The notes beneath the pieces were generated by a model that was not told the DNA's origin, ran no database searches, and worked only from the letters and a program-made list of their open reading frames with translations. From the NCBI RefSeq assembly GCF_025961575.1, contig NZ_JAOQNX010000005.1, positions 124,001 through 188,000 on the forward strand: a DNA stretch of 64,000 bases, in the 5' to 3' direction. The position numbers were made by a program, and so were the translations under genes. This DNA comes from Rhodoblastus acidophilus (GTDB lineage: Bacteria; Pseudomonadota; Alphaproteobacteria; Rhizobiales; Beijerinckiaceae). Shown here piece by piece: positions 1 through 64,000 of this stretch. Numbering within the stretch: the first letter of the stretch is position 1; each line of letters opens with the position of its first letter.

Positions 1-572
1 TCGAGCCAGATGCGCATGGCGTAGGAGCCCGCGCCCAGCACGGAGACATTGCCGACTCCCGGCACGCGCGCCAATTCGTTCTGAAGATTGATTTTGGCAT
101 AGTTGGAAAGGAACAGGTTGTCGTAGCGCCCGTCCGAGGAATAGAGGCTGATGAATTGCAGAATCGAGGTCGATTTCATCTGCACGTTCAACCCTTGGGT
201 CGAGACGGCCGTCGGCAATTGGGCGCTCGCCAGGGCGACGCGGTTCTGCACCAGAACCTGCGCCATATCGGGATCCGTGCCGATGTCGAAGGTCACGGTC
301 AGGCTGTAGCTGCCGTCGCTGGCGCTCATCGACTGCATGTAGAGCATGCCCTTGACGCCATTGACCTGCTGTTCGATCGGCAGGGCGACGCTGTCCATCA
401 CGGTGCGCGCGCTGGCGCCGGGATAGCTCGCCGTCACCGAGACGGTGGGCGGAACGACATTCGGATATTGCGAAACCGGTAGGCTGCGCAGCGACAGAGC
501 CCCGAGCAGGACGATGACCAGCGCCAGCGTGTTGGACAGGACCGGCCGTTCAATGAAAAAGCGCGAGAACAT
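1..572 (-). CDS. RND multidrug efflux permease, N-terminal part (cut by window edge)
   Basis: Inner-membrane proton-driven pump subunit of the AcrB/MexB (HAE1) type. The reverse strand encodes MFSRFFIERPVLSNTLALVI at the start, the first transmembrane helix and cytoplasmic amphipathic helix typical of the family, then the porter-domain motif SQYPNVVPPTVSVTASYPGA and a stretch with VMDSVALPIEQQVNG, all highly conserved in AcrB-like pumps. About 190 of roughly 1040 residues are inside the window; the rest lies beyond position 1. The start is supported by an AAGGCGGA ribosome site just upstream. It lies 30 bases after the adaptor gene in the same direction, the usual adaptor-permease order. Substrate cannot be read from this part. 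Family call is secure. Confidence 0.95.
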   Translation of the reverse strand, partial: MFSRFFIERPVLSNTLALVIVLLGALSLRSLPVSQYPNVVPPTVSVTASYPGASARTVMDSVALPIEQQVNGVKGMLYMQSMSASDGSYSLTVTFDIGTDPDMAQVLVQNRVALASAQLPTAVSTQGLNVQMKSTSILQFISLYSSDGRYDNLFLSNYAKINLQNELARVPGVGNVSVLGAGSYAMRIWL

Positions 573-602
573 GATGTCCGCCTTAAATGCGCGGGACCGG
601 GA

Positions 603-1844
603 TCAGGGTTTGGTCGTCTTGCCGCTGTCCGCGCCCTGAAGGGCGGCGGGCGCGGGCTTCGGCCCGCTTGGCGCGGCGGCCATGGCCGCATTTTCCGGCG
701 CGACCTTGTTTCCCGGGATGGCGCGCTGGATCGCGCCGATCACGACCCTGTCGCCGGCCTTAAGCCCGCTGGTGATGACGCGAAGCTGGCCCTCGACCGG
801 GCCGGTCGTCACCTGACGCTGCTCGACGACGTCATCCTTGCCGACCACCATGACATAGCTGCCGGTCTGGTTGGACTGGACGGCGGTGTCATTGACCAGC
901 AGGGCCGCATCGATCTTGCCGACGGGCACGCGCACCCGCACGAACAGTCCCGGGACCAGATCGACATTGGGGTTCTCCAGCACGCCGCGCAATTGCAGCG
1001 TGCCCGTGGCGCTTTCGACGTCCGGAGCGATATAGTCGATCTTGCCCTGGCGGCTGAAGGCGAGGTCCGGCCCCAAAGCGATTTCGAAGGGCAGGTCGCG
1101 GGCGCCCTCGCGCATATCCTTGAGCGTCTTGCCCTGTTTGGCGAGGGCGTCGCGCATGTCGAGCTGCTGCTTTTCGGAAATGGTGAAGTAAACCAGGATC
1201 GGATCGACCTGGAGCACCGTCGCCAGCTTTGTAACCCCGGACGATCCGACCAGCGCGCCGACATCCGCCAGATGCCGCGTCGCAACGCCATCGAACGGCG
1301 CCTTCACCGTGGTGTAGGAGAGCGAGGTTTCGGCCGTCTTGAGTTTGGCTTGCGCCATTGCGACATCGGCCGTCGCCGCATCTAGTTTCGTCTTGGTGTC
1401 TTCGACCACGCTCTGGCTGGCGAAACTCTTCTGCCCCAGGGTCGATTGACGGCCATATTGACTTTTGGCGTTGGCTTCCGTCGCCTGTGCGCTGGCGAGC
1501 GTCGCCTTCTGCAGGTCGACCTGGGCCTGATATTGATCCTTCTCGATCTCGAAAAGAACCTGGCCCTTTTTCACGGGGGCGCCGTCACGATAGCCGATCG
1601 ACTGCAAAAAACCTTGCACGCGGGCTTCGACGTCGACCATGGCCGAGGGCGCCGTGCTGCCGGTGAACTCCGCATAAAGCGTGACGGGCGCCTGGACGGG
1701 AGTGGCGACGGAGATTTTTGCCGGGGGAGGCGCCACATAGGCGTTTTTCCTCTCGCAGCCGCTCAGGAGCGTCGATCCGGCGCAGACGGCGGCGAGAGCA
1801 AGTGTCACCGCTCGCCCTGTGAAAAAGCTTTTCATGGAAGGCAT
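603..1844 (-). CDS. RND efflux periplasmic adaptor (membrane fusion) lipoprotein
   Basis: 413-residue periplasmic adaptor that links an RND pump to an outer-membrane channel. The N-terminus is a lipoprotein signal (hydrophobic stretch, then lipobox LLSGC near residue 29), so the mature protein should be anchored in the inner membrane by lipid. Next come the split lipoyl/barrel-sandwich halves (VEARVQGFLQSIGYRDGAPV around 70-90 and SYTTVKAPFDGV around 175-190) flanking an alpha-helical hairpin rich in Ala and Gln. A beta-barrel and membrane-proximal domain follow (VNDTAVQSNQTGSYVMVV, then DRVVIGAIQRAIPG). The C-terminal tail is Ala/Pro/Lys-rich. It precedes the permease gene by 30 bases and is its operon partner. 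No outer-membrane channel gene or local regulator is visible upstream. Confidence 0.95.
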   Translation of the reverse strand: MPSMKSFFTGRAVTLALAAVCAGSTLLSGCERKNAYVAPPPAKISVATPVQAPVTLYAEFTGSTAPSAMVDVEARVQGFLQSIGYRDGAPVKKGQVLFEIEKDQYQAQVDLQKATLASAQATEANAKSQYGRQSTLGQKSFASQSVVEDTKTKLDAATADVAMAQAKLKTAETSLSYTTVKAPFDGVATRHLADVGALVGSSGVTKLATVLQVDPILVYFTISEKQQLDMRDALAKQGKTLKDMREGARDLPFEIALGPDLAFSRQGKIDYIAPDVESATGTLQLRGVLENPNVDLVPGLFVRVRVPVGKIDAALLVNDTAVQSNQTGSYVMVVGKDDVVEQRQVTTGPVEGQLRVITSGLKAGDRVVIGAIQRAIPGNKVAPENAAMAAAPSGPKPAPAALQGADSGKTTKP

Positions 1845-1968
1845 TCCCGCGAATCTCTTTTGTAAAAGATTACCTGATCGCGATCGCGGGGTCTCGCTTT
1901 ATTGTTTCAGATCAGATTTAAGAACGGCGAATCCGTTCCGGCCAGTTGACCTGCCGGCTGAACGGAAC

Positions 1969-1999
1969 AGCCCCCGCAACCGATGCGCTGGCGGGGGCT
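1969..1999 (-). terminator. GC-rich hairpin downstream of the small gene at 2031-2231
   Basis: AGCCCCCGC (1969-1977) and GCGGGGGCT (1991-1999) form a perfect 9-bp stem with a 13-base loop. It lies between two minus-strand genes and could end transcription of the 66-residue gene. There is no T-run after it on either strand, so intrinsic termination is uncertain. Confidence 0.35.
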
Positions 2000-2030
2000 G
2001 ATCTTATCGGAATGAAGCCTGCATGACCTT

Positions 2031-2231
2031 TCAAGCGACGTTCGTCTTCCAGTCGTTGTTTTTCGCCGCCTTACGCTTTGCGTTCCTCAATTCCTTCATC
2101 GCTTCTTCAATATGGAGCAGCGCTCGCGCAGGAGCGGAGGCATCGGCCATCTGGCAGAGTTCGGACTTGGCGAAGAAGAGGTTGATTTCGATTAATTCGG
2201 CAAGCTTTTCGTCGGTCACGTTCGTCTCCAT
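2031..2231 (-). CDS. Small helical protein of unknown function
   Basis: 66-residue ORF, hydrophilic and probably all-helical, with charged residues throughout and a lysine-rich tail (KELRNAKRKAAKNND). It has no signal peptide or membrane segment. I do not recognise a family. The N-terminal part reads as one amphipathic helix (DEKLAELIEINLFFAKSELC) followed by a second helix. It is divergent from the XRE-type regulator at 2538 with a 306-base shared control region, so the regulator may act on it. No strong ribosome site was seen. It could be a real small gene or a chance ORF; local GC content is lower than in the neighbouring genes, which makes an open frame of this length more meaningful. Confidence 0.5.
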   Translation of the reverse strand: METNVTDEKLAELIEINLFFAKSELCQMADASAPARALLHIEEAMKELRNAKRKAAKNNDWKTNVA

Positions 2232-2478
2232 TTACCGATCTTGGGCTTCACTCTCGAACGCAAAAGGCGTCGGTCTACGCTCCGACAGTTTACCTACCGA
2301 AAGTTGCAAAACTCCTACCCGTTGCGCGTGCATTCCACGCCCAAAGCTAGAGTGACGTAGGTAACGTGCATTGCGCTATGTCAATCAAAATTCTGTTTTC
2401 ATATGAAATTTTCGCAAACTGTCCATGCGCCGTGTGCAACCCTGGCGCAAGGAGCATGTGCATTCACAACCCGTTAAT

Positions 2479-2515
2479 AGGTATACCTTAAACCTCAGGT
2501 TGCCGTTGCGGCAAC
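2479..2515. promoter_or_regulatory. Three stacked palindromes upstream of the XRE regulator (operator candidate)
   Basis: The 306-base gap between the divergent genes at 2031-2231 and 2538-2810 holds three perfect palindromes: AGGTATACCT (2479-2488), AACCTCAGGTT (2491-2501) and GTTGCCGTTGCGGCAAC (2499-2515, 7-bp arms, 3-base loop). The last ends 22 bases before the start codon. Autoregulation by the XRE protein is the natural reading but is inferred. The rest of the gap is AT-richer and shows no other clear element. Confidence 0.5.
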
Positions 2516-2537
2516 GTTTAGAACACAGGGGCATTCC

Positions 2538-2810
2538 ATGCAAGTCCTCAATCCAATAGACGTGCAACTTGGCAGGTCTCTGCGGAATCGACGTTTCGCG
2601 GCTGGCCTGTCTATTCACAACTTTGCCACCGCAATTGGCGTCACAAACGCCCGTCTCCTCGAGTTCGAGAGCGGAGAAGAGCGTATCGAGGCGCGCATCA
2701 TGGCGAATATTTGCGACGTGTTGGATGCGCGCCCCTCCGCGTTTTTCGCGTGGGTGTCCAACGAATCTCCAAGCGGCCAGCCAAGGCGACAGAAGCTCGA
2801 CGCAGCATGA
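2538..2810 (+). CDS. XRE-family helix-turn-helix transcriptional regulator
   Basis: 90-residue protein that is essentially a single Cro/C1-type HTH domain. The pattern runs from LGRSLRNRRFAAGLSIHNFA (helix 1 and 2), through GVTNARLLEFESGEERI (recognition helix and the usual E-x-G turn), to ANICDVLDARPSAFFAW, the fifth helix typical of SinR/HipB-like domains. No effector or multimerisation domain is attached. An AGGGG ribosome site precedes the ATG at a normal distance. It stands alone on the plus strand, divergent from a small unknown gene and convergent with ubiB. Palindromes just upstream suggest self-regulation. Targets cannot be predicted; no toxin gene is adjacent, so an antitoxin role is not supported. 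Confidence 0.85.
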   Translation: MQVLNPIDVQLGRSLRNRRFAAGLSIHNFATAIGVTNARLLEFESGEERIEARIMANICDVLDARPSAFFAWVSNESPSGQPRRQKLDAA

Positions 2811-2952
2811 AGCAGCCTGGTGAGATCAATCGTGTCAGAGCGAGATCAAGGCTGAGTTGCCTAGCGGGAGATTGAGCGCCGACCTCGCCCTCCGCATCTG
2901 GCTGGTCCGTTTCCCCTCTCAGCAGCCACGATTCTGTTTTGGGAGCGCCGCG

Positions 2953-4626
2953 TCAGCGGCCCCGCCAGATTGACAGGATGATCCACACCCCGCCCAGCAC
3001 CGCGAACATGAAACCAAACATGGCGAAATAGGACACGTCGACCGGCAACCGCCCGCCGGAGGCGGTCATGGCGATCGACGAGCCCAGGATCAGCGCCGCC
3101 GTGACCAGCGCAAGCGCCAGCCGCGCCGCGCCGCGCTCGATCTTGTCGCCGACCTCGTCGAGTTTCTCGATGTCGAGGCGCAGCTTCAGATTGCTGGTTT
3201 GCGCCTGCTTCACCAGTTTGCGCAGATCGGCGGGCAGGCCGCTCATCACCTCAATCATGTCGCCCAAACCCTGGCGGCCGCGCCGCGCCAGCGCCTTTGG
3301 CGAATAGCGGGCCAGGACCAGGTTCTTCAGGAACGGCGCCGCTGTCGCCATCACGTCGAAATCCGGGTCGAGCTGGCGGCCCATGCCCTCGAGCGAAACG
3401 AACGCCTTGGTCAGCAGGGTGAGGTCGGCCGGCAGCGCCAGATTGTGCTCGCGCAGCAGGGCGACGAGATCGTTGATCAATTGCGGCAGGTTGACCGATT
3501 TCAGCGGGACGGAATGGACGCTGTCGATCAGCGCATCGACGTCGATCGTCAGCGCTTCCTCGTCCAGAACGTCACGCCGGGTCCATTGCATCAGAATGTC
3601 GACGACGCGATCCGGGTTGCGCTCGACAAAGCCCTGAAACAGGTCGACCAGTTCGCGCCGCCGCGCCTCCGAGAGGCGGCCGACCATGCCGAAATCGATG
3701 AAGGCGACGCGGTTTTCGGGCAGGAAGAACACATTGCCCTGGTGCGGGTCGGCGTGAAAAAAACCGTCCTCGAACACCATTTTCAGCACCGCCGCGCCGC
3801 CGCGGCGGGCGAGCAGTTTCCGGTCGAGGCCGTTGGCGTCGACCGCGGCGAGATCGCGGCCGGGAATGCCGTCGATGAATTGCTGGACGTTGAGCCGTTC
3901 CGAGGTCCAGCGCCAATAGACCGTGGGCACGACGATGTCGGGGTCGTTGGCAAAACTTTCGGCGACGCGCTCGGCGCTGCGGCATTCCGCAGCGAGATCG
4001 AGTTCGCGGCGCATGGAGCGGGAAAATTGCGCGGCGATTTCGACGGGACGATAGCGGCGCAGCTCCTCAATGCGCGATTCCGCGATCTCGGCCAGCCGCT
4101 TCAGCAGGCGCAGGTCGGACTCCACCACCTTTTTCACGCCGGGGCGCCTGATCTTCAGCACCACACGCGCCCCGGTCTTCAGCCGCGCCAGATGCACCTG
4201 CGAAATCGAGGCGGCGCCGATCGGCGTGGGGTCCACCTCGTCAAAAACCTCTTCGACCGGCGCGCCCAGATCCTCTTCGAGCTGAAGTCTGAGCGCGTCA
4301 AAAGCGATCGGCGGCGCCTGGTCCTGCAGTTTGGCGAGTTCGTCGATATAGTCCTGCGGCAGCAGGTCGATGCGCGTCGCCAGGATCTGCCCGAGCTTCA
4401 CAAAACTCGGCCCCATGTCCTCGAGCAGGCGGCGGATGCGCTGCGGCGGCTCGAGCCGCGCCAGCTCCTCCGCCTCGCTCCAGTGCAGCAGGCGTCCCGC
4501 ATTTTCCAGCGCCCGTCCCAGGCCGAGGCGGCGCGCGAGATCGCCGAAGCCGTAGCGCACCAGCAGCGCGGTGAGGTCCTGCACCCGTCCCAGGTCTTGC
4601 GCGGCGCCGAGAACATCGAGGAGCAT
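2953..4626 (-). CDS. ubiB: UbiB/ABC1-family atypical kinase (ubiquinone biosynthesis)
   Basis: 557-residue membrane-associated protein of the ABC1/ADCK/UbiB family, needed for ubiquinone synthesis; members have an atypical kinase fold with ATPase activity. Seen in order: the KxGQ motif (FVKLGQILATR) near residue 95, the alanine-rich nucleotide loop (IGAASISQVHLA) near 160, the VVLKIRRPGV lysine strand, the catalytic-loop motif HADPHQGN near 295 and the metal-binding IDFGMVGRL that follows. Two hydrophobic helices end the protein (LALALVTAALILGSSIAM and a second from YFAMFGFMFAVL), as expected for a C-terminal membrane anchor. Length is normal. It lies 19 bases after the small membrane protein gene, in the same direction. 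ubiE, the frequent neighbour, is not present here. Confidence 0.93.
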   Translation of the reverse strand: MLLDVLGAAQDLGRVQDLTALLVRYGFGDLARRLGLGRALENAGRLLHWSEAEELARLEPPQRIRRLLEDMGPSFVKLGQILATRIDLLPQDYIDELAKLQDQAPPIAFDALRLQLEEDLGAPVEEVFDEVDPTPIGAASISQVHLARLKTGARVVLKIRRPGVKKVVESDLRLLKRLAEIAESRIEELRRYRPVEIAAQFSRSMRRELDLAAECRSAERVAESFANDPDIVVPTVYWRWTSERLNVQQFIDGIPGRDLAAVDANGLDRKLLARRGGAAVLKMVFEDGFFHADPHQGNVFFLPENRVAFIDFGMVGRLSEARRRELVDLFQGFVERNPDRVVDILMQWTRRDVLDEEALTIDVDALIDSVHSVPLKSVNLPQLINDLVALLREHNLALPADLTLLTKAFVSLEGMGRQLDPDFDVMATAAPFLKNLVLARYSPKALARRGRQGLGDMIEVMSGLPADLRKLVKQAQTSNLKLRLDIEKLDEVGDKIERGAARLALALVTAALILGSSIAMTASGGRLPVDVSYFAMFGFMFAVLGGVWIILSIWRGR

Positions 4627-4645
4627 CGGGCCTCCTCAGCGCCGG

Positions 4646-5116
4646 CTAGAAGTAAAAACCGTGCGATCCCGCCACTGCGCCGAGCACGGTGAGGGCGGCG
4701 AGCGCGAGCAGGACGACATGCGCGCGGATGACGCGCCGCAGCGCGCCCGCCGGGTCTTTTCGGGCGAAGGCGTCGAGTTCTCGATGAAACACGGGTTCGA
4801 CAACAAACACCATCGTCATGAAGACCGCCCATAGCGCCGCCATGGCCGCCATCCACCAGAAATGGGGATCAAGGAATCTTTCCCACACATCCATGCGATA
4901 TGTCATCCATAAACCCGCCGCGCCGGCGAGCGGGATGGAGACGCGGACCTGTGCGGCGAAGCGGCGCTCGACCCATTCGAACAGTTTTAGCGCCTCGACC
5001 GCGGGGCGCGACGACGCGAGCGGCAGGACGACGAGCGTCACGAAACCGACGCCGCCGATCCAGTGGACGACGGCGAGCACATGGAGCGCGCGCGCGATCA
5101 GGAGATCATCGAGCAT
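4646..5116 (-). CDS. Four-helix integral membrane protein (CopD-like)
   Basis: 156-residue inner-membrane protein with about four transmembrane helices. Helix 1 is RALHVLAVVHWIGGVGFVTL with a histidine in the membrane, helix 2 lies around IPLAGAAGLWM, helix 3 is FWWMAAMAALWAVFMTMVFV and helix 4 is LLALAALTVLGAVAG. Intramembrane His and the HW-IGG pattern recall the CopD/DUF2269-type families, but the resemblance is general. It is upstream of and probably co-transcribed with ubiB (19-base gap). A link to quinone or haem chemistry is possible from that context but not shown by the sequence. Confidence 0.65.
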   Translation of the reverse strand: MLDDLLIARALHVLAVVHWIGGVGFVTLVVLPLASSRPAVEALKLFEWVERRFAAQVRVSIPLAGAAGLWMTYRMDVWERFLDPHFWWMAAMAALWAVFMTMVFVVEPVFHRELDAFARKDPAGALRRVIRAHVVLLALAALTVLGAVAGSHGFYF

Positions 5117-5171
5117 GGACGCGTTTTAGTCGAAGGGCGAACGCGTCGCAACCGAGCCCGCCTGCTCGCGC

Positions 5172-7499
5172 TCATCCCGCTCGTGCGATGACCGCGCCCT
5201 GAATCGTCCTCGACGTCCGGCGGCGCGGCGAAAAGGCCGCGACAAGCCTCTCGAAATCCGCCGCCGGCAAAGGCCGCCCGAACAGATAGCCCTGGTAGCT
5301 CAACTGCCCGTACCGGGCCAGGAAATCATATTGCTCCTCGGTTTCGACGCCTTCGGCGACGACCGAGAGGTCGAGAATGTGGCCCAGGGCGATGATCGTT
5401 TGCGCGATCGCGGCGTCATTGGCGTCGACCAGCACATCCTGGACGAAGCTGATGTCGATCTTGATCTGGTCGAGGGGCAGGCGCTTCAGATAGGCCAGCG
5501 AGGAAAAGCCGGTGCCGAAATCGTCGAGCGAGAAGCTGACGCCGATGGCTTTCAGCTTTTCCATTTTCGCGATGACGTCGCCGATATTCTTGATCAGCGT
5601 GCTTTCCGTGAGTTCCAGCTTCAGGCGATGCGGATTCGCGCCGGTTTCCTCCAGAATCCGGATCACCTGTTCGGCGAAATTTTTGTGGCGCATCTGGATG
5701 GCGCTGACATTCACCGCAATGGTCAGATGCGCCGTCGCCGGATCTTCCGCCCAGCGGGCCAATTGGCGGCAGGCGATTTCCAGCACCAGGGCGCCCAGCG
5801 ACAGGATCAGCCCGGCGCTTTCCGCCACCGGAATGAACTCGGCCGGAGGCACCATGCCGCGTTGCGGATGGACCCAGCGCACCAGCGCCTCCGCGCCCAC
5901 CAGTTTGCCCTGGTGGTCGACCTGGGGCTGGTAATACAGCAGGATGCGATCCGCTTTCTTCATGTCTTCGCGCAGGTCCGCCTCGAGCGCGGCCTTGGCG
6001 GAAATCATGGTCTGCATGAAGGGATCGAAAAAGCGCAGGCCGTTCCGGCCGCCCGCCTTGGCGTCATACATGGCGAGATCGGCGCGTTTCAACAGGTCGT
6101 CGATTGAGGGATTCTCGGGTTCGAGGAAGGCGACGCCGATGCTCAGCGTGCAGGAATAATCATAGCCCTTGAGATCGTAATCCAGGGAAAAGGCGCGCAG
6201 GATGCGTTCTCCGACGGCCTCGGCGCGCATCGCCGCGATTTTGACGTTCCGCGTGCCGAGATCGCCGAGCAGGACCACGAATTCGTCGCCGCCCAGGCGG
6301 GCGACCATGTCGCCGCGGTCGACGCAGCCCTTCAGGCGCTCGGCGACCTGGGTCAGCAGCAGGTCGCCCATGTCGTGGCCGAGCGTGTCGTTCAGCGTCT
6401 TGAAATTGTCGAGATCGATGAACATCAGGGCGCCGAAGGCTTTGTGCCGCGCATTGGCGGCCTGCGCCTCTCGGATGCGCTCGATCAGCAGGCATCGATT
6501 GGGCAGGCCGGTGATCTGGTCGTAGAACGCCAGTCCGTGGATCTTCTCTTCGTGGAGCCGCGCCGCCGTCTTGCGCATCAGGTCGAAACCGAGCGCCAGC
6601 GCGAACAGCAGCACGGAAAACAGCCCCATGCAGAAGGCGGTGAGCGGCGACAGGCCGCGGCCGTACAGCTCTTCCTCGCTCGCCAGCCGCAGGATGGAGA
6701 GATCCGCGCCCTTGACCGGGGCGCGCAGGGCGAAATAGCCCTTGAGCTCGGGAAATTCCGCCGCGGACAGCGGCAGGATGCGGCCCGCCGGCAGGCTCGC
6801 CAGCTCCCGGTCCAGCGCGGTCGCCGAGGCGGGTTTCGGCTCCGTCGGAAACAGCACGGCGCCGTCATTGTCCAGCAGAAATTCGCGCGGCCGCCAGAGC
6901 TCCTTGGACACCATCAGCGGCGCGAGCAGGTCGAGGCCGATGACCGCCTCCACCGCGCCCCGGACCTCGTCCTTGTAGATCACGGGGGCGCGGACCATGA
7001 TGAGGCGGCGTCTCGCGTCGATCGCGATGTCCGGCTCGGAGACCTCCGCCGCCGGGTTCGCCTGCGGGGCGGCGGCGCCCAGCTTGACCTGCGGGACGCC
7101 GTCGCGGTCGAAGAAGGTCAGGCCCTCGTAGATGCGCTGGTCCTGGAGCCTGTCCTTGTCCATGACCTCCTTGAAAGTGTGCTCGATGGCCGCGAGGCTG
7201 GCGAAAAGCCCGTATTTGACGGACATGCCGAGGTCGCGGTTGCCGAAATAATCCGCAATCGCTTCGCCGCCTGCGAGTCGGGCGACATCCTGGCGGCGCT
7301 CCCTGATGAAATCGCCGATCGCGGCGCTGCGGGCGTCGCTGGCCGCGATCAGGCGCGCGTCGGCGTTGTCGCGCAATTCGACGTGCGAGGCATAGAGATT
7401 GTAGGTCATGACCACCATGGACAGCGAAAATATGCCGGCGGCGATCAGGAGCCAGTGGTTCGCGAACTGCCGGAACAGGTCGCGCGGGGCGGAGCTCAT
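5172..7499 (-). CDS. Membrane GGDEF-EAL protein with periplasmic sensor domain
   Basis: 775-residue cyclic-di-GMP enzyme. The N-terminal helix (WLLIAAGIFSLSMVVMTYNL) and a second near residue 280 (AFCMGLFSVLLFALALGF) bracket a periplasmic Cache-like sensor. The cytoplasmic part has an intact GGDEF signature (ARLGGDEFVVLL) and an EAL domain with EALVRW, LTESTLI, SLDDFGTGFSSL and VVAEGVETEEQ, so both synthesis and hydrolysis look possible. The product-inhibition RxxD site before GGDEF is not conserved (DRGD). The ATG shares one base with the stop of the upstream solute-binding protein gene (TGATG), arguing for translational coupling and joint function. A longer reading frame exists upstream but only overlaps that gene. 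Its sensor resembles that of the next GGDEF-EAL protein. Confidence 0.93.
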   Translation of the reverse strand: MSSAPRDLFRQFANHWLLIAAGIFSLSMVVMTYNLYASHVELRDNADARLIAASDARSAAIGDFIRERRQDVARLAGGEAIADYFGNRDLGMSVKYGLFASLAAIEHTFKEVMDKDRLQDQRIYEGLTFFDRDGVPQVKLGAAAPQANPAAEVSEPDIAIDARRRLIMVRAPVIYKDEVRGAVEAVIGLDLLAPLMVSKELWRPREFLLDNDGAVLFPTEPKPASATALDRELASLPAGRILPLSAAEFPELKGYFALRAPVKGADLSILRLASEEELYGRGLSPLTAFCMGLFSVLLFALALGFDLMRKTAARLHEEKIHGLAFYDQITGLPNRCLLIERIREAQAANARHKAFGALMFIDLDNFKTLNDTLGHDMGDLLLTQVAERLKGCVDRGDMVARLGGDEFVVLLGDLGTRNVKIAAMRAEAVGERILRAFSLDYDLKGYDYSCTLSIGVAFLEPENPSIDDLLKRADLAMYDAKAGGRNGLRFFDPFMQTMISAKAALEADLREDMKKADRILLYYQPQVDHQGKLVGAEALVRWVHPQRGMVPPAEFIPVAESAGLILSLGALVLEIACRQLARWAEDPATAHLTIAVNVSAIQMRHKNFAEQVIRILEETGANPHRLKLELTESTLIKNIGDVIAKMEKLKAIGVSFSLDDFGTGFSSLAYLKRLPLDQIKIDISFVQDVLVDANDAAIAQTIIALGHILDLSVVAEGVETEEQYDFLARYGQLSYQGYLFGRPLPAADFERLVAAFSPRRRTSRTIQGAVIARAG

Positions 7500-8395
7500 C
7501 AGTGCGTCTTTGCGAAGAATTGCGGGAAATACAGGCGAATGCCGGGGTAATATTTGTCGACGAGGCGGTCGTAGTCGCCGGAGGCCTTGATCTCCCGCAG
7601 ATAGGCGTTGAAGGCGTCGCGCAGCTCCGGCGCGTCCTTGGGAAAGGCGGTCGCCAGCGTCTGTGGCTCGGAGATCGGTCCCAGCACCTTGATCTGGCCC
7701 GCCCATTTGCGCAGGTCGAGAATTGCGTCGGGCACGTCGAGCAGCGCCAGTTGCGCGTCGCCATTGAGCAGCGCCGGGACCATTTCATTGAGGTTGGCGC
7801 TCTTGGTGTATTTCTTCAGGTCGACGCCGACGCCGGTCAATCCGTAGTTCGCGGGATCGAGGCAGGTGCGCTCCATGACCAGCAGGCTTCGGGCGCCGAT
7901 CAATTGCCTGGTTTCGCGGATGTCGTCGGCGAGAGACGCGCCGTCCTTGATCGGCTGGAGATCGGATTCGGCGGGCGCGATCAGGAGGACCTGCGAGGGA
8001 AAGGTCGGCTCCGAAAACAGCAGGATCGATTCGCGCCAGGGCAGCAAGGTGAAGCCGGTGGAAATCACGTCGCCCTTGACGGGAAAATCGCCGGTCAGCG
8101 TGACCTCGCCATTCCCACGCGACACGTCCTTGCCGAGCAGGTCGCGGATCACATTGTAGAAATCCGAATAGACCAGCTTGTAGGAGACGCCGAGCTTGTT
8201 GGCGAAGCCCTGCATGATCTCGACGTCGAAGCCGTCGCCCGTTCCGGTGACGAAATTTGCGTAGCGGATGCCGATATGGCGCAATTCGCCCTTTGCCTTG
8301 ATGTCGGCGAGATCGGCCGCCGAGACGGCGGTGCAGGCCAGCATGGCGGCGAGGGCGACGCCAAGGCGGCGGCCAGGCAAGCGCTTCCAGAACAT
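7499..8395 (-). CDS. Periplasmic solute-binding protein (family 3 type) coupled to a GGDEF-EAL gene
   Basis: 298-residue exported binding protein. After a signal peptide ending near AVSAADLADIK, the pattern GELRHIGIRYANFVTGTGDGFDVEIMQ is the usual opening of amino-acid-type (SBP_bac_3) binding proteins, and VSYKLVYSDFYNVIRDLL, GDAQLALLDVPDAI and GDYDRLVDKYYPGI continue the fold. I chose the ATG at 8395 because GAGAGGG lies nine bases before it; an in-frame ATG at 8434 would give 13 more residues. No ABC permease or ATPase is adjacent. Instead the gene overlaps the start of a membrane GGDEF-EAL gene, so it probably delivers a ligand to that protein's periplasmic domain rather than to a transporter. 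The ligand is unknown. Confidence 0.85.
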   Translation of the reverse strand: MFWKRLPGRRLGVALAAMLACTAVSAADLADIKAKGELRHIGIRYANFVTGTGDGFDVEIMQGFANKLGVSYKLVYSDFYNVIRDLLGKDVSRGNGEVTLTGDFPVKGDVISTGFTLLPWRESILLFSEPTFPSQVLLIAPAESDLQPIKDGASLADDIRETRQLIGARSLLVMERTCLDPANYGLTGVGVDLKKYTKSANLNEMVPALLNGDAQLALLDVPDAILDLRKWAGQIKVLGPISEPQTLATAFPKDAPELRDAFNAYLREIKASGDYDRLVDKYYPGIRLYFPQFFAKTH

Positions 8396-8582
8396 GGCGA
8401 CGACCCTCTCGGAAAATGCATCGGGAAAATTCATTCAGGCGATTTGCTGGTCTCTTGCCGCAGCGCAATTCGCGTTTGAACGACGCCGCCGGACTCTGCT
8501 TACGAAGATCAAACAACCGAAACGTTATGACCCACACTCAAATTTATGGACAATTTGAACGATTGGCGTGATCAGTTCGGGG

Positions 8583-11405
8583 TCAGGGACATGCGCTGGC
8601 GAGGAGATGGCTTTTCGCGTGGTGCGGAACGTCATTTTCGGGCTTTGCGCGAGAAAACAGCGCCGCGAATTGCGCGAACGGCTCGGCCGGCATGGCGCGG
8701 GCGAACAAATAGCCCTGGTAGACGCGACAGCCCCGGTCCGCCAGAAAGGCGCGCTGCTCCTCGGTCTCCACGCCCTCGGCGATGACCGAGAGCCCGAGCG
8801 TCTCGCCGAGCGCAATGATCGTCTCGGCGATGGCGGCGTCGTTGGGGTCGGAGATGACGTCCCTGACAAAGCTCTTGTCGATCTTGAGCTGGTCGATGGG
8901 AAGCCGCTTCAGATAGGACAGCGACGAATATCCGGTGCCGAAATCGTCGAGCGAAAAGCGGATGCCGAGATCGCGCAGCACGCTCATCTTGGCGATGACC
9001 TCTTCGATCCTGGAGATTTCAAAACTTTCGGTGACCTCCAGCTTGAGGAGGCGCGGATCGGCGCCGGTTCGCTCCACCGCTGTTCTGACGCGTTCGACAA
9101 AGCCGTGATGATGCAGCTGCACGCCGCTGACGTTGACCGCAAGCGTCAAATGCGCCAGCGCCGGAGACTTCGCCCATTCGACCAGCTGGCGGCAGGCGGA
9201 TTCGAGCACGGCGTCTCCGAGCGGGATCATCAGCCCCGAGTTTTCGGCGACCTCGACGACCTCGACCGGCGAGGGCGCGTCGCGATCCGCGCGCGGCCAA
9301 CGCAACAACGCCTCCGCGCCGACGAGCCGTCCCTCGTCGTCGACCTGCGGCTGGTAATGGAGGAGGATGTTGTTCCGGGCGATGTCCTCCCTGAGCGCCG
9401 CTTCGATGGCGGCGCGCGCCTCGATCAGCTTCTGCATCGCCGGGTCGAAGAAGCGCACGGCGTTGCGTCCCGACGTCTTCGCGTCATACATGGCCATATC
9501 CGCCCATTTGAGCAGATCGTCCATGCTTTGCCCGTCGTCGTGGAACAGGGCGACGCCAATGCTCGCCGTGCAGCGGAAGCTGTGACCGTCGAGATTTTGC
9601 GGTTCGGCAAGGCTGGCGATGATGGTCTCGGCGATCGCTTCCGCCTGAAGCGCCGCGCCGGCGATGTCGGATGCGCCCAGATCGGTCAGGAGCACCACGA
9701 ATTCGTCGCCGCCGAAACGCGAGACGGTGTCGCCATCGCTCACGCAACGGAGCAGGCGCGCCGCCGATTGTTTCAGCAGCAGGTCGCCCTTGTGGTGGCC
9801 GAGCGTGTCGTTCAGCCTCTTGAACTGGTCGAGGTCGACGAACAGAAGCGCCGCATGGGTCCTCAGGTCCCGGCACTGCGCCATGGCCTGGCGCGCGCGC
9901 TCGACCAGGATGGTTCGATTGGGCAGGCCGGTCAGCTGGTCATAGAACGCCAGCGACCGGATTTTCGCCTCGGCTTCCTTTCGTTCGGACAGGTCGTAAT
10001 AGGTCTTGACGTAATGCGAGTGGCCGCCGGTCTCGTCCTGCACGGCCGAAACCGTCAACCATCGCGGGATCGCCCCGCCGCTTCTCGTTCGCAGCCAGAC
10101 TTCGCCTTGCCATCGGCCCGAGAACTCGCACGCCTCGATAATTTCCGCGTAAAGGCTCGTGGTGTCGCTTTGCGAATTGAACGAAGCGGTCGATTGGCCG
10201 ACGAGATCGTCGGGGGCATAGCCGGTCAACTCGCTGAAGGTCCTGTTGGCCCTGAGAATCCTGTGACGGGCGTCGGTGACGACCATGCCCTCCTGCGACT
10301 CGAAGGCCGTTGCGGCGATGCGAAGATCCGAATTGGTTTCCTTGAGGGCGCGGGTCTTGCGGCGCAAATCTTCTTCCAGCGCCTTGCGCAACGCGATTTC
10401 TTCGGAAAGGGCGGTGTTGTGTTGCGACAATTCGTGACGGCGGCGATCGGATTCAGCGAAATCGCTTTTCAATTGCGCGGCGCGCCGGCGCTGTCGCTCA
10501 AAGCCGATCGCCATCAGGAACAAGGCGGCGGCAAAGGCGGCGAGATAGAGCGCATAGGCCGGGGGCGCGCCGCCGCCATAGGCCGCCGCCGCCGAGGTGA
10601 GCGTCACCAGCGACAGGGGCGCGCCGTTGATCGGCGTCCGCAGCGCCAGCATGTCCTCGACAGACTTGCGGTCGGAGACAGCGGGCGTGAGCCGGTTCGC
10701 GGGCAGTTCCGCCAGGGACCTTTCGACAAGTTCGAAATTCGCCTTCGCCTCGCGCGGCGACAGCGCGTGGCCGCCGTCTCCGATCAGCAGGAATTCGTGA
10801 TAGCCGCCCGCGCTGTCCTCCGCTTCGATCAGCAGTTTTGAGAGAACTTTCAGGTCGGCCGTTGTCGTGATCGCGCCGACGAGAGTGTTCTTAAAGAAAA
10901 CCGGCGCCACGACCTCGATGGTCCAGTTCCGCGCGTTGATCTGCGGCCTCTGGACGGTCTGGGGGATCTCGACGATCTCGGGCGTCGCGCCATCGCCGAC
11001 AGAGGCGACGAAAGCCCCGTCGATCCTGGCGAAGCCGATGTGGCGGAGGAAGGCGTCGCCGCGCAAGGAGATGCGCTCGATGGTCTTCTGGAAGCGCTGT
11101 TCGATGAAGCTGACGTTGGCGTTCAAACCGTAGCGCGGCGACATGCCCAGCGCTTCATTGGTGAGGTAGTCTTCGATCTCGTCGCTGCGGGCAAGCTGCG
11201 TCGCGAGCTTTTCCTGCTCGAACAGGAAATCCTCGACGACGGCGGCGCGGCGCGCGCTGTCGGCGAGCAGGCGCGCGTCGGTGGCGGCGCGCAACTGGAC
11301 CTGGGTCGAATAGAGCGTCCAGGCCAGAACCAGAACGAACAGCAGAAACCCGCTCGCCATCGCCAGCGGCCAGTGCAGGAGCAGGCTCTGCCGGTTCGGG
11401 ATCAA
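8583..11405 (-). CDS. Membrane PAS-GGDEF-EAL protein
   Basis: 940-residue cyclic-di-GMP enzyme, paralogous to the protein at 5172-7499. Two transmembrane helices (MASGFLLFVLVLAWTLYS and YALYLAAFAAALFLMAIGF) enclose a periplasmic sensor sharing the LGMSxxYGL pattern with its neighbour. A coiled coil then leads to a PAS domain (SEGM-like segment ESQEGMVVTDARHRILRANR, ending in a PAC motif), an intact GGDEF (RFGGDEFVVLL) and an intact EAL domain (GAEALLRW, VTESFEI, SLDDFGTGYSSL, IAEGVETEEQ). The RxxD inhibitory site is absent. I prefer a TTG start at 11405, which has GGAGG nine bases upstream; a TTG at 11426 is also in frame. It is separated from the solute-binding gene by 187 bases and may have its own promoter. 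Confidence 0.92.
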   Translation of the reverse strand: MIPNRQSLLLHWPLAMASGFLLFVLVLAWTLYSTQVQLRAATDARLLADSARRAAVVEDFLFEQEKLATQLARSDEIEDYLTNEALGMSPRYGLNANVSFIEQRFQKTIERISLRGDAFLRHIGFARIDGAFVASVGDGATPEIVEIPQTVQRPQINARNWTIEVVAPVFFKNTLVGAITTTADLKVLSKLLIEAEDSAGGYHEFLLIGDGGHALSPREAKANFELVERSLAELPANRLTPAVSDRKSVEDMLALRTPINGAPLSLVTLTSAAAAYGGGAPPAYALYLAAFAAALFLMAIGFERQRRRAAQLKSDFAESDRRRHELSQHNTALSEEIALRKALEEDLRRKTRALKETNSDLRIAATAFESQEGMVVTDARHRILRANRTFSELTGYAPDDLVGQSTASFNSQSDTTSLYAEIIEACEFSGRWQGEVWLRTRSGGAIPRWLTVSAVQDETGGHSHYVKTYYDLSERKEAEAKIRSLAFYDQLTGLPNRTILVERARQAMAQCRDLRTHAALLFVDLDQFKRLNDTLGHHKGDLLLKQSAARLLRCVSDGDTVSRFGGDEFVVLLTDLGASDIAGAALQAEAIAETIIASLAEPQNLDGHSFRCTASIGVALFHDDGQSMDDLLKWADMAMYDAKTSGRNAVRFFDPAMQKLIEARAAIEAALREDIARNNILLHYQPQVDDEGRLVGAEALLRWPRADRDAPSPVEVVEVAENSGLMIPLGDAVLESACRQLVEWAKSPALAHLTLAVNVSGVQLHHHGFVERVRTAVERTGADPRLLKLEVTESFEISRIEEVIAKMSVLRDLGIRFSLDDFGTGYSSLSYLKRLPIDQLKIDKSFVRDVISDPNDAAIAETIIALGETLGLSVIAEGVETEEQRAFLADRGCRVYQGYLFARAMPAEPFAQFAALFSRAKPENDVPHHAKSHLLASACP

Positions 11406-11644
11406 GCGCTCACACCTCCGAGACAAGGAAGCGTGATCGTCGGAGGAGGCTCACCCTGAAAGTCGCAGCACATTCATTCAATCCACCAGGACCGGCAATG
11501 CATTCAGATTCATTTGCGCGCGCAGACTCGCGCCATCCGCCAGCGTTCTTTTGGCGAGCGCTGTCGCCAAAATACTCCTGGCTGCACTGCAACTTTAGAT
11601 GGAAAGAATTACGGAATGGTTGTGAGGCGGTGAGATGCGCCGTC

Positions 11645-12877
11645 CTATCGCCAGTCCAGCGCCTGACGGGCCATGTCCGCCTTGCGCGCGATCATTTTTT
11701 CCGCGAGCGCCGCGCCGCCGCCATGCGCGGCGACCAGCCGGACGATCGCGGCGTTGGGAATGCGCGTCACCAAGGCGACGGCTTCGCGGAGCTCGGTGGG
11801 GCTCATGTCGCCGAACAGTTTTTTGGCGTGCGGATTGTCCGGGTCGGCGCGCAGGGTTTCGAGTTCCGGCGTGGCGGGGCCGAACGCCTTGCCCTTGGGA
11901 TCGCCTTGCGCCCGGAAGGCGAGGGCGCCGCCGACGTCGAGCGTGATCGTCACGCCCGCCGCCACGCCCTGGTTGTCGCCCAGGAATCCGGCGGCGTCCC
12001 AGTTGGCGGTCCAGGCGTGGACGCCGAACCAGCGCCGCGCCTGCCTGCGCTCGTCGGCGTCGAGTTCGGCGATGGTTTTTTTCTCGAGATCGACGAATTC
12101 GGTGGCGACCTCGCAAGGGTCGGCTGATCGCAGATAGGTCAGCGTCGGCGCGCCCGCGAGCTGGTAGAATTTCGCCGCCAGAACTTCGTTGCGCGCATGC
12201 GCCGGCGATTCCAGCGTCTTGACGTAGAAACGCCGGCCCTCGGCGTCGGCGAAGACGCCGCCGGGATTGCTGCCGAGCCGTCCCCCCACCTTTTGCAGGC
12301 GCGCGGCGTCGATCGAGTCGATGTCGACCAGCGGCGCCGTCCGGCGCACCAGCGCCAGTTGCGCCGGGGTTTCGATGGCGCCTTTTCGCGCGCTGCGAAT
12401 TTCCTTGATCGCCTGTTTCGGCTCCATGCCAAGTTCGACCAGCAGCCGCGCCGCGATCATGCCGGCGCGGCCGAGCCCCCCCTTGCAATGCAGGACGACA
12501 TCGCCGCCGTCGCGCAACAAAGCGCGGATGTCGCGGCCGTGGCTGCGCCAGGCCCATTCAAAGGCGGCGTCGGGGGTGGAAAAATCGGGGATCGGCAGAT
12601 GTTTCCAGTCGAGACCTTTTTCGAGGACCTCGGCGCCGAGATTGGGGACTTTGAGCGACAGGAGTTCGGCCGGCTCGACCAGGGTCACGACCATTCGCGC
12701 GCCGGATGCGGCGATGACGTCGAGATCGGCGCCGAGGTCGCGCGCCCATGCGCCGGAATGCGCGGCGCGGTCGTGCTTGCCGGGACAGAAGGTGACGCCG
12801 ATGCGCCCCAGCTCCGGCCCGGCGCGCACATGGGCGATTTGCAGCGGATGGGTCTGGCTGGTGCGCGGCTTGGTCAC
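11645..12877 (-). CDS. KAP/CDKN3-like phosphatase fused to an atypical kinase-like domain
   Basis: 410-residue cytoplasmic protein with two parts. Residues about 20-180 match the cyclin-dependent-kinase-inhibitor-3 (KAP) branch of dual-specificity phosphatases: GRIGVTFCPGKHD, PIPDFSTPD (likely general acid), catalytic loop HCKGGLGRAG (Cys-x5-Arg complete) and IRSARKGAIETPAQ. Residues about 195-410 form a second domain: GGRLGSNPGGVFAD resembles a glycine-rich nucleotide loop, GRRFYVK supplies a lysine, HARNEVLAAKFYQLAG an acidic helix, HAWTANWDAAGFLGDN a catalytic-loop-like segment and TLDVGGALAFRAQG a metal-loop-like segment. This is the layout of HipA-like or other atypical kinases; I infer the fold from motif order only. 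Start is GTG. It stands alone between c-di-GMP and cytochrome genes. Confidence 0.75.
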   Translation of the reverse strand: MTKPRTSQTHPLQIAHVRAGPELGRIGVTFCPGKHDRAAHSGAWARDLGADLDVIAASGARMVVTLVEPAELLSLKVPNLGAEVLEKGLDWKHLPIPDFSTPDAAFEWAWRSHGRDIRALLRDGGDVVLHCKGGLGRAGMIAARLLVELGMEPKQAIKEIRSARKGAIETPAQLALVRRTAPLVDIDSIDAARLQKVGGRLGSNPGGVFADAEGRRFYVKTLESPAHARNEVLAAKFYQLAGAPTLTYLRSADPCEVATEFVDLEKKTIAELDADERRQARRWFGVHAWTANWDAAGFLGDNQGVAAGVTITLDVGGALAFRAQGDPKGKAFGPATPELETLRADPDNPHAKKLFGDMSPTELREAVALVTRIPNAAIVRLVAAHGGGAALAEKMIARKADMARQALDWR

Positions 12878-12942
12878 GGAGGCGGTCTCGAAAAATTCCG
12901 GAGCGACCCTATCGCAGCCTTGGGCTCAGCGCCAACCTTGGG

Positions 12943-12974
12943 AAAAAGATCGCCCCGCGCGAGGCGGGGCGATC
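12943..12974 (-). terminator. Rho-independent terminator after the cytochrome-porin gene
   Basis: Perfect 11-bp stem GATCGCCCCGC (12948-12958) / GCGGGGCGATC (12964-12974) with a 5-base loop. Read on the minus strand it is followed by TTTTT (12947-12943). It lies 24 bases past the stop codon of the 12999-14453 gene and ends that operon. Confidence 0.9.
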
Positions 12975-12998
12975 GGAGGTCAGCGCTGCAAAAATGCG

Positions 12999-14453
12999 TC
13001 ACCACATGTTCCAGGCGTAAAGCATCAGCGTGTTGTTGTCGCTGGCCTTACGGCCGAAGCCGTCGATATTGGTCGTGCCGCCGTCGAACCGGTTGTAGAT
13101 GGTATAGGACGCGCCGATGCGGGTGTTGTACCAGGGCCAGATTTTTGGGCCGCCGCGCATGAACGGCAGATAGGACACGTCGAAAATCCAGCCGGCCGAA
13201 TTGGGCGAGAAGTTCACGTTATTGTTGAAGGCGATCGCGTCTGGGCTTCCCGTATACTGGAAATAGGCGATTTCGAACGCATATTTGTGGTCATAGACAT
13301 ATTCGGTGCTCAGCTGCAGCGCGCGCAGGTAATTGGTCTGGTTGGCCGTGAAGCCGGCGGCGAGGCTGGCGTCGAGATTCTGGCGCTCGAAAATATAGTT
13401 GGCGCGCAGGGTCACGGCATGCTCGTCGGTGAGCCACTGGTACTGCGAATCGAAGCCGAGGTCGGTCACCTTGTCCGTGCCGAAGCCGAACACGCGGTTG
13501 GGCAGGATGTTGGCCGACATGCCGTAAGTGCCGATCATGAAAGCGTGCTCGCCCCAGACCGGCTCCGCGGCGAGGCGCCAATAGGGCGCGAGGCCGCTGA
13601 TCGTATAGCCGAGGGAGGGCGGGGATTCGCCCATGGTGGTCTGCACGCGCGGCGGCGGCGAGCCATAGGCGCTGACTTCGCCGTAAAACGTGTTGTTGAC
13701 GAAGACGTAAGCGCCGGCGCCCAAAGCCTGGACCGGCCCCATGCTCTCGATCATGGTTGCGGCCGCGGGGGTGGGGGCGAAGGCGGAGGTGAGGAAGGGA
13801 TAGGCCCAGACCGGCGTGGTGTTCCAGGGGTCCTGCATGGTCGGGCGGTTATTGGCGGTGATGCCCCAGAGCACATCCGTATTGTCGAGGGTGAACTGGC
13901 CGGTGTAGCGGACGTCGGCATTGTCCATGCCGAAGTTGCGGGTGAAGCCGTTGCTGTAGCTGAACTGGATGAAGGCGCCGAGGTTTCCGTAGATCTGGCC
14001 GCCGTAATAGATGCTGAGCTGCTGGGCGAGGTCGCCGTAATTGTTCGTGCCATTGTAGCCGCCGGCCTGGCCGCCGGTGACGATGTTGCTGGGATCGGTC
14101 GGCGGCGCGTAGAGGCTCCCGGGCGGCCCGTTATAGCCGCTGTTCAGATGGGTGAAGGTCGCCTGCCACATGAAGGCGATCGGCAGCGGCGGATCGAGCA
14201 GGGCGTTTTCCGTTCCGCTCGCGCCATAGGGGCCGCCGCCGCGCGAAATATAGCCGTTCAGCTTGAAGCGCCGTCCGAACGGGGTGAGCTGCAGGAAGGC
14301 CGTGTGGCAGGTCGAGCAGGTTTGGCCGGTCTGGCGGGCGAAGGAGGGCAGGGCGTCCGCCTTCTCGACCCCGCCGAGGGAAACGACGAGGGCGAGCGGC
14401 GCGGCCAGCGCTGCGGCGCTGCGGAGCTTGGCGATTGCGACCTTCGAGACCAT
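12999..14453 (-). CDS. Cyc2-like monohaem cytochrome c-outer-membrane porin fusion
   Basis: 484-residue exported protein. A signal peptide ending near KADA is followed at once by LPSFARQTGQTCSTCHTAF and LTPFGRRFKLNGY: one CxxCH haem site in the setting known for Cyc2, the outer-membrane iron oxidase of iron-oxidising bacteria, whose family has an N-terminal haem domain plugging a beta-barrel. The remaining roughly 400 residues are rich in alternating aromatic strands with Gly/Asn turns, and the chain ends in AWNMW, an aromatic C-terminus typical of barrel insertion. Length equals that expected for Cyc2 (about 480). It is the last gene of an operon after two dihaem cytochromes and before a strong terminator. 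Iron oxidation is inferred; other extracellular donors, or a relative with a different role, remain possible. Confidence 0.75.
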   Translation of the reverse strand: MVSKVAIAKLRSAAALAAPLALVVSLGGVEKADALPSFARQTGQTCSTCHTAFLQLTPFGRRFKLNGYISRGGGPYGASGTENALLDPPLPIAFMWQATFTHLNSGYNGPPGSLYAPPTDPSNIVTGGQAGGYNGTNNYGDLAQQLSIYYGGQIYGNLGAFIQFSYSNGFTRNFGMDNADVRYTGQFTLDNTDVLWGITANNRPTMQDPWNTTPVWAYPFLTSAFAPTPAAATMIESMGPVQALGAGAYVFVNNTFYGEVSAYGSPPPRVQTTMGESPPSLGYTISGLAPYWRLAAEPVWGEHAFMIGTYGMSANILPNRVFGFGTDKVTDLGFDSQYQWLTDEHAVTLRANYIFERQNLDASLAAGFTANQTNYLRALQLSTEYVYDHKYAFEIAYFQYTGSPDAIAFNNNVNFSPNSAGWIFDVSYLPFMRGGPKIWPWYNTRIGASYTIYNRFDGGTTNIDGFGRKASDNNTLMLYAWNMW

Positions 14454-14548
14454 CCGATCCTTCCCCCTCGATCTCACCTGCGGCGATGGTTTCGCCGTCT
14501 CTGTCCCGAATGCGGCGGGACCTCCGCAGTCACGCTCATGCCCCTGGG

Positions 14549-15145
14549 TCATTCGACATAGCTCAGATAGGACGCGAGCGCGTCGATCTCTTGGGGCGAA
14601 AGGAATTTCGCCACTTTCGGCATGGGATGCGCCGCCTGGCGATAGCCCTCGTTCCACTGGTCGAGCTGCCGCTTGACGTAGATGTAGGAGAGGCCGCCGA
14701 GCCGGGGGATATGGCGCACGCCTTCCGCGTTCGGCCCGTGGCAGACGACGCAGGCGACGACGTTCTGGCTGGGAATCCCGTTCTCGAAAATGTCCCGTCC
14801 GGTCGCGACCAGGGCCTTGTCGCCGTCGTCGGCGGGGCGGGGCGCCTGAGCGGCGAAATATTGGGAGAAGCCGGTGATCAGATCGGGAGTCAGATTGGCC
14901 GAGGCGTTGTGCATGTATTTGCGCGCATAGGGATTGTCGCGCACATGGGCCATGAAGGACTTGAGCTGGTTTTCGATATATTGCGGCCTCTGTCCGGCGA
15001 TGCGCGGCGCGACCATGAAACCCTGGCCGGAGACGCCGTGGCAGAAGGTGCAGTTGCGGATGGGCAGATCGTCCTCCGCGCGCAGCGGGCCGGTCGAAGC
15101 CAGCGTGATCGCCAGGGCCGCAAGATGAAGAGCGAATCGGTTCAT
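14549..15145 (-). CDS. Dihaem cytochrome c, c4 type (B)
   Basis: 198-residue periplasmic electron carrier. Signal peptide up to PLRAED, then two class-I cytochrome domains, each with one haem motif: CTFCH near residue 33 and CVVCH near residue 130. Each domain carries the c4-family pattern after the haem (PRIAGQRPQYIENQL and PRLGGLSYIYVKRQLDQW) and a candidate Met ligand (KYMHN; HPMPKVAKFLSPQEIDALASYL). It lies between another c4-type gene (53-base gap) and the Cyc2-like gene (95-base gap), all in the same direction. In Acidithiobacillus the dihaem c4 protein Cyc1 takes electrons from Cyc2, so a shuttle role for this protein is a reasonable inference. Confidence 0.9.
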   Translation of the reverse strand: MNRFALHLAALAITLASTGPLRAEDDLPIRNCTFCHGVSGQGFMVAPRIAGQRPQYIENQLKSFMAHVRDNPYARKYMHNASANLTPDLITGFSQYFAAQAPRPADDGDKALVATGRDIFENGIPSQNVVACVVCHGPNAEGVRHIPRLGGLSYIYVKRQLDQWNEGYRQAAHPMPKVAKFLSPQEIDALASYLSYVE

Positions 15146-15198
15146 GATCCAAGGTCTCGCGCTTGAACGGTCAATTCCGAAGTGTCAGAGGAACCGGC

Positions 15199-15843
15199 TC
15201 ACTTGAGCGAGCTGACATAGGCGGCGACGGCGGAAATCTGCGCCGGGCTCAGGTTGCGCGCCACCGGCGCCATGATCCCTGAGGAATCCTCGCCGCGCTG
15301 TCCGCGCTCCCGGCCGAAATTGGTCAGGGTCTTGGTCACGTACCAGTAGAGCTGTCCGGCGAGCCGCGGAATCTGCCGGGTTCCGCGCGCGTCCGGACCA
15401 TGGCAGACGGCGCAGGCGGGAATATTGGCGTCGGGAAGCCCCGTTTCGAAAATGCGCTTGCCCAAGGCGGCGCCCTCGGTCGGCCCGCCGCCATGGGGCG
15501 GCGCGTTCAGGCCGCGAAGATAGTCCGCGAGCGGGCGGATCATGCCTGGGCTGACGGCGGTCACCACATTCTGCATGATCGGGTTCACGCGGCGGCCTTC
15601 CTTGAAGGCGTGCAACTGGTTCTCAATGTATTGCGGCTGCTGTCCGGCGAGGCGCGGCATGGTGAAATAGCCGCGAAAGCCCTGTCCGGAGGCCCCGTGG
15701 CAGATCAGGCAATATTCGGCTTTGCTTTCAATGGATTGTCGGGAGATGGGTCCCTTGCCCGCGTCGGCCGCCTGGCCGACGCCGCACAGCGCGAGCGTGA
15801 AGGCGGCGGATTGCACGCCCAATTTGAACCCGTTGGCCCTCAT
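15199..15843 (-). CDS. Dihaem cytochrome c, c4 type (A)
   Basis: 214-residue periplasmic cytochrome, first gene of the operon that ends with the Cyc2-like protein. Signal peptide (FTLALCGVGQAADA), then CLICH near residue 45 and CAVCH near residue 145, each followed by the c4 pattern (PRLAGQQPQYIENQLHAF and PRLAGQLYWYVTKTL) and a Met-containing loop (NPIMQNVV; GIMAPVARNLS). The ATG at 15843 is chosen because GGGGGG lies upstream; an ATG at 15861 has no ribosome site. Paralogous to the genes at 14549 and 16496, which points to local duplication. Divergent from the third copy across a 652-base region that should hold both promoters. Confidence 0.9.
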   Translation of the reverse strand: MRANGFKLGVQSAAFTLALCGVGQAADAGKGPISRQSIESKAEYCLICHGASGQGFRGYFTMPRLAGQQPQYIENQLHAFKEGRRVNPIMQNVVTAVSPGMIRPLADYLRGLNAPPHGGGPTEGAALGKRIFETGLPDANIPACAVCHGPDARGTRQIPRLAGQLYWYVTKTLTNFGRERGQRGEDSSGIMAPVARNLSPAQISAVAAYVSSLK

Positions 15844-16495
15844 ACCGCGCCCCCCGCGCATTTATGGATTGTGATTTCGGTTGTTTTTGCTGGTCCGCCA
15901 GCTGGCGTATTCTTGTTTTTCTCGATCGGACGCAAAGGAAGCAAATACGAACCATAACCTGAGCGATTCGTAAACGGCGTCGCGGCCGATGACAACTGGC
16001 AGGTGGTGTATTGGCGCGCGCTTTTTACTATTTTGATCGATGCGTTGCAAATATGCACCATGAGTCAAGTGTTTAAACTCTTTCCTGGCGTCTGAAGTCT
16101 GAGGGGAATACGGGGTGTGTTTTGTTCAAGCCCTTGTTGTGGAAATAAAATTTTTTGGCATTCACTTGAGGAAGATGGTTTTTTGCGCTGCAGCATGTCT
16201 ATTTTGGCGCTTGTTCCTCTTGGTCGCCTCGTCTTGCCAAGCTGACGGCGGCGCTGTTACAAATCGCTCGGTTGTTGTCGCGATTCCTCAAAAGGAATGC
16301 GGCGGCGCCCAACAAGCCTGAAAACGCAAAGCGCCCTTCGGTCGACAGTCAATCGGGCGTCCGGTCACAGAACAATCAGCCAGGCTTTGCGTCACAGGCA
16401 AGCTTCCGCAGGGGAATCGAGCCGTCATTTCACCGATGGCGCCAATGCGCAGGTTCGTTTTCCTTTGGTGCGAAGAAAGTCGTTCGGGGGGAGAG
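15844..16495. other. Divergent intergenic region between dihaem cytochrome genes
   Basis: 652 bases without a convincing gene, noticeably AT-richer than the surroundings (runs such as TTTTTTGG near 16151). It must contain the promoters of both flanking cytochrome operons. A half FNR-like site (TTTTGATCGATG near 16030) lacks its second arm. No tRNA, terminator or clear full operator was seen. A short ORF at 16115-16321 is not convincing. Confidence 0.6.
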
Positions 16496-17149
16496 ATGGG
16501 AGTCTTCGGTCGCGGGTCGCTGTCTTTGGCGGCTTCTTTCATTGTTCTTTTCGGCGTGGGCGCGGTCCGCGCCGAGAACGGCAAGCCCGCGGCGGTGTCT
16601 CCGCAGGCGGTTCAGGCCAAAACCGCCTTCTGCAAGACCTGTCACGGACAGTCCGGGCAGGGTTTTCTTGGCGTCGAAGCTATTCCGCGGCTCGCGGGAC
16701 AACAGCCCGAGTATATCGCCTATGAACTGACCGCGCTGAAGGAGCATCGCCGCATCGACCCGTTCATGAGCGGGGTCGCCGGCGGCCTGTCGCCGGAGAT
16801 GATCCAGGCGCTGAGCACGCAGTTCAAGGATTTCAATCCGCCGCCGGCTTCGCCGGGGCCGCAGGCGCTGGTCGCCGAGGGCAAGAAAATCTATGAGGAA
16901 GGCGTTCCCAGCGCCGAGGTCCCGCCCTGTTCCGCCTGCCACGGCGAAGACGCCAAGGGCGCCGGCGAGTTTCCGCGCCTTGCCGGCCAGCTTCAGGAAT
17001 ATATGGTCCGCGAACTCGAGGAATGGGACGCCATTCGCGGGCTGGACGCGAAAAATCCCGACAATGCCGCGATCATGTCGCCGATCACCCACAAGCTCAC
17101 CAAGGACCAGAAGAACGCCGTCGCCGCCTATCTCAGCAATCTCAAATAG
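16496..17149 (+). CDS. Dihaem cytochrome c, c4 type (C)
   Basis: 217-residue periplasmic cytochrome on the plus strand, divergent from the Cyc2-like operon. Signal peptide (SLAASFIVLFGVGAVRAE), then CKTCH near residue 46 and CSACH near residue 143, each with the c4 signature (PRLAGQQPEYIAYELTAL and PRLAGQLQEYMVRELEEW) and a Met loop (DPFMSGVAGGLSPEM; AIMSPITHKLT). The ATG at 16496 follows a strong GGGGGGAGAG ribosome site; an earlier in-frame ATG at 16436 would disturb the signal peptide. It precedes the HiPIP-like gene by 179 bases in the same direction and may share transcription with it. Three similar dihaem proteins within 3 kb are unusual. Confidence 0.9.
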   Translation: MGVFGRGSLSLAASFIVLFGVGAVRAENGKPAAVSPQAVQAKTAFCKTCHGQSGQGFLGVEAIPRLAGQQPEYIAYELTALKEHRRIDPFMSGVAGGLSPEMIQALSTQFKDFNPPPASPGPQALVAEGKKIYEEGVPSAEVPPCSACHGEDAKGAGEFPRLAGQLQEYMVRELEEWDAIRGLDAKNPDNAAIMSPITHKLTKDQKNAVAAYLSNLK

Positions 17150-17328
17150 GACCGGCGCCGATTCCCGCATGCGCGGGTTCGATAGCCGCCATGCGCAGGC
17201 GGCGGGCGAATGTTGCACTGCATCAATTTGGATGCGCCGCGCTTCAGCTAAGCTTTCCGAATCATGGGAAGGCGTGCGCGCTTCCGCTCGTCAGCGTGGA
17301 GCGAAGGCGCGCGACGGCGGAGGCTTTC

Positions 17329-17616
17329 ATGAACAGCATCCATCCATCCAAAGGCGATCCATCCAAGGGCGTTTCGCGCCGTCTGCTGCTCACCGGCGGC
17401 GTGGCCGCGGGTTCCGCCGGTCTGCTCGCAGCGACCGGCGCCCAGGCGCAGGTCAAGGTTCCCAAATCCGCCGTGCGCTTCAGTTCGGCGGCCACGATCG
17501 CCGGCCACACCTGCGGCGGCTGCAAATCGTTTCAGGCGCCGTCCGCTTGCCTGTTCGTCGAGGGCAAGACCTCCCCGGACTGCTCCTGCTGGATCTGGCG
17601 CGGCAAGACCGCCTGA
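17329..17616 (+). CDS. Tat-exported high-potential iron-sulfur protein (HiPIP)-like
   Basis: 95-residue protein. The N-terminus has a Tat-type signal (SRRLLLTGGVAAGSAGLLAA ending in AQA), as expected for a protein folded around a cofactor before export. The mature part carries CGGCKSFQAPSAC, then ten residues to a DCSCWIW end: the Cys-x2-Cys-x8-Cys spacing and the C-terminal Cys near Trp match short HiPIPs, which hold one 4Fe-4S cluster and carry electrons in the periplasm to a reaction centre or oxidase. An extra Cys (DCSC) gives a choice for the fourth ligand and is slightly unusual. It lies next to c4 and c2 cytochromes, fitting an electron-transfer island. Ribosome site GGCGGAGG. HiPIP-like Iro proteins occur in iron oxidisers. 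Confidence 0.85.
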   Translation: MNSIHPSKGDPSKGVSRRLLLTGGVAAGSAGLLAATGAQAQVKVPKSAVRFSSAATIAGHTCGGCKSFQAPSACLFVEGKTSPDCSCWIWRGKTA

Positions 17617-17667
17617 GACTCCCTCGCTTCTGCACTCGCGGGTTTTTGCGGACGCTGGTTTCTTGCG

Positions 17668-17694
17668 GCGCCGGCCGCGGTCTGTGGCCGGCGC
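17668..17694. terminator. GC-rich hairpin between convergent HiPIP and cytochrome c2 genes
   Basis: GCGCCGGCC (17668-17676) pairs with GGCCGGCGC (17686-17694), with further pairing into the loop. On the plus strand it is followed by TCTTGTT. It lies in the 100-base gap between convergent genes and could serve both, better for the plus-strand gene. Confidence 0.55.
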
Positions 17695-17716
17695 TCTTGT
17701 TCGGGGAAGCCGACGC

Positions 17717-18115
17717 TTATCTGGAGCCGTCTTCCTTGAACGAGCTTTCATAGGCCCAGATGTCGTCCCGGTCCTTTTCGTTGGGCAGACCGGGGAAGGT
17801 CATCTTGGTGCCGGGAATCTTCTTCTGCGGCGCCGCGATATACTCCTTGAAGGTCGCCTCGTCCCAGGTGATCCCCGAATTCTTGTTGGCGTCGGAATAA
17901 TTGAAGCCCGGATATGTGCCGGCCTTGCGGCCCTTGATGCCGTTCAGCACGGGGCCGACGGCGTTCTTGGCGTCGGGGCCGATGTTGTGGCAGGCGTGGC
18001 ACTTCTGGAAAATCTTGGCGCCCGCTTCCGGGTCGCCGGGATCGCCGACGCCCGCCCAGGCGGCGCTGGCGAACAGTCCAAACGCGGCAAAAGCCGCAAT
18101 CGAGTCGAGTCTCAT
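17717..18115 (-). CDS. cycA: Cytochrome c2 (soluble class I cytochrome c)
   Basis: 132-residue periplasmic cytochrome. Signal peptide ends at AAWAGVGDP; the mature chain has the haem motif KCHACHNIGPDAKNAVGP, the conserved LNGIKGRKAGTYPGFNYSDAN block of mitochondrial-type/c2 cytochromes and the sixth-ligand Met in GTKMTFPGL. It carries electrons between the bc1 complex and a reaction centre or terminal oxidase. I chose the ATG at 18115, which has AGGGATGG upstream; the ATG at 18127 has its only possible site immediately adjacent. It lies downstream of ccmI, a cytochrome c maturation gene, in the same direction (162-base gap), and converges on the HiPIP-like gene. The symbol is by family; cytC or cyt2 would be equally valid. 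Confidence 0.92.
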   Translation of the reverse strand: MRLDSIAAFAAFGLFASAAWAGVGDPGDPEAGAKIFQKCHACHNIGPDAKNAVGPVLNGIKGRKAGTYPGFNYSDANKNSGITWDEATFKEYIAAPQKKIPGTKMTFPGLPNEKDRDDIWAYESSFKEDGSR

Positions 18116-18277
18116 TGTTGATTCCATCCCTTTATTGGTGTTTATTTGGTTGCTTTGCTTGGAATACAGCTTGGCTTCCAATGAAAAGCTAAAGCGCGGG
18201 CTTTGTTAAAGCAATCTGGCGCGCGCGACGGAATCGACGATTCAGCTTTTTTTATTTGCCGTTCATGAAAGCTTGAT

Positions 18278-19102
18278 TCACTTGGATTCGAGCGAGTCCA
18301 GGGTCGAGAGTTGCTGCGTAATGGCCGCATTCAATCTTGAATTCTTGGGTATTTCGCTGGCGAGCGCCGTCCAGATCGCCCGCGCCCGCGCCGTGTCGCC
18401 GTCCTGGGCCGCGCCCAATCCGATGTAAAAGCGCGCTTCCGCAAGATTCGGGTTCAGGGCCAGGGCCCGCTCGAAATGTTCATTGGCCTCGAGCGTGACC
18501 ATTCCCTCGCGCGCGTCGATCATGGCCTCGCCGATCGCTTCATGGCGCTGCGCCGTTTCGCCGAGCAGGCGCAAGGCTTCCGTCCGCGCGCGAACTGCGT
18601 CGTCCCACCGGTTCAAGTTTTGGTAGAGCGGGGCGAGCTGCTCATAGGCCTGGCCATCCTCGGGGCGCGCGGCCAGATGTTTTTCGAGCCGCGCGACCGC
18701 TTGCGCGGGCGCTTCCGTCGGCTGCGCCGGATTCAGGCGCGCGAACAGCGGTTGGTCCGGCAGGGCGGGGTTTCCGACATGGGCGTAGAGGCCGAACGCG
18801 ACGGCGGGAATGGCGAGAGCGGCGAGACAGGCGGCGGCCCAGCGGGCGCCCTTGGACGGCGTCGGCGCCGGGGCGTCGCCTTCGCCCGCGAGCAGGCGGC
18901 GCGCGGCCAGCGTGCGCGCCGCTTCGGCGCCGCCGGGATCGATCAGGCCGCGCCGCAGATCCGCGTCGAGTTCGGCGATCTGCGCGCGGAAAAAGGCGAC
19001 CTCCGCCTCGCGCTCGCGGCTGGGGCGGGCGGCGCGCGCCAGCGGCCAGAGCGCGCTCAGCATGGCGAGGCCGGTCAAGAGTCCGAGGATGATCCAGATC
19101 AT
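18278..19102 (-). CDS. ccmI: Cytochrome c biogenesis protein CcmI
   Basis: 274-residue membrane protein that helps deliver apocytochrome c to the haem ligation machinery. The N-terminus is a transmembrane helix (WIILGLLTGLAMLSALWPL), then a cytoplasmic coiled segment (REREAEVAFFRAQIAELDAD...GLID), which is the CcmI signature, a second helix (WAAACLAALAIPAVAFGLY) and a periplasmic TPR region with HLAARPEDGQAYEQLAPLYQ and HFERALALNPNLAEARFYIG. Length is in the shorter part of the family range. It sits apart from ccmF/H genes, which are not in the window, and upstream of cytochrome c2. It follows the che operon in the same direction, 65 bases after the last che-linked gene. Confidence 0.88.
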   Translation of the reverse strand: MIWIILGLLTGLAMLSALWPLARAARPSREREAEVAFFRAQIAELDADLRRGLIDPGGAEAARTLAARRLLAGEGDAPAPTPSKGARWAAACLAALAIPAVAFGLYAHVGNPALPDQPLFARLNPAQPTEAPAQAVARLEKHLAARPEDGQAYEQLAPLYQNLNRWDDAVRARTEALRLLGETAQRHEAIGEAMIDAREGMVTLEANEHFERALALNPNLAEARFYIGLGAAQDGDTARARAIWTALASEIPKNSRLNAAITQQLSTLDSLESK

Positions 19103-19167
19103 CGCCGGAACTTAGCTTTTCCAGCCTCCCCCCGGAAGAGCAACCTTTTCCGCAACGAGAGGCGGCG

Positions 19168-19557
19168 TCAGGGCTGGTCGACGCGCGCGTCCTCGGCGAA
19201 AAAAATCTCCTCGTCCTGGGAGGGCGGCGGGGCCTGCGCCGGAGCGCGGCCGAGGAAGCGCGCGAGATCGTCGAGCGGGATGTTTCGCGTGACGTCCGTG
19301 ACATCCACCAGGACCGCGTCAGGCGTGCGCCGCGCCAGCTGGCCGATGAATTCGGCGAGGCTCGCGACCTCCTGCGCGCTGCGGTCGAGCTCCTGCAGAT
19401 CGGCGCAATGCGCCATGGCGGCGGGGCCGGCGAGCCGCATGAGCGCGCTCATCGCGCTCTCGACGCGCGTCAGCCGCGCGCAGGTCAGGCCCAGCGCCTC
19501 GGCGGCGCGCTCCAGCGCGTTCGCCAGATCGGTCTCGATGTCGGGGCCCGGCTTCAT
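19168..19557 (-). CDS. Unknown protein coupled to cheD
   Basis: 129-residue protein translated from an ATG overlapping the cheD stop (ATGA), making it the last gene of the chemotaxis operon. It reads as helical, Ala- and Leu-rich (DLANALERAAEALGLTCARLTRVESAMSAL in outline), with an acidic, proline-containing tail (PPPSQDEEIFFAEDARVDQP). It has no membrane segment. I do not recognise a family. The tight coupling makes a role in chemotaxis likely: a CheY-P sink, phosphatase or adaptor. The helices contain DLQELDRSAQEVASLAEFI, which recalls four-helix bundles such as CheZ-like or Hpt proteins, but no phosphorylatable His or CheZ DxxxQ motif is evident. Confidence 0.75.
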   Translation of the reverse strand: MKPGPDIETDLANALERAAEALGLTCARLTRVESAMSALMRLAGPAAMAHCADLQELDRSAQEVASLAEFIGQLARRTPDAVLVDVTDVTRNIPLDDLARFLGRAPAQAPPPSQDEEIFFAEDARVDQP

Positions 19558-20096
19558 GCGAACAGCGCCAGATTGGCGAAGGGAAGGCCGAGCGGTCCGA
19601 TCGTGGCGGCCTCGGCGGCGAGCTTCGATTCCGGCGCGACATAGATTTGCCGCGCCCGGCCCGAGGCCGGCCAGAATTGCACGCGCCGCGCCCGTTCGCC
19701 GCCCAGATCCTCGGCGACCACTTTGATGCCCTCGCGGCGCAGATAATCTCTGGCGAATGCGGCATTGGCCGCGCCAATGGCGCCGAGCCCGCGCAGGATG
19801 TGGCCGCCGCCGAACAGCTTGGCCTGCATTCGGTCGCGGTGGCCGCCGATCTTGATCAGGTCGTCGATCAGAACCTCCATCAGATAGACGCCGAAACGGT
19901 CGGACTCGCGCCGCTGGACAGCAGCGGTTTCTCCGGGAAGGAGAAAATGATTCATGCCGCCGGCGCCGGCCGCGGGATCGTGCAGGCAGACCGCCACGCA
20001 CGAGCCGAGCACGGTGGAAAACACCGTCCCGGCGTCACAGCTGACGGCGTGGTCGCCCTGGACGAGCGCGATCGTGTTCAGCGGCGCGGGCGTCAT
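19554..20096 (-). CDS. cheD: Chemoreceptor glutamine deamidase CheD
   Basis: 180-residue cytoplasmic enzyme that deamidates receptor glutamines and can bind CheY-P/CheC. The family's catalytic Cys/His region is clear: VFSTVLGSCVAVCLHDP, GGMNHFLLP, then RFGVYLMEVLIDDLIKIGG and KLFGGGHIL. Its start overlaps the stop of the second cheY (ATGA) and its stop overlaps the next gene's start. It contains some extra C-terminal sequence rich in Ala. Position at the end of the operon matches many alphaproteobacterial che loci. Confidence 0.95.
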   Translation of the reverse strand: MTPAPLNTIALVQGDHAVSCDAGTVFSTVLGSCVAVCLHDPAAGAGGMNHFLLPGETAAVQRRESDRFGVYLMEVLIDDLIKIGGHRDRMQAKLFGGGHILRGLGAIGAANAAFARDYLRREGIKVVAEDLGGERARRVQFWPASGRARQIYVAPESKLAAEAATIGPLGLPFANLALFA

Positions 20097-20485
20097 TGCA
20101 GCCGTCCGACCACGGCCTCGATGGCCTTGCGCACGGCGTCGACGGTGAAGGGCTTGGCGACGTAATTGTTGAGCTGCAGCGCCTTGCCGCGCTCCACCAG
20201 GGTCTTGTCGGGGCTGCCGGTGACCAGGATGAAGCCGATGCGGGCGGTCGCCGGCGTCTCGCGCAGCTTTTTCAGCAGCGCCAGCCCGTCCATGCCCGGC
20301 ATGTTCATGTCGGAGATCACCAGATGGGTCGGCTTGGCCAGAATGTCGGTATAGGCCTGCGTCCCGTTCTTCGCCTGGGCGATGCGGGTGATGCCGATCT
20401 GTTCGAGCGCGTCGACGATCAGCGCGCGGCTGACGGCGGTGTCGTCCACCACGGTGACTTCGAGTCTTTCAGCAAGGGAACCCAT
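20093..20485 (-). CDS. CheY-like response regulator (second copy)
   Basis: 130-residue stand-alone receiver domain. Conserved points: acidic pair VVDDTAVSR near residue 13, phospho-acceptor in VISDMNMPGMDG near 59, Thr in ILVTGSPD near 88 and Lys in YVAKPFT near 110. All catalytic positions are present, so it should be phosphorylated by the CheA of this operon and act at the motor or as a phosphate sink. It lies 1 base after cheB and overlaps cheD. It differs clearly from the other cheY at 24977, so the two probably have separate jobs, as in other alphaproteobacteria with two CheYs. Confidence 0.93.
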   Translation of the reverse strand: MGSLAERLEVTVVDDTAVSRALIVDALEQIGITRIAQAKNGTQAYTDILAKPTHLVISDMNMPGMDGLALLKKLRETPATARIGFILVTGSPDKTLVERGKALQLNNYVAKPFTVDAVRKAIEAVVGRLQ

Positions 20486-20486
20486 T

Positions 20487-21503
20487 TCAGCGCCTCTCCA
20501 GATTGGTCAAATCCACAATGCGCCGTCCGATCTCCTCGAGCGGCGCCTCAATCTCCACGGCGCCGCATAATTTCGCGGCCCGGGGCATTCCGTAGATCAT
20601 GCTGGTCGCCTCATCCTGGCCGAGCGTGCGCGCGCCGGCCTCGCGCATCGCCAGCAGGCCCGCCGCGCCGTCGCCGCCCATGCCGGTGAGGATCGCGCCG
20701 ACCGCCCGGGCGCCGAAATGCTCGGCCATCGAGGCGAACAGCACGTCGACGGAGGGGCGGAAGCCGCCGACGCGCGCGCCCGGGCGCAGCCGGCAATGCG
20801 GGTTTGCGGCGTCGACCGCCTCGATATGGACGCCGCCGGGGGCGACCAGGATGCGGCCGGGACTGAGGGGCGCGCCGTCCTCGGCCTCCATCACCTCGGC
20901 CTCGGTGGCGCCGTTGAGGCGGCGGGCGAAGGATCTGGTGAAATTCGCCGGCATGTGCACGGCGATCAGCGCCGGCGGGCCGTTGCGCGGAAAGCTCGGG
21001 ACCAGGGCGAGCAGCGCTTCGACGCAGCCGGTCGAGGCGCCGATGCCGACGATCTTGCCGTTCCAGCGAAAGCCGGAGGCCGCCGCCGCGGCGGGGCGGA
21101 TGCGGTCGCCGATCCGGGCCGAGGCCGCCGCGACCACCTGGGAGGGCAGGCAGTCGAAGGCGCCCGGATTTTCGAGACTCGGCTTGGCGACGCAACTCAC
21201 CGCGCCCAGCTCCATCGCCGCGAGCGTCGCCTCGGCGCCGCGCGCGGTTTGCGCGGAGACCATCACCACCGGCATGGGGCGCAGCCGCATCACCTTGTCG
21301 AGAAAATTCAGGCCGTTCATTCCCGGCATTTCGACGTCGAGCGTCATCACGTCGGGATTGAGCGCCTTGATCGCCTCGCGCGCCTCGAGCGGGTTCGACG
21401 CCGCGCCCACGACCTCGATGCCTTGCGCGCGCGAAAGGGTGGAGGCGATCATGCCGCGCATGGTCGCGGAATCATCGACGATGAGGACGCGCACGGATTT
21501 CAT
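20487..21503 (-). CDS. cheB: Chemotaxis response regulator methylesterase CheB
   Basis: 338-residue enzyme removing receptor methyl groups. N-terminal receiver: VDDSATMRG, phospho-acceptor in MTLDVEMPGMNG, VSAQTARG, KPS. C-terminal esterase: IGASTGCVEALL (catalytic Ser; the usual second Gly is Cys here), HMPANFTRSFARRLN (catalytic His) and ILTGMGGDGAAGL (catalytic Asp). The start overlaps the cheR stop by ATGA, which fixes it; a much longer reading frame extends upstream but only shadows cheR. The GASTGG to GASTGC change next to the catalytic Ser is a mild oddity. Confidence 0.95.
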   Translation of the reverse strand: MKSVRVLIVDDSATMRGMIASTLSRAQGIEVVGAASNPLEAREAIKALNPDVMTLDVEMPGMNGLNFLDKVMRLRPMPVVMVSAQTARGAEATLAAMELGAVSCVAKPSLENPGAFDCLPSQVVAAASARIGDRIRPAAAAASGFRWNGKIVGIGASTGCVEALLALVPSFPRNGPPALIAVHMPANFTRSFARRLNGATEAEVMEAEDGAPLSPGRILVAPGGVHIEAVDAANPHCRLRPGARVGGFRPSVDVLFASMAEHFGARAVGAILTGMGGDGAAGLLAMREAGARTLGQDEATSMIYGMPRAAKLCGAVEIEAPLEEIGRRIVDLTNLERR

Positions 21504-22369
21504 GGCGCGTCTCCGGAGGGTTCGGCGTTGCGGCGATAGGCGGTGACGCCGGCGCTGCTCAAGCGCGCGCTCGCGGGGCCGTCGACGCGCTCGGAATGGC
21601 CGATGTAGAGCCAGCCGCCGGGCGAGAGTTTGTCGGCAAATTTTTCCCACAGCGCGCCTTGCGTGGCGTCGTCGAAATAGATTGCGACATTGCGGCAGAA
21701 GATCACGTCGAAGGGGCCGCGCATCGGCCAGTCGCCGTTGAGATTCAGCCGGCGGAACGCCACCATTTTGCGCAATTCGTCGCCGGCGCGCCGCTGCGCG
21801 CCCTCTCTCAGGAAGAAACGCTGCAAAGCGGGCGCGGCGATGTCCTCGGCCAGCGCGGCCTCGGCATAGATTCCGTCGCGGCCGCGCGCGACCATGCGCG
21901 GGTCGATGTCGGTCGCCAGCACCTTGACGTCGAGATCGGCGGCGCGCGGGTCCTGCTCCAGAATGGTCAAAGCGATCGAATAGGGCTCCTCGCCGCTGGA
22001 GCAGCCGGCCGACCACAGGCGCACGCGCCCGCCGCGCCGCGCTTGCGCGAGCAGGTTCGGCAGGACGCGGCTCGACAAATGCTCGAAATGATGCCGCTCG
22101 CGGAAGAAGCGGGTGACATTGGTGGTGAGCGCCGACAGCATTTCCGCGCGTTCGTCCTCGTCCTCGCGCAGCAGCGCGCAATAATCCGCAAAACTTTCGA
22201 GGTTCAGCGCCCGCAGCCGCTTGATCAGCCGCGAATAGACCAGGCTCGCCTTGCTGTCGGTGAGATGGATGCGGGCGTCGGCGTAGAGCATGGCGGCGAT
22301 GTCGCGAAAATCCTCCCGCGTGAGCGGATAGTCGCCGTCGAACAGACTGTCTTGGCGCAGGGCGCTCAA
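21500..22369 (-). CDS. cheR: Chemoreceptor methyltransferase CheR
   Basis: 289-residue SAM-dependent enzyme that methylates glutamates of chemoreceptors. N-terminal helical domain (LTREDFRDIAAMLY), LTTNVTRFFRERHHF, SAM-binding SAGCSSGEEPYSIA, ATDIDPRMVARGRDGIY, FDVIFCRNVAIYFD and LYIGHSERVDG are all family hallmarks. The start overlaps cheW by ATGA. The globin-coupled receptor of this operon ends with a DWREF pentapeptide, a likely tether for this enzyme. Confidence 0.95.
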   Translation of the reverse strand: MSALRQDSLFDGDYPLTREDFRDIAAMLYADARIHLTDSKASLVYSRLIKRLRALNLESFADYCALLREDEDERAEMLSALTTNVTRFFRERHHFEHLSSRVLPNLLAQARRGGRVRLWSAGCSSGEEPYSIALTILEQDPRAADLDVKVLATDIDPRMVARGRDGIYAEAALAEDIAAPALQRFFLREGAQRRAGDELRKMVAFRRLNLNGDWPMRGPFDVIFCRNVAIYFDDATQGALWEKFADKLSPGGWLYIGHSERVDGPASARLSSAGVTAYRRNAEPSGDAP

Positions 22370-22830
22370 GCGGCTTCTCCCAGGGCTGGCGGCGCCAGAT
22401 GGTCGAGGCGGATCAGGCCGATCATGCGGTCGTCGAAGGCGAATACGCCCTGCACGTAGAGTTTGACCGCCTCGGAGGCGACATCGGGGATGGGCTGGAT
22501 GGTTTCGAGCGGCTGCGACAGGATGTCGGAGACGGCGTCCACCAGCAGGCCGACCAGGCGTCCGCCAATCTGCACCACGATCACCACCCGGCGCGCCGTG
22601 AGTTCGATCGGCGCGAAGCCCAGCCGCTCCGCGAGATCGATGATGGGCAGCACCGCGCCGCGCAGATTGATCACGCCGCGCACGAAAGAGGGGGCGTGGG
22701 GCAGGGCGGTCGCCGGAGTCCAGCCGCGAATCTCGCGCACCGCCATAATGTCGATGGCGAAATCCATCGCGTCCAGGCGGAGGACGATGAATTCCCTTGA
22801 GGCGCCGGCGGACGCGTCGGTGATCGGCAT
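22366..22830 (-). CDS. cheW: Chemotaxis coupling protein CheW
   Basis: 154-residue adaptor linking receptors to CheA. The SH3-like fold pattern is complete: EFIVLRLDAMDFAIDIMAVREI, then PHAPSFVRGVINLRGAVLPIIDLAERLG, VVIVVQIGGRLVGLLVDAVSDIL and GVFAFDDRMIGLIRLDHL. Four bases separate it from cheA and it overlaps cheR. No additional domains. Confidence 0.96.
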   Translation of the reverse strand: MPITDASAGASREFIVLRLDAMDFAIDIMAVREIRGWTPATALPHAPSFVRGVINLRGAVLPIIDLAERLGFAPIELTARRVVIVVQIGGRLVGLLVDAVSDILSQPLETIQPIPDVASEAVKLYVQGVFAFDDRMIGLIRLDHLAPPALGEAA

Positions 22831-22833
22831 GGG

Positions 22834-24948
22834 TCAGCTCACTGCGGCGAGAGGCGGTTGCGAACAGGCGGCGGCGCCGGCGACGAAACGGTCGACGTCG
22901 AGGATCAGCGCGACGCGGCCGTCGCCGAGAATGGTGGCGGCGGCGACGCCTTGAACCTGCTGGTAATTGGTCTCCAGGCTCTTGATCACCACCTGGCGCT
23001 GGTCGAGGATGGAATCGACCATCAGCGCGCAGCGGGCGCCGCCGTCGCCTTCGACGATGATCACCACGCCGGATTGCGGATCGGCCGGCGTGAAGCGAAA
23101 TCCCATTTCACGGCCAATGTCGATCAGCGGGACGAAGGCGCCGCGGTCGGCGAGCACGCGCTGGTCGACGCCGAGCCGGTGCACGTCCTTGGCCTTGGGG
23201 CGCAGCGTCTCGACAATGGTGGTCAGCGGCGTCACCAGCGTCTGGTCCGCGACCTTGACCACCATGCCGTCGAGCACCGCGAGCGTCAGCGGCAGGCTCA
23301 AGGAGAAAGTGGCGCCGAGGCCCGGCCGCGATGACACGGAAATGCGCCCGCCCAGCGACTGGATCGAGCTTTTGACCACATCCATGCCGACGCCGCGACC
23401 CGAAATGTCGGAGACGGCGGCGGCCGTCGAAAAGCCGGGCAGGAACAGCAGATTGTCGATCTCGGCGTTGGAAAGCTGGGCGTCCGGCGCGATCAGGTCC
23501 TGTTCAATCGCCTTGGCCTTGACCCGGGCGCGGTCGATGCCCTTGCCGTCGTCGCTGACGTCGATGACGATGCGGCCCGAGCGATGCGCGGCGGACAGCC
23601 GCACCTCGCCATGCTCCGGCTTGCCGGCGGCGGCCCGGTCCCCCGGCGTCTCCAGCCCATGGTCGACGGCGTTGCGCACCAGATGGGTCAAGGGGTCCGC
23701 GAGCTTTTCGAACACGGTGCGGTCCACTTCGGTCGCCTCGCCCTCGGTCTTCAGCCGCACCATCTTGCCCGTGGCGTCCGCGACCTCGCGCACGATGCGG
23801 GTCATGCGCTGGAACAAAGGTTTTACCGGTTGCGCGCGGATCGCCATAATGCCGTCCTGAATTTCGCGCGTGAGCTGCTCCAGCGCGCTCAGGTCGTCGA
23901 AGGCTTTTGACGCGCGCGGCAGGCCGGCCTCGACAATGCTCTGCGACAGCATGGCCTGGTTGATCACCAGTTCGCCCACCAGATTGGCGAGCCGGTCGAC
24001 GCGCTCCAGATCGACGCGGATCGTTTGCGACACCGGCGCTTCCGTGCGCGAAATTTCGGGCTTGCGCGCCGGCGCCCGAGCGGAGGCCTCGGGCGCCGGC
24101 GGCGCGTCGATCGCGGGGAGATCGATCGACAATGGGGTGAAAGCGAACGGGTCGGCGTTTTGGGTCTCGGCTTCCGGCGTCTCGGATTCCGGCGTCTCGG
24201 ATTCCGGCGCCGCCGCGAGCGGCGCGATGCGCAAGTCGCAATCGTCGACGACGAAGTCGAAGGCCTCCTCCACGCGTTCGCGCGGCGCGCTCGTGGTGAG
24301 GTCGATGGTCCAGGCGAGATAGGCGCCGCCGGGATCGAAGGCGTCGAGCAGCGGCAGGGCGCTGGCGTCGCAGGCGACGTCGAGGTCGCCGAGTTCGGCG
24401 AGTTCGCGCAGGATGCGCGCGGGCTCGTTGCCGCGCCGGTAGAGGTCGGCGGTCGGACGGAAAAAAATGCGCCAGCCCGGCGCGGGCGGGCCGAGATCGT
24501 CCAGGCAAAGCGTCAGCGGCTGGAAGGCGAAGGCGTCGGCCTCCTGGGTCGCCGGTTCGCTCGGCGCCTCCGCCAGACCGGCGAGCGCGCCGCGCAGCGT
24601 TTCGAGCCGCTCGTCCTCGACCGTCGCGTCGCCGCGCGCCTCGCGCACCAGATCGGCGAGCAGGTCGGCCGAGCGCAGCATGGTTTTCATCACCGCCGGG
24701 GACGCCTCCAGAGCGCCATTGCGCAGGCCGTCGAGCGCGGTTTCGAACACATGGGCGAAGCGCACGAGGCGCTCGTATTTGAACGCGCCCGCGCCGCCCT
24801 TGATCGAATGGACCGCGCGGAACACGGCGTTGACGGTTTCGGAATCGGCCTCGCCGATCTCGAGCGCCAGCAGCCCGGTTTCGGTTTCGTTGAGCTGCTC
24901 CTCGCATTCCTGGAAGAATGTCTGGCGGATCGTCTCCATCGGGTCCAC
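22834..24948 (-). CDS. cheA: Chemotaxis histidine kinase CheA
   Basis: 704-residue signalling kinase. Domains in order: Hpt with phospho-acceptor in FRAVHSIKGGAGAF near residue 47; a second domain with GWRIFFRPTADLYRRGNEPA near 160 (CheY/CheB docking, P2-like); a low-complexity linker containing PESET repeated in tandem near 260-275; dimerisation segment with DRLANLVGELVINQAMLSQ; ATPase with HLVRNAVDHGLE (N box), DDGKGID and GRGVGMDVVK; C-terminal CheW-like regulatory domain. All key residues are present. It lies 28 bases after cheY. No receiver is fused at the end. Kinase control should come from the soluble globin receptors upstream. Confidence 0.96.
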   Translation of the reverse strand: MDPMETIRQTFFQECEEQLNETETGLLALEIGEADSETVNAVFRAVHSIKGGAGAFKYERLVRFAHVFETALDGLRNGALEASPAVMKTMLRSADLLADLVREARGDATVEDERLETLRGALAGLAEAPSEPATQEADAFAFQPLTLCLDDLGPPAPGWRIFFRPTADLYRRGNEPARILRELAELGDLDVACDASALPLLDAFDPGGAYLAWTIDLTTSAPRERVEEAFDFVVDDCDLRIAPLAAAPESETPESETPEAETQNADPFAFTPLSIDLPAIDAPPAPEASARAPARKPEISRTEAPVSQTIRVDLERVDRLANLVGELVINQAMLSQSIVEAGLPRASKAFDDLSALEQLTREIQDGIMAIRAQPVKPLFQRMTRIVREVADATGKMVRLKTEGEATEVDRTVFEKLADPLTHLVRNAVDHGLETPGDRAAAGKPEHGEVRLSAAHRSGRIVIDVSDDGKGIDRARVKAKAIEQDLIAPDAQLSNAEIDNLLFLPGFSTAAAVSDISGRGVGMDVVKSSIQSLGGRISVSSRPGLGATFSLSLPLTLAVLDGMVVKVADQTLVTPLTTIVETLRPKAKDVHRLGVDQRVLADRGAFVPLIDIGREMGFRFTPADPQSGVVIIVEGDGGARCALMVDSILDQRQVVIKSLETNYQQVQGVAAATILGDGRVALILDVDRFVAGAAACSQPPLAAVS

Positions 24949-24976
24949 GCGCGCGCTCCGGTCTCATGAGGTTTGG

Positions 24977-25357
24977 CTAGGCCGCGACGCGGCGCACCAC
25001 GCTGACGAGTTTTTCCGCGTTGAACGGCTTGACGATCCAGCCGGTGGCGCCGGCTTGTCGCGCGCGCTCCTTCTTGTCCGGCGCGCTCTCGGTGGTGAGC
25101 ACCAGAATGGGGATGCGGCGGAACACGGGATCCTGGCGCACGGCTTCGATGAACCCGAAGCCGTCGAGCCGGGGCATGTTGATGTCGGTGATGACGATGT
25201 CGGGTTTTTCCGCGCGCAGCACTTCGAGCCCGTGGGCGCCGTCCGTCGCCTGCACCACCTGGTAGCCGGCTTCCGACAAAGCGAGGTTCAGCATGTCGCG
25301 CATCGTGCGCGAATCGTCCACGGTCAGGATCGTCATGCTCATGGTCTTCATGCTCAT
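24977..25357 (-). CDS. cheY: Chemotaxis response regulator CheY
   Basis: 126-residue receiver. Key residues: ILTVDDSRTMRDML, IVITDINMPRLDGFGFIE (phospho-acceptor), ILVLTTESAPDKKERARQAG and GWIVKPFNAEKL. Four in-frame ATGs occur at the start (25357, 25351, 25342, 25336); I chose 25357 because it overlaps the upstream STAS gene by ATGA, as elsewhere in this operon. The TTESAPDKKERARQAGATGWIVKPF stretch is the classic motor-binding CheY type of operons with CheA/STAS, so this copy is the better candidate for direct motor control. Confidence 0.95.
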   Translation of the reverse strand: MSMKTMSMTILTVDDSRTMRDMLNLALSEAGYQVVQATDGAHGLEVLRAEKPDIVITDINMPRLDGFGFIEAVRQDPVFRRIPILVLTTESAPDKKERARQAGATGWIVKPFNAEKLVSVVRRVAA

Positions 25358-25641
25358 GGCGCCTCTCCAAATTCCTGGACGGGATCGACGCCCATGGCGC
25401 GGATCTGGTCGCGCGCCTCCGGGCTGACATTGATGAACGTGAGGGCGACGGAATCGGCGCGCCAGCTGCGCGCCGCCGACAGCAGGGTTTGCAGGCCCTG
25501 GGCGCCGATCCGGCGCAGCGGCGCCGCATCGAGCGTCAGCGGGGCGTAGCGCAGGTCGCAAAGCGCGTTGGCGAGATGGACCGCGGCGTCGGCGTCGAGC
25601 GCGGGCGGCAGAGCGAGCATGGGGGGCGTTTCGGTGGTCAC
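25354..25641 (-). CDS. STAS-domain protein of the chemotaxis operon
   Basis: 95-residue single STAS domain, related to anti-sigma-factor antagonists. The central pattern is LDADAAVHLANALCDLRYAPLTLDAAPLRRIGAQGLQTLL; the position where SpoIIAA-like proteins have the phosphorylated Ser (D-x-S-G) is RRIGAQG, so phosphorylation of the usual kind is not expected. It lies between the receptor gene (3-base gap) and cheY (ATGA overlap). STAS proteins of this type are regular members of alphaproteobacterial and pseudomonad-like che operons, with poorly defined function. Confidence 0.88.
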   Translation of the reverse strand: MTTETPPMLALPPALDADAAVHLANALCDLRYAPLTLDAAPLRRIGAQGLQTLLSAARSWRADSVALTFINVSPEARDQIRAMGVDPVQEFGEAP

Positions 25642-25644
25642 GGC

Positions 25645-27372
25645 TCAGAACTCCCGCCAGTCCTGATCGTCGTCCTCGACAAGCCGACGCGAGGCGCCGA
25701 CCGCGGCTTTCAGCAGCGCGCGCTGGGCGCGGGCGGGCGGGGGCGCAGAGGTGCGGAAGGCGTGGGGCGCCGTCTTCTCCAGCTCGCGGCGCAGCCGTTC
25801 CGGGGCGCGGCGCCGCGCGCCTTCTTGCGCGTGAAAAATCCGGAATTCGGAAATCATCGTCGCCAGACGGTCGGTCTCCTGGGCGAGCGACTGGCTCGCC
25901 GCCGTCGCCTCCTCCGACATGGCGGCGTTTTGCTGGGTGACCTGGTCCATCTGGTTGACGGCGGTGTTGACCTGTTGCAGGCCGGTCGCCTGTTCCTCGG
26001 CGCTGGCGGCGATGTCGGTGATGACGCCGGCGATTTCGCCGACCCGGCCCTCGATCTGCGACAAAGCCTTGCCGGTCTCGGCGACCAGCGACACGCCTTC
26101 GCTGACCTGGGCGCCGGAGGTGGAGATCAAATCCTTGATCTCCTTGGCGGCCTCGGCCGAACGCTGCGCCAGGGCGCGCACTTCCGAGGCGACGACGGCG
26201 AAACCGCGCCCGGCGTCGCCGGCGCGCGCCGCCTCGACCCCGGCGTTCAGCGCCAGAAGGTTTGTCTGGAAGGCGATCTCGTCGATCACGCCGATGATCT
26301 GGCTGATCTGGCGCGAGGATTTCTCGATCTTGCTCATGGCGTCCACCGCCTTGCGCACGATGGCGCCGCCGTGCTCGGCGTCGACCCGGGCGCCGGCCAC
26401 GGATTCGCGGGCGATGCGGGCGCCGGCGGCGGTCTTGTTCACCGTGGCGGTGATCTGGTCGAGCGCGGCGGCGGTCTCCTCAAGGCTCGCCGCCTGCTGC
26501 TCGGTGCGCCGCGACAAATCGTTGGAGGCGATGGCGATTTCCTCGGAGCCGGAATGCACCGCATCGGTGGAGGCGCGCACCGCCTCGAAGGCCGCCGCGA
26601 GCTGTTCCACCGCCTCGTTGAAATCGGCCTGGACCTGGGCGTAGGCCTCCGGCAGGCGCTCGGTGATGTGATAGGTGAGGTCCTTTTCCGCCAGTTTCGC
26701 CAGTCCGGCGCCGATGGTGCGCGCCACCGTGGAGCGTTCGCCAGCGAGCGCCTCGGCCTCGGCGGCCTTGCGCGCCGCCTCGGCCTGCGCCTTGATCTCG
26801 CTCTCGCGCGCGGCCGCCTCCGCCTCCTGGCGCTTGCGCGCCTCCTCGGCCGCCTCGATATAGATCGAAATCGACAGGTCCATGTCGAGATAGACGCCCT
26901 TGAGCATCGCGCTCAGCGACGCGCCCACCTCGTCCGCCTTGGGGCCGCCCAGGGCGAATTTCGGCCAGAGCTCCTTGACCACGGCCGTGACCAGGCGCTC
27001 GGTGATCAGGGCGTAGCCGCCAATGTACCAGCGCGGCTCCAGGCCGATGCGCGCGTGAATCTCGCCGATGCGGCGCACCTTGTCGTAATAGGTCTGATCG
27101 AACTGGCCGGAGCTGATCGCGCCCCAATGGCCGGCCTGCCGGGACTTGGCGCTGGCGATGCCGCTCTCGCTGGAAAAGAATTTTCGCGTTTCCGGGGTCG
27201 CGCGCACCTGCTCGTAGAAGGCGTCGAGCGCGCCGGGCAGCTCGCGTTCGATCAGGGGCTTGATCTTGCGCACGGCCGCGCTGGCGCCCGCATCCATCTG
27301 CATGAACCGCAATCTGTCGTTCAAGGCGTCCGCGTGGTGGTTCATGGCGGCCGCATGTGTGGGCTGGTTCAT
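25645..27372 (-). CDS. Soluble globin-coupled methyl-accepting chemotaxis protein
   Basis: 575-residue cytoplasmic chemoreceptor without transmembrane helices. Residues about 20-185 form a protoglobin-type sensor (HemAT-like): LRFMQMD opening, [17 protein letters not shown], and [18 protein letters not shown], which contains the proximal-His region; haem and oxygen sensing are expected from the family. A charged coiled linker and HAMP-like segment lead to the signalling domain with the hairpin tip [20 protein letters not shown] and [17 protein letters not shown]. The C-terminus is DWREF, matching the xWxxF pentapeptide that recruits CheR/CheB. The start at 27372 is a choice among in-frame ATGs (27345 also possible). 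First gene of the che operon; an FNR-type box lies 155 bases upstream. Confidence 0.92.
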
Positions 27373-27526
27373 GTCCGAGGTCTCGAGGCGCGCGTGCGGC
27401 GGAGGCCAGGGCGGGGGCGCTGGCCTTGGGAGTCGGGAATTTCGGGACATGCCGCTGCGGCGGCGGGACCGGACGGCTTCATGCCTCGTGACGTCGCCGG
27501 AAGCGCGCCTGTGCCGATCGCCTGCA

Positions 27527-27540
27527 TTGATACAGATCAA
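27527..27540. promoter_or_regulatory. FNR/FixK-type binding site upstream of the che operon
   Basis: TTGATACAGATCAA is a perfect TTGAT-N4-ATCAA palindrome, the consensus for FNR/FixK/Anr regulators. It lies in the 240-base gap before the globin-coupled receptor gene. With class II geometry (centre near -41.5) transcription would start near 27492, leaving a leader of about 120 bases. No other FNR site was seen in this cluster. Confidence 0.8.
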
Positions 27541-27612
27541 AACTTGCGCCGCTATTAATGGCGTCGCAAAAACTGGAGCTGCGGAGGCGCGAATCGGGCG
27601 CGAAAGCCGGTC

Positions 27613-29727
27613 TCAGGCGTCGAGGGGAATGGCGATGCGCAGCGCGCCCCAGTGCTGGCCGCGAATGGCGATCGGCATGGAAATGTCCTTCATCATCTCG
27701 ATTGCGCCGTCGCCGAGGTCGCGCGGGTAGGATTGCACCAGCGCCTCCTGGAGATTGCGCGCCGCCGCGAGGCCGGCGCGGTCGTCGAAAATCCGGCGGT
27801 TGCGCGCGTGGCGCGCGTTCCACACGGGATCGTCGCCCTGGGGCTGCGACCACTTCTTGTTGTGGACCGGGACGTAGCCGTTGCGGTCGGTGGCGATGCA
27901 GAAGGCCAGCCGCGGCTCCTCCGCGAGCCCGCCCTCCAGGATCGGCGGCAGGATGCGTTCGAGCAGCTCCAGCGACGGGGTCGCGACCTGTTCGGGATTG
28001 GCGCCCGGCAGGGGGACGTATTCGGTGCTGAACAGGTCTTCGAGCGAAATCTCGCCGCGCGCCACCGCCTGCTCCATGGCGTCGCGCACCTGGTCGCGGC
28101 GCCGGGCCGCCAGCGCCCGCAGTGGCGCGTCCGTCTCGATCGCGCGGGCGACCAGCGCCGCGAGCGCCTCGCGCTGGGCGTTCGACAGCGCGACGAATTC
28201 GATGTGCAGCACGTCGGGATCGCGCCCGCGGGTCTTGCCCTGGGTCGCGCCGAGTCCGGGAATGTCGAGGATGGCGTCGGAGTCCTCGTCGAGTCCGTGC
28301 CCGGCGATCCACAGGGAGCAGCCGCCTTCGGAAATCTCGAGCGTCGAGACGTCGCGGCGCAGGCCGCCGCATTCGACGCTGACGCGCAGCTTGACGGGAA
28401 CGCGCGGGTGGCGGCGCGTGTCCACCCCCAGGAAGCCGCGCACCGTGATGGTGAGGCGGTTGGTGAGGCCGCGCAGCAGGCCCGCCACCTTGGCGCCGAA
28501 ATCCTGCACATTCCCGGCTATGGCCTCGATTTCGATGACGCCGGCGGTGAACATGCGCGCGCTGCGGCTGAGATCATTGGCGTTGGTCGCCGCCGTCCGG
28601 GCGTTGACGGCGATTTCGTCGAGCTGGGCCACCTGATGGGCCGCGTGGCTGGCGACGCCGCGCGCCATGCCGTCCATGTCGCCGATCATCTCGCCCACCC
28701 GCGCCAGCGCCGCCGAGGTGGCGTCCGTCGCCGTGACGATTTCGGCGATCTGCTCGGAAATGTCCTTGGCCGCGACGGCGGTGCGCTGGGACAATTGCTT
28801 GACCTCCGCCGCCACCACGGCGAAGCCGCGCCCGGCCTCGCCGGCGCGCGACGCCTCGATGGCCGCGTTCAGCGCCAGCAGATTGGTTTGCGCGGAAATG
28901 GCGCCGATCAGCCTGACGATTTCCGCCACTCTGTTCGCCGTTTCCGTCAGCCGCGCCATGCGCCGCGCCGCCTCCTCGGAGACGGCCACCGCTTCGCTCG
29001 CCCGGCGCGAGGTCTCTTCGGCCTGGTCGCCGACCTCGCGGCTGCTGCCCTGCACGTCCTCGATCGCCGAAGCCACCGACTTGATCTCGTCGCGGTTGCT
29101 GCGCGAATTGCCTTCCATCATTTCGAAGCCGCGCCGCAGCTCCTCGACCGAGCGCGACAATTCCCCGACGATCTCGGTGAGGTCGCCGGCGCGCGATTTC
29201 GCGGTGTGATGCGCGACGCGCACCTCCTCCTCCACCGACTTGACCATGTGCTGGGCGCTCTGCTCCACCATCTGGTCCTCGGCGTTCTCGACGAAGGCGG
29301 CGAGCGCCAGCTCCATGTCGGCGAACAGGGCGCGCGCCAGCGCGCTCAGGGTGGCGCTGGATTCGCCCGCGGCGCGCTCCACCAGCGCTTCGAAGAAGAA
29401 CAGATAGCTTTGCAGGTAGAACCGGGCGGAAACCCCGGCCTTGGCGTGGGCCTCGCCGATCCGGCGCGCCCGCGCCGCATAGGCCTCGCCGCCTTGTGCG
29501 GTCAGGAGGTCGCGCCAGCGCTCGACCTGCGCCTGCTTCAGCGCCGCCGCATCGCCGCGCGTCAGCAGCGCCAGCTCCGGGTCCGTCGCGAATTTTTCGT
29601 GATAGGCCTCCACCACCGCGCCCAATTGGGGAATCAGGCGCGCGGCCACTCGTTCGAGCGACGCGGCGCCGAGGTTTCCGACGCTGGAGGCCTTGCCCGC
29701 GGCGCGCAGGCGAGAAAAGGACGGCAT
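27613..29727 (-). CDS. Globin-coupled MCP with PilZ and C-terminal sensor-like domains
   Basis: 704-residue soluble receptor. Residues about 15-165: protoglobin-like sensor ([36 protein letters not shown]). About 190-400: signalling region with [19 protein letters not shown] and [18 protein letters not shown]. About 425-520: PilZ domain ([14 protein letters not shown], then [11 protein letters not shown]), although the usual Asp/Asn of the DxSxxG motif is Glu, so c-di-GMP binding is plausible but not certain. About 590-704: a domain with [20 protein letters not shown] and [11 protein letters not shown], a Cache-like fold seen at the end of some alphaproteobacterial receptors. No CheR pentapeptide. 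It could join oxygen and c-di-GMP signals. It precedes the che operon but is separated by the FNR box. Confidence 0.88.
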
Positions 29728-29793
29728 GGCGAGCCCGAATTAAGGAAACCCGCCGACGAAACCATCGCAGACTGGCGCGAACCTTGTCGGGGC

Positions 29794-30180
29794 CTAAAGG
29801 GCGGGCGTGGACAGGGCGACGACAGCCGGGTGGCGCTGGGCGAGGCGGCGCTGCGCGGCGGCGACGCGGGCCAGCGCCTCGATATCCACAGATTTGTCGA
29901 CGAAAATATAGTGGAGGTCGGCGAAAACGTCGGGTTCGGGCGGCTGGTGCGAATAGAGGATGACCTCGGCGCCGCGCGCCGACAGCGAGCGCACCAGATG
30001 CGCCGCATCCTGCTCGCCAGCGAAATCGACCACGGCGACGGAGACCTGATGCATGTCGAGCAGGCGGGAGGCCATGGCGGCGTTGCTGACGATCTGGATG
30101 TCGGCGATGCCGCGATGGCGCAAGGCCCGGGCGACCGACCGCGAAATCTCAGAATCCCTCTCGCAAAGCAACGTGCACAT
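29794..30180 (-). CDS. Receiver-like protein
   Basis: 128-residue stand-alone domain with the alternating strand-helix pattern of CheY: MCTLLCERDSEISRSVARAL, VAVVDFAGEQDAAHLV (possible phospho-acceptor Asp), VILYSHQPPEP (Ser at the Thr position) and YIFVDKSVDIEALARV (Lys). The acidic pair is reduced to ERD. It may be a divergent or non-phosphorylated receiver. It lies 66 bases before the PilZ-containing receptor and likely shares its transcript, so it is probably part of the same signalling system. Divergent from malQ. Confidence 0.72.
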   Translation of the reverse strand: MCTLLCERDSEISRSVARALRHRGIADIQIVSNAAMASRLLDMHQVSVAVVDFAGEQDAAHLVRSLSARGAEVILYSHQPPEPDVFADLHYIFVDKSVDIEALARVAAAQRRLAQRHPAVVALSTPAL

Positions 30181-30382
30181 GGTTTGTTCGCCCTGGCCGA
30201 TAGGATTTCCTATGACGCAACTGTAAAAATTGGATGTCAGTTTTGTTGTCAGCGCATGCTACCACATGTTCGGGAAAGCGAGAGTCCTTTTTTGCGACGC
30301 ACAATCAAAGAGAAAGCCTTGCTCTTGCATTGCCTTCTCGCCTCGCGCATCGTTCCGCTGGTAAGGGGACGGGAGGCAAATC

Positions 30383-32419
30383 ATGTCGGACGAAGGGCTC
30401 GAAGACCTCGCAACCCGCGCAGGCGTCTCAATTTTTTGGCGTGACCAGAGCGGCGCCGACCGTCGCGTTTCCGCCGAGAGTCTGCGCGCCATTCTCGCCG
30501 CTTTGGGGCTGCCCGCGTCAAATCAAAGTGACTTGCGGCATTCCCTGAACCGGCTCGCGGATGAAGGCGCGAAACGCGACGTTTTCGCCGTGCGCGTCGG
30601 GGAAAAAATCCCGCTGCCGCTCGCGGGCGCGGCGCCGGTCGAGGCGACGCTCGAGGACGGAACGCGCCGCGTGATCGCGCCGGTCGAGACGGACTCAGGT
30701 CTCGCCCTTCCAGGCTTCGACACGCCCGGCTACCATCGCCTGCATCTGCCCGGCGGCGAGCGCCTGATCGCCGTCGCGCCGGAGCGTTGCACGACTTTTT
30801 CTGACCTGAGCGGCGGCGCGTCCGGCTGGGGGCTCGCGGCGCAGGTCTATTCGCTGCGCGCCGAGCATGATTGCGGCATCGGCGATTTCGCCGGCGTCGC
30901 CGCGCTGGCGGGCTCGGCGGCGCGGCTCGGCGCCGATTTCCTGGCGATTTCTCCGGTTCACGCGCTGTTCGGCGCGACGCCCGACCATTACAGCCCCTAT
31001 TCGCCCTCGACGCGGCTGTTTTACAATCCGCTTTGCGCCAACCCGTCGCTGGTTTTTTCCAAGACCTTGATCGGGCGCGCGGTCCAGGCCGCCGGTCTGG
31101 GGGCGCGCGTGAAAGCGCTGTCGGAGGCGGCGCAGATCGATTGGCCGGCGGGCCATGCGGCCAAGCGCGCGCTGTTTCGCGCCCTGTTCGACCTGCTGCC
31201 GCAGGCGAGCGAGAAAATTCGCGCGGATTTCCGCGCCTTTCGCGACGGCGCCTCCGACCTGTTGAAGGATTTCGCGCTGTTCGAGGTTTTGCACGGCCTC
31301 CAGTCCGGCGCCGATCCGGCGCTGTGGAGCTGGCGGCGCTGGCCCAAGTGGTTTGGGCCGCGCGAGGCGAAAAAGAACGCCGCCGTCGATCCGCTCGACA
31401 TCGAGTTCCAGATTTTCCTGCAATGGCTGGTCAGCCGCAGCTATGGCGCGGCGCAGCGCGCCTGCCGCGACGCCGGCATGCGCGCCGGGCTGATCGCCGA
31501 CCTCGCCATCGGCATCGACCCCAGCGGCGCCCACGCCTGGGCGCGTCCCGACGAGGTTTTGCAGGGACTGACCATCGGGGCGCCGCCGGATTATTATTCC
31601 GCGGAGGGGCAGAACTGGGGGCTGACCGGCTTTTCGCCGCGTGGGCTCGCGGCGAAGAATTTCGCGCCCTTCATCGAGACTTTGCGCGCCAATCTCCGCC
31701 ATTCCGGGGGGCTGCGCATCGACCATGTCATGGGCCTGAGCCGGCTGTGGCTCATTCCCGAGGGCGGCGGCGCGCTCGACGGCGCCTATGTCGATTATCC
31801 CGCCAAAACCCTTTACCGGCTGGCGGCGCTGGAATCCTGGCGCCATGGCGCGCTGGTGATCGGCGAGGATCTGGGCACCCTGCCGATGGGCTACCAGGAC
31901 CATCTCGCGGCGCAGGGGGTGGCGGGGATGCGCGTGTTGCGCTTCGAGCGCGACGCCAATGGCTTCAGGCCGCCCGAAAGCTGGTCGCCGCAGGCGGCGG
32001 CGCTGACCTCGACCCATGACATGATTTCCACCGCCGGCTGGTGGAAGGGCGCCGACATCGAGGGCGAGGCGGATCGGCAAAAGCTCGAGGACATTCGCGC
32101 CTGGGATCGCGGCCTGCTCTGGTGGGCGTTCCAGCAGGCCGGCGTCGCGCCCGCGGGCGAGCGCCCCGCGCCGGACGACGCCGAACCGGTGGTGGACGCC
32201 GCGCTGTGCTTTGTCGCCAAAACGCCCTGCGTGTTGAAGCTGATCGCTCTGGAGGACGCGCTCGCCAGCGACGTTCAGCCCAATGTTCCCGGCACCACCG
32301 TGGAAAAGCCGAACTGGCGGCACCGGTTCGTCACGCCGGCCGGCGACCTGCTCGACGAGGCCGCGCGCGCCCGGCTGGCGCGCCTCGGTCCGCCGCGCGC
32401 TTCTCCAGAGAAACCATAG
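30383..32419 (+). CDS. malQ: 4-alpha-glucanotransferase (amylomaltase)
   Basis: 678-residue cytoplasmic GH77 enzyme that transfers glucan chains between maltodextrins or glycogen-derived oligosaccharides. An N-terminal extra domain (about 1-140, LATRAGVSIFWRDQSGADRR) is as in E. coli-type MalQ. Then come WGLAAQVYSLRAEHDCGIGDFA, YSPYSPSTRLFYNPL (the 250-loop region), FFLQW-like IFLQWLVSRS, nucleophile in GGLRIDHVMGLSRLWLIP, acid/base Glu in VIGEDLGTLP and transition-state Asp in TSTHDMIST. All catalytic residues are present. Length is usual. No other glycogen gene is adjacent. Confidence 0.95.
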   Translation: MSDEGLEDLATRAGVSIFWRDQSGADRRVSAESLRAILAALGLPASNQSDLRHSLNRLADEGAKRDVFAVRVGEKIPLPLAGAAPVEATLEDGTRRVIAPVETDSGLALPGFDTPGYHRLHLPGGERLIAVAPERCTTFSDLSGGASGWGLAAQVYSLRAEHDCGIGDFAGVAALAGSAARLGADFLAISPVHALFGATPDHYSPYSPSTRLFYNPLCANPSLVFSKTLIGRAVQAAGLGARVKALSEAAQIDWPAGHAAKRALFRALFDLLPQASEKIRADFRAFRDGASDLLKDFALFEVLHGLQSGADPALWSWRRWPKWFGPREAKKNAAVDPLDIEFQIFLQWLVSRSYGAAQRACRDAGMRAGLIADLAIGIDPSGAHAWARPDEVLQGLTIGAPPDYYSAEGQNWGLTGFSPRGLAAKNFAPFIETLRANLRHSGGLRIDHVMGLSRLWLIPEGGGALDGAYVDYPAKTLYRLAALESWRHGALVIGEDLGTLPMGYQDHLAAQGVAGMRVLRFERDANGFRPPESWSPQAAALTSTHDMISTAGWWKGADIEGEADRQKLEDIRAWDRGLLWWAFQQAGVAPAGERPAPDDAEPVVDAALCFVAKTPCVLKLIALEDALASDVQPNVPGTTVEKPNWRHRFVTPAGDLLDEAARARLARLGPPRASPEKP

Positions 32420-32638
32420 GGTTTCCCCCTCGGATTCCATGGGTTTCCCTGGGGAATGCGGGGCGCGGCGCCGGGAGGCGCCCAATAATGTGACATTTAA
32501 GCAACGTGGCTGAGCCAACTCACCCATTGCGGTGAAAACTGGTCAAAAACTAGGCAAATGCCCAAGTCTTGACCTTGAGAGCTTGGCGGTTGCGGGGGCA
32601 TGTTCGCTTCACCGAGTTTTTCCAAATCGGAGAAGAAT

Positions 32639-33619
32639 ATGAACAAGATCTCCATCGCCGCCGCTGTGCTGGCGATTTCCGCCGGATCGGCCTTCGCCGG
32701 CGACCTGCCGAGCAGCAAGTCTGCCCCGATCGCTCCGGTCGTCACCGTCAGCCCCTGGGACTTCGACATCGGCGCCACCCTGACCTCGGACTACCTGTTC
32801 CGCGGCCTCACGCAGTCCAACCACCAGCCGTCCCTGTGGGGCCGCGCTGAACTGCGCTACAACGTCAACCCGAACTGGCAGTTCTACATCGGAACGTCGG
32901 CCGAATCGATCAAGTTCACCAACAATGCCTTCCCGGTCGGCTCGCCGGCGGTTGAGATCGACGGCTCCGGCGGCGTCCGCGGCACGTTCGACAAGTTCGC
33001 CTTCGACTTCGGCGCGATCGGCTACGGCTATCCCGACTCGCCCACCGGCACCCAGACCATTCTGCTTGGCCCGACGCTGACCCCGACCACCATCGGTCTG
33101 TCCCCGCGCAACCCGACCTTCTTCGAACTCTACTTCAAGCCCACCTATACGGTGAACGACTGGCTGACCGTCGGCCTGAACGAGTTCTACACCCCCAGCT
33201 ATCTGAACACCGGCGCCTACGGCAACTACCTGTCGGGCACCGTCAAGCTCTCCGGCCAAGGCGATCTCTCCGCCTTCGCCGTGTCGGGTGAGTTCGGCCG
33301 CCAGTGGCTCGGCACCGTCGACAACGTGTACAGCGGCAACAATCCCGCCAACTACACCTATATCGGCTACGCCAACGGCCAGCTGCCCAGCTACAACTAC
33401 TGGAACGCCGGCGTGTCCTACACCTGGAAGTTCGCCACGCTCGACCTGCGTTACTACGGCACCTCGCTGAGCCCGTCGCAGGCCTACATTCTCACCGGCA
33501 TCCCGAACGCGAGCTACGTGGCCGGCGGCAGCACGGTCTACACCCAGACCTCCGCCTATGCCAACCAGCGCTTCGTCGCGACCCTCTCCTTCGACCTGAC
33601 CTCGAAGGACCTCAAGTAA
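32639..33619 (+). CDS. TorF-family putative porin
   Basis: 326-residue outer-membrane barrel protein. Signal peptide MNKISIAAAVLAISAGSAFA is followed by PWDFDIGATLTSDYLFRGLTQ, the hallmark opening of the Gcw_chp/TorF family (SDYxFRGxS). The rest is alternating beta strands with aromatic residues (YIGYANGQLPSYNYWNAGVS, LDLRYYGTSLSPSQAY). Ribosome site GGAGAAGA fixes the ATG at 32639. Codon use is strongly biased to C-ending codons (AAC, TAC, TTC), more so than the neighbours, which suggests high expression. A strong terminator follows. Substrate unknown. Confidence 0.88.
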   Translation: MNKISIAAAVLAISAGSAFAGDLPSSKSAPIAPVVTVSPWDFDIGATLTSDYLFRGLTQSNHQPSLWGRAELRYNVNPNWQFYIGTSAESIKFTNNAFPVGSPAVEIDGSGGVRGTFDKFAFDFGAIGYGYPDSPTGTQTILLGPTLTPTTIGLSPRNPTFFELYFKPTYTVNDWLTVGLNEFYTPSYLNTGAYGNYLSGTVKLSGQGDLSAFAVSGEFGRQWLGTVDNVYSGNNPANYTYIGYANGQLPSYNYWNAGVSYTWKFATLDLRYYGTSLSPSQAYILTGIPNASYVAGGSTVYTQTSAYANQRFVATLSFDLTSKDLK

Positions 33620-33670
33620 TCCGGGTTCCCGTCGGCGCGAAAAGCCGGCGGTTCTCTCCCCGAGACCTTT

Positions 33671-33701
33671 ACGCCCGGTCGCGAGACCGGGCGTTTCTTT
33701 T
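33671..33701 (+). terminator. Strong Rho-independent terminator after the TorF porin
   Basis: ACGCCCGGTC (33671-33680), GCGA loop, GACCGGGCGT (33685-33694), then TTCTTTT. Perfect 10-bp stem with a tetraloop and T-run, 51 bases after the porin stop codon. Confidence 0.92.
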
Positions 33702-33881
33702 GGCTTGGCTTCGTTTGGCGGGGGAACGCAAACAGCTGGCGGGATGCGCGAGCGCTGTTTTCGGTCATCGCGCCTTGCGGCGCCGCGTGGATGGCCGGGA
33801 CGACGCCCGGCCATGACGACACAGAGTGGCGTGGCAAAAGGGACAGGCTTGTCTTGGCCGTGGTGAAGCGCCGCCGGCGCG

Positions 33882-34442
33882 TCACCCTTCGAGTTCGGAA
33901 TCCCAATACAAAAAGTCGTGCCAGGTCTTGTGCAGCTCGCTGTTCGCCTGGGGCAGGCGGCGGGCGATCATGTCGAGCTGGAACGGGCTCGGCTCGAACG
34001 GCGCGCGCCGCAGCTTCAGGCCCGCCTGGCGCGCGGTCATGTCGGCTTTCAGCAGGTTGTCGCGCTGGCAGCAGGTGACGATATTGGTCCAGCTCGTCTG
34101 TCCGCCCTTTGATCGCGGAGTCACGTGGTCGAAGGTCAGGTCCTTGGCCAGCCCCTTCTGGCCGCAATATTGGCAGGTGAACTCGTCGCGCAGAAACACG
34201 TGGTAGCGGGTGAAGGCGATGCTCTTGCGCCGGTGATAGTTTTTCAGCGCCACAACCGAGGGCACTTCATAGGACTTGTCGGCGGAATGCACGCGCACGT
34301 CATCGTAATGGGCGATCGGATAGACGCGGCCCTTCAGCAGCGCGACCAGCGCGTCCTGCCAGCTCCAGATCGACAAGGGCGCCCAGCTCACCGGCTGCAT
34401 GTCGGCGTTGAGGACGAGCGTGCGGAGATTGGCGACGTTCAC
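33882..34442 (-). CDS. HNH endonuclease-family protein
   Basis: 186-residue protein with a zinc-finger-type HNH domain: FTCQYCGQKGLAKDLTFDHV (CxxC and the first His), TPRSKGGQTSWTNIVTCCQRDN (second C-x-C-like pair and Asn), NLLKADMTARQAGLKL. The N-terminal part LRTLVLNADMQPVSWAPLSIW with YHRRKSIAFTRYHVFLRDEF is the form found throughout Alphaproteobacteria as a single-copy chromosomal gene. Its role is unknown, and it is not part of a restriction system here. A GTG start at 34442 is chosen because AAGGAGG lies at the right distance; the longer frame upstream is GC-rich noise. Confidence 0.9.
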   Translation of the reverse strand: MNVANLRTLVLNADMQPVSWAPLSIWSWQDALVALLKGRVYPIAHYDDVRVHSADKSYEVPSVVALKNYHRRKSIAFTRYHVFLRDEFTCQYCGQKGLAKDLTFDHVTPRSKGGQTSWTNIVTCCQRDNLLKADMTARQAGLKLRRAPFEPSPFQLDMIARRLPQANSELHKTWHDFLYWDSELEG

Positions 34443-34838
34443 CGCGCCCTCCTTCTCTTGGAAAGCGCGCAAAGCTTGGAAAGCGCGGACAGTTTGGCTG
34501 GTGGCGGCGTCTCCGCATCGATCCCGGGGGAAGAATGCAGAAACCCGACGCTCATTCCGCCCTCGGAGTCCGATGCGGCGGAAGGGTGTGCGGCAGCGGC
34601 GCGAGGGACAGTTCGAGGAACGGCGCGACCTGGGTCGCGTCCCTGGAACACTCGCACATGGGCATGTCGTCAAACATGATGCGCCGCCTCAGTATACCGA
34701 ACCGGGACAAGAGTCCACCGGTCGATTCCCTGCGGCAATAGTCTACAAGGCGGGTGACGCCTTTGTGAAGACCGCGTTAAGATTTTGTTGATTCATCTCA
34801 ATGCGGCTGATCCGCACAGTCCCTTTGGGAGCGCGGTT
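34443..34838. other. Intergenic region between HNH gene and 3-hydroxyacyl-CoA dehydrogenase gene
   Basis: About 396 bases, with the ribosome site of the HNH gene at the low end. Several short frames run through it but none has a ribosome site or a recognisable product. CGCGGTTTCACCGCG (34832-34846) is a small palindrome across the dehydrogenase stop codon, without a T-run. Nothing else was recognised. Confidence 0.5.
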
Positions 34839-35720
34839 TCACCGCGTCGGGATCGGCGCGCCGCTGCGGTAATCGTAAAAACCGCGCTGCGTCTTGCGGC
34901 CGAGCCAGCCGGCCTCGACATATTTCACCAGCAGCGGGCAGGGGCGGTATTTGGAATCCGCCAGCCCCTCATGCAGCACCTGCATCACCGACAGACAGGT
35001 GTCCAGGCCGATGAAATCGGCGAGCTGCAGCGGTCCCATGGGATGGTTGGCGCCGAGCCGCATGGCGGTGTCGATGGCGTCGACCGAGCCCACGCCTTCG
35101 TAAAGCGTGTAAATCGCCTCGTTGATCATCGGCAGCAGGATGCGGTTGACGATGAAGGCCGGGAAATCTTCGGAGACCGTGACCGTCTTGTGCAGCTTCT
35201 CGATGAAAACCTTGGCCGCGGAAAAAGTCTCGTCCTCGGTGGCGATGCCCCGGATCAGTTCGACGAGCTGCATACGCGGCACCGGATTCATGAAATGAAT
35301 GCCGATGAACCGTCCGGGACGGTCGGTGCTCGCGGCGAGCCGCGTGATCGAAATCGACGAAGTGTTGGTGGCGACGATGGCGTCCGGCTTCAGATGGCCG
35401 CGCAGATTGGTGAAGACGCTGCGCTTGATCTCCTCGTTCTCGGAGGCCGCCTCCATGACGAGGTCGGCGTCGCCGAGCGCCGCGAAATTCGCCGCGGGCT
35501 TGACCAGCGCCAGCGCCGCATCCTTTTCCGCCGCGCTCATGCCGCCGCGTTCGACCACGCGGGCGAGATTGGCGCCGATCCGCGCGATCCCGGCTTCGAT
35601 TCTTTCAGGAGAAATGTCGTTGAGGAGAACTGCGAAACCTGCGGACGCGCTGACTTGGGCGATGCCGCAGCCCATTTGTCCCGCGCCGACGACGCCGATT
35701 TTGCGAATCTCGAAGCTCAT
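34839..35720 (-). CDS. 3-hydroxybutyryl-CoA dehydrogenase
   Basis: 293-residue NAD(P)-dependent dehydrogenase of short-chain 3-hydroxyacyl-CoA, used in butanoate/PHB-linked metabolism or beta-oxidation. Rossmann motif IGVVGAGQMGCGIAQ at the N-terminus, then ASENEEIKRSVF, ATNTSSISITRLA, GIHFMNPVPRMQLVELI (catalytic His), EDFPAFIVNRIL and MRLGANHPMGPLQLADFIGLD in the C-terminal domain. I chose the ATG at 35720, which has CGGGAA upstream; the ATG at 35726 has none at a useful distance. It lies downstream of etfA in the same direction (119-base gap with a repeat), a frequent pairing because ETF supports acyl-CoA dehydrogenases. Names used for this family include hbd and paaH; the exact substrate cannot be told. 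Confidence 0.93.
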   Translation of the reverse strand: MSFEIRKIGVVGAGQMGCGIAQVSASAGFAVLLNDISPERIEAGIARIGANLARVVERGGMSAAEKDAALALVKPAANFAALGDADLVMEAASENEEIKRSVFTNLRGHLKPDAIVATNTSSISITRLAASTDRPGRFIGIHFMNPVPRMQLVELIRGIATEDETFSAAKVFIEKLHKTVTVSEDFPAFIVNRILLPMINEAIYTLYEGVGSVDAIDTAMRLGANHPMGPLQLADFIGLDTCLSVMQVLHEGLADSKYRPCPLLVKYVEAGWLGRKTQRGFYDYRSGAPIPTR

Positions 35721-35781
35721 GTGCATTCCCGGGGCTGAAACCGGCGGCGATCATAGGGCCTAATCGCCGCCAGTCCATAGG

Positions 35782-35826
35782 TCTAGAGCATGATCCCATA
35801 AAGTCTAGGACCCGAAGTCATGCTCC
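35782..35826. repeat. Palindromic intergenic repeat (AGAGCATGATC type)
   Basis: TCTAGAGCATGATCC (35782-35796) and GAAGTCATGCTCC (35814-35826) resemble the two arms of an intergenic palindrome common in Rhizobiales genomes. A related half (GCTCATGCTCTAG, 52553-52565) occurs downstream of the gene at 52593. The arms here are imperfect. Confidence 0.4.
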
Positions 35827-35839
35827 CGGCGCAGAGCGC

Positions 35840-36781
35840 TCAGCGGCCGATCTTGGCCAACTCGTCGTTCAGTTCGGGCAGGGCCTGGTAAAGGTCCGCG
35901 ACAAGGCCGTAATCGGCGACCTGGAAGATCGGCGCTTCCTCGTCCTTGTTGATCGCCACGATCACCTTGGAATCCTTCATGCCCGCCAGATGCTGGATGG
36001 CGCCGGAAATGCCCACGGCGATGTAGAGCTCGGGCGCGACCACTTTGCCGGTCTGGCCGACCTGCCAGTCGTTGGGGGCGTAGCCCGCATCGACCGCGGC
36101 GCGCGAGGCGCCCATGGCTGCGCCGAGCTTGTCGGCGACCGGCTCGATATAGGTCTTGAAATTTTCCGCATTGGCCATGGCGCGGCCGCCGGAAATGATG
36201 ATTTTCGCCGAGGTCAGCTCCGGACGGTCGGAGACCGCCAAAGCCTCGCTCTTGAAGCTCGACAGGCCGGAGTCCGCCGGGGTCGTCACCGCCTCGATCG
36301 GCGCCGAACCGCCTTCGCCGGCCGCCGCGAAGGTGGAGGTGCGCACCGTGATCACCTTTTTCGCGTCGGTCGCCTGCACCGTCTGGATGGCGTTGCCGGC
36401 GTAGATCGGGCGCTCGAACGTGTCGGGCGACACGACTTTCGAGATTTCCGACACCTGCGCCACGTCGAGCAAAGCGGCGACGCGCGGCAGCACGTTCTTG
36501 CCGTTCGAGGTCGCGGGGGCGACGATGGCGTCATAAGAGCCGGCGAGCGACACGATCAGGTCGGCCGTGACTTCGGCGATCTGATGCTTGAAGGCGTCGC
36601 CCGAGGCCGTGAGCACCTTTTCCACGCCCGCGAGTTTCGACGCGGCCTGCGCGGCCTCGTCCGAGCCGCAGGCGACCAGGATGTGCACCGGCGCGCCGAG
36701 CGCGGCGGCGGCGGTGAGCGCCTTGGCGGTGGCGTCGTTCAGCTTGCCGCCATGCACTTCAGCAAGGAGAAGAGTCGTCAT
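35840..36781 (-). CDS. etfA: Electron transfer flavoprotein, alpha subunit
   Basis: 313-residue subunit of the FAD/AMP-containing ETF that passes electrons from acyl-CoA and related dehydrogenases to ETF-ubiquinone oxidoreductase. N-terminal domain [21 protein letters not shown]-terminal FAD domain with [64 protein letters not shown] and [20 protein letters not shown], all family signatures. Its ATG shares one base with the etfB stop, as in most etfBA operons. Confidence 0.97.
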
Positions 36782-37530
36782 CAGATCACCCCGGCTTCGT
36801 CTTTGAGTTTGCTCACCAGTTCGGCCACCGAGGCCACTTTCACGCCCGCCTTGCGCGACGCCGGTTCGGTCGTCTTCAGAACTTTCAGACGCGGCGCGGT
36901 GTCCACGCCATAGTCGGCGGGGGTCTTTTCGGCGATCGGCTTCTTCTTCGCCTTCATGATGTTGGGCAGCGAGGCGTAGCGCGGCTCGTTGAGGCGCAGG
37001 TCGGTGGTCACCACCGCCGGGGTCTTGACCGTCACGGTCTGCAGGCCGCCGTCAACCTCGCGGGTGACGTCGACGGTTCCGTCGGCGACTTCCACCTTGG
37101 AGGCGAAGGTGCCCTGGCCCCAGCCGAGCAGCGCCGCCAGCATCTGGCCGGTCTGGTTGCTGTCGTCGTCGATCGCCTGCTTGCCCAGGATGATCAGTCC
37201 GGGCTGCTCTTCCTGCGCCACGGCTTTCAAAATCTTGGCGACGGCGAGCGGCTCGACCGTGTCGTCGGTCTTGACCAGAATGCCGCGGTCCGCGCCCATG
37301 GCGAGGCCGGTGCGCAGGGTTTCGGTCGCCTGCTGCGGGCCGATGGAGACGACCACGACTTCCGTCGCCTTGCCGGCTTCCTTCAGGCGCAGCGCCTCTT
37401 CCACGGCGATTTCGTCGAAGGGATTCATCGACATCTTCACATTGGCGAGTTCGACGCCCGAGCCGTCCGCCTTGACGCGGATCTTCACATTGTAATCGAC
37501 GACCCGCTTCACGGGCACGAGAAGTTTCAT
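36781..37530 (-). CDS. etfB: Electron transfer flavoprotein, beta subunit
   Basis: 249-residue partner of etf[21 protein letters not shown] opens the protein; [44 protein letters not shown] (AMP-binding region) and [43 protein letters not shown] are diagnostic. The ATG at 37530 has GGGAGG upstream; a slightly longer frame begins at 37548. The 424-base gap upstream holds its promoter and a dispersed repeat. Confidence 0.97.
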
Positions 37531-37864
37531 CGCTTTCCAGCCTCCCAAGGAGAATTGGTTTAGGTGTGATCTAATTGTCCGTCAACTTCTGTTAGTCGGG
37601 CGGCAAAACTTAGTCAATTGCGGCGCGGGGTGGAAAAAAGTCCCGACCCGCCCGATCCGGCGCCTGCGCGGAAAAGGGCTGGGAAATTGGGGCCTTCGCG
37701 ATGGCGCGGGTCTTTTCGGCAAAATCGCGCAGCGGTCTTGCGGAAAAACCGGATCGTCGTTGGCGCCGGGGCGCCAGCGCCGCTCGCGCGGGGGTGGAGC
37801 GGCGCCGCTGTGATGGGGGGAAATCGCTTGACCATGCTTTCGACGCGCGCCCCTTGAGGAAAAA

Positions 37865-37929
37865 CCCCTCATCCGTCTCGCCGCCTGACGGCGGCGAGCC
37901 ACCTTCTCCCGCAAGGGGAGAAGGAGGGG
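37865..37929. repeat. Dispersed palindromic repeat, copy 1
   Basis: Begins CCCCTCATCCGTCTC and ends CACCTTCTCCC-GCAA-GGGGAGAAGG, with a CCGCC/GGCGG inner hairpin. The same unit recurs at 45257-45315 and twice at 51494-51622. It lies in the 424-base gap 37531-37954 between etfB and the DUF4175 gene; the rest of that gap shows no gene. Confidence 0.85.
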
Positions 37930-37954
37930 CGCTGGCGGGTTTTCAAGAGATAAC

Positions 37955-40348
37955 TCAGTTGGGGCGAATCAGGCGCTCCAGATAATCCAGCTCTTCCTGG
38001 GCGCGGCTGGGGTCTGAGAGACGTTTGCGCAATTCGTCCAAAATCCGCCGCGCCTTCTGCGCCGCCGTGGCCTTGACGCCGTCGCTGCGCTGGGCGTTGT
38101 CGAACGGGCCCTCGCCGTTCTTGTCGCGCCCGCCGCGTTTTTCCCCTCCGGCCTCCTGACCCTCGCCGTCCTTGCCCTTGGCCATTTCGCCGGCGCTCTT
38201 GCCCATCTGGTCGAGCGCGCGCTGCTGCTCGGACATGGCTTGCGCCTCGTCGCCCTGCTTCAGGGCGTTTTCCGCGTCCTTCATCGCTTCCTCGGCCTGT
38301 TTCAGGCCTTCCGCCGCCTTCTCGTCCATGCCGGGCGCGTTCTTTCGCAGCGCGTCGAGCTTTTCGCGCAATTTGCTTTGGCGCTGCTCCAGCGAACTCT
38401 CGCCGGGCTTGTCGCTCTCGCCTTTCCCCTTGCCGGATTTCTGACTTTCGCCCTGCTGGTCCTGCTCGCGGCCCTGCGCGCCCGGCGCGCCTTTGCGGCG
38501 CTCCTGTTCGGCGGTTTCGTCGCGCAATTGCTGCTGCTCGCGCATCATCTTGTCGAGGTCGCGCCGGGACTGGCGGTCGCGCGATTTCTGCGAGGGACCG
38601 CCCTGCGCATTCTGCAGGTTTTCCAGCATGGATTGCATCTGGTCGAGCAGGGCCTGGGCGGTCTCCATGTCGCCCTCTTCCATGGCCTTCTTCATCTGCT
38701 CCAGGAGCTTTTGGAAATCCTCGGGCGAGACCGCCTTGCCCTCGCCGGTCTGGCTCTCGCCTTGCCGCTGCTGGCCCTTTTTCGCCATTTCCTGGAGAAA
38801 ATTCTCCATGGCCTTCTGCATGTCCTTGGTGAGGCGGTCGATTTCCTCTTTGGAGGCGCCGTTCTTCATCGCCTCGCGCAGCGCCTTTTCCGCCGCGCGC
38901 AGGTCGCGCTCGGCCTGGGACATATCCCCTTCCTCGATCTGCAGGGCCATGGCCCAGAGATAATCGGCGACCTCCCTTAAATCGTCGTCGTTCTGGGCGT
39001 GGCGCAGGCTGAGAATGGCCTGGCGCAGGCCGAGATGGACCGAAAGCTTGGGGGTGAAAAGTTCGGGGGCGATGTCCAGCGCCTCCAGAGCCGAATTCAC
39101 CTGGCCCCGGCGCTCCGCGTCGAGCGCGAGAATGCGGCGCTGCTCGACCAGGGCCTGGGCCAGCGGGTCCCTAAACGTCTTCTGCGGCAGGGCGAAAGGC
39201 CCGACGCGGGCCTCGCCCTCCTGTCCGGCCTCGTCATGGACGCTCAGGCGCAAGTCCATGGGGCGGCCGGCATAGGGGCTGTCGCTCCAGTCCAGCGTGG
39301 CGCGCGCCTCGCCGAGGCCGCCCGGCGCCGCCGGCAGCTCCAGCGCCGCCTCGGGCGGGGCGAACAGCGCGCGGCCGCTGTCCTCGGTCGGCTTCGCCGC
39401 GATTTTGGCGTCACGGGCGCCGTAATCGTCGTCGATGCGATAGGTGAGGGTGAACGACCCCCGCGCGTTGGCTTTGGGCTCGCCGACCAGCGCGATTTTG
39501 GGGGGCTGGTCGGGCTCGGCGTGGAGAACAAAATTTCCGCGCGCCGCGCCGGACAGGATGAGATGGGCGTCGCGGCGGAGGACAAAGTGTTTTTCGCCGG
39601 TTTTTTCGGGGGCGGGTTCGAGGCCCTCCGAGGCGTTGATCCCGAGCGCGGCGATGTTTCCGGCCCGCGCCACGATCAGCGCGCCGACCGGGGCCGAAAT
39701 GCTTTGCTCCTCGTTCTGGTTGAGGGTCAGGACGATGGGCGGCTTGCCGGTGTAGCGCGGCGGGTCGATCCAGACGTCGACGCGAGTCGAATTTTCCGAT
39801 GCGAGCGTGCGCCAATCGAAGGCGGCGGCGAGGCGGATGTATTTTTCCGGGCCGGCGACAAAGGCGGTGGCGCATAGCGCCAGGATCGCCAGCGCGCCCC
39901 AGGCGCGCGGGTCCTGGGCGGCGAGGCGCGGCGCGGGAAGGGGCGCGCTCAGTTTTCCCACGTTTTTCCGCATGCGGCGCAGATGCGCGGCCCACAGCAG
40001 GTTTGTCGGCGCCTGATCGGGATTGGCGAGCGCGTCGGCGAGGGCGGCGGCGGGATTGTCCTCGCGGCCCTGGTCGAGTTTTGCGCGGGCGCTTGCGCGG
40101 CTCACCCAACGCAGGTGGCGCAGGCGGGACAGGGCGAGCAGCAGCAGGACGGCGAGCGCGCCGGCGCCGGCGATGCGGCCGGCTGGCGTCGCCGCCAGCC
40201 AGATGCCGGTCCAGGACAAAGCGGCAAAACCGATCAGCACCGCCAAAGCGGGGGCGAGCAGCAGGATGAGCTGTTCGAGGAACAGGGCGAGCTGGGTGAG
40301 GAGAGTGAGCAGGCCAAGCCGCTTTCGTGCGGCGCGCAACTCTTCCAT
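37955..40348 (-). CDS. DUF4175 (TIGR02302-type) membrane protein
   Basis: 797-residue protein of a family confined mostly to Alphaproteobacteria, function unknown. The N-terminus has two to three transmembrane helices (LILLLAPALAVLIGFAAL, IAGAGALAVLLLLALSRL) and another near residue 150 (WGALAILALCATAFVAGP). The middle has periplasmic Ig-like strand patterns (VDVWIDPPRYTGKPPIVLTL, DDYGARDAKI, RPMDLRLSVHDEAGQEG). The last 300 residues are extremely rich in Glu, Gln, Lys, Met and Gly, with long helices (LLEQMKKAMEEGDMETAQAL) and a GEGQ/QGESQ low-complexity tract. The family name is secure; a role in envelope organisation is only a guess. It is upstream of nothing obviously related; lysA follows on its 5' side after a repeat. 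Confidence 0.9.
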   Translation of the reverse strand: MEELRAARKRLGLLTLLTQLALFLEQLILLLAPALAVLIGFAALSWTGIWLAATPAGRIAGAGALAVLLLLALSRLRHLRWVSRASARAKLDQGREDNPAAALADALANPDQAPTNLLWAAHLRRMRKNVGKLSAPLPAPRLAAQDPRAWGALAILALCATAFVAGPEKYIRLAAAFDWRTLASENSTRVDVWIDPPRYTGKPPIVLTLNQNEEQSISAPVGALIVARAGNIAALGINASEGLEPAPEKTGEKHFVLRRDAHLILSGAARGNFVLHAEPDQPPKIALVGEPKANARGSFTLTYRIDDDYGARDAKIAAKPTEDSGRALFAPPEAALELPAAPGGLGEARATLDWSDSPYAGRPMDLRLSVHDEAGQEGEARVGPFALPQKTFRDPLAQALVEQRRILALDAERRGQVNSALEALDIAPELFTPKLSVHLGLRQAILSLRHAQNDDDLREVADYLWAMALQIEEGDMSQAERDLRAAEKALREAMKNGASKEEIDRLTKDMQKAMENFLQEMAKKGQQRQGESQTGEGKAVSPEDFQKLLEQMKKAMEEGDMETAQALLDQMQSMLENLQNAQGGPSQKSRDRQSRRDLDKMMREQQQLRDETAEQERRKGAPGAQGREQDQQGESQKSGKGKGESDKPGESSLEQRQSKLREKLDALRKNAPGMDEKAAEGLKQAEEAMKDAENALKQGDEAQAMSEQQRALDQMGKSAGEMAKGKDGEGQEAGGEKRGGRDKNGEGPFDNAQRSDGVKATAAQKARRILDELRKRLSDPSRAQEELDYLERLIRPN

Positions 40349-40395
40349 TCTGTCTCCGTTGCTGGCCCTGGCGACTGGCCGACCGCGTGGACCGC

Positions 40396-40442
40396 CCTCG
40401 TCCTTCGAGACGCCCGCTGGCGCGGGCTCCTCAGGATGAGGG
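40396..40442. repeat. Palindromic repeat (TCCTTCGAGACGCCC type)
   Basis: CCTCGTCCTTCGAGACGCCC followed by an inner GCTGGC loop and GCGGGCTCCTCAGGATGAGG. The outer and inner arms are imperfect inverted repeats. This is a REP-like element known widely in Rhizobiales; it lies in the 120-base gap between lysA and the DUF4175 gene. Confidence 0.7.
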
Positions 40443-40468
40443 CTATTGCGAGGCGGACGGCCCGCTGA

Positions 40469-41740
40469 TCATAGCAACCAGTTGGGAACGCGGTCGAGTC
40501 CGATCAAGTCCTCGTAGCGCAGGCGCGGACGGATCAGGGCGTGTTTGTCGCCGTCCACCAGCACTTCCGGGATCAGCAGCCGGCTGTTGTAGGTGCAGGC
40601 CTGCGCCGCGCCATAGGCGCCCGCCGACATCACCGCCAGCAGATCGCCCGGCTGCGGTTCCGGCAGCGTCCGGTTTTTGGCCAGATAATCGCCGGTTTCG
40701 CAGACGGGGCCGACGAGGTCGGCCTTGATCTCCGCCGTTCCCGCGGCGGGTTGCGCCACCGGGAAAATGTCGTGGTGGGCTTCGTAGAGCGTGGGGCGCA
40801 CCAGATCGTTCATCGCCGCGTCGACGATGACGAAATTCTTGCCGGCGCCGCGCTTCACATAAATCACCTTGGTGACCAGCACCCCGGCATTGCCGACGAT
40901 CAGCCGGCCCGGCTCGAACACGGTCTTCACGCCCAAAGGTTTGATGTGGCGGCGCACGATCGCGGCGTAGAGATCGGGATGGTAGCTTTCCGGATTGTCC
41001 TGCTCGGAATAGGGAATGCCGAGGCCGCCGCCGAGATCGACATGGGCGATGTCATGGCCGCGCCGCCGCAATTCGCCGACGAAGCCGGCGAGCAGAGCAA
41101 AGGCGTTGTCGAAGGGCGCGAGATCGGTGATCTGCGAGCCAATATGCATGTCCACGCCGGAAATTTTGACGCCGGGCAGTTTGGCGGCGCGGTCGTAAAC
41201 GTCGGCGGCGACCGAAATCGGCACGCCGAACTTGTTTTCCGACTTGCCGGTCGAAATTTTCGCGTGAGTCTTGGCGTCGACGTCGGGGTTGACGCGGATG
41301 GAAATCGGGGCGGTTTGCCCGCGCGACGAAGCGATCTGGGAGATGCGCTCCAGCTCCGGTTCGGATTCGACATTGAAGCAGAAAATGCCGAGGTCCAGCG
41401 CCAAAGCGATCTCGCGATCGGTCTTGCCGACGCCGGAAAAGGTGATCTTTCCGCCCTTCACTCCGGCGGCTTGCGCGCGCAAAAGCTCGCCTTCGGAGAC
41501 GACGTCCATGCCGGCGCCCATTCCCGCCAGCAATTTGAGGATCGCCTGGTTGGAATTGGCCTTCATCGCATAGCAGACGAGGGCGTCGAGGTCGGCGACG
41601 GCCTTTGAAAACACCGAAAAATGCCGGCGGATGGTCGCGGCGCTGTAGAGATAGAACGGGGTTTCGACCTCGCGCGCCAGATCGGGCAGGGCATGGCCTT
41701 CGGCGTGGAGGACGCCGTTTTCATAAGCGAAATGACGCAT
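40469..41740 (-). CDS. lysA: Diaminopimelate decarboxylase
   Basis: 423-residue PLP enzyme for the last step of lysine synthesis. ETPFYLYSAATIRRHF at the N-terminus, Lys for PLP in VCYAMKANSNQAIL, GMDVVSEGEL, VNPDVDAKTHAKISTGKSENKFG, HIGSQITD, DLGGGLGI, EPGRLIVGNAGVLVTKVIYVK, GPVCETGDYLAKNR and AGAYGAAQACTYNSR. The ATG at 41740 gives the family N-terminus; a long extension upstream belongs to shadow sequence. It is 5 bases after a small lipoprotein gene and downstream of argH, the conserved rhizobial order. Confidence 0.97.
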   Translation of the reverse strand: MRHFAYENGVLHAEGHALPDLAREVETPFYLYSAATIRRHFSVFSKAVADLDALVCYAMKANSNQAILKLLAGMGAGMDVVSEGELLRAQAAGVKGGKITFSGVGKTDREIALALDLGIFCFNVESEPELERISQIASSRGQTAPISIRVNPDVDAKTHAKISTGKSENKFGVPISVAADVYDRAAKLPGVKISGVDMHIGSQITDLAPFDNAFALLAGFVGELRRRGHDIAHVDLGGGLGIPYSEQDNPESYHPDLYAAIVRRHIKPLGVKTVFEPGRLIVGNAGVLVTKVIYVKRGAGKNFVIVDAAMNDLVRPTLYEAHHDIFPVAQPAAGTAEIKADLVGPVCETGDYLAKNRTLPEPQPGDLLAVMSAGAYGAAQACTYNSRLLIPEVLVDGDKHALIRPRLRYEDLIGLDRVPNWLL

Positions 41741-41745
41741 GGATC

Positions 41746-41955
41746 TTACAGCAGGAAGTCGAAGGGCGTGGGTTGCTTGCTGGCGCCGGCTTTCAGCGCG
41801 GGATCGCTGACGCCGCGCGGCAGTTTTTCCGGAGAATTCGACGGCAGGGCGGCGGTGGAGGGCGCCTCGGGATAGCCTTTTCGCCCGCAGCCCTCGAGCG
41901 CGAGCGCGCCCGTGAGCAGGGAGGCGGCGGTGAGCAGGCGAAGCAGTCGAGCCAA
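41746..41955 (-). CDS. Small LptM/YifL-like lipoprotein
   Basis: About 69 residues. A hydrophobic signal (LLRLLTAASLLTGALA) ends in lipobox LEGC followed by GRKGYPEAP, the LxGCGxKGxxxxP motif of LptM (YifL), a lipoprotein that assists LptD assembly. The tail is short and Pro/Ser-rich, ending QPTPFDFLL. No ATG fits; a TTG at 41955 with GGAAAGG upstream is the best start, though not certain. It lies between argH (55-base gap) and lysA (5-base gap), as in many Rhizobiales, where it is often missed by gene callers. Confidence 0.75.
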   Translation of the reverse strand: MARLLRLLTAASLLTGALALEGCGRKGYPEAPSTAALPSNSPEKLPRGVSDPALKAGASKQPTPFDFLL

Positions 41956-42010
41956 GGTCCAAACCTTTCCAATTGCGCGAACTATAGGCGCGAACAGGTC
42001 GCGCCTCCAA

Positions 42011-43396
42011 CTATTTCTTGGCGAGCTTCTGCTTCCAGCCGCGCGCCTGCTCGATGACGTTTTGCGGCGCCGTGCCGCCATAGGACAGACGGCTGCGCAC
42101 CGATTTCTCTACACCAAGCACGTCAAAAATCTCTGACGTGATCGCGGGCTCGACACCCTGCAGTTCGGCGAGCGTCAGTTGTTCCAGTTCTTTGCCGGCG
42201 TCGCTCGCCAGCGCGACGATGCGGCCGGTGACGTGATGGGCCTGGCGGAACGGCAGGTTGAGCGCGCGGACGAGCCAATCGGCCAAATCGGTGGCGGTGG
42301 AATAGCCGGAGCCGGCCGCCGCCTTCATCTTTTCCAGCTTCGGCGTCATGTCGCGGACCATGCCGGCCATGGCGGCGATGCACAGGGACAGGCTTTGCAG
42401 GGAGTCGAAACAGCCTTCCTTGTCCTCCTGCATGTCCTTGGAATAGGCGAGCGGCAGGCCCTTCATCACGATCAGCAAGCCGGCGAGGTCGCCGATGACG
42501 CGGCCCGACTTGCCGCGCACCAGTTCGGCGGCGTCGGGATTGCGCTTTTGCGGCATGATCGACGAGCCCGTCGTGAACTTGTCGGACAAAGCGATGAAAC
42601 CGAACTGCGGCGTGGTCCACAGCACGATTTCCTCGGCGAAGCGCGACAGATGCGTGGCGGTAATCGCCGCGGCCGACAGGGTTTCCAGGACGAAATCGCG
42701 ATCCGAGACGCTGTCGAGCGAATTGGCGGTGGGGCGGTCGAAGCCCAGGGTTTTGGCGGTGGCGAAACGGTCGATGGGGAACGACGTGCCGGCCAAGGCG
42801 GCGGCGCCGAGCGGGCATTCGTTCAGTCTCTTGCGCGCGTCGGCGAAACGGCCGCGGTCGCGCGACATCATTTCGACATAGGCGAGCAGGTGGTGGCCGA
42901 AAGTGACGGGTTGCGCCGATTGCAGATGCGTAAAGCCGGGCATGACGGCTTCGGCATAGGTTTCCGCCTTGTCGACCAGCGCGGCCTGCAGGTCGGCGAG
43001 CTGGGCGTCCAATTCGTCAATGGTGTCGCGCACCCACAGCTTGAAATCGACGGCGACCTGGTCGTTGCGCGAGCGCGCCGTGTGCAGGCGTCCGGCGGTC
43101 GGACCGATCTTTTCGGCGAGGCGCGATTCGACATTCATGTGAATGTCTTCCAGCGCCCTGGAGAAGGTGAAGGCGCCGGACTCGATTTCGGCGGCGACCT
43201 CGTCTAGACCCTTCGAAATCGCTTCGGCGTCGGCGGCGCTGACGATGCCCTGCTTCGCCAGCATGGCGACATGGGCCTTCGAGCCGGCAATGTCTTGTTT
43301 CGCCAAGCGATAGTCGAAACCGATGGAGGCGTTGATTTCTTCCATGATGGCGTCGGGACCGCTGGCGAACCGGCCGCCCCACATCTGATTGCTCAT
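42011..43396 (-). CDS. argH: Argininosuccinate lyase
   Basis: 461-residue enzyme splitting argininosuccinate to arginine and fumarate. [20 protein letters not shown] at the start; [45 protein letters not shown], and the fumarase/lyase signature with the catalytic Ser loop [24 protein letters not shown]. Length is typical. Start at 43396; divergent from a TlpA-family gene with only 33 bases between start codons. Confidence 0.97.
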
Positions 43397-43429
43397 GACT
43401 TTCTCCAGAAGACCGTAGCCGAGGCCCTC

Positions 43430-44110
43430 ATGACTGACCCTGACGAACCGCAAGAGCCGGTGCGCGCCACGCCCGAACAAATGCGCCAGATCGCGCGCAA
43501 ACTCATCCTGCCGCACGCGATCTTCGTCCCCACGGCCATGGCCGCGTGTGTTTGGTTCGTCCTATACGTGTTGGGCGGGGAGGGCAAGAAAGCGGAAGCG
43601 GCGCAATGCGAGGCGTCGCGGGCCGTGGCCGCGCGGATCGCGCCTTTGGCCAAGGGGGATTTTGCCGCGCTTGCGGTGCGGCCCGAGCCGAAGCCCATGC
43701 CGGAGCTTTCGTTTGTCGGGCCGAACGGGGCGACCACGCTGGCGGCTTTTCGCGGCAAGCCCATGGTGCTGAACGCCTGGGCGACGTGGTGCGTGCCGTG
43801 CCGCGAGGAAATGCCGGCGCTGGACCGGTTGCAGGGCGCGGCTGAGGGCGTCGTCGTGGTGGCGCTCAATGTCGATACGGCGAAAAAGGAGCGGGCGAAG
43901 GCGTTTTTGGGCGAGATCGGCGTGAAGAATTTGGGGTTTTATCAGGACGCGGATGGCGCGAGCTTTGAGGCGCTGCGTCGGGCCGGGAAGGTTTTGGGGC
44001 TGCCGACCACGTTTGTCGTTGGGCCCGATGGCTGCGAGATCGCGGCGCTGGCGGGGCCGGCGAAATGGGATGGGGAGGAGGCCAAGGCGCTGGTGGGGGC
44101 GCTCAAGTAA
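43430..44110 (+). CDS. tlpA: TlpA-family thiol:disulfide oxidoreductase, membrane anchored
   Basis: 226-residue thioredoxin-fold protein. An N-terminal cytoplasmic segment precedes one transmembrane helix ([20 protein letters not shown]), so the thioredoxin domain is periplasmic. Active site WCVPC near residue 122 ([23 protein letters not shown]), cis-Pro in [15 protein letters not shown]. TlpA reduces cysteines needed for CuA insertion in cytochrome oxidase or for cytochrome c haem attachment. Divergent from argH, the conserved arrangement in Bradyrhizobium and relatives. Cytochrome-related genes occur elsewhere in the window but not next to it. Confidence 0.93.
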
Positions 44111-44119
44111 GGTCGCTGC

Positions 44120-44155
44120 TTGTTATCCGGAATTTTGTAGCTACATTGGAGCTAC
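44120..44155 (+). promoter_or_regulatory. Promoter and operator of the toxin-antitoxin pair
   Basis: TTGTTA (44120-44125) and TACATT (44142-44147), 16 bases apart, form a plausible sigma-70 promoter. The perfect palindrome TGTAGCTACA (44136-44145) and a half repeat GAGCTAC (44149-44155) overlap the -10 region, as expected for antitoxin autorepression. Confidence 0.6.
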
Positions 44156-44167
44156 GGAGGATAAGTC

Positions 44168-44425
44168 ATGGCTGCAACGGATATTGTTCGCGCGCGCATC
44201 GACCACGCGACCAAGGAGCGCGCCGCCGAAGCCCTGGCGGAAATGGGTTTGTCTATTTCGGACGCGATCCGGTTGCTGATGATGCGGATCGCCGACGAGC
44301 GGCGCTTGCCGTTTGAAGTCAAAGCGCCCAATGCGGCGACGCGCAGGGCCATGGCGGAGCTCGAGAGCGGGAAGGGCCATAGGTCCGAAAACGCCGAAGC
44401 TCTTTTCAAAGACCTTGGCATTTGA
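44168..44425 (+). CDS. RelB/DinJ-family antitoxin
   Basis: 85-residue ribbon-helix-helix protein. IVRARIDHATKERAAEALAEMG is the DNA-binding strand-helix, LSISDAIRLLMMRIADERRLPFEVK the second helix and linker, and the C-terminus (SENAEALFKDLGI) should wrap the toxin. Ribosome site GGAGG. The toxin gene follows after 3 bases. Palindromes in the promoter fit autorepression. Confidence 0.93.
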   Translation: MAATDIVRARIDHATKERAAEALAEMGLSISDAIRLLMMRIADERRLPFEVKAPNAATRRAMAELESGKGHRSENAEALFKDLGI

Positions 44426-44428
44426 GCG

Positions 44429-44701
44429 GTGCTGACGCCCGTCTGGGCCGCCCGTTTCCGCCGCGACGTGAAATGGGCGGAAAAACGCGGCAAGGATATG
44501 GTCAAACTTAAGGACGCATTGATCCTATTGATTGAACAGCAGCCTTTGCCGCCGAGTTACGCCGATCATCCCCTGAAGGGCGATTGGAAGGGCTACCGGG
44601 ATATTCATCTGGAGCCGGACTGGCTCTTGCTCTACCGCGTCGAAGGCTCCGAACTGCACCTCGCCAGGACAGGAAGCCATTCCGACCTGTTCAAGGAGTG
44701 A
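44429..44701 (+). CDS. YafQ-type (RelE superfamily) mRNA interferase toxin
   Basis: 90-residue toxin. WAARFRRDVKWAEKRGKDMVKL, the YADHPLKGDWKGYRDIHLEPDW block with the catalytic His residues, LLLYRVEGSELHLARTGSHSDLF: all match YafQ, which cleaves mRNA on the ribosome. Start is GTG. Partner of the RelB/DinJ-type antitoxin immediately upstream. The ORF is intact. Confidence 0.93.
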   Translation: MLTPVWAARFRRDVKWAEKRGKDMVKLKDALILLIEQQPLPPSYADHPLKGDWKGYRDIHLEPDWLLLYRVEGSELHLARTGSHSDLFKE

Positions 44702-44735
44702 GGACGGCGTGAGCCCTGCGGCGACGCCGCAAAAT

Positions 44736-45239
44736 TCACACGGGGGCGACCATATATTTTGCGGTCGGGCCGTAGGACGCGAGTTTTGCCGCGAGACTGG
44801 GTTCGTGGACGGTGGAAAATCCGAACCGGGACCAGAGGCTGTCGGTCCCGTAGACTGAAATCAGCGCGAGGTTTTCCAGGTTTTCTTGCGTGGCAATGGT
44901 CCGGAGCTGTGCGGCGAGATGTTTGGCCGCCGACTGGCCTCGGCCGCTTGGCCTTATCGCAGCGTCGTGGAGATAGAGGCAGTGCGCCGGCTCGGGTAGA
45001 GCGTTCAGGAACGCGTCCAGCGGCGGAACCGAATTCAGCAGCCAGGGATGAGAGATCGCGTAGCCGACCGCGCCGCCGTCGCTGTCCAGGATGAGGCAGC
45101 CCTTGGGAAAGAGGCGGAATTTTTCGGCGAATACCTCTGGCCGCTCCGGCAAGGAGGTGTGAATTTCCGTCGCGATTTCATTGACCTTTTGCAGGTCGCT
45201 TTCGGCCATCGGCCGCCAAAAAACTTTGTTTTGATGCAC
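44736..45239 (-). CDS. GNAT-family N-acetyltransferase
   Basis: 167-residue acetyltransferase. FWRPMAESDLQKVNEIATEI opens the fold, GCLILDSDGGAVGYAISHPW is strands 2-4, and AAIRPSGRGQSAAKHLAAQL is motif A binding the pyrophosphate of acetyl-CoA. The end (VYGTDSLWSRFGFSTVHEPS) is motif B. GTG start at 45239; a Met at 45206 is an alternative. Substrate unknown. Convergent with the toxin gene. Confidence 0.85.
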   Translation of the reverse strand: MHQNKVFWRPMAESDLQKVNEIATEIHTSLPERPEVFAEKFRLFPKGCLILDSDGGAVGYAISHPWLLNSVPPLDAFLNALPEPAHCLYLHDAAIRPSGRGQSAAKHLAAQLRTIATQENLENLALISVYGTDSLWSRFGFSTVHEPSLAAKLASYGPTAKYMVAPV

Positions 45240-45256
45240 GATGATCGCGGGGAGGC

Positions 45257-45315
45257 CCCCTCATCCGTCTCGCGGCCTGCGGCCGCGAGCCACCTTCTCC
45301 CGCAAGGGGAGAAGG
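45257..45315. repeat. Dispersed palindromic repeat, copy 2
   Basis: CCCCTCATCCGTCTCGCGGC, inner hairpin CCTGCGG/CCGC, CACCTTCTCCC-GCAA-GGGGAGAAGG. Same unit as 37865-37929 and 51494-51622; located in the 102-base gap between the GNAT and glutaredoxin genes. Confidence 0.85.
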
Positions 45316-45341
45316 GTGCGCGTCAGCCGCGTCGCTTTGCT

Positions 45342-45689
45342 TTACGCCTGGGCGGCGTCCTTGACCGGCACGCCGGCGGTCTTGAAGGCGCTGACCAGCT
45401 CGCCCGACTGGAACATTTCGCGGACGATGTCGCAGCCGCCGATGAACTCGCCCTTGATGTAAAGCTGCGGAATCGTCGGCCAGTTCGAGAACGCCTTGAT
45501 CCCCTCGCGGACTTCCATGTCTTCCAGAACGTTCACGCCCTTGTACGGGACTTCGAGATGGCCAAGAATCTTGGCGACCTGGCCGGAGAAGCCGCATTGC
45601 GGGAAGTTCGGCGTGCCCTTCATGAACAGCACGACATCGTTGGATTCGATGTCCTGTTTGATACGGTCGAGAGTCTGCTGGTTCGACAT
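45342..45689 (-). CDS. grxD: Monothiol glutaredoxin Grx4
   Basis: 115-residue CGFS-type glutaredoxin that binds and transfers 2Fe-2S clusters together with BolA proteins. Active site [14 protein letters not shown] near residue 32, then [23 protein letters not shown]. Start at 45689 is the family Met-Ser-Asn; a longer frame begins upstream. bolA follows upstream (68-base gap), the expected partner. Confidence 0.96.
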
Positions 45690-45757
45690 GTCAAGAATCC
45701 TTTCAACGGAGGTCAAGGCTCCGTCGATCTGAGAAGTAAGCGCGTTCGGCCCGGGCT

Positions 45758-45997
45758 TCAAGCCGTTTCGGGCGGCGCCGTCTCCAGCGCCAGCGCGTGC
45801 AAGGCGCCGCCGACATGGCCCTTCAGCGCGGCGTAAACCAGCTGGTGCTGCTTGACGCGGCTCAGGCCGCGAAAGGCTTCAGAGACCACCTGGGCGCGGT
45901 AATGGTCGCCGTCGTTGACCAGCGCCGTGATGTAGACTTCGGCGTCGGGCAGGGCTTCCTTGATCATCTGTTCGATGACGTGGGGTTCCATAGGCAT
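45758..45997 (-). CDS. bolA: BolA-family protein
   Basis: 79-residue protein. [20 protein letters not shown], then the loop [20 protein letters not shown] and [18 protein letters not shown] with the conserved His that ligates the Fe-S cluster shared with Grx4. GAGGAACGCC before the ATG at 45997. It lies 9 bases after purL and upstream of grxD, the usual alphaproteobacterial order. Size fits the short BolA/IbaG-like branch. Confidence 0.95.
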
Positions 45998-46006
45998 GGG
46001 CGTTCC

Positions 46007-48223
<2,217 letters not shown>

Positions 48224-48411
48224 GGGATCGGCCTCTGCATGGCGCGGCGCGCGCGAAGGGTTTTGGCGTTTCGATAGAGCCTCGCGCTTGGATTGGCAAG
48301 AATTCAGCGGCGCCGGCAAAATTTTTGAAAAATCTTTGAACCGTTTTTGCGGTCGCTGCGACCCAAGGACGAAAGGGCCGCAAGGGGCCCTGGACCCAGG
48401 GGAGCAGACCA

Positions 48412-48669
48412 ATGACCAAGACTTTTCGCGCCAGCCTGACCGTCCTCGCCGTCGCCGCCGCGCTCGCCGCCGTCCCGGCCGCCCAAGCCAAGCCGTGGCC
48501 GCCGCATCCGCATCATCACTGGGGTCCCGGTATCGGCATTGGCATTGGTTTGGGCCTGATCGGCGCCGCCGCCGCTTCCGCCGCCTATGCGAACGAAGGC
48601 TACTGCCACACCGAACGCCGCTACGACGAATATGGCGACTATATCGGCCGCGTGCGGGTCTGCGAATGA
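48412..48669 (+). CDS. Small secreted protein, first gene of a sigma-factor cassette
   Basis: 85-residue exported protein. Signal peptide ([19 protein letters not shown]), a His/Pro-rich stretch ([13 protein letters not shown]), a Gly-rich hydrophobic segment ([20 protein letters not shown]) and a short cysteine-bearing end ([20 protein letters not shown]) whose two Cys could pair. Similar small envelope proteins are common in Rhizobiales and have no defined function. Its stop overlaps an ATG (48666) in frame with the sigma factor gene, suggesting co-transcription and possible coupling. Confidence 0.75.
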
Positions 48670-48746
48670 CCGCTTTTGCTGGCGGGGCCTTGACCTTTGG
48701 CGCCCGCCGCCCGATTCTCGGAAGGGCTCAATTCCTCCAGGGGGTC

Positions 48747-49319
48747 ATGCGCAAGCAGACGACGGAGTCAGACGATCCGCAGCTTCTGGCGCGGATCGCC
48801 CGGGGCGACAGGCTGGCGATGCAAGCCCTGTTCGCACGCCATCGCCTGCGCGTGTTCCGCTTCATCCTGCGCTTTCTGCGCGACGAAGGCCGCGCCGAGG
48901 ACGCCCTCGCCGAAACTTTTGTCGATGTCTGGCGCCAGGCTGGCGCCTTCGAGGGCCGGTCCAGCGTCATCACCTGGATCCTGTCGATCGCCCGATTCAA
49001 GGCTTTGTCCATCGCGCGCATGCGCAAAGACGCGCCCCTTGACGAGGATTACGCCGCCGGCCTCGCCGACGAGGCCGACGATCCCGAAGTGCTGATGGCC
49101 AAGGGTGACAAGGCCGCGGTTTTGCGCGCCTGCATTCAAAAACTGTCGGCGGAGCACCGCGAGATCGTCGATCTCGTTTACTACCATGAGCAATCCGTGG
49201 AGGAGGCGGCCGCGATCATCGGCATTCCCCCGGCCACGGTCAAAACCCGTCTCTTTTATGCGCGCCAGAAACTCTCGGAGATTTGCAGGCGCGCCGGCGT
49301 CGATCGAGGTTGGCCATGA
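48747..49319 (+). CDS. ECF-type sigma factor
   Basis: 190-residue sigma-70-family protein with regions 2 and 4 only. Region 2: LLARIARGDRLAMQALFARH, DALAETFVDVWRQAGAFEGR and TWILSIARFKALSIAR. Region 4: LSAEHREIVDLVYYHEQSVEEAAAIIGIPPATVKTRLFYAR. I chose the ATG at 48747 (Met-Arg-Lys-Gln); an ATG at 48666 overlapping the preceding stop is the alternative and would add 27 residues. Its stop overlaps the start of the anti-sigma gene by ATGA. It presumably drives this cassette, including the subtilase downstream. Confidence 0.9.
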   Translation: MRKQTTESDDPQLLARIARGDRLAMQALFARHRLRVFRFILRFLRDEGRAEDALAETFVDVWRQAGAFEGRSSVITWILSIARFKALSIARMRKDAPLDEDYAAGLADEADDPEVLMAKGDKAAVLRACIQKLSAEHREIVDLVYYHEQSVEEAAAIIGIPPATVKTRLFYARQKLSEICRRAGVDRGWP

Positions 49320-49951
49320 ACCCGCAGGACAGGCAAAGGCTGGCGGAACTCGCGCCTTTTTATGTCGCCGGGCGGCTTGAAGCCGAGGAGCGCGCGGAAT
49401 TCGAGCGCGCCCTGGCGCAGGACGCCGAACTCGCCCGCAATGTCGAGGCGGCGCGGGCGGAGCGCGAGGAAATCATCGCGCTCAACGAGGCGCTGCCGCT
49501 CCCGAGCGCCCGGGCGGCGCAGAAATTGTTCGAGATGATCGAGGCGGAGCCGGTTTCCTTCTGGTCGCGGTTGGACCTGGGCGCGCGGCTTGCCAATGTC
49601 TTCAGCCCCCGCGCCCTCGGCTGGGTCGCGGCGGCCGCCTGCCTGCTGGTCGCGGTGGAGGCCGGTTTTCTGGCGAAACCCGCGCCGGCGCCGGGAGAAT
49701 ATGCCACGGCCTCGCGCGAGGAGGCGGGACTGGACGGGCGCTTCGCCCTGGTCGCCTTTGCGCCCGAGGCGACCATGGAAAAAATCGCCGCGTTTTTGGC
49801 GGGCCAGGAGGCGCAGATCGTCGGCGGGCCGCGCGCCGGGTTCTTTCAGGTCAGGCTCGGCGGCAAGGAGATGAGTGAGGACGAAGCCGCGAAAAAGCTT
49901 GAGGCGCTGCGCGCCTCGGGGCTGGTCAAATTCGCCCAGAAAAAGGGGTGA
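49316..49951 (+). CDS. Membrane anti-sigma factor
   Basis: 211-residue protein. N-terminal cytoplasmic domain (LAELAPFYVAGRLEAEERAE FER pattern) has the anti-sigma helical form but lacks the zinc-binding H-x3-C-x2-C. One transmembrane helix (LGWVAAAACLLVAVEAGFLA) near residue 105, then a periplasmic domain (FALVAFAPEATMEKIAAFLA...GFFQVRLGG). The periplasmic part could be a sensor or a substrate of the neighbouring protease. Coupled to the sigma gene (ATGA overlap) and 3 bases before the subtilase gene. Confidence 0.85.
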   Translation: MNPQDRQRLAELAPFYVAGRLEAEERAEFERALAQDAELARNVEAARAEREEIIALNEALPLPSARAAQKLFEMIEAEPVSFWSRLDLGARLANVFSPRALGWVAAAACLLVAVEAGFLAKPAPAPGEYATASREEAGLDGRFALVAFAPEATMEKIAAFLAGQEAQIVGGPRAGFFQVRLGGKEMSEDEAAKKLEALRASGLVKFAQKKG

Positions 49952-49954
49952 GCC

Positions 49955-51484
49955 ATGAAGCTGTGGCGCTGGCTGCTGGTTGTGCCGCTGGTTTTGGCGC
50001 TGGTGGGGCCGTCGCTCGCGCAGCAGCCGTTTTTGTCGCGCGGCGGCGGTTTTTCTCCCGGCTTTCACCCCGGGGGCGTCTATCGGCCCGGTGGGCGCTT
50101 TCATCCCGTCTATCCCGGCCGCGGGGCGCGTCGGCCCGGGCCGCGCTATGGCGATGGCGCGCCGCCGCGTTACTGGCCGCTGCGTCCTTGGCCGCCGCGC
50201 ATCTATGATGCGCCGCCGCCGCGCTATGTTCCGCCCCCGCCTCCGGCCATGGTCGAAAGCGATGTGCCGCTGCCGCCCCGCCAGGTCCGCCGGCCCGTGG
50301 CGGTCCGGGAGGCGCCGCCGCCGCGGGTGCGGGTGAAAAAGCCTGTCACCGCCGCGCCCTTGGTTTCGCGCGCGCTGCTGCCTGCTGTGACGGAGAAACG
50401 TTTGGCGCCCGACGAGATTCTCGTCGCCTTCCAGAAGGAAGCGCCGGGGCAGGCGGAAAATTTTGCGCGGGCGGAAAAACTCGATCTGGTCGAGACGCGG
50501 TCGCTCAAATTGATCGGCGTGAGCGTGCATCGCCTCAAACTGCCGCGCGGGGCGGATTTGCGCAAAACGCTGCGTCGCGCCGGGCGGGATGCGCGGGTGG
50601 CCTGGGCGCAGCCGAATTTTTTATACCAGTTGCAGGAGGGGGCGCAGGGCTCGGTCCAATCGCAGGGCTCGATCCAGGAGCAGGCGCCCGAGGGCTATGC
50701 CGGCGCGGCGCTGAATCTCGCCGACGCCCATAAGCTGGCGCTTGGCAAAGGGGTCGCCGTCGCGGTGATCGATTCGCAGGTGGATGCGGCGCATCCCGAA
50801 TTTTGGGGGGTGGCGGCGGAAGCGTTCGACGCCGTTGGCGGGGCGGGCGCGCCGCATGCCCATGGCACGGCGATGGCCGGGGCGATTTCCGGCCATGTCA
50901 AGCTTGTGGGCGCCGCGCCCGCCGCGCGTCTTCTGGCGGTGCGGGCCTTTGATCCGGCCGGCGGCGCCGCCCGTGGCGCGACTTTGCCGATCGTGGCGGG
51001 GCTTGACTGGGCGGCGGACAAGGGGGCGCGCGTCGTCAGCATGAGTTTCGCCGGTCCCGCCGATCCCTTGATGGAGCGCATGGTGGTCGCGGCGGCATCG
51101 AAAAACATGGCGCTGATCGCGGCGGCCGGCAATGAGGGGCCGGGGGCGCCGCCGCAATATCCGGCCGCCTATCCGCCGGTGATCGCCGTCGCCGCCGTGG
51201 ATGAGACGGGCAAAATTTATCGGCAGGGCAATCGCGGGGCTTATATCAAACTGGCGGCGCCAGGCGTGGATGTGATCGCGGCGGCCCCGAACGGCGGCTA
51301 CGATTTGTCCACCGGCACGTCGATCGCCTGCGCCGAGGTCAGCGGCGTCGCGGCGCTGCTGCTGGAGAAGACGCCGGGGCTCGATCTCAAGGGGTTAAGG
51401 CGGATTTTGGCTGAGAGCGCGCGAAAAATCGCCGGGGAGAATTTTGGCGCCGCGGATGCCGCTGCGGCGCTTGCGGCGAAGTGA
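49955..51484 (+). CDS. Secreted subtilisin-like serine protease (S8)
   Basis: 509-residue exported protease. Signal peptide (LLVVPLVLALVGPSLAQ), then about 90 residues dominated by Pro, Gly, Arg and Tyr, a propeptide-like segment (ILVAFQKEAPGQAENFARAE, RVAWAQPNFLYQ), and the catalytic domain with all three residues: Asp in VAVIDSQVDAAHPEF, His in HAHGTAMAGAISG, Ser in STGTSIACAEVSGVAALLL, plus the oxyanion Asn in AAAGNEGPG. A short GSVQSQGSIQEQ linker joins propeptide and enzyme. It is the last gene of the sigma/anti-sigma cassette, so it is likely induced by that sigma factor and may act on envelope proteins or on the anti-sigma factor itself. Confidence 0.9.
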   Translation: MKLWRWLLVVPLVLALVGPSLAQQPFLSRGGGFSPGFHPGGVYRPGGRFHPVYPGRGARRPGPRYGDGAPPRYWPLRPWPPRIYDAPPPRYVPPPPPAMVESDVPLPPRQVRRPVAVREAPPPRVRVKKPVTAAPLVSRALLPAVTEKRLAPDEILVAFQKEAPGQAENFARAEKLDLVETRSLKLIGVSVHRLKLPRGADLRKTLRRAGRDARVAWAQPNFLYQLQEGAQGSVQSQGSIQEQAPEGYAGAALNLADAHKLALGKGVAVAVIDSQVDAAHPEFWGVAAEAFDAVGGAGAPHAHGTAMAGAISGHVKLVGAAPAARLLAVRAFDPAGGAARGATLPIVAGLDWAADKGARVVSMSFAGPADPLMERMVVAAASKNMALIAAAGNEGPGAPPQYPAAYPPVIAVAAVDETGKIYRQGNRGAYIKLAAPGVDVIAAAPNGGYDLSTGTSIACAEVSGVAALLLEKTPGLDLKGLRRILAESARKIAGENFGAADAAAALAAK

Positions 51485-51493
51485 CGGGACGAA

Positions 51494-51622
51494 CCCCTCA
51501 TCCGGCCCCTTCGGGGCCACCTTCTCCCGCAAGGGGAGAAGGAAGGCGCTCCCCGCAGTCTGAGCCCTTCTCCCCTTGCGGGAGAAGGTGGATCGGCGCG
51601 AAGCGCCGAGACGGATGAGGGG
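51494..51622. repeat. Head-to-head pair of dispersed palindromic repeats (copies 3 and 4)
   Basis: Copy 3 (51494-51542) has a short inner hairpin GGCCCC-TTC-GGGGCC; copy 4 (51565-51622) is inverted relative to it and reads CCCTTCTCCCC...GGATGAGGGGG. Together they could fold into one long cruciform. They fill the gap between convergent subtilase and purU genes and may end transcription from both sides. Confidence 0.85.
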
Positions 51623-51624
51623 GC

Positions 51625-52521
51625 TTACTCCGTAAAGACGATGGTCTTGCGGCCGTTGATCACCACGCGGTTTTCCACGTGCAGGCGCACGGCGCGGGCC
51701 AGCACCCGGCGCTCGATGTCGCGGCCCTTGCTGACCAAATCCTCGGGGCGGTGGTGGTGGGAGATGCGCTCGACGTCCTGCTCGATGATCGGGCCTTCGT
51801 CGAGTTCCGCCGTCACATAATGCGCGCTAGCCCCGATCACCTTGACGCCGCGGGCGTGGGCCTGATGATAGGGCTTGGCGCCCTTGAAACCCGGCAAAAA
51901 GCTGTGGTGGATGTTGATGCACTTGCCCGACAGTTTCGCCGCCAGGCCGTCCGACAGAATTTGCATGTAGCGGGCGAGCACCACCAGTTCCGCGCCGGTC
52001 TGCTGGGTCAGCGCCCAGATCTGCGCCTCCTGCTCCATCTTGGTTTCGCGGGTCACCGGCAGGTAATGGAAGGGCGCGCCGGTGAAATCGAGATGGGGAA
52101 AGGTTTCGCGCGGATAATTGCTGGCGATGCCGACCAGTTCGATCGGCAATTCGCCGATGCGCCAGCGGTAGAGCAGGTCGGCGAGGCAATGGTCGAATTT
52201 CGACACCAGGATCAGGACCTTGGCGCGCTGCGACTGGGCGCGCACCCTCCAGGTCATGTCATATTCCTCGGCGAGTTCGCAGAAACTGGCCTTCCACGCC
52301 TCGATGTCGGCGCCCTCGCGCACCGGATTGAACTCGACGCGCATGAAGAACTGGTCGGTGTCTTCCTCGTCGAACTGCCGGGAATCCGCGATGTTGAAGC
52401 CGGATTCAAAAATATGGCTGGCGACGCGGGCGATGATGCCCGGGCGGTTCGGGCAGCTCAGCAGCAGATGGTAGATTTCGACGGGCGCTACGGACGAGTT
52501 CGCAAGCTTGGGTTTGGCCAT
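51625..52521 (-). CDS. purU: Formyltetrahydrofolate deformylase
   Basis: 298-residue enzyme that hydrolyses 10-formyl-THF to formate and THF, balancing one-carbon units. N-terminal ACT domain (LLLSCPNRPGIIARVASHIFE) and formyltransferase-like hydrolase domain with VLILVSKFDHCLADLLYRW, NHxxL-like IASNYPRETF, ARYMQILSDGLAAKLSGKCINIHHSFLPGFKGAKPYHQA (catalytic Asn/His region) and ELDEGPIIEQDVERISH with catalytic Asp. Length is standard. In methylotrophs this enzyme supplies formate. Confidence 0.96.
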   Translation of the reverse strand: MAKPKLANSSVAPVEIYHLLLSCPNRPGIIARVASHIFESGFNIADSRQFDEEDTDQFFMRVEFNPVREGADIEAWKASFCELAEEYDMTWRVRAQSQRAKVLILVSKFDHCLADLLYRWRIGELPIELVGIASNYPRETFPHLDFTGAPFHYLPVTRETKMEQEAQIWALTQQTGAELVVLARYMQILSDGLAAKLSGKCINIHHSFLPGFKGAKPYHQAHARGVKVIGASAHYVTAELDEGPIIEQDVERISHHHRPEDLVSKGRDIERRVLARAVRLHVENRVVINGRKTIVFTE

Positions 52522-52592
52522 GATTCAGCACGGGCGAGAGAGAAGCGTTCAAGCTCATGCTCTAGCGCCCGAAACCGGTAAAGTCGAGACAA

Positions 52593-52922
52593 TCAGCCGC
52601 GCGTGCGACGAATGCGCGCGAAGGCGTAGGCCGGCAGCAGGATCGGCGCGCGGGTTCCCCCGCCGCGCCAGTCCTGCTCGTCGGTCGGCAGCAACATGAT
52701 TGCGGTGGCCGCGACCACCCCGGCAAAGGTCACGCCGAAACTGCCGAACAGCAGCACCAGGAACAGGCCCATCGAGTCCGATTTGGACACCATGTCCCAG
52801 ATGTGGCCGACATTGGAGGCGAGCACGCCGGCGGCGCAGATGAAACCGACCGCCCAGCCGAACGCCCAGTTCAAGATCATCATACGGACCAGACGGTTCG
52901 GCTTTGTTCTGGACTGCTGCAT
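52593..52922 (-). CDS. Small membrane protein with FNR-type box upstream
   Basis: 109-residue protein with two transmembrane helices (MILNWAFGWAVGFICAAGVLA and FLVLLFGSFGVTFAGVVAATAIMLL) linked by a loop containing NVGHIWDMVSKSDSMG. The C-terminus is Arg-rich and cytoplasmic. I do not recognise a defined family. A perfect FNR/FixK palindrome ends 20 bases before the ATG, so expression is probably oxygen-controlled, either activated from a site very close to the start or repressed. Alternative in-frame Mets exist at about residues 14-15. Confidence 0.75.
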   Translation of the reverse strand: MQQSRTKPNRLVRMMILNWAFGWAVGFICAAGVLASNVGHIWDMVSKSDSMGLFLVLLFGSFGVTFAGVVAATAIMLLPTDEQDWRGGGTRAPILLPAYAFARIRRTRG

Positions 52923-52941
52923 GGCTGCGCCCCGAAAAAAT

Positions 52942-52955
52942 TTGATCTAGATCAA
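52942..52955. promoter_or_regulatory. FNR/FixK-type binding site
   Basis: TTGATCTAGATCAA, a perfect TTGAT-N4-ATCAA within the longer palindrome TTTGATCTAGATCAAA (52941-52956). It lies 20 bases upstream of the small membrane protein gene and 37 bases past the stop of the YhaN-like gene on the same strand. Confidence 0.8.
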
Positions 52956-52992
52956 ATGTAATCGTAAACGCGGCGTCGCGCCAGTGTTTTCC

Positions 52993-55900
52993 TCAGGACG
53001 GCAGCCGCAGCACCTGGGCCTGCGCGCCCAGCGCCCGGGCGGCGATTTCGACGACATGGTCGTGATGGGTGAACAGGATCGGCTGCAGGGCGGGGCTCAG
53101 ATCGGCCAGGGTTTTGAGGCCGGCGGCGACGCGGGCGTCGTCGAAACTGGCGAACAGATCGTCGCCGATGAAGGGCGGGGCCTCGGATTTTTTGGCGTAA
53201 TCTTCCAAAAAGGCTAGGCGCAGCGCCAGATAGAGCTGGTCGCGGGCGCCCTCGCTGAGGGCGTTGAGCGGCAAGGCGGCGCCGTCGCGGCGCACCGCCA
53301 GCAGATGCAGCTTTTCGTCCTCGGCAAAATCCTGCTTCAGGTTTTCGTAGCGGCCGGAGGTCAAGGCGGCGAAAATTTTGGCGGCGCGGGCGAGCAGCGG
53401 GTCCTGGCGGCTCTGGCGGTGGCGTTCGAGCCCGGCCCCGACCATCAGCGAGGCGATTTTCAGCACCGCCCAGCGCCGGGCCTCCACCGCCATCTCGGCC
53501 TTGGCCGCTTCGCGGTCGAGCGCGGCCTGCTCGGCGCCCGTGCTGTCGTCATGGTCCTGCAACTGTTTTTTGGCGTCGTGCTGGGCGAGCAGCGCGGCGT
53601 CGCGGGCCTTGTTGCGGTCCTCGCGGGCGCGCAAAATTTCGGAGAGGCGCAGGCGCGCCGCGTCGGGATCGAAATTTTTCGCCTGCTCTGCGAGCTCCGC
53701 CTCCTTGCCCTCGGCCACCGGGGCCAGTCGGGCCAGTTCGGCGTCGATCGCTTCCGTTTGGGCGCGGCGCAGGCGCAGGCGCTCGCAAAGCGCTGTGGCG
53801 TCGCCGCCAAAACCGGCGTCGGCGCAGAATTTTGTCAGCCGCGCCTCGGCCTCGGCGCGCGCCTGGCCGGCGGCGGCGACGGCGCTTTCCGCTTTCGCCA
53901 GCAGTTTTTGCGCGGCGCTGCGGGCGCTGGCCTTTTCGCGCTCGGCGGCGAGGCGTTTTTGCAGGGCGCGCGCCGCGTCGATGGCGGGGCGCGCCGGCAG
54001 GCCTTGGCCGCAGACGGCGAGCAGCGCGTCGAGTTTTTGTTCGAAACCGGCGAGATCGTCGCGGATGGTCTGCACGCGGCGGGATTCGCTCGCCTCCTCC
54101 TGCAACTCTCCGGGCAGGTCGCGCCACAGCGCGATCCGCGCCTGCGCCTCGTCGAGCGTGGCGTCGGGGTCGAGGCGAAGTTGCGCCAGCGTCGGGAAAA
54201 ATTCGGCGCGCCAGGCGGCTTCCTGGTCCGCCAGTTCCGCCAATGTCGCCTTCAGCGCGTCGATGCGCTCGGGGGCGCTGGCGATTTTCGCCGCGAGGTC
54301 GCGCGCTTCGGAATCTTGGCGCGCAAGCTCCTTCAGTCGGGTGGCGATGCGGCGGGCGAGGGCGCCGGCCTCGAGCGCCAGCGGCTCCAGCCCGGCTTGC
54401 GCGGCCAATTGCTCCAGGCCCGGCGTCGCGGCGCGCAGTTTGGCGTCGAGCTGGGCCAGCTTGGCTTGCGCTTGTTTCAAATTTTCGCGCGCGGACAGCA
54501 GGTTGTCGGCCTCGGCGCGCCAGCGCGCCATCACGCGCGGCGGCGCCGGGTTGACCCCGCAGGCGCGCCAACTTTCCGCCCAGCGCGCTTCGAAGTTTTC
54601 GAAGGCTTCGGCGGTCTCCTGCGCTTTTTGCTCGGCGTCGGCCAGAGCGGCGCGGGCGGTTTCCAAAATTTCGCCCGCAGCCTCCATCTCCACCACGCGC
54701 GCGGCGTTTTCGAACAGGGCGTCGGCGGCGGCGTCGGCCTCGGTTTGCGCGTCTTCGAAATGTTTGGAGGCGGCGGCCCAGGCGGCCTCGTTGGCGCGGC
54801 AGGCGGCGAGTTCGGCCCAGAGCGCGTCGCGGCGGGCGCGCAGCTCCGCCAGTTGCGCCCGGCTCGTCAGCGCTCCCGCCTTTTCCAGCGCCTTGGCGGC
54901 GGTTTCCGCCGTTTTCAGGCGCGCGCGCGCTTCGTCGAGGCGGCGGCGCGCCTCCGCCTGTTGCGCGGCGAGCGCGTCAAAATCCTGCGCCGCCTGCTCG
55001 ATGGCGGAGGCGTCGGGGCTCGGTGCGGCGGCGAAACGTTCCAGATCGGGCAGGGCGGGGGAGAGCCGCGCCCGGCGTTCGTCGAGTTTTCGGGCTTCGT
55101 CGGCGCAGGTCCGCGAAAGATCGTCGCGCGCGTCCTCGTCGCGCTCGACAGCGCCGAAGGCGGCGAGTTTTTCCGCAAGCGCGCTGGCGTCGGGCGGCGG
55201 CGCGCCCTGTTGCGCGCGCAATTTGGCCAGGGCTTTTTCCTCGCGCTCGAGCGCCGCCAGCGGCTCGATCTTTCGCGCCAGCAGGTCGCGTCCCCTGGCG
55301 ATCAGCCGCTCCGCCCGCGCCAGCACGGCGGCGTCGGGTTGCGCCGCGCGCAGCGTCGCGCCGTCGTCGAGGCCGCAGGCCAGTGCGCGAAGGCGAAGCT
55401 TGTCGGCGGCGTCGCTGAGCGCTTTTTCGCGGCGGGGCAGGTCGTCCAGCGCCTTTTCCATGGCGCCGCCCGCTCGGTGCAGGGCTTCGATGTTTTCCGT
55501 CTGCGCCAGCACGTCGTCGGCGACCGCGATGTTTTCGGCGTCCTCGCGCGCCTCGTCGCGGGTTTGCTCCGCTTGCGCCGAGGCGTCCTGCTCGCGCGCC
55601 TGCTCTGCAAGAAGGGTTTCGAGTTTGGCCGCCCACTCCGGCGTGTAGGCTGAGAGATCGCCGAAAGCGGCCAGGTTCGTGCGCAATACCTCCAAAGTCT
55701 TCAGGATCGGGGCGGCGCGCAAAAGGCGGTTGAGCCGGATCTGCTCGGCTTCGTCGTCGCGCTCCTTCGCCTTGATGTCGGCGAGCGTTGTCTCGGCGTC
55801 TTCGATCTGGCGGCGCAGTTTTTTCAGCTCGGTTTCGGAGAGGCGGGTTTCTTTTTCCGCCTTGCTGGCCTCCTCGAAGCGGGTGAGCGCCTTGTAGAAG

Positions 55901-56436
55901 GAGCGGTGGCCCGCCTTGCGCTCGCCGAAAATGTCGTCCGCTTCGGTTTCGATGCCTTTGCGCAGGTCGATCAGGCCGCGCAGGCCCGAGGCGGCGGCGA
56001 ACAGGCTGGCGCCGATTTCGCCCTCGGCGCGCAGCATTTCGTCGCCGCCTTTTCGCAGGCTTTCGGCGTCGAGGCCGAAGGCGCGGTGAAAAATCTCGCG
56101 GCTGGCGGCGCCGAGAAAGGGGGCCAGGCAATCGTCGGGGAGCGCGGCGCCGGCGGCGTCGAGCAGGGTGGCCTTGACGCCGCGGCGGCGGAAAAATTGC
56201 AGCATCTGGCCGTTGCGCGCCTCGACCAGCGCGCCGAGCCGGAGGTCGGCGGGGCGCAAAAAGGACTTTTCCGAGCGCGGCACGCCATAGAACAGGTCGC
56301 CGATGGCGGTGAGCGCGCTGGATTTTCCGGCCTCGTTGGGGCCGTGGACGATGTGCAGGCGCGCGGCGCGGTCGAAATGCAGGTTTTCGCCGGCGAAGGG
56401 GCCGTAGGCGTCAAGCGCCAGCTGCAAAATCCTCAT
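52993..56436 (-). CDS. SbcC/YhaN-like SMC-type ATPase
   Basis: 1147-residue Rad50/SbcC-related protein. N-terminal half-site MRILQLALDAYGPFAGENLHF with Walker A GPNEAGKSSAL near residue 35; very long Ala/Glu/Arg coiled-coil arms from about 190 to 980; C-terminal half-site with signature LSEGARDQLYLALRLAFLEDY, Walker B-like IGDDLFASFDD and a D-loop-like end. AAxGxxYG-type opening and signature are closer to YhaN than to E. coli SbcC. No clear CxxC zinc hook was noticed at mid-length, as in YhaN. Its start overlaps the stop of the nuclease gene (ATGA). Together they should form a DNA-end processing complex. Confidence 0.88.
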   Translation of the reverse strand: MRILQLALDAYGPFAGENLHFDRAARLHIVHGPNEAGKSSALTAIGDLFYGVPRSEKSFLRPADLRLGALVEARNGQMLQFFRRRGVKATLLDAAGAALPDDCLAPFLGAASREIFHRAFGLDAESLRKGGDEMLRAEGEIGASLFAAASGLRGLIDLRKGIETEADDIFGERKAGHRSFYKALTRFEEASKAEKETRLSETELKKLRRQIEDAETTLADIKAKERDDEAEQIRLNRLLRAAPILKTLEVLRTNLAAFGDLSAYTPEWAAKLETLLAEQAREQDASAQAEQTRDEAREDAENIAVADDVLAQTENIEALHRAGGAMEKALDDLPRREKALSDAADKLRLRALACGLDDGATLRAAQPDAAVLARAERLIARGRDLLARKIEPLAALEREEKALAKLRAQQGAPPPDASALAEKLAAFGAVERDEDARDDLSRTCADEARKLDERRARLSPALPDLERFAAAPSPDASAIEQAAQDFDALAAQQAEARRRLDEARARLKTAETAAKALEKAGALTSRAQLAELRARRDALWAELAACRANEAAWAAASKHFEDAQTEADAAADALFENAARVVEMEAAGEILETARAALADAEQKAQETAEAFENFEARWAESWRACGVNPAPPRVMARWRAEADNLLSARENLKQAQAKLAQLDAKLRAATPGLEQLAAQAGLEPLALEAGALARRIATRLKELARQDSEARDLAAKIASAPERIDALKATLAELADQEAAWRAEFFPTLAQLRLDPDATLDEAQARIALWRDLPGELQEEASESRRVQTIRDDLAGFEQKLDALLAVCGQGLPARPAIDAARALQKRLAAEREKASARSAAQKLLAKAESAVAAAGQARAEAEARLTKFCADAGFGGDATALCERLRLRRAQTEAIDAELARLAPVAEGKEAELAEQAKNFDPDAARLRLSEILRAREDRNKARDAALLAQHDAKKQLQDHDDSTGAEQAALDREAAKAEMAVEARRWAVLKIASLMVGAGLERHRQSRQDPLLARAAKIFAALTSGRYENLKQDFAEDEKLHLLAVRRDGAALPLNALSEGARDQLYLALRLAFLEDYAKKSEAPPFIGDDLFASFDDARVAAGLKTLADLSPALQPILFTHHDHVVEIAARALGAQAQVLRLPS

Positions 56437-57650
56437 GCGGAGCGCTCCGCGCGCGCCAAGGCGAGATCGCGGGCCTCGGCGAGCAGGGTTTCGAAATTTT
56501 CGCGCGGCAGTTCGGTTTTGGGCGGCATTTTGGCTTCAATGGCGGACAGCGCGGCGCGCGCCTGCTCGGCGAATTCGGGGTCGGCCAGGACTTCGTCGAG
56601 CAAAGCGGCGAAATCCAGCTCGCTGTCGCGCTTCGCCGCCGTTTTGGGCGCGCGGGTTTCGACCAGGAATTTTTCGAGTTCGATGGTGTCGCTGGCGTGG
56701 TGCAGCGCGGCTTCGACCTGTTCGCGCCAGCCCGAGGGATCCCCGGCCAATTGTGCGTGAAGGCTCGTGGCGCCGTGAACGCGCAGGCGGGCGGCCAAAA
56801 AGCGGCCGGCGGCCTTCTCGCTTTCGTTGCGGGCGCGAAGCGTGATTTCGGCGCGCAACTCGTCCCAGCTTTCGAAGGGCGCGGCGTCGATCAAAATTTC
56901 GGCGAAACGGGCGCGGTCGACCGGCAGGTGATGGGTTCCCGTGATCCGGCCGTCCTCGACCTCGACGAAAACCGCGCCCTTCGCCCCACATTCACGAATC
57001 GACCGGCCCTGGAGATTGCCGGGATAGACGACAAACGGGTCTTGGCAGACGATTTCGTGGGCGTGGACATGGCCGAGCGCCCAATAATCGTAGTTTTTGG
57101 CGCGCAGGTCGGCGAGCGTGCAGGGGGCGTAGCTGGCGTGGCCTGGGCGGCCGTCGAGCGAGCTGTGCAGCACGCCGATGTTGAACCAGCCCGGCTTCGG
57201 CTCGGGATAGTCGGGGACGAAATTGCCGGTTTCGGCGCGGTCGGCAAAACTGCGGCCGTGGAGGGCCACGCGCAAGTCTTCGAGCACAAAAGTTTTGGCC
57301 TTTCGCGCGGGGAATTCGTGCGCGAGGTCAGGCAGAGACAAGCTTTTGGTGACCACGCTTTCGGCGTCGTGATTGCCTTTGAGCAGGTAGACCCGCACGT
57401 TTTCGCGCGTCAGCCGGGCGATCTGGCGGTTGAAGAACAGGGCCGCCGAGGCGTCGCGCCAGTCGCCGTCAAAAATATCGCCGGCGAAAATGGCGAAGGC
57501 GATGTTTTTTTCGAGCGCCTGAGTGATCAGGTCCTCGAAGGCTTCGCGGCTTGCGGCGCCGAATCGCTCGGCCATGCGCGGGTCGCGCAGGCTCAGGCCC
57601 TGAAACGGGCTGCCCAGATGCAGGTCGGCGGCGTGAAGAAAGGTGAACAT
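56433..57650 (-). CDS. SbcD/YhaO-like metallophosphoesterase nuclease
   Basis: 405-residue calcineurin-fold nuclease, partner of the SMC-type ATPase. FLHAADLHLGSPFQGL (metal-binding Asp/His), AIFAGDIFDGDW, LLKGNHDAES (Asn-His), ALGHVHAHEIV and VYPGNLQGRSIRECG are the SbcD/Mre11 motifs in order. The C-terminal third is helical and probably docks onto the ATPase coiled coil. ATG at 57650 gives the family N-terminus; a frame from 57674 adds eight residues. Upstream lies a 167-base divergent region with repeated motifs. Confidence 0.9.
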   Translation of the reverse strand: MFTFLHAADLHLGSPFQGLSLRDPRMAERFGAASREAFEDLITQALEKNIAFAIFAGDIFDGDWRDASAALFFNRQIARLTRENVRVYLLKGNHDAESVVTKSLSLPDLAHEFPARKAKTFVLEDLRVALHGRSFADRAETGNFVPDYPEPKPGWFNIGVLHSSLDGRPGHASYAPCTLADLRAKNYDYWALGHVHAHEIVCQDPFVVYPGNLQGRSIRECGAKGAVFVEVEDGRITGTHHLPVDRARFAEILIDAAPFESWDELRAEITLRARNESEKAAGRFLAARLRVHGATSLHAQLAGDPSGWREQVEAALHHASDTIELEKFLVETRAPKTAAKRDSELDFAALLDEVLADPEFAEQARAALSAIEAKMPPKTELPRENFETLLAEARDLALARAERSA

Positions 57651-57683
57651 GCAAATCCGCGCGTGATTCGTCACCCGATCTTA

Positions 57684-57767
57684 AGAGCTTGGGCCAAGGG
57701 ACAGAAGCTTCGGCTTGTTCCCGAGCTGTGCCTAGAGCTTGGGCTTAGCCTTGCACAGAGCTTGGGC
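57684..57767. repeat. Iterated AGAGCTTGGGC motif
   Basis: Three exact copies of AGAGCTTGGGC (57684-57694, 57734-57744, 57757-57767) and one variant (AGAAGCTTCGGCTTGTTC from 57703) within 84 bases, in the divergent control region between the YhaO-like and nitrilase-family genes. Copies 3 and the variant also share the following CTTGTTC. Function unknown. Confidence 0.6.
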
Positions 57768-57817
57768 TTGTTCTGCGGCGCAAAAATTGCAATCAGCTTA
57801 CATATTGAGGAGGGCCC

Positions 57818-58633
57818 ATGAAGGTCGCGCTGATCCAGATGAATTCCGTCGCCGACAAGGCGGCCAATGTCGCGCAGGCGCGCGCGCTGATCGACGAGGC
57901 TTGCGCGCTGGAAAAGCCGGACTGGGTCGGTTTGCCCGAGGTTTTTGATTTTCTGGGCGGGACGCGCGAGGAAAAATTCGCCGCCGCGGAAAAATTGCGC
58001 GAGGGGCCGGCCTATGCGCTCGCCGCCGAGCTTGCCGCCCGGCACGGCGTGTTCGTCCATGCCGGCTCGATTCTCGAGCGCAACCGCGACAGCCTGTCCA
58101 ACACCACCGTCGTGTTCGACCGGACCGGTCGGGAAATCGCGCTCTATCGCAAAATCCACATGTTCGACGTGGTGACCCCCGACGGCGCCGCCTATCGCGA
58201 GAGCGCGCTGTTCACGCCGGGGACGGAGCTTGCGACCTATGAGGCCGAGGGTTTGCGATTCGGCTGCGCCATCTGCTACGACCTGCGCTTTCCCGCTCTG
58301 TTCCAGGCGCTTTCCGCGCGTGGCGTCGATGTGATCGCGCTGCCCGCCGCCTTCACCCTGCTCACCGGCAAGGACCATTGGGAGGTTTTGTGCCGGGCGC
58401 GCGCCATCGAAACCCAAAGCTTTTTCGTCGCCCCTGCCCAGATCGGTCCGCACCGGATCAAAGACGAAGTGCGCCACACCTATGGGCATTCGCTGGTTTG
58501 CGATCCCTGGGGGCATGTGGTCGCGAAGGCTTCGGACAATCCCGGTTTCGTCACCGCCCGGCTCGACCGCGGGCTGATCGCCAAAACCCGCGCCGCCAAT
58601 CCGGTGGCTTCGCAGAGAAAGCCGTTCGCCTGA
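57818..58633 (+). CDS. Carbon-nitrogen hydrolase (nitrilase superfamily, Nit type)
   Basis: 271-residue amidase. Catalytic triad: Glu in GLPEVFDFL, Lys in LYRKIHMFDV, Cys in GCAICYDLRFP. The HMFDV...YRESALFTPG and ARAIETQSFFVAPAQIG segments are typical of the Nit1/Nit2 branch, which includes deaminated glutathione amidase and omega-amidase; this is the most likely activity but not certain. GAGGAGGG ribosome site. Its stop shares a base with the modB start (TGATG), so it is translationally coupled to a molybdate transporter, an odd pairing. Confidence 0.9.
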   Translation: MKVALIQMNSVADKAANVAQARALIDEACALEKPDWVGLPEVFDFLGGTREEKFAAAEKLREGPAYALAAELAARHGVFVHAGSILERNRDSLSNTTVVFDRTGREIALYRKIHMFDVVTPDGAAYRESALFTPGTELATYEAEGLRFGCAICYDLRFPALFQALSARGVDVIALPAAFTLLTGKDHWEVLCRARAIETQSFFVAPAQIGPHRIKDEVRHTYGHSLVCDPWGHVVAKASDNPGFVTARLDRGLIAKTRAANPVASQRKPFA

Positions 58634-59343
58634 TGGACTTCTTGCCCACCCTGACGCCGGAACAGCTCACGGCGATCAATCTGAGCCTGCGCATCGGCTT
58701 CACCGCCACTTTGTGCAGTCTGCCCTTCGCCGTTCTGGTGGCCTTTTTGCTGGCGCGCGGCAATTTCCCGGGCAAGACGCTCCTGGACGCCGTGGTGCAT
58801 CTGCCTTTGGTGCTGCCGCCTGTCGTCACCGGCTTGATTCTGCTGCTGCTGTTCGGGCGGCGCGGGCCGATCGGCGCCTTTCTCTACGAGCATTTCAACT
58901 TCACTTTCGCCTTCCGCTGGACCGGCGCGGCGCTCGCCGCCGGGGTGATGGGCTTTCCGCTGATGGTGCGCGCCATCCGGCTGTCGATCGAGGCGGTCGA
59001 TCCGCGGCTGGAGCAGGCCGCCGCCACGCTGGGGGCGCCGCCGCTCGCCGTGTTCTTCCTGGTCACCGCGCCGCTGGCGGCGCCGGGGCTCCTGGCCGGC
59101 GCGGTGCTGGGCTTCGCCAAGGCGCTGGGCGAATTCGGCGCGACCATCACCTTCGTCTCCAATATCCCTGGGGAAACCCGCACCATTCCCGCCGAAATTT
59201 ATCTGCTGACGCAAACGCCGGGCGGGGATCAGGACGCCGTGGTCATGTCGGCGGTGGCCGCGGCTTTGGCGATCGGCGCGCTGGTGGCTTCCGAATTTTT
59301 GGCCAAGCGCATGAGGATCGAGACGCGGGGGCTGTCGTCATGA
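58633..59343 (+). CDS. modB: Molybdate ABC transporter permease
   Basis: 236-residue inner-membrane permease with about five to six helices. LSLRIGFTATLCSLPFAVLVAFLLAR opens the protein; the LPLVLPPVVTGLILLLLFGRRGPIG stretch and EQAAATLGAPPLAVFFLVTAPLAAPGLLAGAVLGFAKALGEFGATITFVSN (EAA loop and the GEFGA motif) are diagnostic for ModB. It is coupled to the upstream nitrilase gene and to modC downstream (ATGA overlap). modA, the periplasmic binding protein, is absent from this locus. Confidence 0.94.
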   Translation: MDFLPTLTPEQLTAINLSLRIGFTATLCSLPFAVLVAFLLARGNFPGKTLLDAVVHLPLVLPPVVTGLILLLLFGRRGPIGAFLYEHFNFTFAFRWTGAALAAGVMGFPLMVRAIRLSIEAVDPRLEQAAATLGAPPLAVFFLVTAPLAAPGLLAGAVLGFAKALGEFGATITFVSNIPGETRTIPAEIYLLTQTPGGDQDAVVMSAVAAALAIGALVASEFLAKRMRIETRGLSS

Positions 59344-60428
59344 TCTCGGTCGACGTCAAGCTTTCGCGCGGCGATTTTTCGCTGCAAACCGCTTTTGGCA
59401 GCGAGTCCAAGATCACCGCTTTGTTCGGTCATTCCGGCTCCGGCAAGACCACGCTGATCGAGCTGATTTCCGGGCTGGCGCGGCCGGATGTCGGTCGCAT
59501 CGAGATTGGCGGCCGGGTGCTGGTCGACACGGAAAAACGCATCTTCGTTCCGGCGCGCAAGCGCGGCGTCGGCCTGGTGTTCCAGGACGCGCAGCTGTTT
59601 CCGCATTTGAGCGTGGCGCAGAACCTGCGCTTCGCCCAGTTTTTCGCCGCAAAGGACGGGCGGCGCTTGCCTTTTGACCGGGTGGTCGAGACTTTGGGGA
59701 TCGGCCATTTGATGACGCGGCGGCCGGGGCAGCTGTCCGGCGGCGAGCGCCAGCGCGTCGGCGTCGCCCGCGCGCTGATGGCCGCGCCGCGCCTGCTGCT
59801 GATGGACGAGCCCTTCGCCTCCATCGACGTGGCCCGCCGCACCAAGGCGATGGAGCTGGTGGAGCGGACGCGCGACGAATTCGACACGCCGGTGGTGCTG
59901 GTGTCGCACCAGATCGAGGAGGTGATGCGCCTCGCCGGACAGGTGGTGATGATCGAGCGCGGCCGGGTCAAGGAGGTGGGGCGCCCGGAAGAGATTTTTG
60001 CCTCGGCGCGCGAGGAAACGCCGTCCGACCGTTTCGGCGTCGGCGTCAGCCTCGCCTGCGGCGACGCCAGTTTTGACGCGCATTACCGTCTGACCAAACT
60101 GCATCATCCCGCCGGCGACATTTTTTTGCCCGACCGCGCGCCCGAGGCGAAGCAAACGCGCGTGTTCGTCAAGGCGGTCGATGTGTCGCTGGCGCATCGG
60201 CCGCCGCCGGACACGTCCATCCGCACCCTGTTGCGCGGCAAAGTCGTGAGCATTGCGGCGACCAAGGGGCCGCTCGCCATCGCCACGCTCGAGCTGAAAG
60301 GCGGCGAAAAGCTGTTCGCTTCGCTCACCCGCATGGCGGTCGATGAATTGCGCATCAAGCCCGGCGATGAGGTCTATTGCCTGATCAAGGCGGTGGCGCT
60401 CGACGAACGGCAGGTGGAGAGCGTTTGA
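59340..60428 (+). CDS. modC: Molybdate ABC transporter ATP-binding protein
   Basis: 362-residue ATPase. Walker A GHSGSGKTTLIE, Q-loop VFQDAQLFPHLSV, signature LSGGERQRVGVARALMAAPRLLLMDEPFASIDV (with Walker B), switch His in VLVSHQIEEV. The C-terminal TOBE/Mop domain (TSIRTLLRGKVVSIAATKG...GDEVYCLIKAVAL) binds molybdate or tungstate. Molybdenum would serve enzymes such as formate or CO dehydrogenase or nitrate reductase. ATG at 59340 overlaps the modB stop; a longer frame upstream is a shadow of modB. Confidence 0.95.
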   Translation: MISVDVKLSRGDFSLQTAFGSESKITALFGHSGSGKTTLIELISGLARPDVGRIEIGGRVLVDTEKRIFVPARKRGVGLVFQDAQLFPHLSVAQNLRFAQFFAAKDGRRLPFDRVVETLGIGHLMTRRPGQLSGGERQRVGVARALMAAPRLLLMDEPFASIDVARRTKAMELVERTRDEFDTPVVLVSHQIEEVMRLAGQVVMIERGRVKEVGRPEEIFASAREETPSDRFGVGVSLACGDASFDAHYRLTKLHHPAGDIFLPDRAPEAKQTRVFVKAVDVSLAHRPPPDTSIRTLLRGKVVSIAATKGPLAIATLELKGGEKLFASLTRMAVDELRIKPGDEVYCLIKAVALDERQVESV

Positions 60429-60459
60429 CTTTTGCCGCGCCCGGGGCCTAGACCCGCCC

Positions 60460-61272
60460 ATGGCCGCGCAAGATTTCTTGGCCCGGATCGGCGCGAAACC
60501 GCTGATCATGGGCATTCTCAACGTCACGCCGGATTCCTTTTCCGACGGCGGTCGCCATTGCGACCCCGGCGCGGCGTTTTTGCGCGCGAAAAAAATGGTG
60601 GAGGAGGGGGCGGACATTATCGATATCGGCGCGGAATCGACCCGCCCCGGTTTCACCCCCGTTTCGGCCGAGGAGGAATGGGCGCGGCTCGAAGCCCCGC
60701 TTGCGGCCATTTTGCGTGAGGGAATTGCGCCGGTTTCAGTCGACACCACCAAGGCGGAGATCGCGCGGCGCGCCGTGGCGCTGGGCGCGGCGATCATCAA
60801 CGATGTCTCGGGTCTGCATGGCGAGCCCGCTCTGGCCGAGGTTGCGGCGGAAAGCGGCGCGGCGCTTGTCGTGATGCACCATTGCGCGGAGGCCGATCCC
60901 GCACGCGATATTTTGGCCGACATGCGCGCGTTTTTTGCCCGCGCGCTGGCGCGGGCGGAGCAGGCCGGGGTGAAGCGCAGCCAAGTCGTTCTTGATCCCG
61001 GCGTCGGCTTCGGCAAGACCTTCGAACAGAACCTGGTCGCCGCGACCAGCGCGGGGGCGCTGAAGGCGGCGTTCGGGCTGCCGGTGCTGGTCGGGCTCTC
61101 GCGCAAACGTTTCATTGGCGCGATCACCGGCGCGCCCACGGAAAAACGGCTCGCCGGAACTTTGGCCGCCGATCTCGCCGCGTTGCAGGCCGGCGCCGAC
61201 ATTTTCCGCGTCCATGACGTCGCCGAACATGCCGACGCGCTCAAAGTCTGGAGCGCCCTTGTCCGCGCCTGA
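60460..61272 (+). CDS. folP: Dihydropteroate synthase
   Basis: 270-residue folate-synthesis enzyme joining pABA to the pterin pyrophosphate. GILNVTPDSFSDGG near residue 24, IIDIGAESTRPGFTPVS, VSVDTTKAEIARRAVALGAAIINDVSG, VVMHHC (usual MHMQG changed), VVLDPGVGFGKTFEQN, PVLVGLSRKRFIG and FRVHDVAEHADAL. The MHMQG-to-MHHC difference is notable but the other substrate-binding motifs are intact. It overlaps the folK start. Confidence 0.95.
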   Translation: MAAQDFLARIGAKPLIMGILNVTPDSFSDGGRHCDPGAAFLRAKKMVEEGADIIDIGAESTRPGFTPVSAEEEWARLEAPLAAILREGIAPVSVDTTKAEIARRAVALGAAIINDVSGLHGEPALAEVAAESGAALVVMHHCAEADPARDILADMRAFFARALARAEQAGVKRSQVVLDPGVGFGKTFEQNLVAATSAGALKAAFGLPVLVGLSRKRFIGAITGAPTEKRLAGTLAADLAALQAGADIFRVHDVAEHADALKVWSALVRA

Positions 61273-61750
61273 AAACTTCGTTGCGCTGGCGTTCGGCGCC
61301 AATCTCGGCGACGCCCAAGGCAATATTCGCCGCGCCGTGGCGTTTTTGGCCGCGCGCGGGGTGGATTTTGAAAGAGTCTCTTCACTTTATGCGACAAAAC
61401 CCTGGGGGGTCGAGGACCAGCCGGATTTCGTCAACGCCTGCGCCGTGGCGCGCACCGCTCTCGCGCCGCGCGCCCTTTTGGCGCTGACCCAGGAGGCGGA
61501 ACGGGCGCTCGGCCGCACCCCCGGTCTGCGCTGGGGACCGCGGGTCATCGACATCGACATTCTGCTTTATGAAGATGTTGTTTGGGCTGACGAAAACCTG
61601 GTCTTGCCGCATCCGGAAATGACCCGCCGCGCCTTCGTTTTGCAGCCTCTGGCTGAAATCGCTCCAGACCTGCGCGTAAATGACGCAACGGTTTACCAGC
61701 TTGCCCAAAAGTTTCGTTCCGAGGACGTCCAGAGGCTGACGGCTTTTTAA
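61259..61750 (+). CDS. folK: 2-amino-4-hydroxy-6-hydroxymethyldihydropteridine diphosphokinase
   Basis: 163-residue HPPK that makes the pterin pyrophosphate used by FolP. VALAFGANLGDAQGNIRRAV at the start, YATKPWGVEDQPDFVNACA, RTPGLRWGPRVIDIDILLYED (signature) and LVLPHPEMTRRAFVLQPLAEIAP. The start is uncertain: a TTG at 61259 with GGAG six bases upstream fits the family best; an in-frame ATG at 61229 would add ten residues. Either overlaps the folP end. folB, often between them, is absent. Confidence 0.92.
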   Translation: MSAPENFVALAFGANLGDAQGNIRRAVAFLAARGVDFERVSSLYATKPWGVEDQPDFVNACAVARTALAPRALLALTQEAERALGRTPGLRWGPRVIDIDILLYEDVVWADENLVLPHPEMTRRAFVLQPLAEIAPDLRVNDATVYQLAQKFRSEDVQRLTAF

Positions 61751-61852
61751 CCGTCTTCACAACCTGGGGTTTTAGTTCTCCTTTCGTACTCATCAGTAAA
61801 ATCAATCGGATACACGCTCTTGCAGTCTGAAAACCAACAGCCAGGTAAGGCA

Positions 61853-63019
61853 ATGTCGAACATCGTTATTGTCGACGACCGGAGCATCAACCGGACGATC
61901 TACGCCAAGCTCGCGCAGTCGATTGGCCCCGGGATCGAGGTCCGCGACTTCGGCGATCCCACGGACGCGCTGGAATGGTTGGCGCTCAACCGCGCCGATT
62001 TGATCATCACCGACCATGACATGCCGCAGATCGACGGCGACGAATTCATCACCCGCTTTCGCGCCATGCCGCGCGCCGAAACCGTGCCGGTGATGATGAT
62101 CACCGTCAACGACCAGCGCATGTTGCGGCTGCGCGCGCTGGAAAGCGGCGCCAATGACTTTCTCCACTCGCCGGTCGACCATTGCGAATTCGTGATGCGC
62201 GCCCGCAATCTGCTCAAACTGGCGCATGCTGTGGAGGCGCGGGCTGAGGCGGCCCCGCAGCGGGAGGCGGCGCCGGTGGCGCGGCTCGACGCGCATCGGG
62301 CCCAACGGCCGGTTGCGGCGAATTGGCGGTTTGCGCCGCGGCTCGACCTGATGACCGGACGGGTGGCGGGCGCGCAATTGTTGCGCGACGGTTTTGGCGC
62401 CGAATTCGCCGACGCCGAAGCCCTGCGGCTGCTGCTCGACGCCATCACGCCGCTTCAGGCTGGCCGGCGCGGGCCGGTGCGGCTTTCGCTGGACGTCCGG
62501 CTCGACGGCGATGTGGAAAAATCCGCCGCGGTCGCGCTGGCGAAAACCTTGGCCGAGACCGGCGTCGCGCCGCATTGGCTCGATCTGCGCTTCGACGCGG
62601 CCGAGATTTTTGTCGCGCCGGAACTGGCGGAGGAGGAGGCGCGGGCGCTGAAAAATCTGGGCGTGGGGGTGACCCTGAACCTTGGCCCGGTCAATCTCGG
62701 CGTGCTCGGGCGCGACATCGGCAAGACCGGCCGGCTGGCCGCGCCGATCGAGCATTTCATCGACACTCTGAAGCCCACCGTCGCCTTCTCCTGTCCGGCT
62801 TCGGCGTCCGATGCGCTCAGGGTTTTGCGCCTGCTCGGGCGCGGCGCGCGGTTTCCGCTGGTCGCTGGGGATGTCGCCAATGCGGCGCTGCTGAGGCTGC
62901 TGCGGCGGGTGGGGGTGCGCGAAGCGCAAGGGCCCTGTTTCGGCGCGCCCTTCGCCGCCCGCGACCTGTCAAACCTGTTTCCGCCGGCGGAGACCGGCGC
63001 GCTCAAGCTTCTGGCCTGA
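61853..63019 (+). CDS. RpfG-like receiver fused to a degenerate EAL-type domain
   Basis: 388-residue response regulator. Receiver 1-125: acidic pair Asp8-Asp9 (IVIVDDRSINR), phospho-acceptor Asp54 (LIITDHDMPQIDG), Thr84; the usual Lys is Ser in FLHSPVDH. The EFVMRARNLLKL end is as in RpfG. RpfG proteins continue into HD-GYP; this one does not. Residues about 150-388 instead follow the EAL fold in order: FAPRLDLMTGRVAGAQLLRDG (EAL replaced by AQL), LSLDVRLDGDVEKSAAVALA, GVAPHWLDLRFDAAEIF (TE lost), LKNLGVGVTLNLGPVNLGVL (DDFGTG lost), QGPCFGAPFAARDL. Metal ligands are gone, so it cannot hydrolyse c-di-GMP but might bind it or a partner. ATG at 61853 has AAGG upstream. Confidence 0.8.
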   Translation: MSNIVIVDDRSINRTIYAKLAQSIGPGIEVRDFGDPTDALEWLALNRADLIITDHDMPQIDGDEFITRFRAMPRAETVPVMMITVNDQRMLRLRALESGANDFLHSPVDHCEFVMRARNLLKLAHAVEARAEAAPQREAAPVARLDAHRAQRPVAANWRFAPRLDLMTGRVAGAQLLRDGFGAEFADAEALRLLLDAITPLQAGRRGPVRLSLDVRLDGDVEKSAAVALAKTLAETGVAPHWLDLRFDAAEIFVAPELAEEEARALKNLGVGVTLNLGPVNLGVLGRDIGKTGRLAAPIEHFIDTLKPTVAFSCPASASDALRVLRLLGRGARFPLVAGDVANAALLRLLRRVGVREAQGPCFGAPFAARDLSNLFPPAETGALKLLA

Positions 63020-63026
63020 CGCGCGG

Positions 63027-64000
63027 ATGGACAGGACAAAACATTTCGCACCGGCCCTGGCGCGCTTCGAGGCCCGGCCCACGGACGAACGCGAGGTGAT
63101 GCGCAACCGGCTGGTCCTGTCGGGCCTCGCGCTCGTGGTCGTGCTTGCGGCGCAGGCCGAGGGCGAGGCGGCGCGCGCTTTTCTGCGCTCGGGGCTGCCG
63201 ATCCTGACGGCCTATCTGCTCGGCGCCGCGGCGCTGATGGTCCATATGTCCTGGCGTCCCGCCGTCAGCCCCGTTCGGCTGGGGCTCGCCTTGACCATGG
63301 ACGGGGCGATGATCACCGCCGCCATGGTTTTGGGCGGCGGCGCCGCGGCCTGGCTGCTGCCGCTCTATTGGTGGATGATCCTGGGCGCCGGCGCGCGGCT
63401 CGGCGCGGGTTTTCTGGCCTATACGGTGGCGCTGGCGGTCTGCGGCTTCGGCCTGGTGATCGCGAGGACGCCGTTCTGGCGCGACCATGCGGCGCTCTCC
63501 GTCAGCCTGCTGCTGTCGCTGGCGGCGCTGCCGCTCTATGGCGCGATCCTGCTGCGCCATGGCGCGGCGGCGCGCGCCGAGGCCGAGCGCGCCAGCCGGG
63601 CCAAAACCCTGTTTCTGGCGAGCGTCAGCCATGAATTGCGCACGCCGCTGACCGCGATCATCGGGCTGACCGGGCTGCTCCAGAATGGCCGGCTCGATGC
63701 GGAGCAGCGCGACATGACCCGCACCTTGCAGGAGTCCGCGCAGACGCTGCTGCGCCAGATCGAGCATCTGCTGTCCGCCGCCCGTCAGGAAATCGGTCAG
63801 AACGATGGCGGCGACGAGGAGGTGGTCGATGTCCTCGCGCTGCTCGTGTCGCTGCGCGCCATGCTCGCGGTGGAGGCGGAGGCCAAGGGCGTGCGGCTCG
63901 GCCTGATGATCGAGGCGGAGACGCCGAGCCATATTCTTTGCGATCGCCGTCGCGTTCAGGAGATTTTGCAGAATGTGGTCGGCAATGCCGTGAAATTCAC
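63027..64000 (+). CDS. RpfC-like membrane histidine kinase, N-terminal part (cut by window edge)
   Basis: At least 324 residues. A cytoplasmic start (RTKHFAPALARFEARPTDE) is followed by five or six transmembrane helices with almost no loops (LVLSGLALVVVLAAQ to LLLSLAALPLYGAILL), the arrangement of RpfC. Then the phospho-acceptor box SVSHELRTPLTAIIGLTG near residue 210 and the start of the ATPase domain (LQNVVGNAVKF) at the window end. Seven bases after the REC-EAL gene, so the two form a two-component pair. Ligand unknown; DSF-like signal is only suggested by the family. Confidence 0.9.
   Translation, partial: MDRTKHFAPALARFEARPTDEREVMRNRLVLSGLALVVVLAAQAEGEAARAFLRSGLPILTAYLLGAAALMVHMSWRPAVSPVRLGLALTMDGAMITAAMVLGGGAAAWLLPLYWWMILGAGARLGAGFLAYTVALAVCGFGLVIARTPFWRDHAALSVSLLLSLAALPLYGAILLRHGAAARAEAERASRAKTLFLASVSHELRTPLTAIIGLTGLLQNGRLDAEQRDMTRTLQESAQTLLRQIEHLLSAARQEIGQNDGGDEEVVDVLALLVSLRAMLAVEAEAKGVRLGLMIEAETPSHILCDRRRVQEILQNVVGNAVKF

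Follow-up and report, generated by a model that had tools for sequence, protein, structure and literature searches.

Photoferrotrophy in purple bacteria is known through the Pio and Fox proteins. Cyc2 is associated with acidophiles, Zetaproteobacteria, Gallionellaceae and Chlorobium, and homologues have also been noted in Acetobacteraceae and Hyphomicrobiales. Here, we analysed a 64,000-nucleotide stretch of Rhodoblastus acidophilus DNA (hereafter the window), in which a gene for a Cyc2 homologue is accompanied by genes for three dihaem cytochromes c4, a HiPIP-like protein and a cytochrome c2 (Table 1).

Among the described systems, the rus operon of Acidithiobacillus ferrooxidans resembles this island in that a monohaem cytochrome-porin lies beside a dihaem c4. 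The best solved match of the C4b and C4a profiles (A5 and A6; 146 and 138 bits, the next matches scoring 103 and 97) is 1h1o, which we take to be the c4 of that organism, in line with the structure paper cited as reference 73 by Keffer et al. The island differs in that rusticyanin, Cup and cox genes were not seen in it and in that it has three c4 subfamilies, not one. The rus-type locus used as reference was L199 of G698, which lies below the rusticyanin cut-off and in which cup, cox and cta were assigned by visual inspection. The rusticyanin cut-off was passed by one of 369 genomes (G644), and cyc2 was absent from the G644 stretches fetched.

Cluster 1 Cyc2 proteins (Zetaproteobacteria, Gallionellaceae, Chlorobium) share the haem-domain motif, but a branch with an SH-aLRT of 100 in our quick tree parts the window protein from G417 and from four f59 rows, presumably zetaproteobacterial. 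The window protein falls on the same side as the rus-operon-like L199 in this tree, which has long branches and contains no named cluster references. The Acetobacteraceae Cyc2 is likewise alphaproteobacterial, lies beside c-type cytochromes (an adjacent mono- or dihaem cytochrome), has phototrophic kin and a HiPIP as proposed carrier (PMC10715153). It comes, however, from a different order, and three defined c4 orthologues with cyc2 are not noted in the parts of PMC10715153 consulted. PioABC of Rhodopseudomonas palustris also belongs to a purple phototroph and comprises a porin, a cytochrome and a HiPIP carrier to the reaction centre (PMC10304953, consulted in part); in contrast, the window system fuses the porin and one haem in a single chain, whereas PioA is decahaem. 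As the original prediction held, the proteins are unlike those of Pio: MtrB_PioB (PF11854) was found in 0 of 14 genomes, G000 included, in a search whose Caulobacter control scored only below the cut-off, leaving it with no strong positive control. The main text of the Cyc2 papers, in the parts examined, nowhere describes the c4 triad, and a literature search pairing Rhodoblastus with Cyc2 gave no match.

The cytochrome-porin and its gene neighbourhood

Table 1. Features of the island; positions are those of the window.
Feature	Coordinates	Strand	Basis
Terminator-like hairpin just 3' of cyc2; 11 pairs, 9 G-C, T5 tail	12948..12974	-	Pattern match
cyc2, 484-aa exported fused cytochrome-porin	12999..14453	-	Translation, motif, AlphaFold, fold searches, homologues, tree
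CSTCH, single haem-binding site, residues 46-50; then FLQL	14304..14318	-	Motif scan
Cyc2 signature ALPSFARQT, residues 34-42	14328..14354	-	Motif definition from PMC8406198
C4a, dihaem c4-type cytochrome, 198 aa	14549..15145	-	
C4b, dihaem c4-type cytochrome, 220 aa; start possibly at 15843	15199..15861	-	
AT-richer divergent intergenic region, C4b/C4c	15862..16495		GC content
C4c, dihaem c4-type cytochrome, 217 aa from ATG at 16496	16496..17149	+	
Tat-exported HiPIP-like protein, 95 aa; four invariant Cys and one extra Cys	17329..17616	+	
Cytochrome c2/c550, 132 aa; 1co6 (cytochrome c2) is its best solved match	17717..18115	-	
ccmI, cytochrome c maturation	18278..19102	-	TIGR03142

Judged by its sequence and predicted structure, the product of the first gene is a Cyc2 homologue. 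The published screen, taken from the parts of PMC8406198 consulted, uses the motif AXPXFAR[Q/K][T/Y], a CXXCH and a length of at least 365 aa; the window protein has this motif ahead of its haem site and passes on all three counts. The single N-terminal CxxCH, the export, the length and the terminal Trp given in the original prediction were all read from the gene, and the barrel-like remainder also stood: the AlphaFold model (pLDDT 85, pTM 0.83) shows a porin barrel with 16 strands of at least six residues after the cytochrome domain. Among the 50 structural matches listed for this model, with Z scores of 20.6-21.9, most were OmpC/OmpF-type porins, and 5o78, the PDB entry reported as closest to AfCyc2 in the parts of PMC10654088 consulted, scored a Z of 21.5. 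By sequence, the protein (P0001) matched no Pfam or NCBIfam family at E<=1 and no PDB entry at E<=10, and its profile (A3) gave two insignificant PDB matches (E 0.11 and 0.72). The gene is single-copy in the genome, where the next match has an E of 0.57 and 9.6 bits.

The c4b, c4a and cyc2 genes follow one another on the same strand, separated by 53 and 95 bp. The hairpin behind cyc2 likely ends their transcription unit; this is only suggestive, since pattern matching found 8 terminator-type sites in the region, where shuffled sequences gave 6.2 on average. On the other strand, the longest C4c reading frame spans 16436-17149, with the start probably at 16496. The region between C4b and C4c, with a GC content of 0.51 over 15862-16435 versus 0.66 in the window, is presumed from its base composition and position to be the control region.

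With regard to the HiPIP-like protein, the original prediction stood in part. An alignment of 11 rows shows C62, C65, C74, C87 and R17-R18 to be invariant, so that the window protein has the four cluster cysteines and the Tat-type RR pair of HiPIP/Iro proteins. On the family side, it had no Pfam match at E<=1, which places it below the curated HIPIP cut-off, and its match to the NCBIfam Iro family (NF041615) was weak, at 23.2 bits against a cut-off of 100. It is unlike the HiPIPs that adjoin cyc2 in other loci, of which two score above the Pfam cut-off. Since this genome encodes four HiPIP-like proteins and the window one is divergent, its role in the module is the least secure. The adjoining cytochrome is of the c2/c550 type, as predicted, and ccmI also adjoins the island in G001, G003, G006 and G010.

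Three c4 subfamilies and their distribution

The three c4-type dihaem cytochromes of the original prediction were recovered, each with two Pfam Cytochrom_C stretches. One candidate distal Met per domain is invariant in C4a and C4c, and the second-domain Met is invariant in C4b. The PDB comparison covered C4a and C4b, whose profiles match solved c4s. Two CxxCH domains, candidate distal Met residues and solved c4 relatives thus characterise these proteins as cytochromes c4.

They represent three distinct orthologous subfamilies, newly defined here as C4a, C4b and C4c. Members of the triad score 293-361 bits against their own profiles. In a quick c4 tree, C4b and C4c (37 rows, support 98) stand apart from a 26-row clade (97) of the single c4s found beside cyc2 in beta-, gamma- and some alphaproteobacterial loci, and C4a lies outside both (100). 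Since these single c4s form a separate clade and reach at most 160 bits with any of the three profiles, they appear not to be orthologous to the triad. The original prediction can therefore be refined: the three proteins form a recurring orthologous set and do not simply multiply the single c4 that other cyc2 loci carry.

One each of C4a, C4b and C4c was found near cyc2 in 18 loci from Rhodoblastus, Bradyrhizobium, Methylocapsa, Methylocystis, Hyphomicrobium and further relatives, most of which were fetched via cyc2, so that nearness to cyc2 is there by construction; L089, cut by a contig end, has two members. Unbiased tests of linkage were provided by a C4b profile search of the own genome and by an order-wide genome sample. 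At E<=1e-20, the profile found only three places in the 4.9-Mb genome, namely the three c4 genes of the island, all within 3 kb of cyc2. Chance clustering is rejected on this result and on the recurrence of the set in 18 loci. In the order sample, the profile matched 4 of 397 genomes at E<=1e-50; the three genomes that were hit twice carry the triad together with cyc2, but all three had already contributed rows to the profile. A single c4 of intermediate score (217-219 bits) was found in G963, on an 18-kb contig that lacks cyc2.

Among 60 genomes (this one and 59 relatives), the triad occurred in 6 of 11 with cyc2, in every case beside it, and in none of the 49 without cyc2 (Fisher p 9e-6, uncorrected for shared descent). 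An Iro-like HiPIP adjoins cyc2 in the remaining five. In a separate count of c4s and HiPIPs, the profiles were built from our own set, so that distant types may escape, and short contigs hide neighbours. These patterns are best explained if the triad accompanies one line of alphaproteobacterial Cyc2 as its conserved set of partners, and if an Iro-like HiPIP takes its place in the sister loci. An identical history of cyc2 and the triad is only partly shown. Their distances are correlated (r 0.54-0.74), and the trees share several terminal clades, but the six Rhodoblastus loci are grouped with 100/100 support in the Cyc2 tree and form no supported clade in the concatenated c4 tree. The Cyc2 tree kept 114 rows, after removal of duplicates (L055, L056, L057, L087), a partial sequence (L117) and two sequences lacking the pattern (L127, L171).

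Electron flow, donor and host biology

The genome is that of a Rhodoblastus-type phototroph, with pufLM, a tetrahaem PufC (PF02276) and RuBisCO, which bears out the earlier suggestion of a possibly phototrophic host. The module is, by gene content, not tied to phototrophy: PF00124 is present in 4 of 17 further genomes or records (L064, L085, L090, L104), six genus-mates have cyc2 without PF00124, and three phototrophic ones lack cyc2. A phototrophy-specific function is accordingly not supported by the first two of these counts.

We consider it probable that the island encodes a Cyc2-based module for extracellular electron uptake, whatever the donor. The predicted Cyc2, a 16-strand porin with a small N-terminal monohaem c domain, would sit in the outer membrane. 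By analogy with characterised Cyc2 proteins, either Fe(II) or reduced humic matter would serve as the soluble donor and be oxidised at its haem. Electrons would then pass to C4a, C4b and C4c, which their conserved linkage suggests form a joint periplasmic wire, and from these to cytochrome c2 and/or the HiPIP. Judging from gene content, they may end up, in the light, at the reaction centre that carries PufC or, in the dark, at an oxidase. Fe(II) oxidation or electron uptake is a putative function of the window protein, which was compared with biochemically uncharacterised Cyc2 homologues only, and Keffer et al. warn, in the parts of PMC8406198 consulted, that Cyc2 function is uncertain away from characterised members. 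More tentatively, a C4a-C4b-C4c relay working with Cyc2 and without Pio, and feeding a PufC reaction centre, could be a further, independently assembled route of photoferrotrophy or phototrophic uptake in purple bacteria; in non-phototrophic Hyphomicrobiales, methanotroph relatives and Bradyrhizobium among them, the same module would serve oxidation in the dark.

Both Fe(II) and reduced humic matter are plausible donors. That the natural donor of the same machinery is reduced humic or dissolved organic matter and not Fe(II), electron scavenging supplementing another metabolism, is possible, although we would not favour it; it is a split within the uptake explanation, not an alternative outside it. 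By record title or source, bogs, palsas and peat are the origin of several relatives that have this Cyc2 (L062, L063, L068, L070, and L049 with 'Alpine Peat Bogs'), but bogs may supply Fe(II) too. Dissolved organic matter raises cyc2 expression in Methylobacter (PMC12211021), whereas Fe(II) is oxidised by the three Cyc2 representatives for which biochemical evidence exists (PMC8406198; both consulted in part).

An outward direction, for electron disposal or Fe(III) reduction, is improbable: Cyc2/Cyc1 isoforms take part in ferric iron reduction in acidithiobacilli (PMC10715153, in the parts consulted), but PufC, RuBisCO and a c2-type carrier fit uptake, and a quinol-to-c4 component such as a CymA-type protein was not seen within the island.

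One residue of the haem domain departs from the family. The PXL after CXXCH is in the consensus and outside the inclusion screen of PMC8406198, in the parts consulted; the window protein has FLQL, whose first Leu stands where nearly all homologues have Pro. Of the 121 profile hits, duplicates included, 103 matched the pattern, with Pro in 98, Leu in 2 (the window and G001), Ala in 2 and Phe in 1; the other 18 were left uncounted. L061 and L065, both among these 18, also have Leu, and since they lack PF00124, Leu as a mark of phototrophs was rejected. The loss of this near-universal proline might mean that the protein is decaying or has been repurposed and that its haem site has ceased to function, but this is very doubtful, as the reading frame is intact, the haem domain is more strongly conserved between the window and G001 (36/40 identical) than the strands (138/199) and loops (120/203), their c4 partners are 90% identical, and L061 and L065 retain the CxxCH, albeit with YAR for FAR.

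With the island read as an uptake module, a Cyc2 locus in a phototroph that also has PufC and RuBisCO provides a further route of photoferrotrophy that can be tested. The orthologous c4 triad may serve as a marker for this Cyc2 line, and it raises the question of why three dihaem partners should be required by a porin with one haem. Through its occurrence in Bradyrhizobium, Methylocapsa and Methylocystis, bacteria common in wetlands and soils would be linked to the uptake of electrons from iron or humic matter. A purple bacterium with Cyc2 and three partner cytochromes may thus draw electrons from extracellular iron or humic matter.

Identity and relatives of the Cyc2 homologue

P0001 agrees with the original prediction of a Cyc2-like cytochrome-porin. 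Its 484 residues comprise a signal-peptide-like N-terminus, the sequences ALPSFARQT and CSTCH and a terminal Trp, consistent with the length, CXXCH and PXFAR[Q/K][T/Y] motif screened for by Keffer et al. and, for the modelled barrel, with the 16-strand porin described there (accessible text of PMC8406198). This barrel was predicted by AlphaFold from a 77-row alignment, with 16 strands, a pLDDT of 85 and a pTM of 0.83, and OmpC/OmpF-type porins align to the model with Z up to 21.9 over ~300 residues. Pfam and NCBIfam searches gave no family at E<=1, and a PDB sequence search no match at E<=10. The PXL consensus proline, outside the inclusion screen in that same text, is found in 98 of 103 pattern-fitting matches and is replaced by Leu in P0001 and in the relative G001, which may shift haem stability or potential. 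Between these two genomes, 67% is shared in Cyc2 and ~90% in the c4 cytochromes; within Cyc2, the residues kept decrease from the haem domain (36/40) to the strands (138/199) and to the loops and turns (120/203), as expected for a surface-exposed porin.

At least 593 Cyc2 relatives are encoded in named genomes among the 598 pattern matches listed, and 80 of these relatives were retained for comparison. Nine plasmid records match Cyc2 (Methylocystis, Caballeronia, Acidiphilium, Paraburkholderia and others), as do 88 of 398 genomes of a phylum sample at E<=1e-5. In a quick 114-row tree with long branches, the window falls within a clade of 46 rows (SH-aLRT 93). Every named row in it is alphaproteobacterial except L097 (titled only 'Proteobacteria bacterium'), and a rus-operon-like Cyc2 (L199) lies on the same side as the window. 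Four rows of f59, a group taken for Zetaproteobacteria because its genomes are small and many of them carry at least one cyc2, split off from that side together with G417 (SH-aLRT 100). A similarity network had already shown Hyphomicrobiales Cyc2 homologues, and three Cyc2 clusters have been defined (accessible text of PMC10654088 and PMC7029218, respectively); we found no literature containing both Rhodoblastus and Cyc2, in a search with most subscription papers, preprints and supplements outside its scope. On a plasmid filed as Acidithiobacillus ferrooxidans (CP084173.1), the cyc2 region is laid out as in Acidiphilium cryptum pACRY03, which may reflect recent transfer or a mixed culture.

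Coordinates of the features discussed (window positions unless a fetched locus is named)
Feature	Positions	Strand	Remarks
PAS-GGDEF-EAL protein	8583-11426	-	947 aa; 939-aa homologue at matching place in G001
Phosphatase-like gene	11645-12877	-	410 aa; PF22785, CDKN3-like; after cyc2 terminator-like hairpin; 87% conserved in G001
P0001 (Cyc2)	12999-14453	-	
C4a	14549-15145	-	
C4b	15199-15861 (start possibly at 15843)	-	
C4c	16496-17149 (probable start; longest ORF from 16436)	+	
HiPIP-like Tat protein	17329-17616	+	
c2-type cytochrome	17717-18115	-	
ccmI	18278-19102	-	
RelB-type antitoxin	44168-44425	+	PF04221
YafQ toxin	44429-44701	+	PF15738; forms a pair with the RelB-type antitoxin
Gene set beside HiPIP-type cyc2	L016 5243-7632		
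Gene set beside HiPIP-type cyc2	L023 6148-8569		
Further HiPIP-like Tat proteins	L205 4837-5553		contig C3
Further HiPIP-like Tat protein	L204 5388-5702		contig C1

The c4 triad and its association with cyc2

In the source genome (4.9 Mb, 80 contigs), two dihaem cytochromes lie upstream of cyc2 on the same strand, the intervals between the genes being 95 and 53 bp; the third is divergent from this pair and is followed by the HiPIP-like gene, beyond which the c2-type cytochrome and ccmI are on the opposite strand. The PAS-GGDEF-EAL neighbour makes a c-di-GMP link to surface life conceivable.

In a tree of 83 c4 proteins, the window's three represent three separate subfamilies. Every full triad locus contains exactly one C4a, one C4b and one C4c by separate profiles (293-361 bits), and single c4s at other cyc2 loci score at most 160 bits. 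Deriving the profiles from these same loci accounts in part for the high scores, but not for the one-of-each pattern. The 18 full loci are the window, L015, L017, L019, L020, L021, L049, L062, L063, L064, L069, L081, L085, L088, L090, L094, L097 and L104; L089, at a contig end, has two members.

Among 60 genomes (the source and 59 relatives), cyc2 occurs in 11. The C4b profile detects triads in six, all cyc2-positive with the triad beside cyc2 (Fisher p = 9e-6, kinship not corrected for); in the other five (G002, G004, G011, G026, G033), a gene for an Iro-like HiPIP lies ~1 kb or less from cyc2. The top C4b match in a cyc2-less genome (G009, 136 bits) is a single c4 outside all three subfamilies. 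Across 397 genomes of the order, this profile alone, without a cyc2 query, gave double matches only in the source genome, G1083 and G1105, and cyc2 adjoins the triad in the latter two (L088 and L062).

Within 4 kb of cyc2, a c4 or HiPIP occurs in 41 of the 46 clade rows (three c4 in 17, HiPIP alone in 16) and in 25 of the 68 genes outside the clade. Three c4 plus HiPIP occur at this distance only in the window and G001 among the 114 rows; in M. palsarum (L064), HiPIP and two of the c4 genes are this close, and the third c4 is at 4.8 kb. Distances between Cyc2 proteins are correlated with those between the c4s (r 0.54-0.74), with deep branches lacking resolution. A mono- or dihaem cytochrome beside cyc2 is reported in Acetobacteraceae (accessible text of PMC10715153); the triad is not described in the accessible text examined, most subscription papers, preprints and supplements being outside scope.

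Two HiPIP-type cyc2 loci, L016 and L023, are accompanied by a common gene set. It encodes a CHRD-domain protein, a monohaem cytochrome of small size and a protein of 478-486 aa with a single CxxCH; in the family search, which covered the L016 copies, the last of these had no Pfam family at E<=0.001. This set may be another Cyc2-linked module.

Proposed electron route and donor, and phototrophy

A donor would be oxidised at Cyc2, from which electrons could pass to the C4 proteins, then to c2/HiPIP and finally to PufC or an oxidase. The best solved relatives are 1h1o for C4a and C4b and 1co6 for the c2-type cytochrome. The HiPIP step is the least sure part, since the genome encodes four HiPIP-like proteins in all and the one in the window scores below family cut-offs. 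The three others are also Tat proteins, two of them in tandem; all four have CWIW in common, and Pfam HIPIP gave no match for the three checked (L204, the second of L205 and the window protein).

By analogy with Cyc2 proteins tested elsewhere, Fe(II) is the favoured donor. Humic matter is a serious rival, because dissolved organic matter raised cyc2 expression in Methylobacter (accessible text of PMC12211021) and several relatives with Cyc2 originate from peat.

The suggestion that the host is possibly phototrophic is borne out: the source genome contains pufL, pufM and PufC (PF02276, 357 bits). It also has four RuBisCO matches above cut-off, including two strong ones at 462 and 418 bits. MtrB/PioB was searched for in this genome and not found. 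Specialisation of the module for phototrophy is opposed by six cyc2-bearing genus-mates missing PF00124, the pufL/pufM marker, and by three phototrophic genus-mates without cyc2. PF00124 was present in 4 of the 17 additional genomes or records searched. On this evidence, the module is best regarded as a general point of entry for electrons, which phototrophic hosts can connect to their reaction centre.
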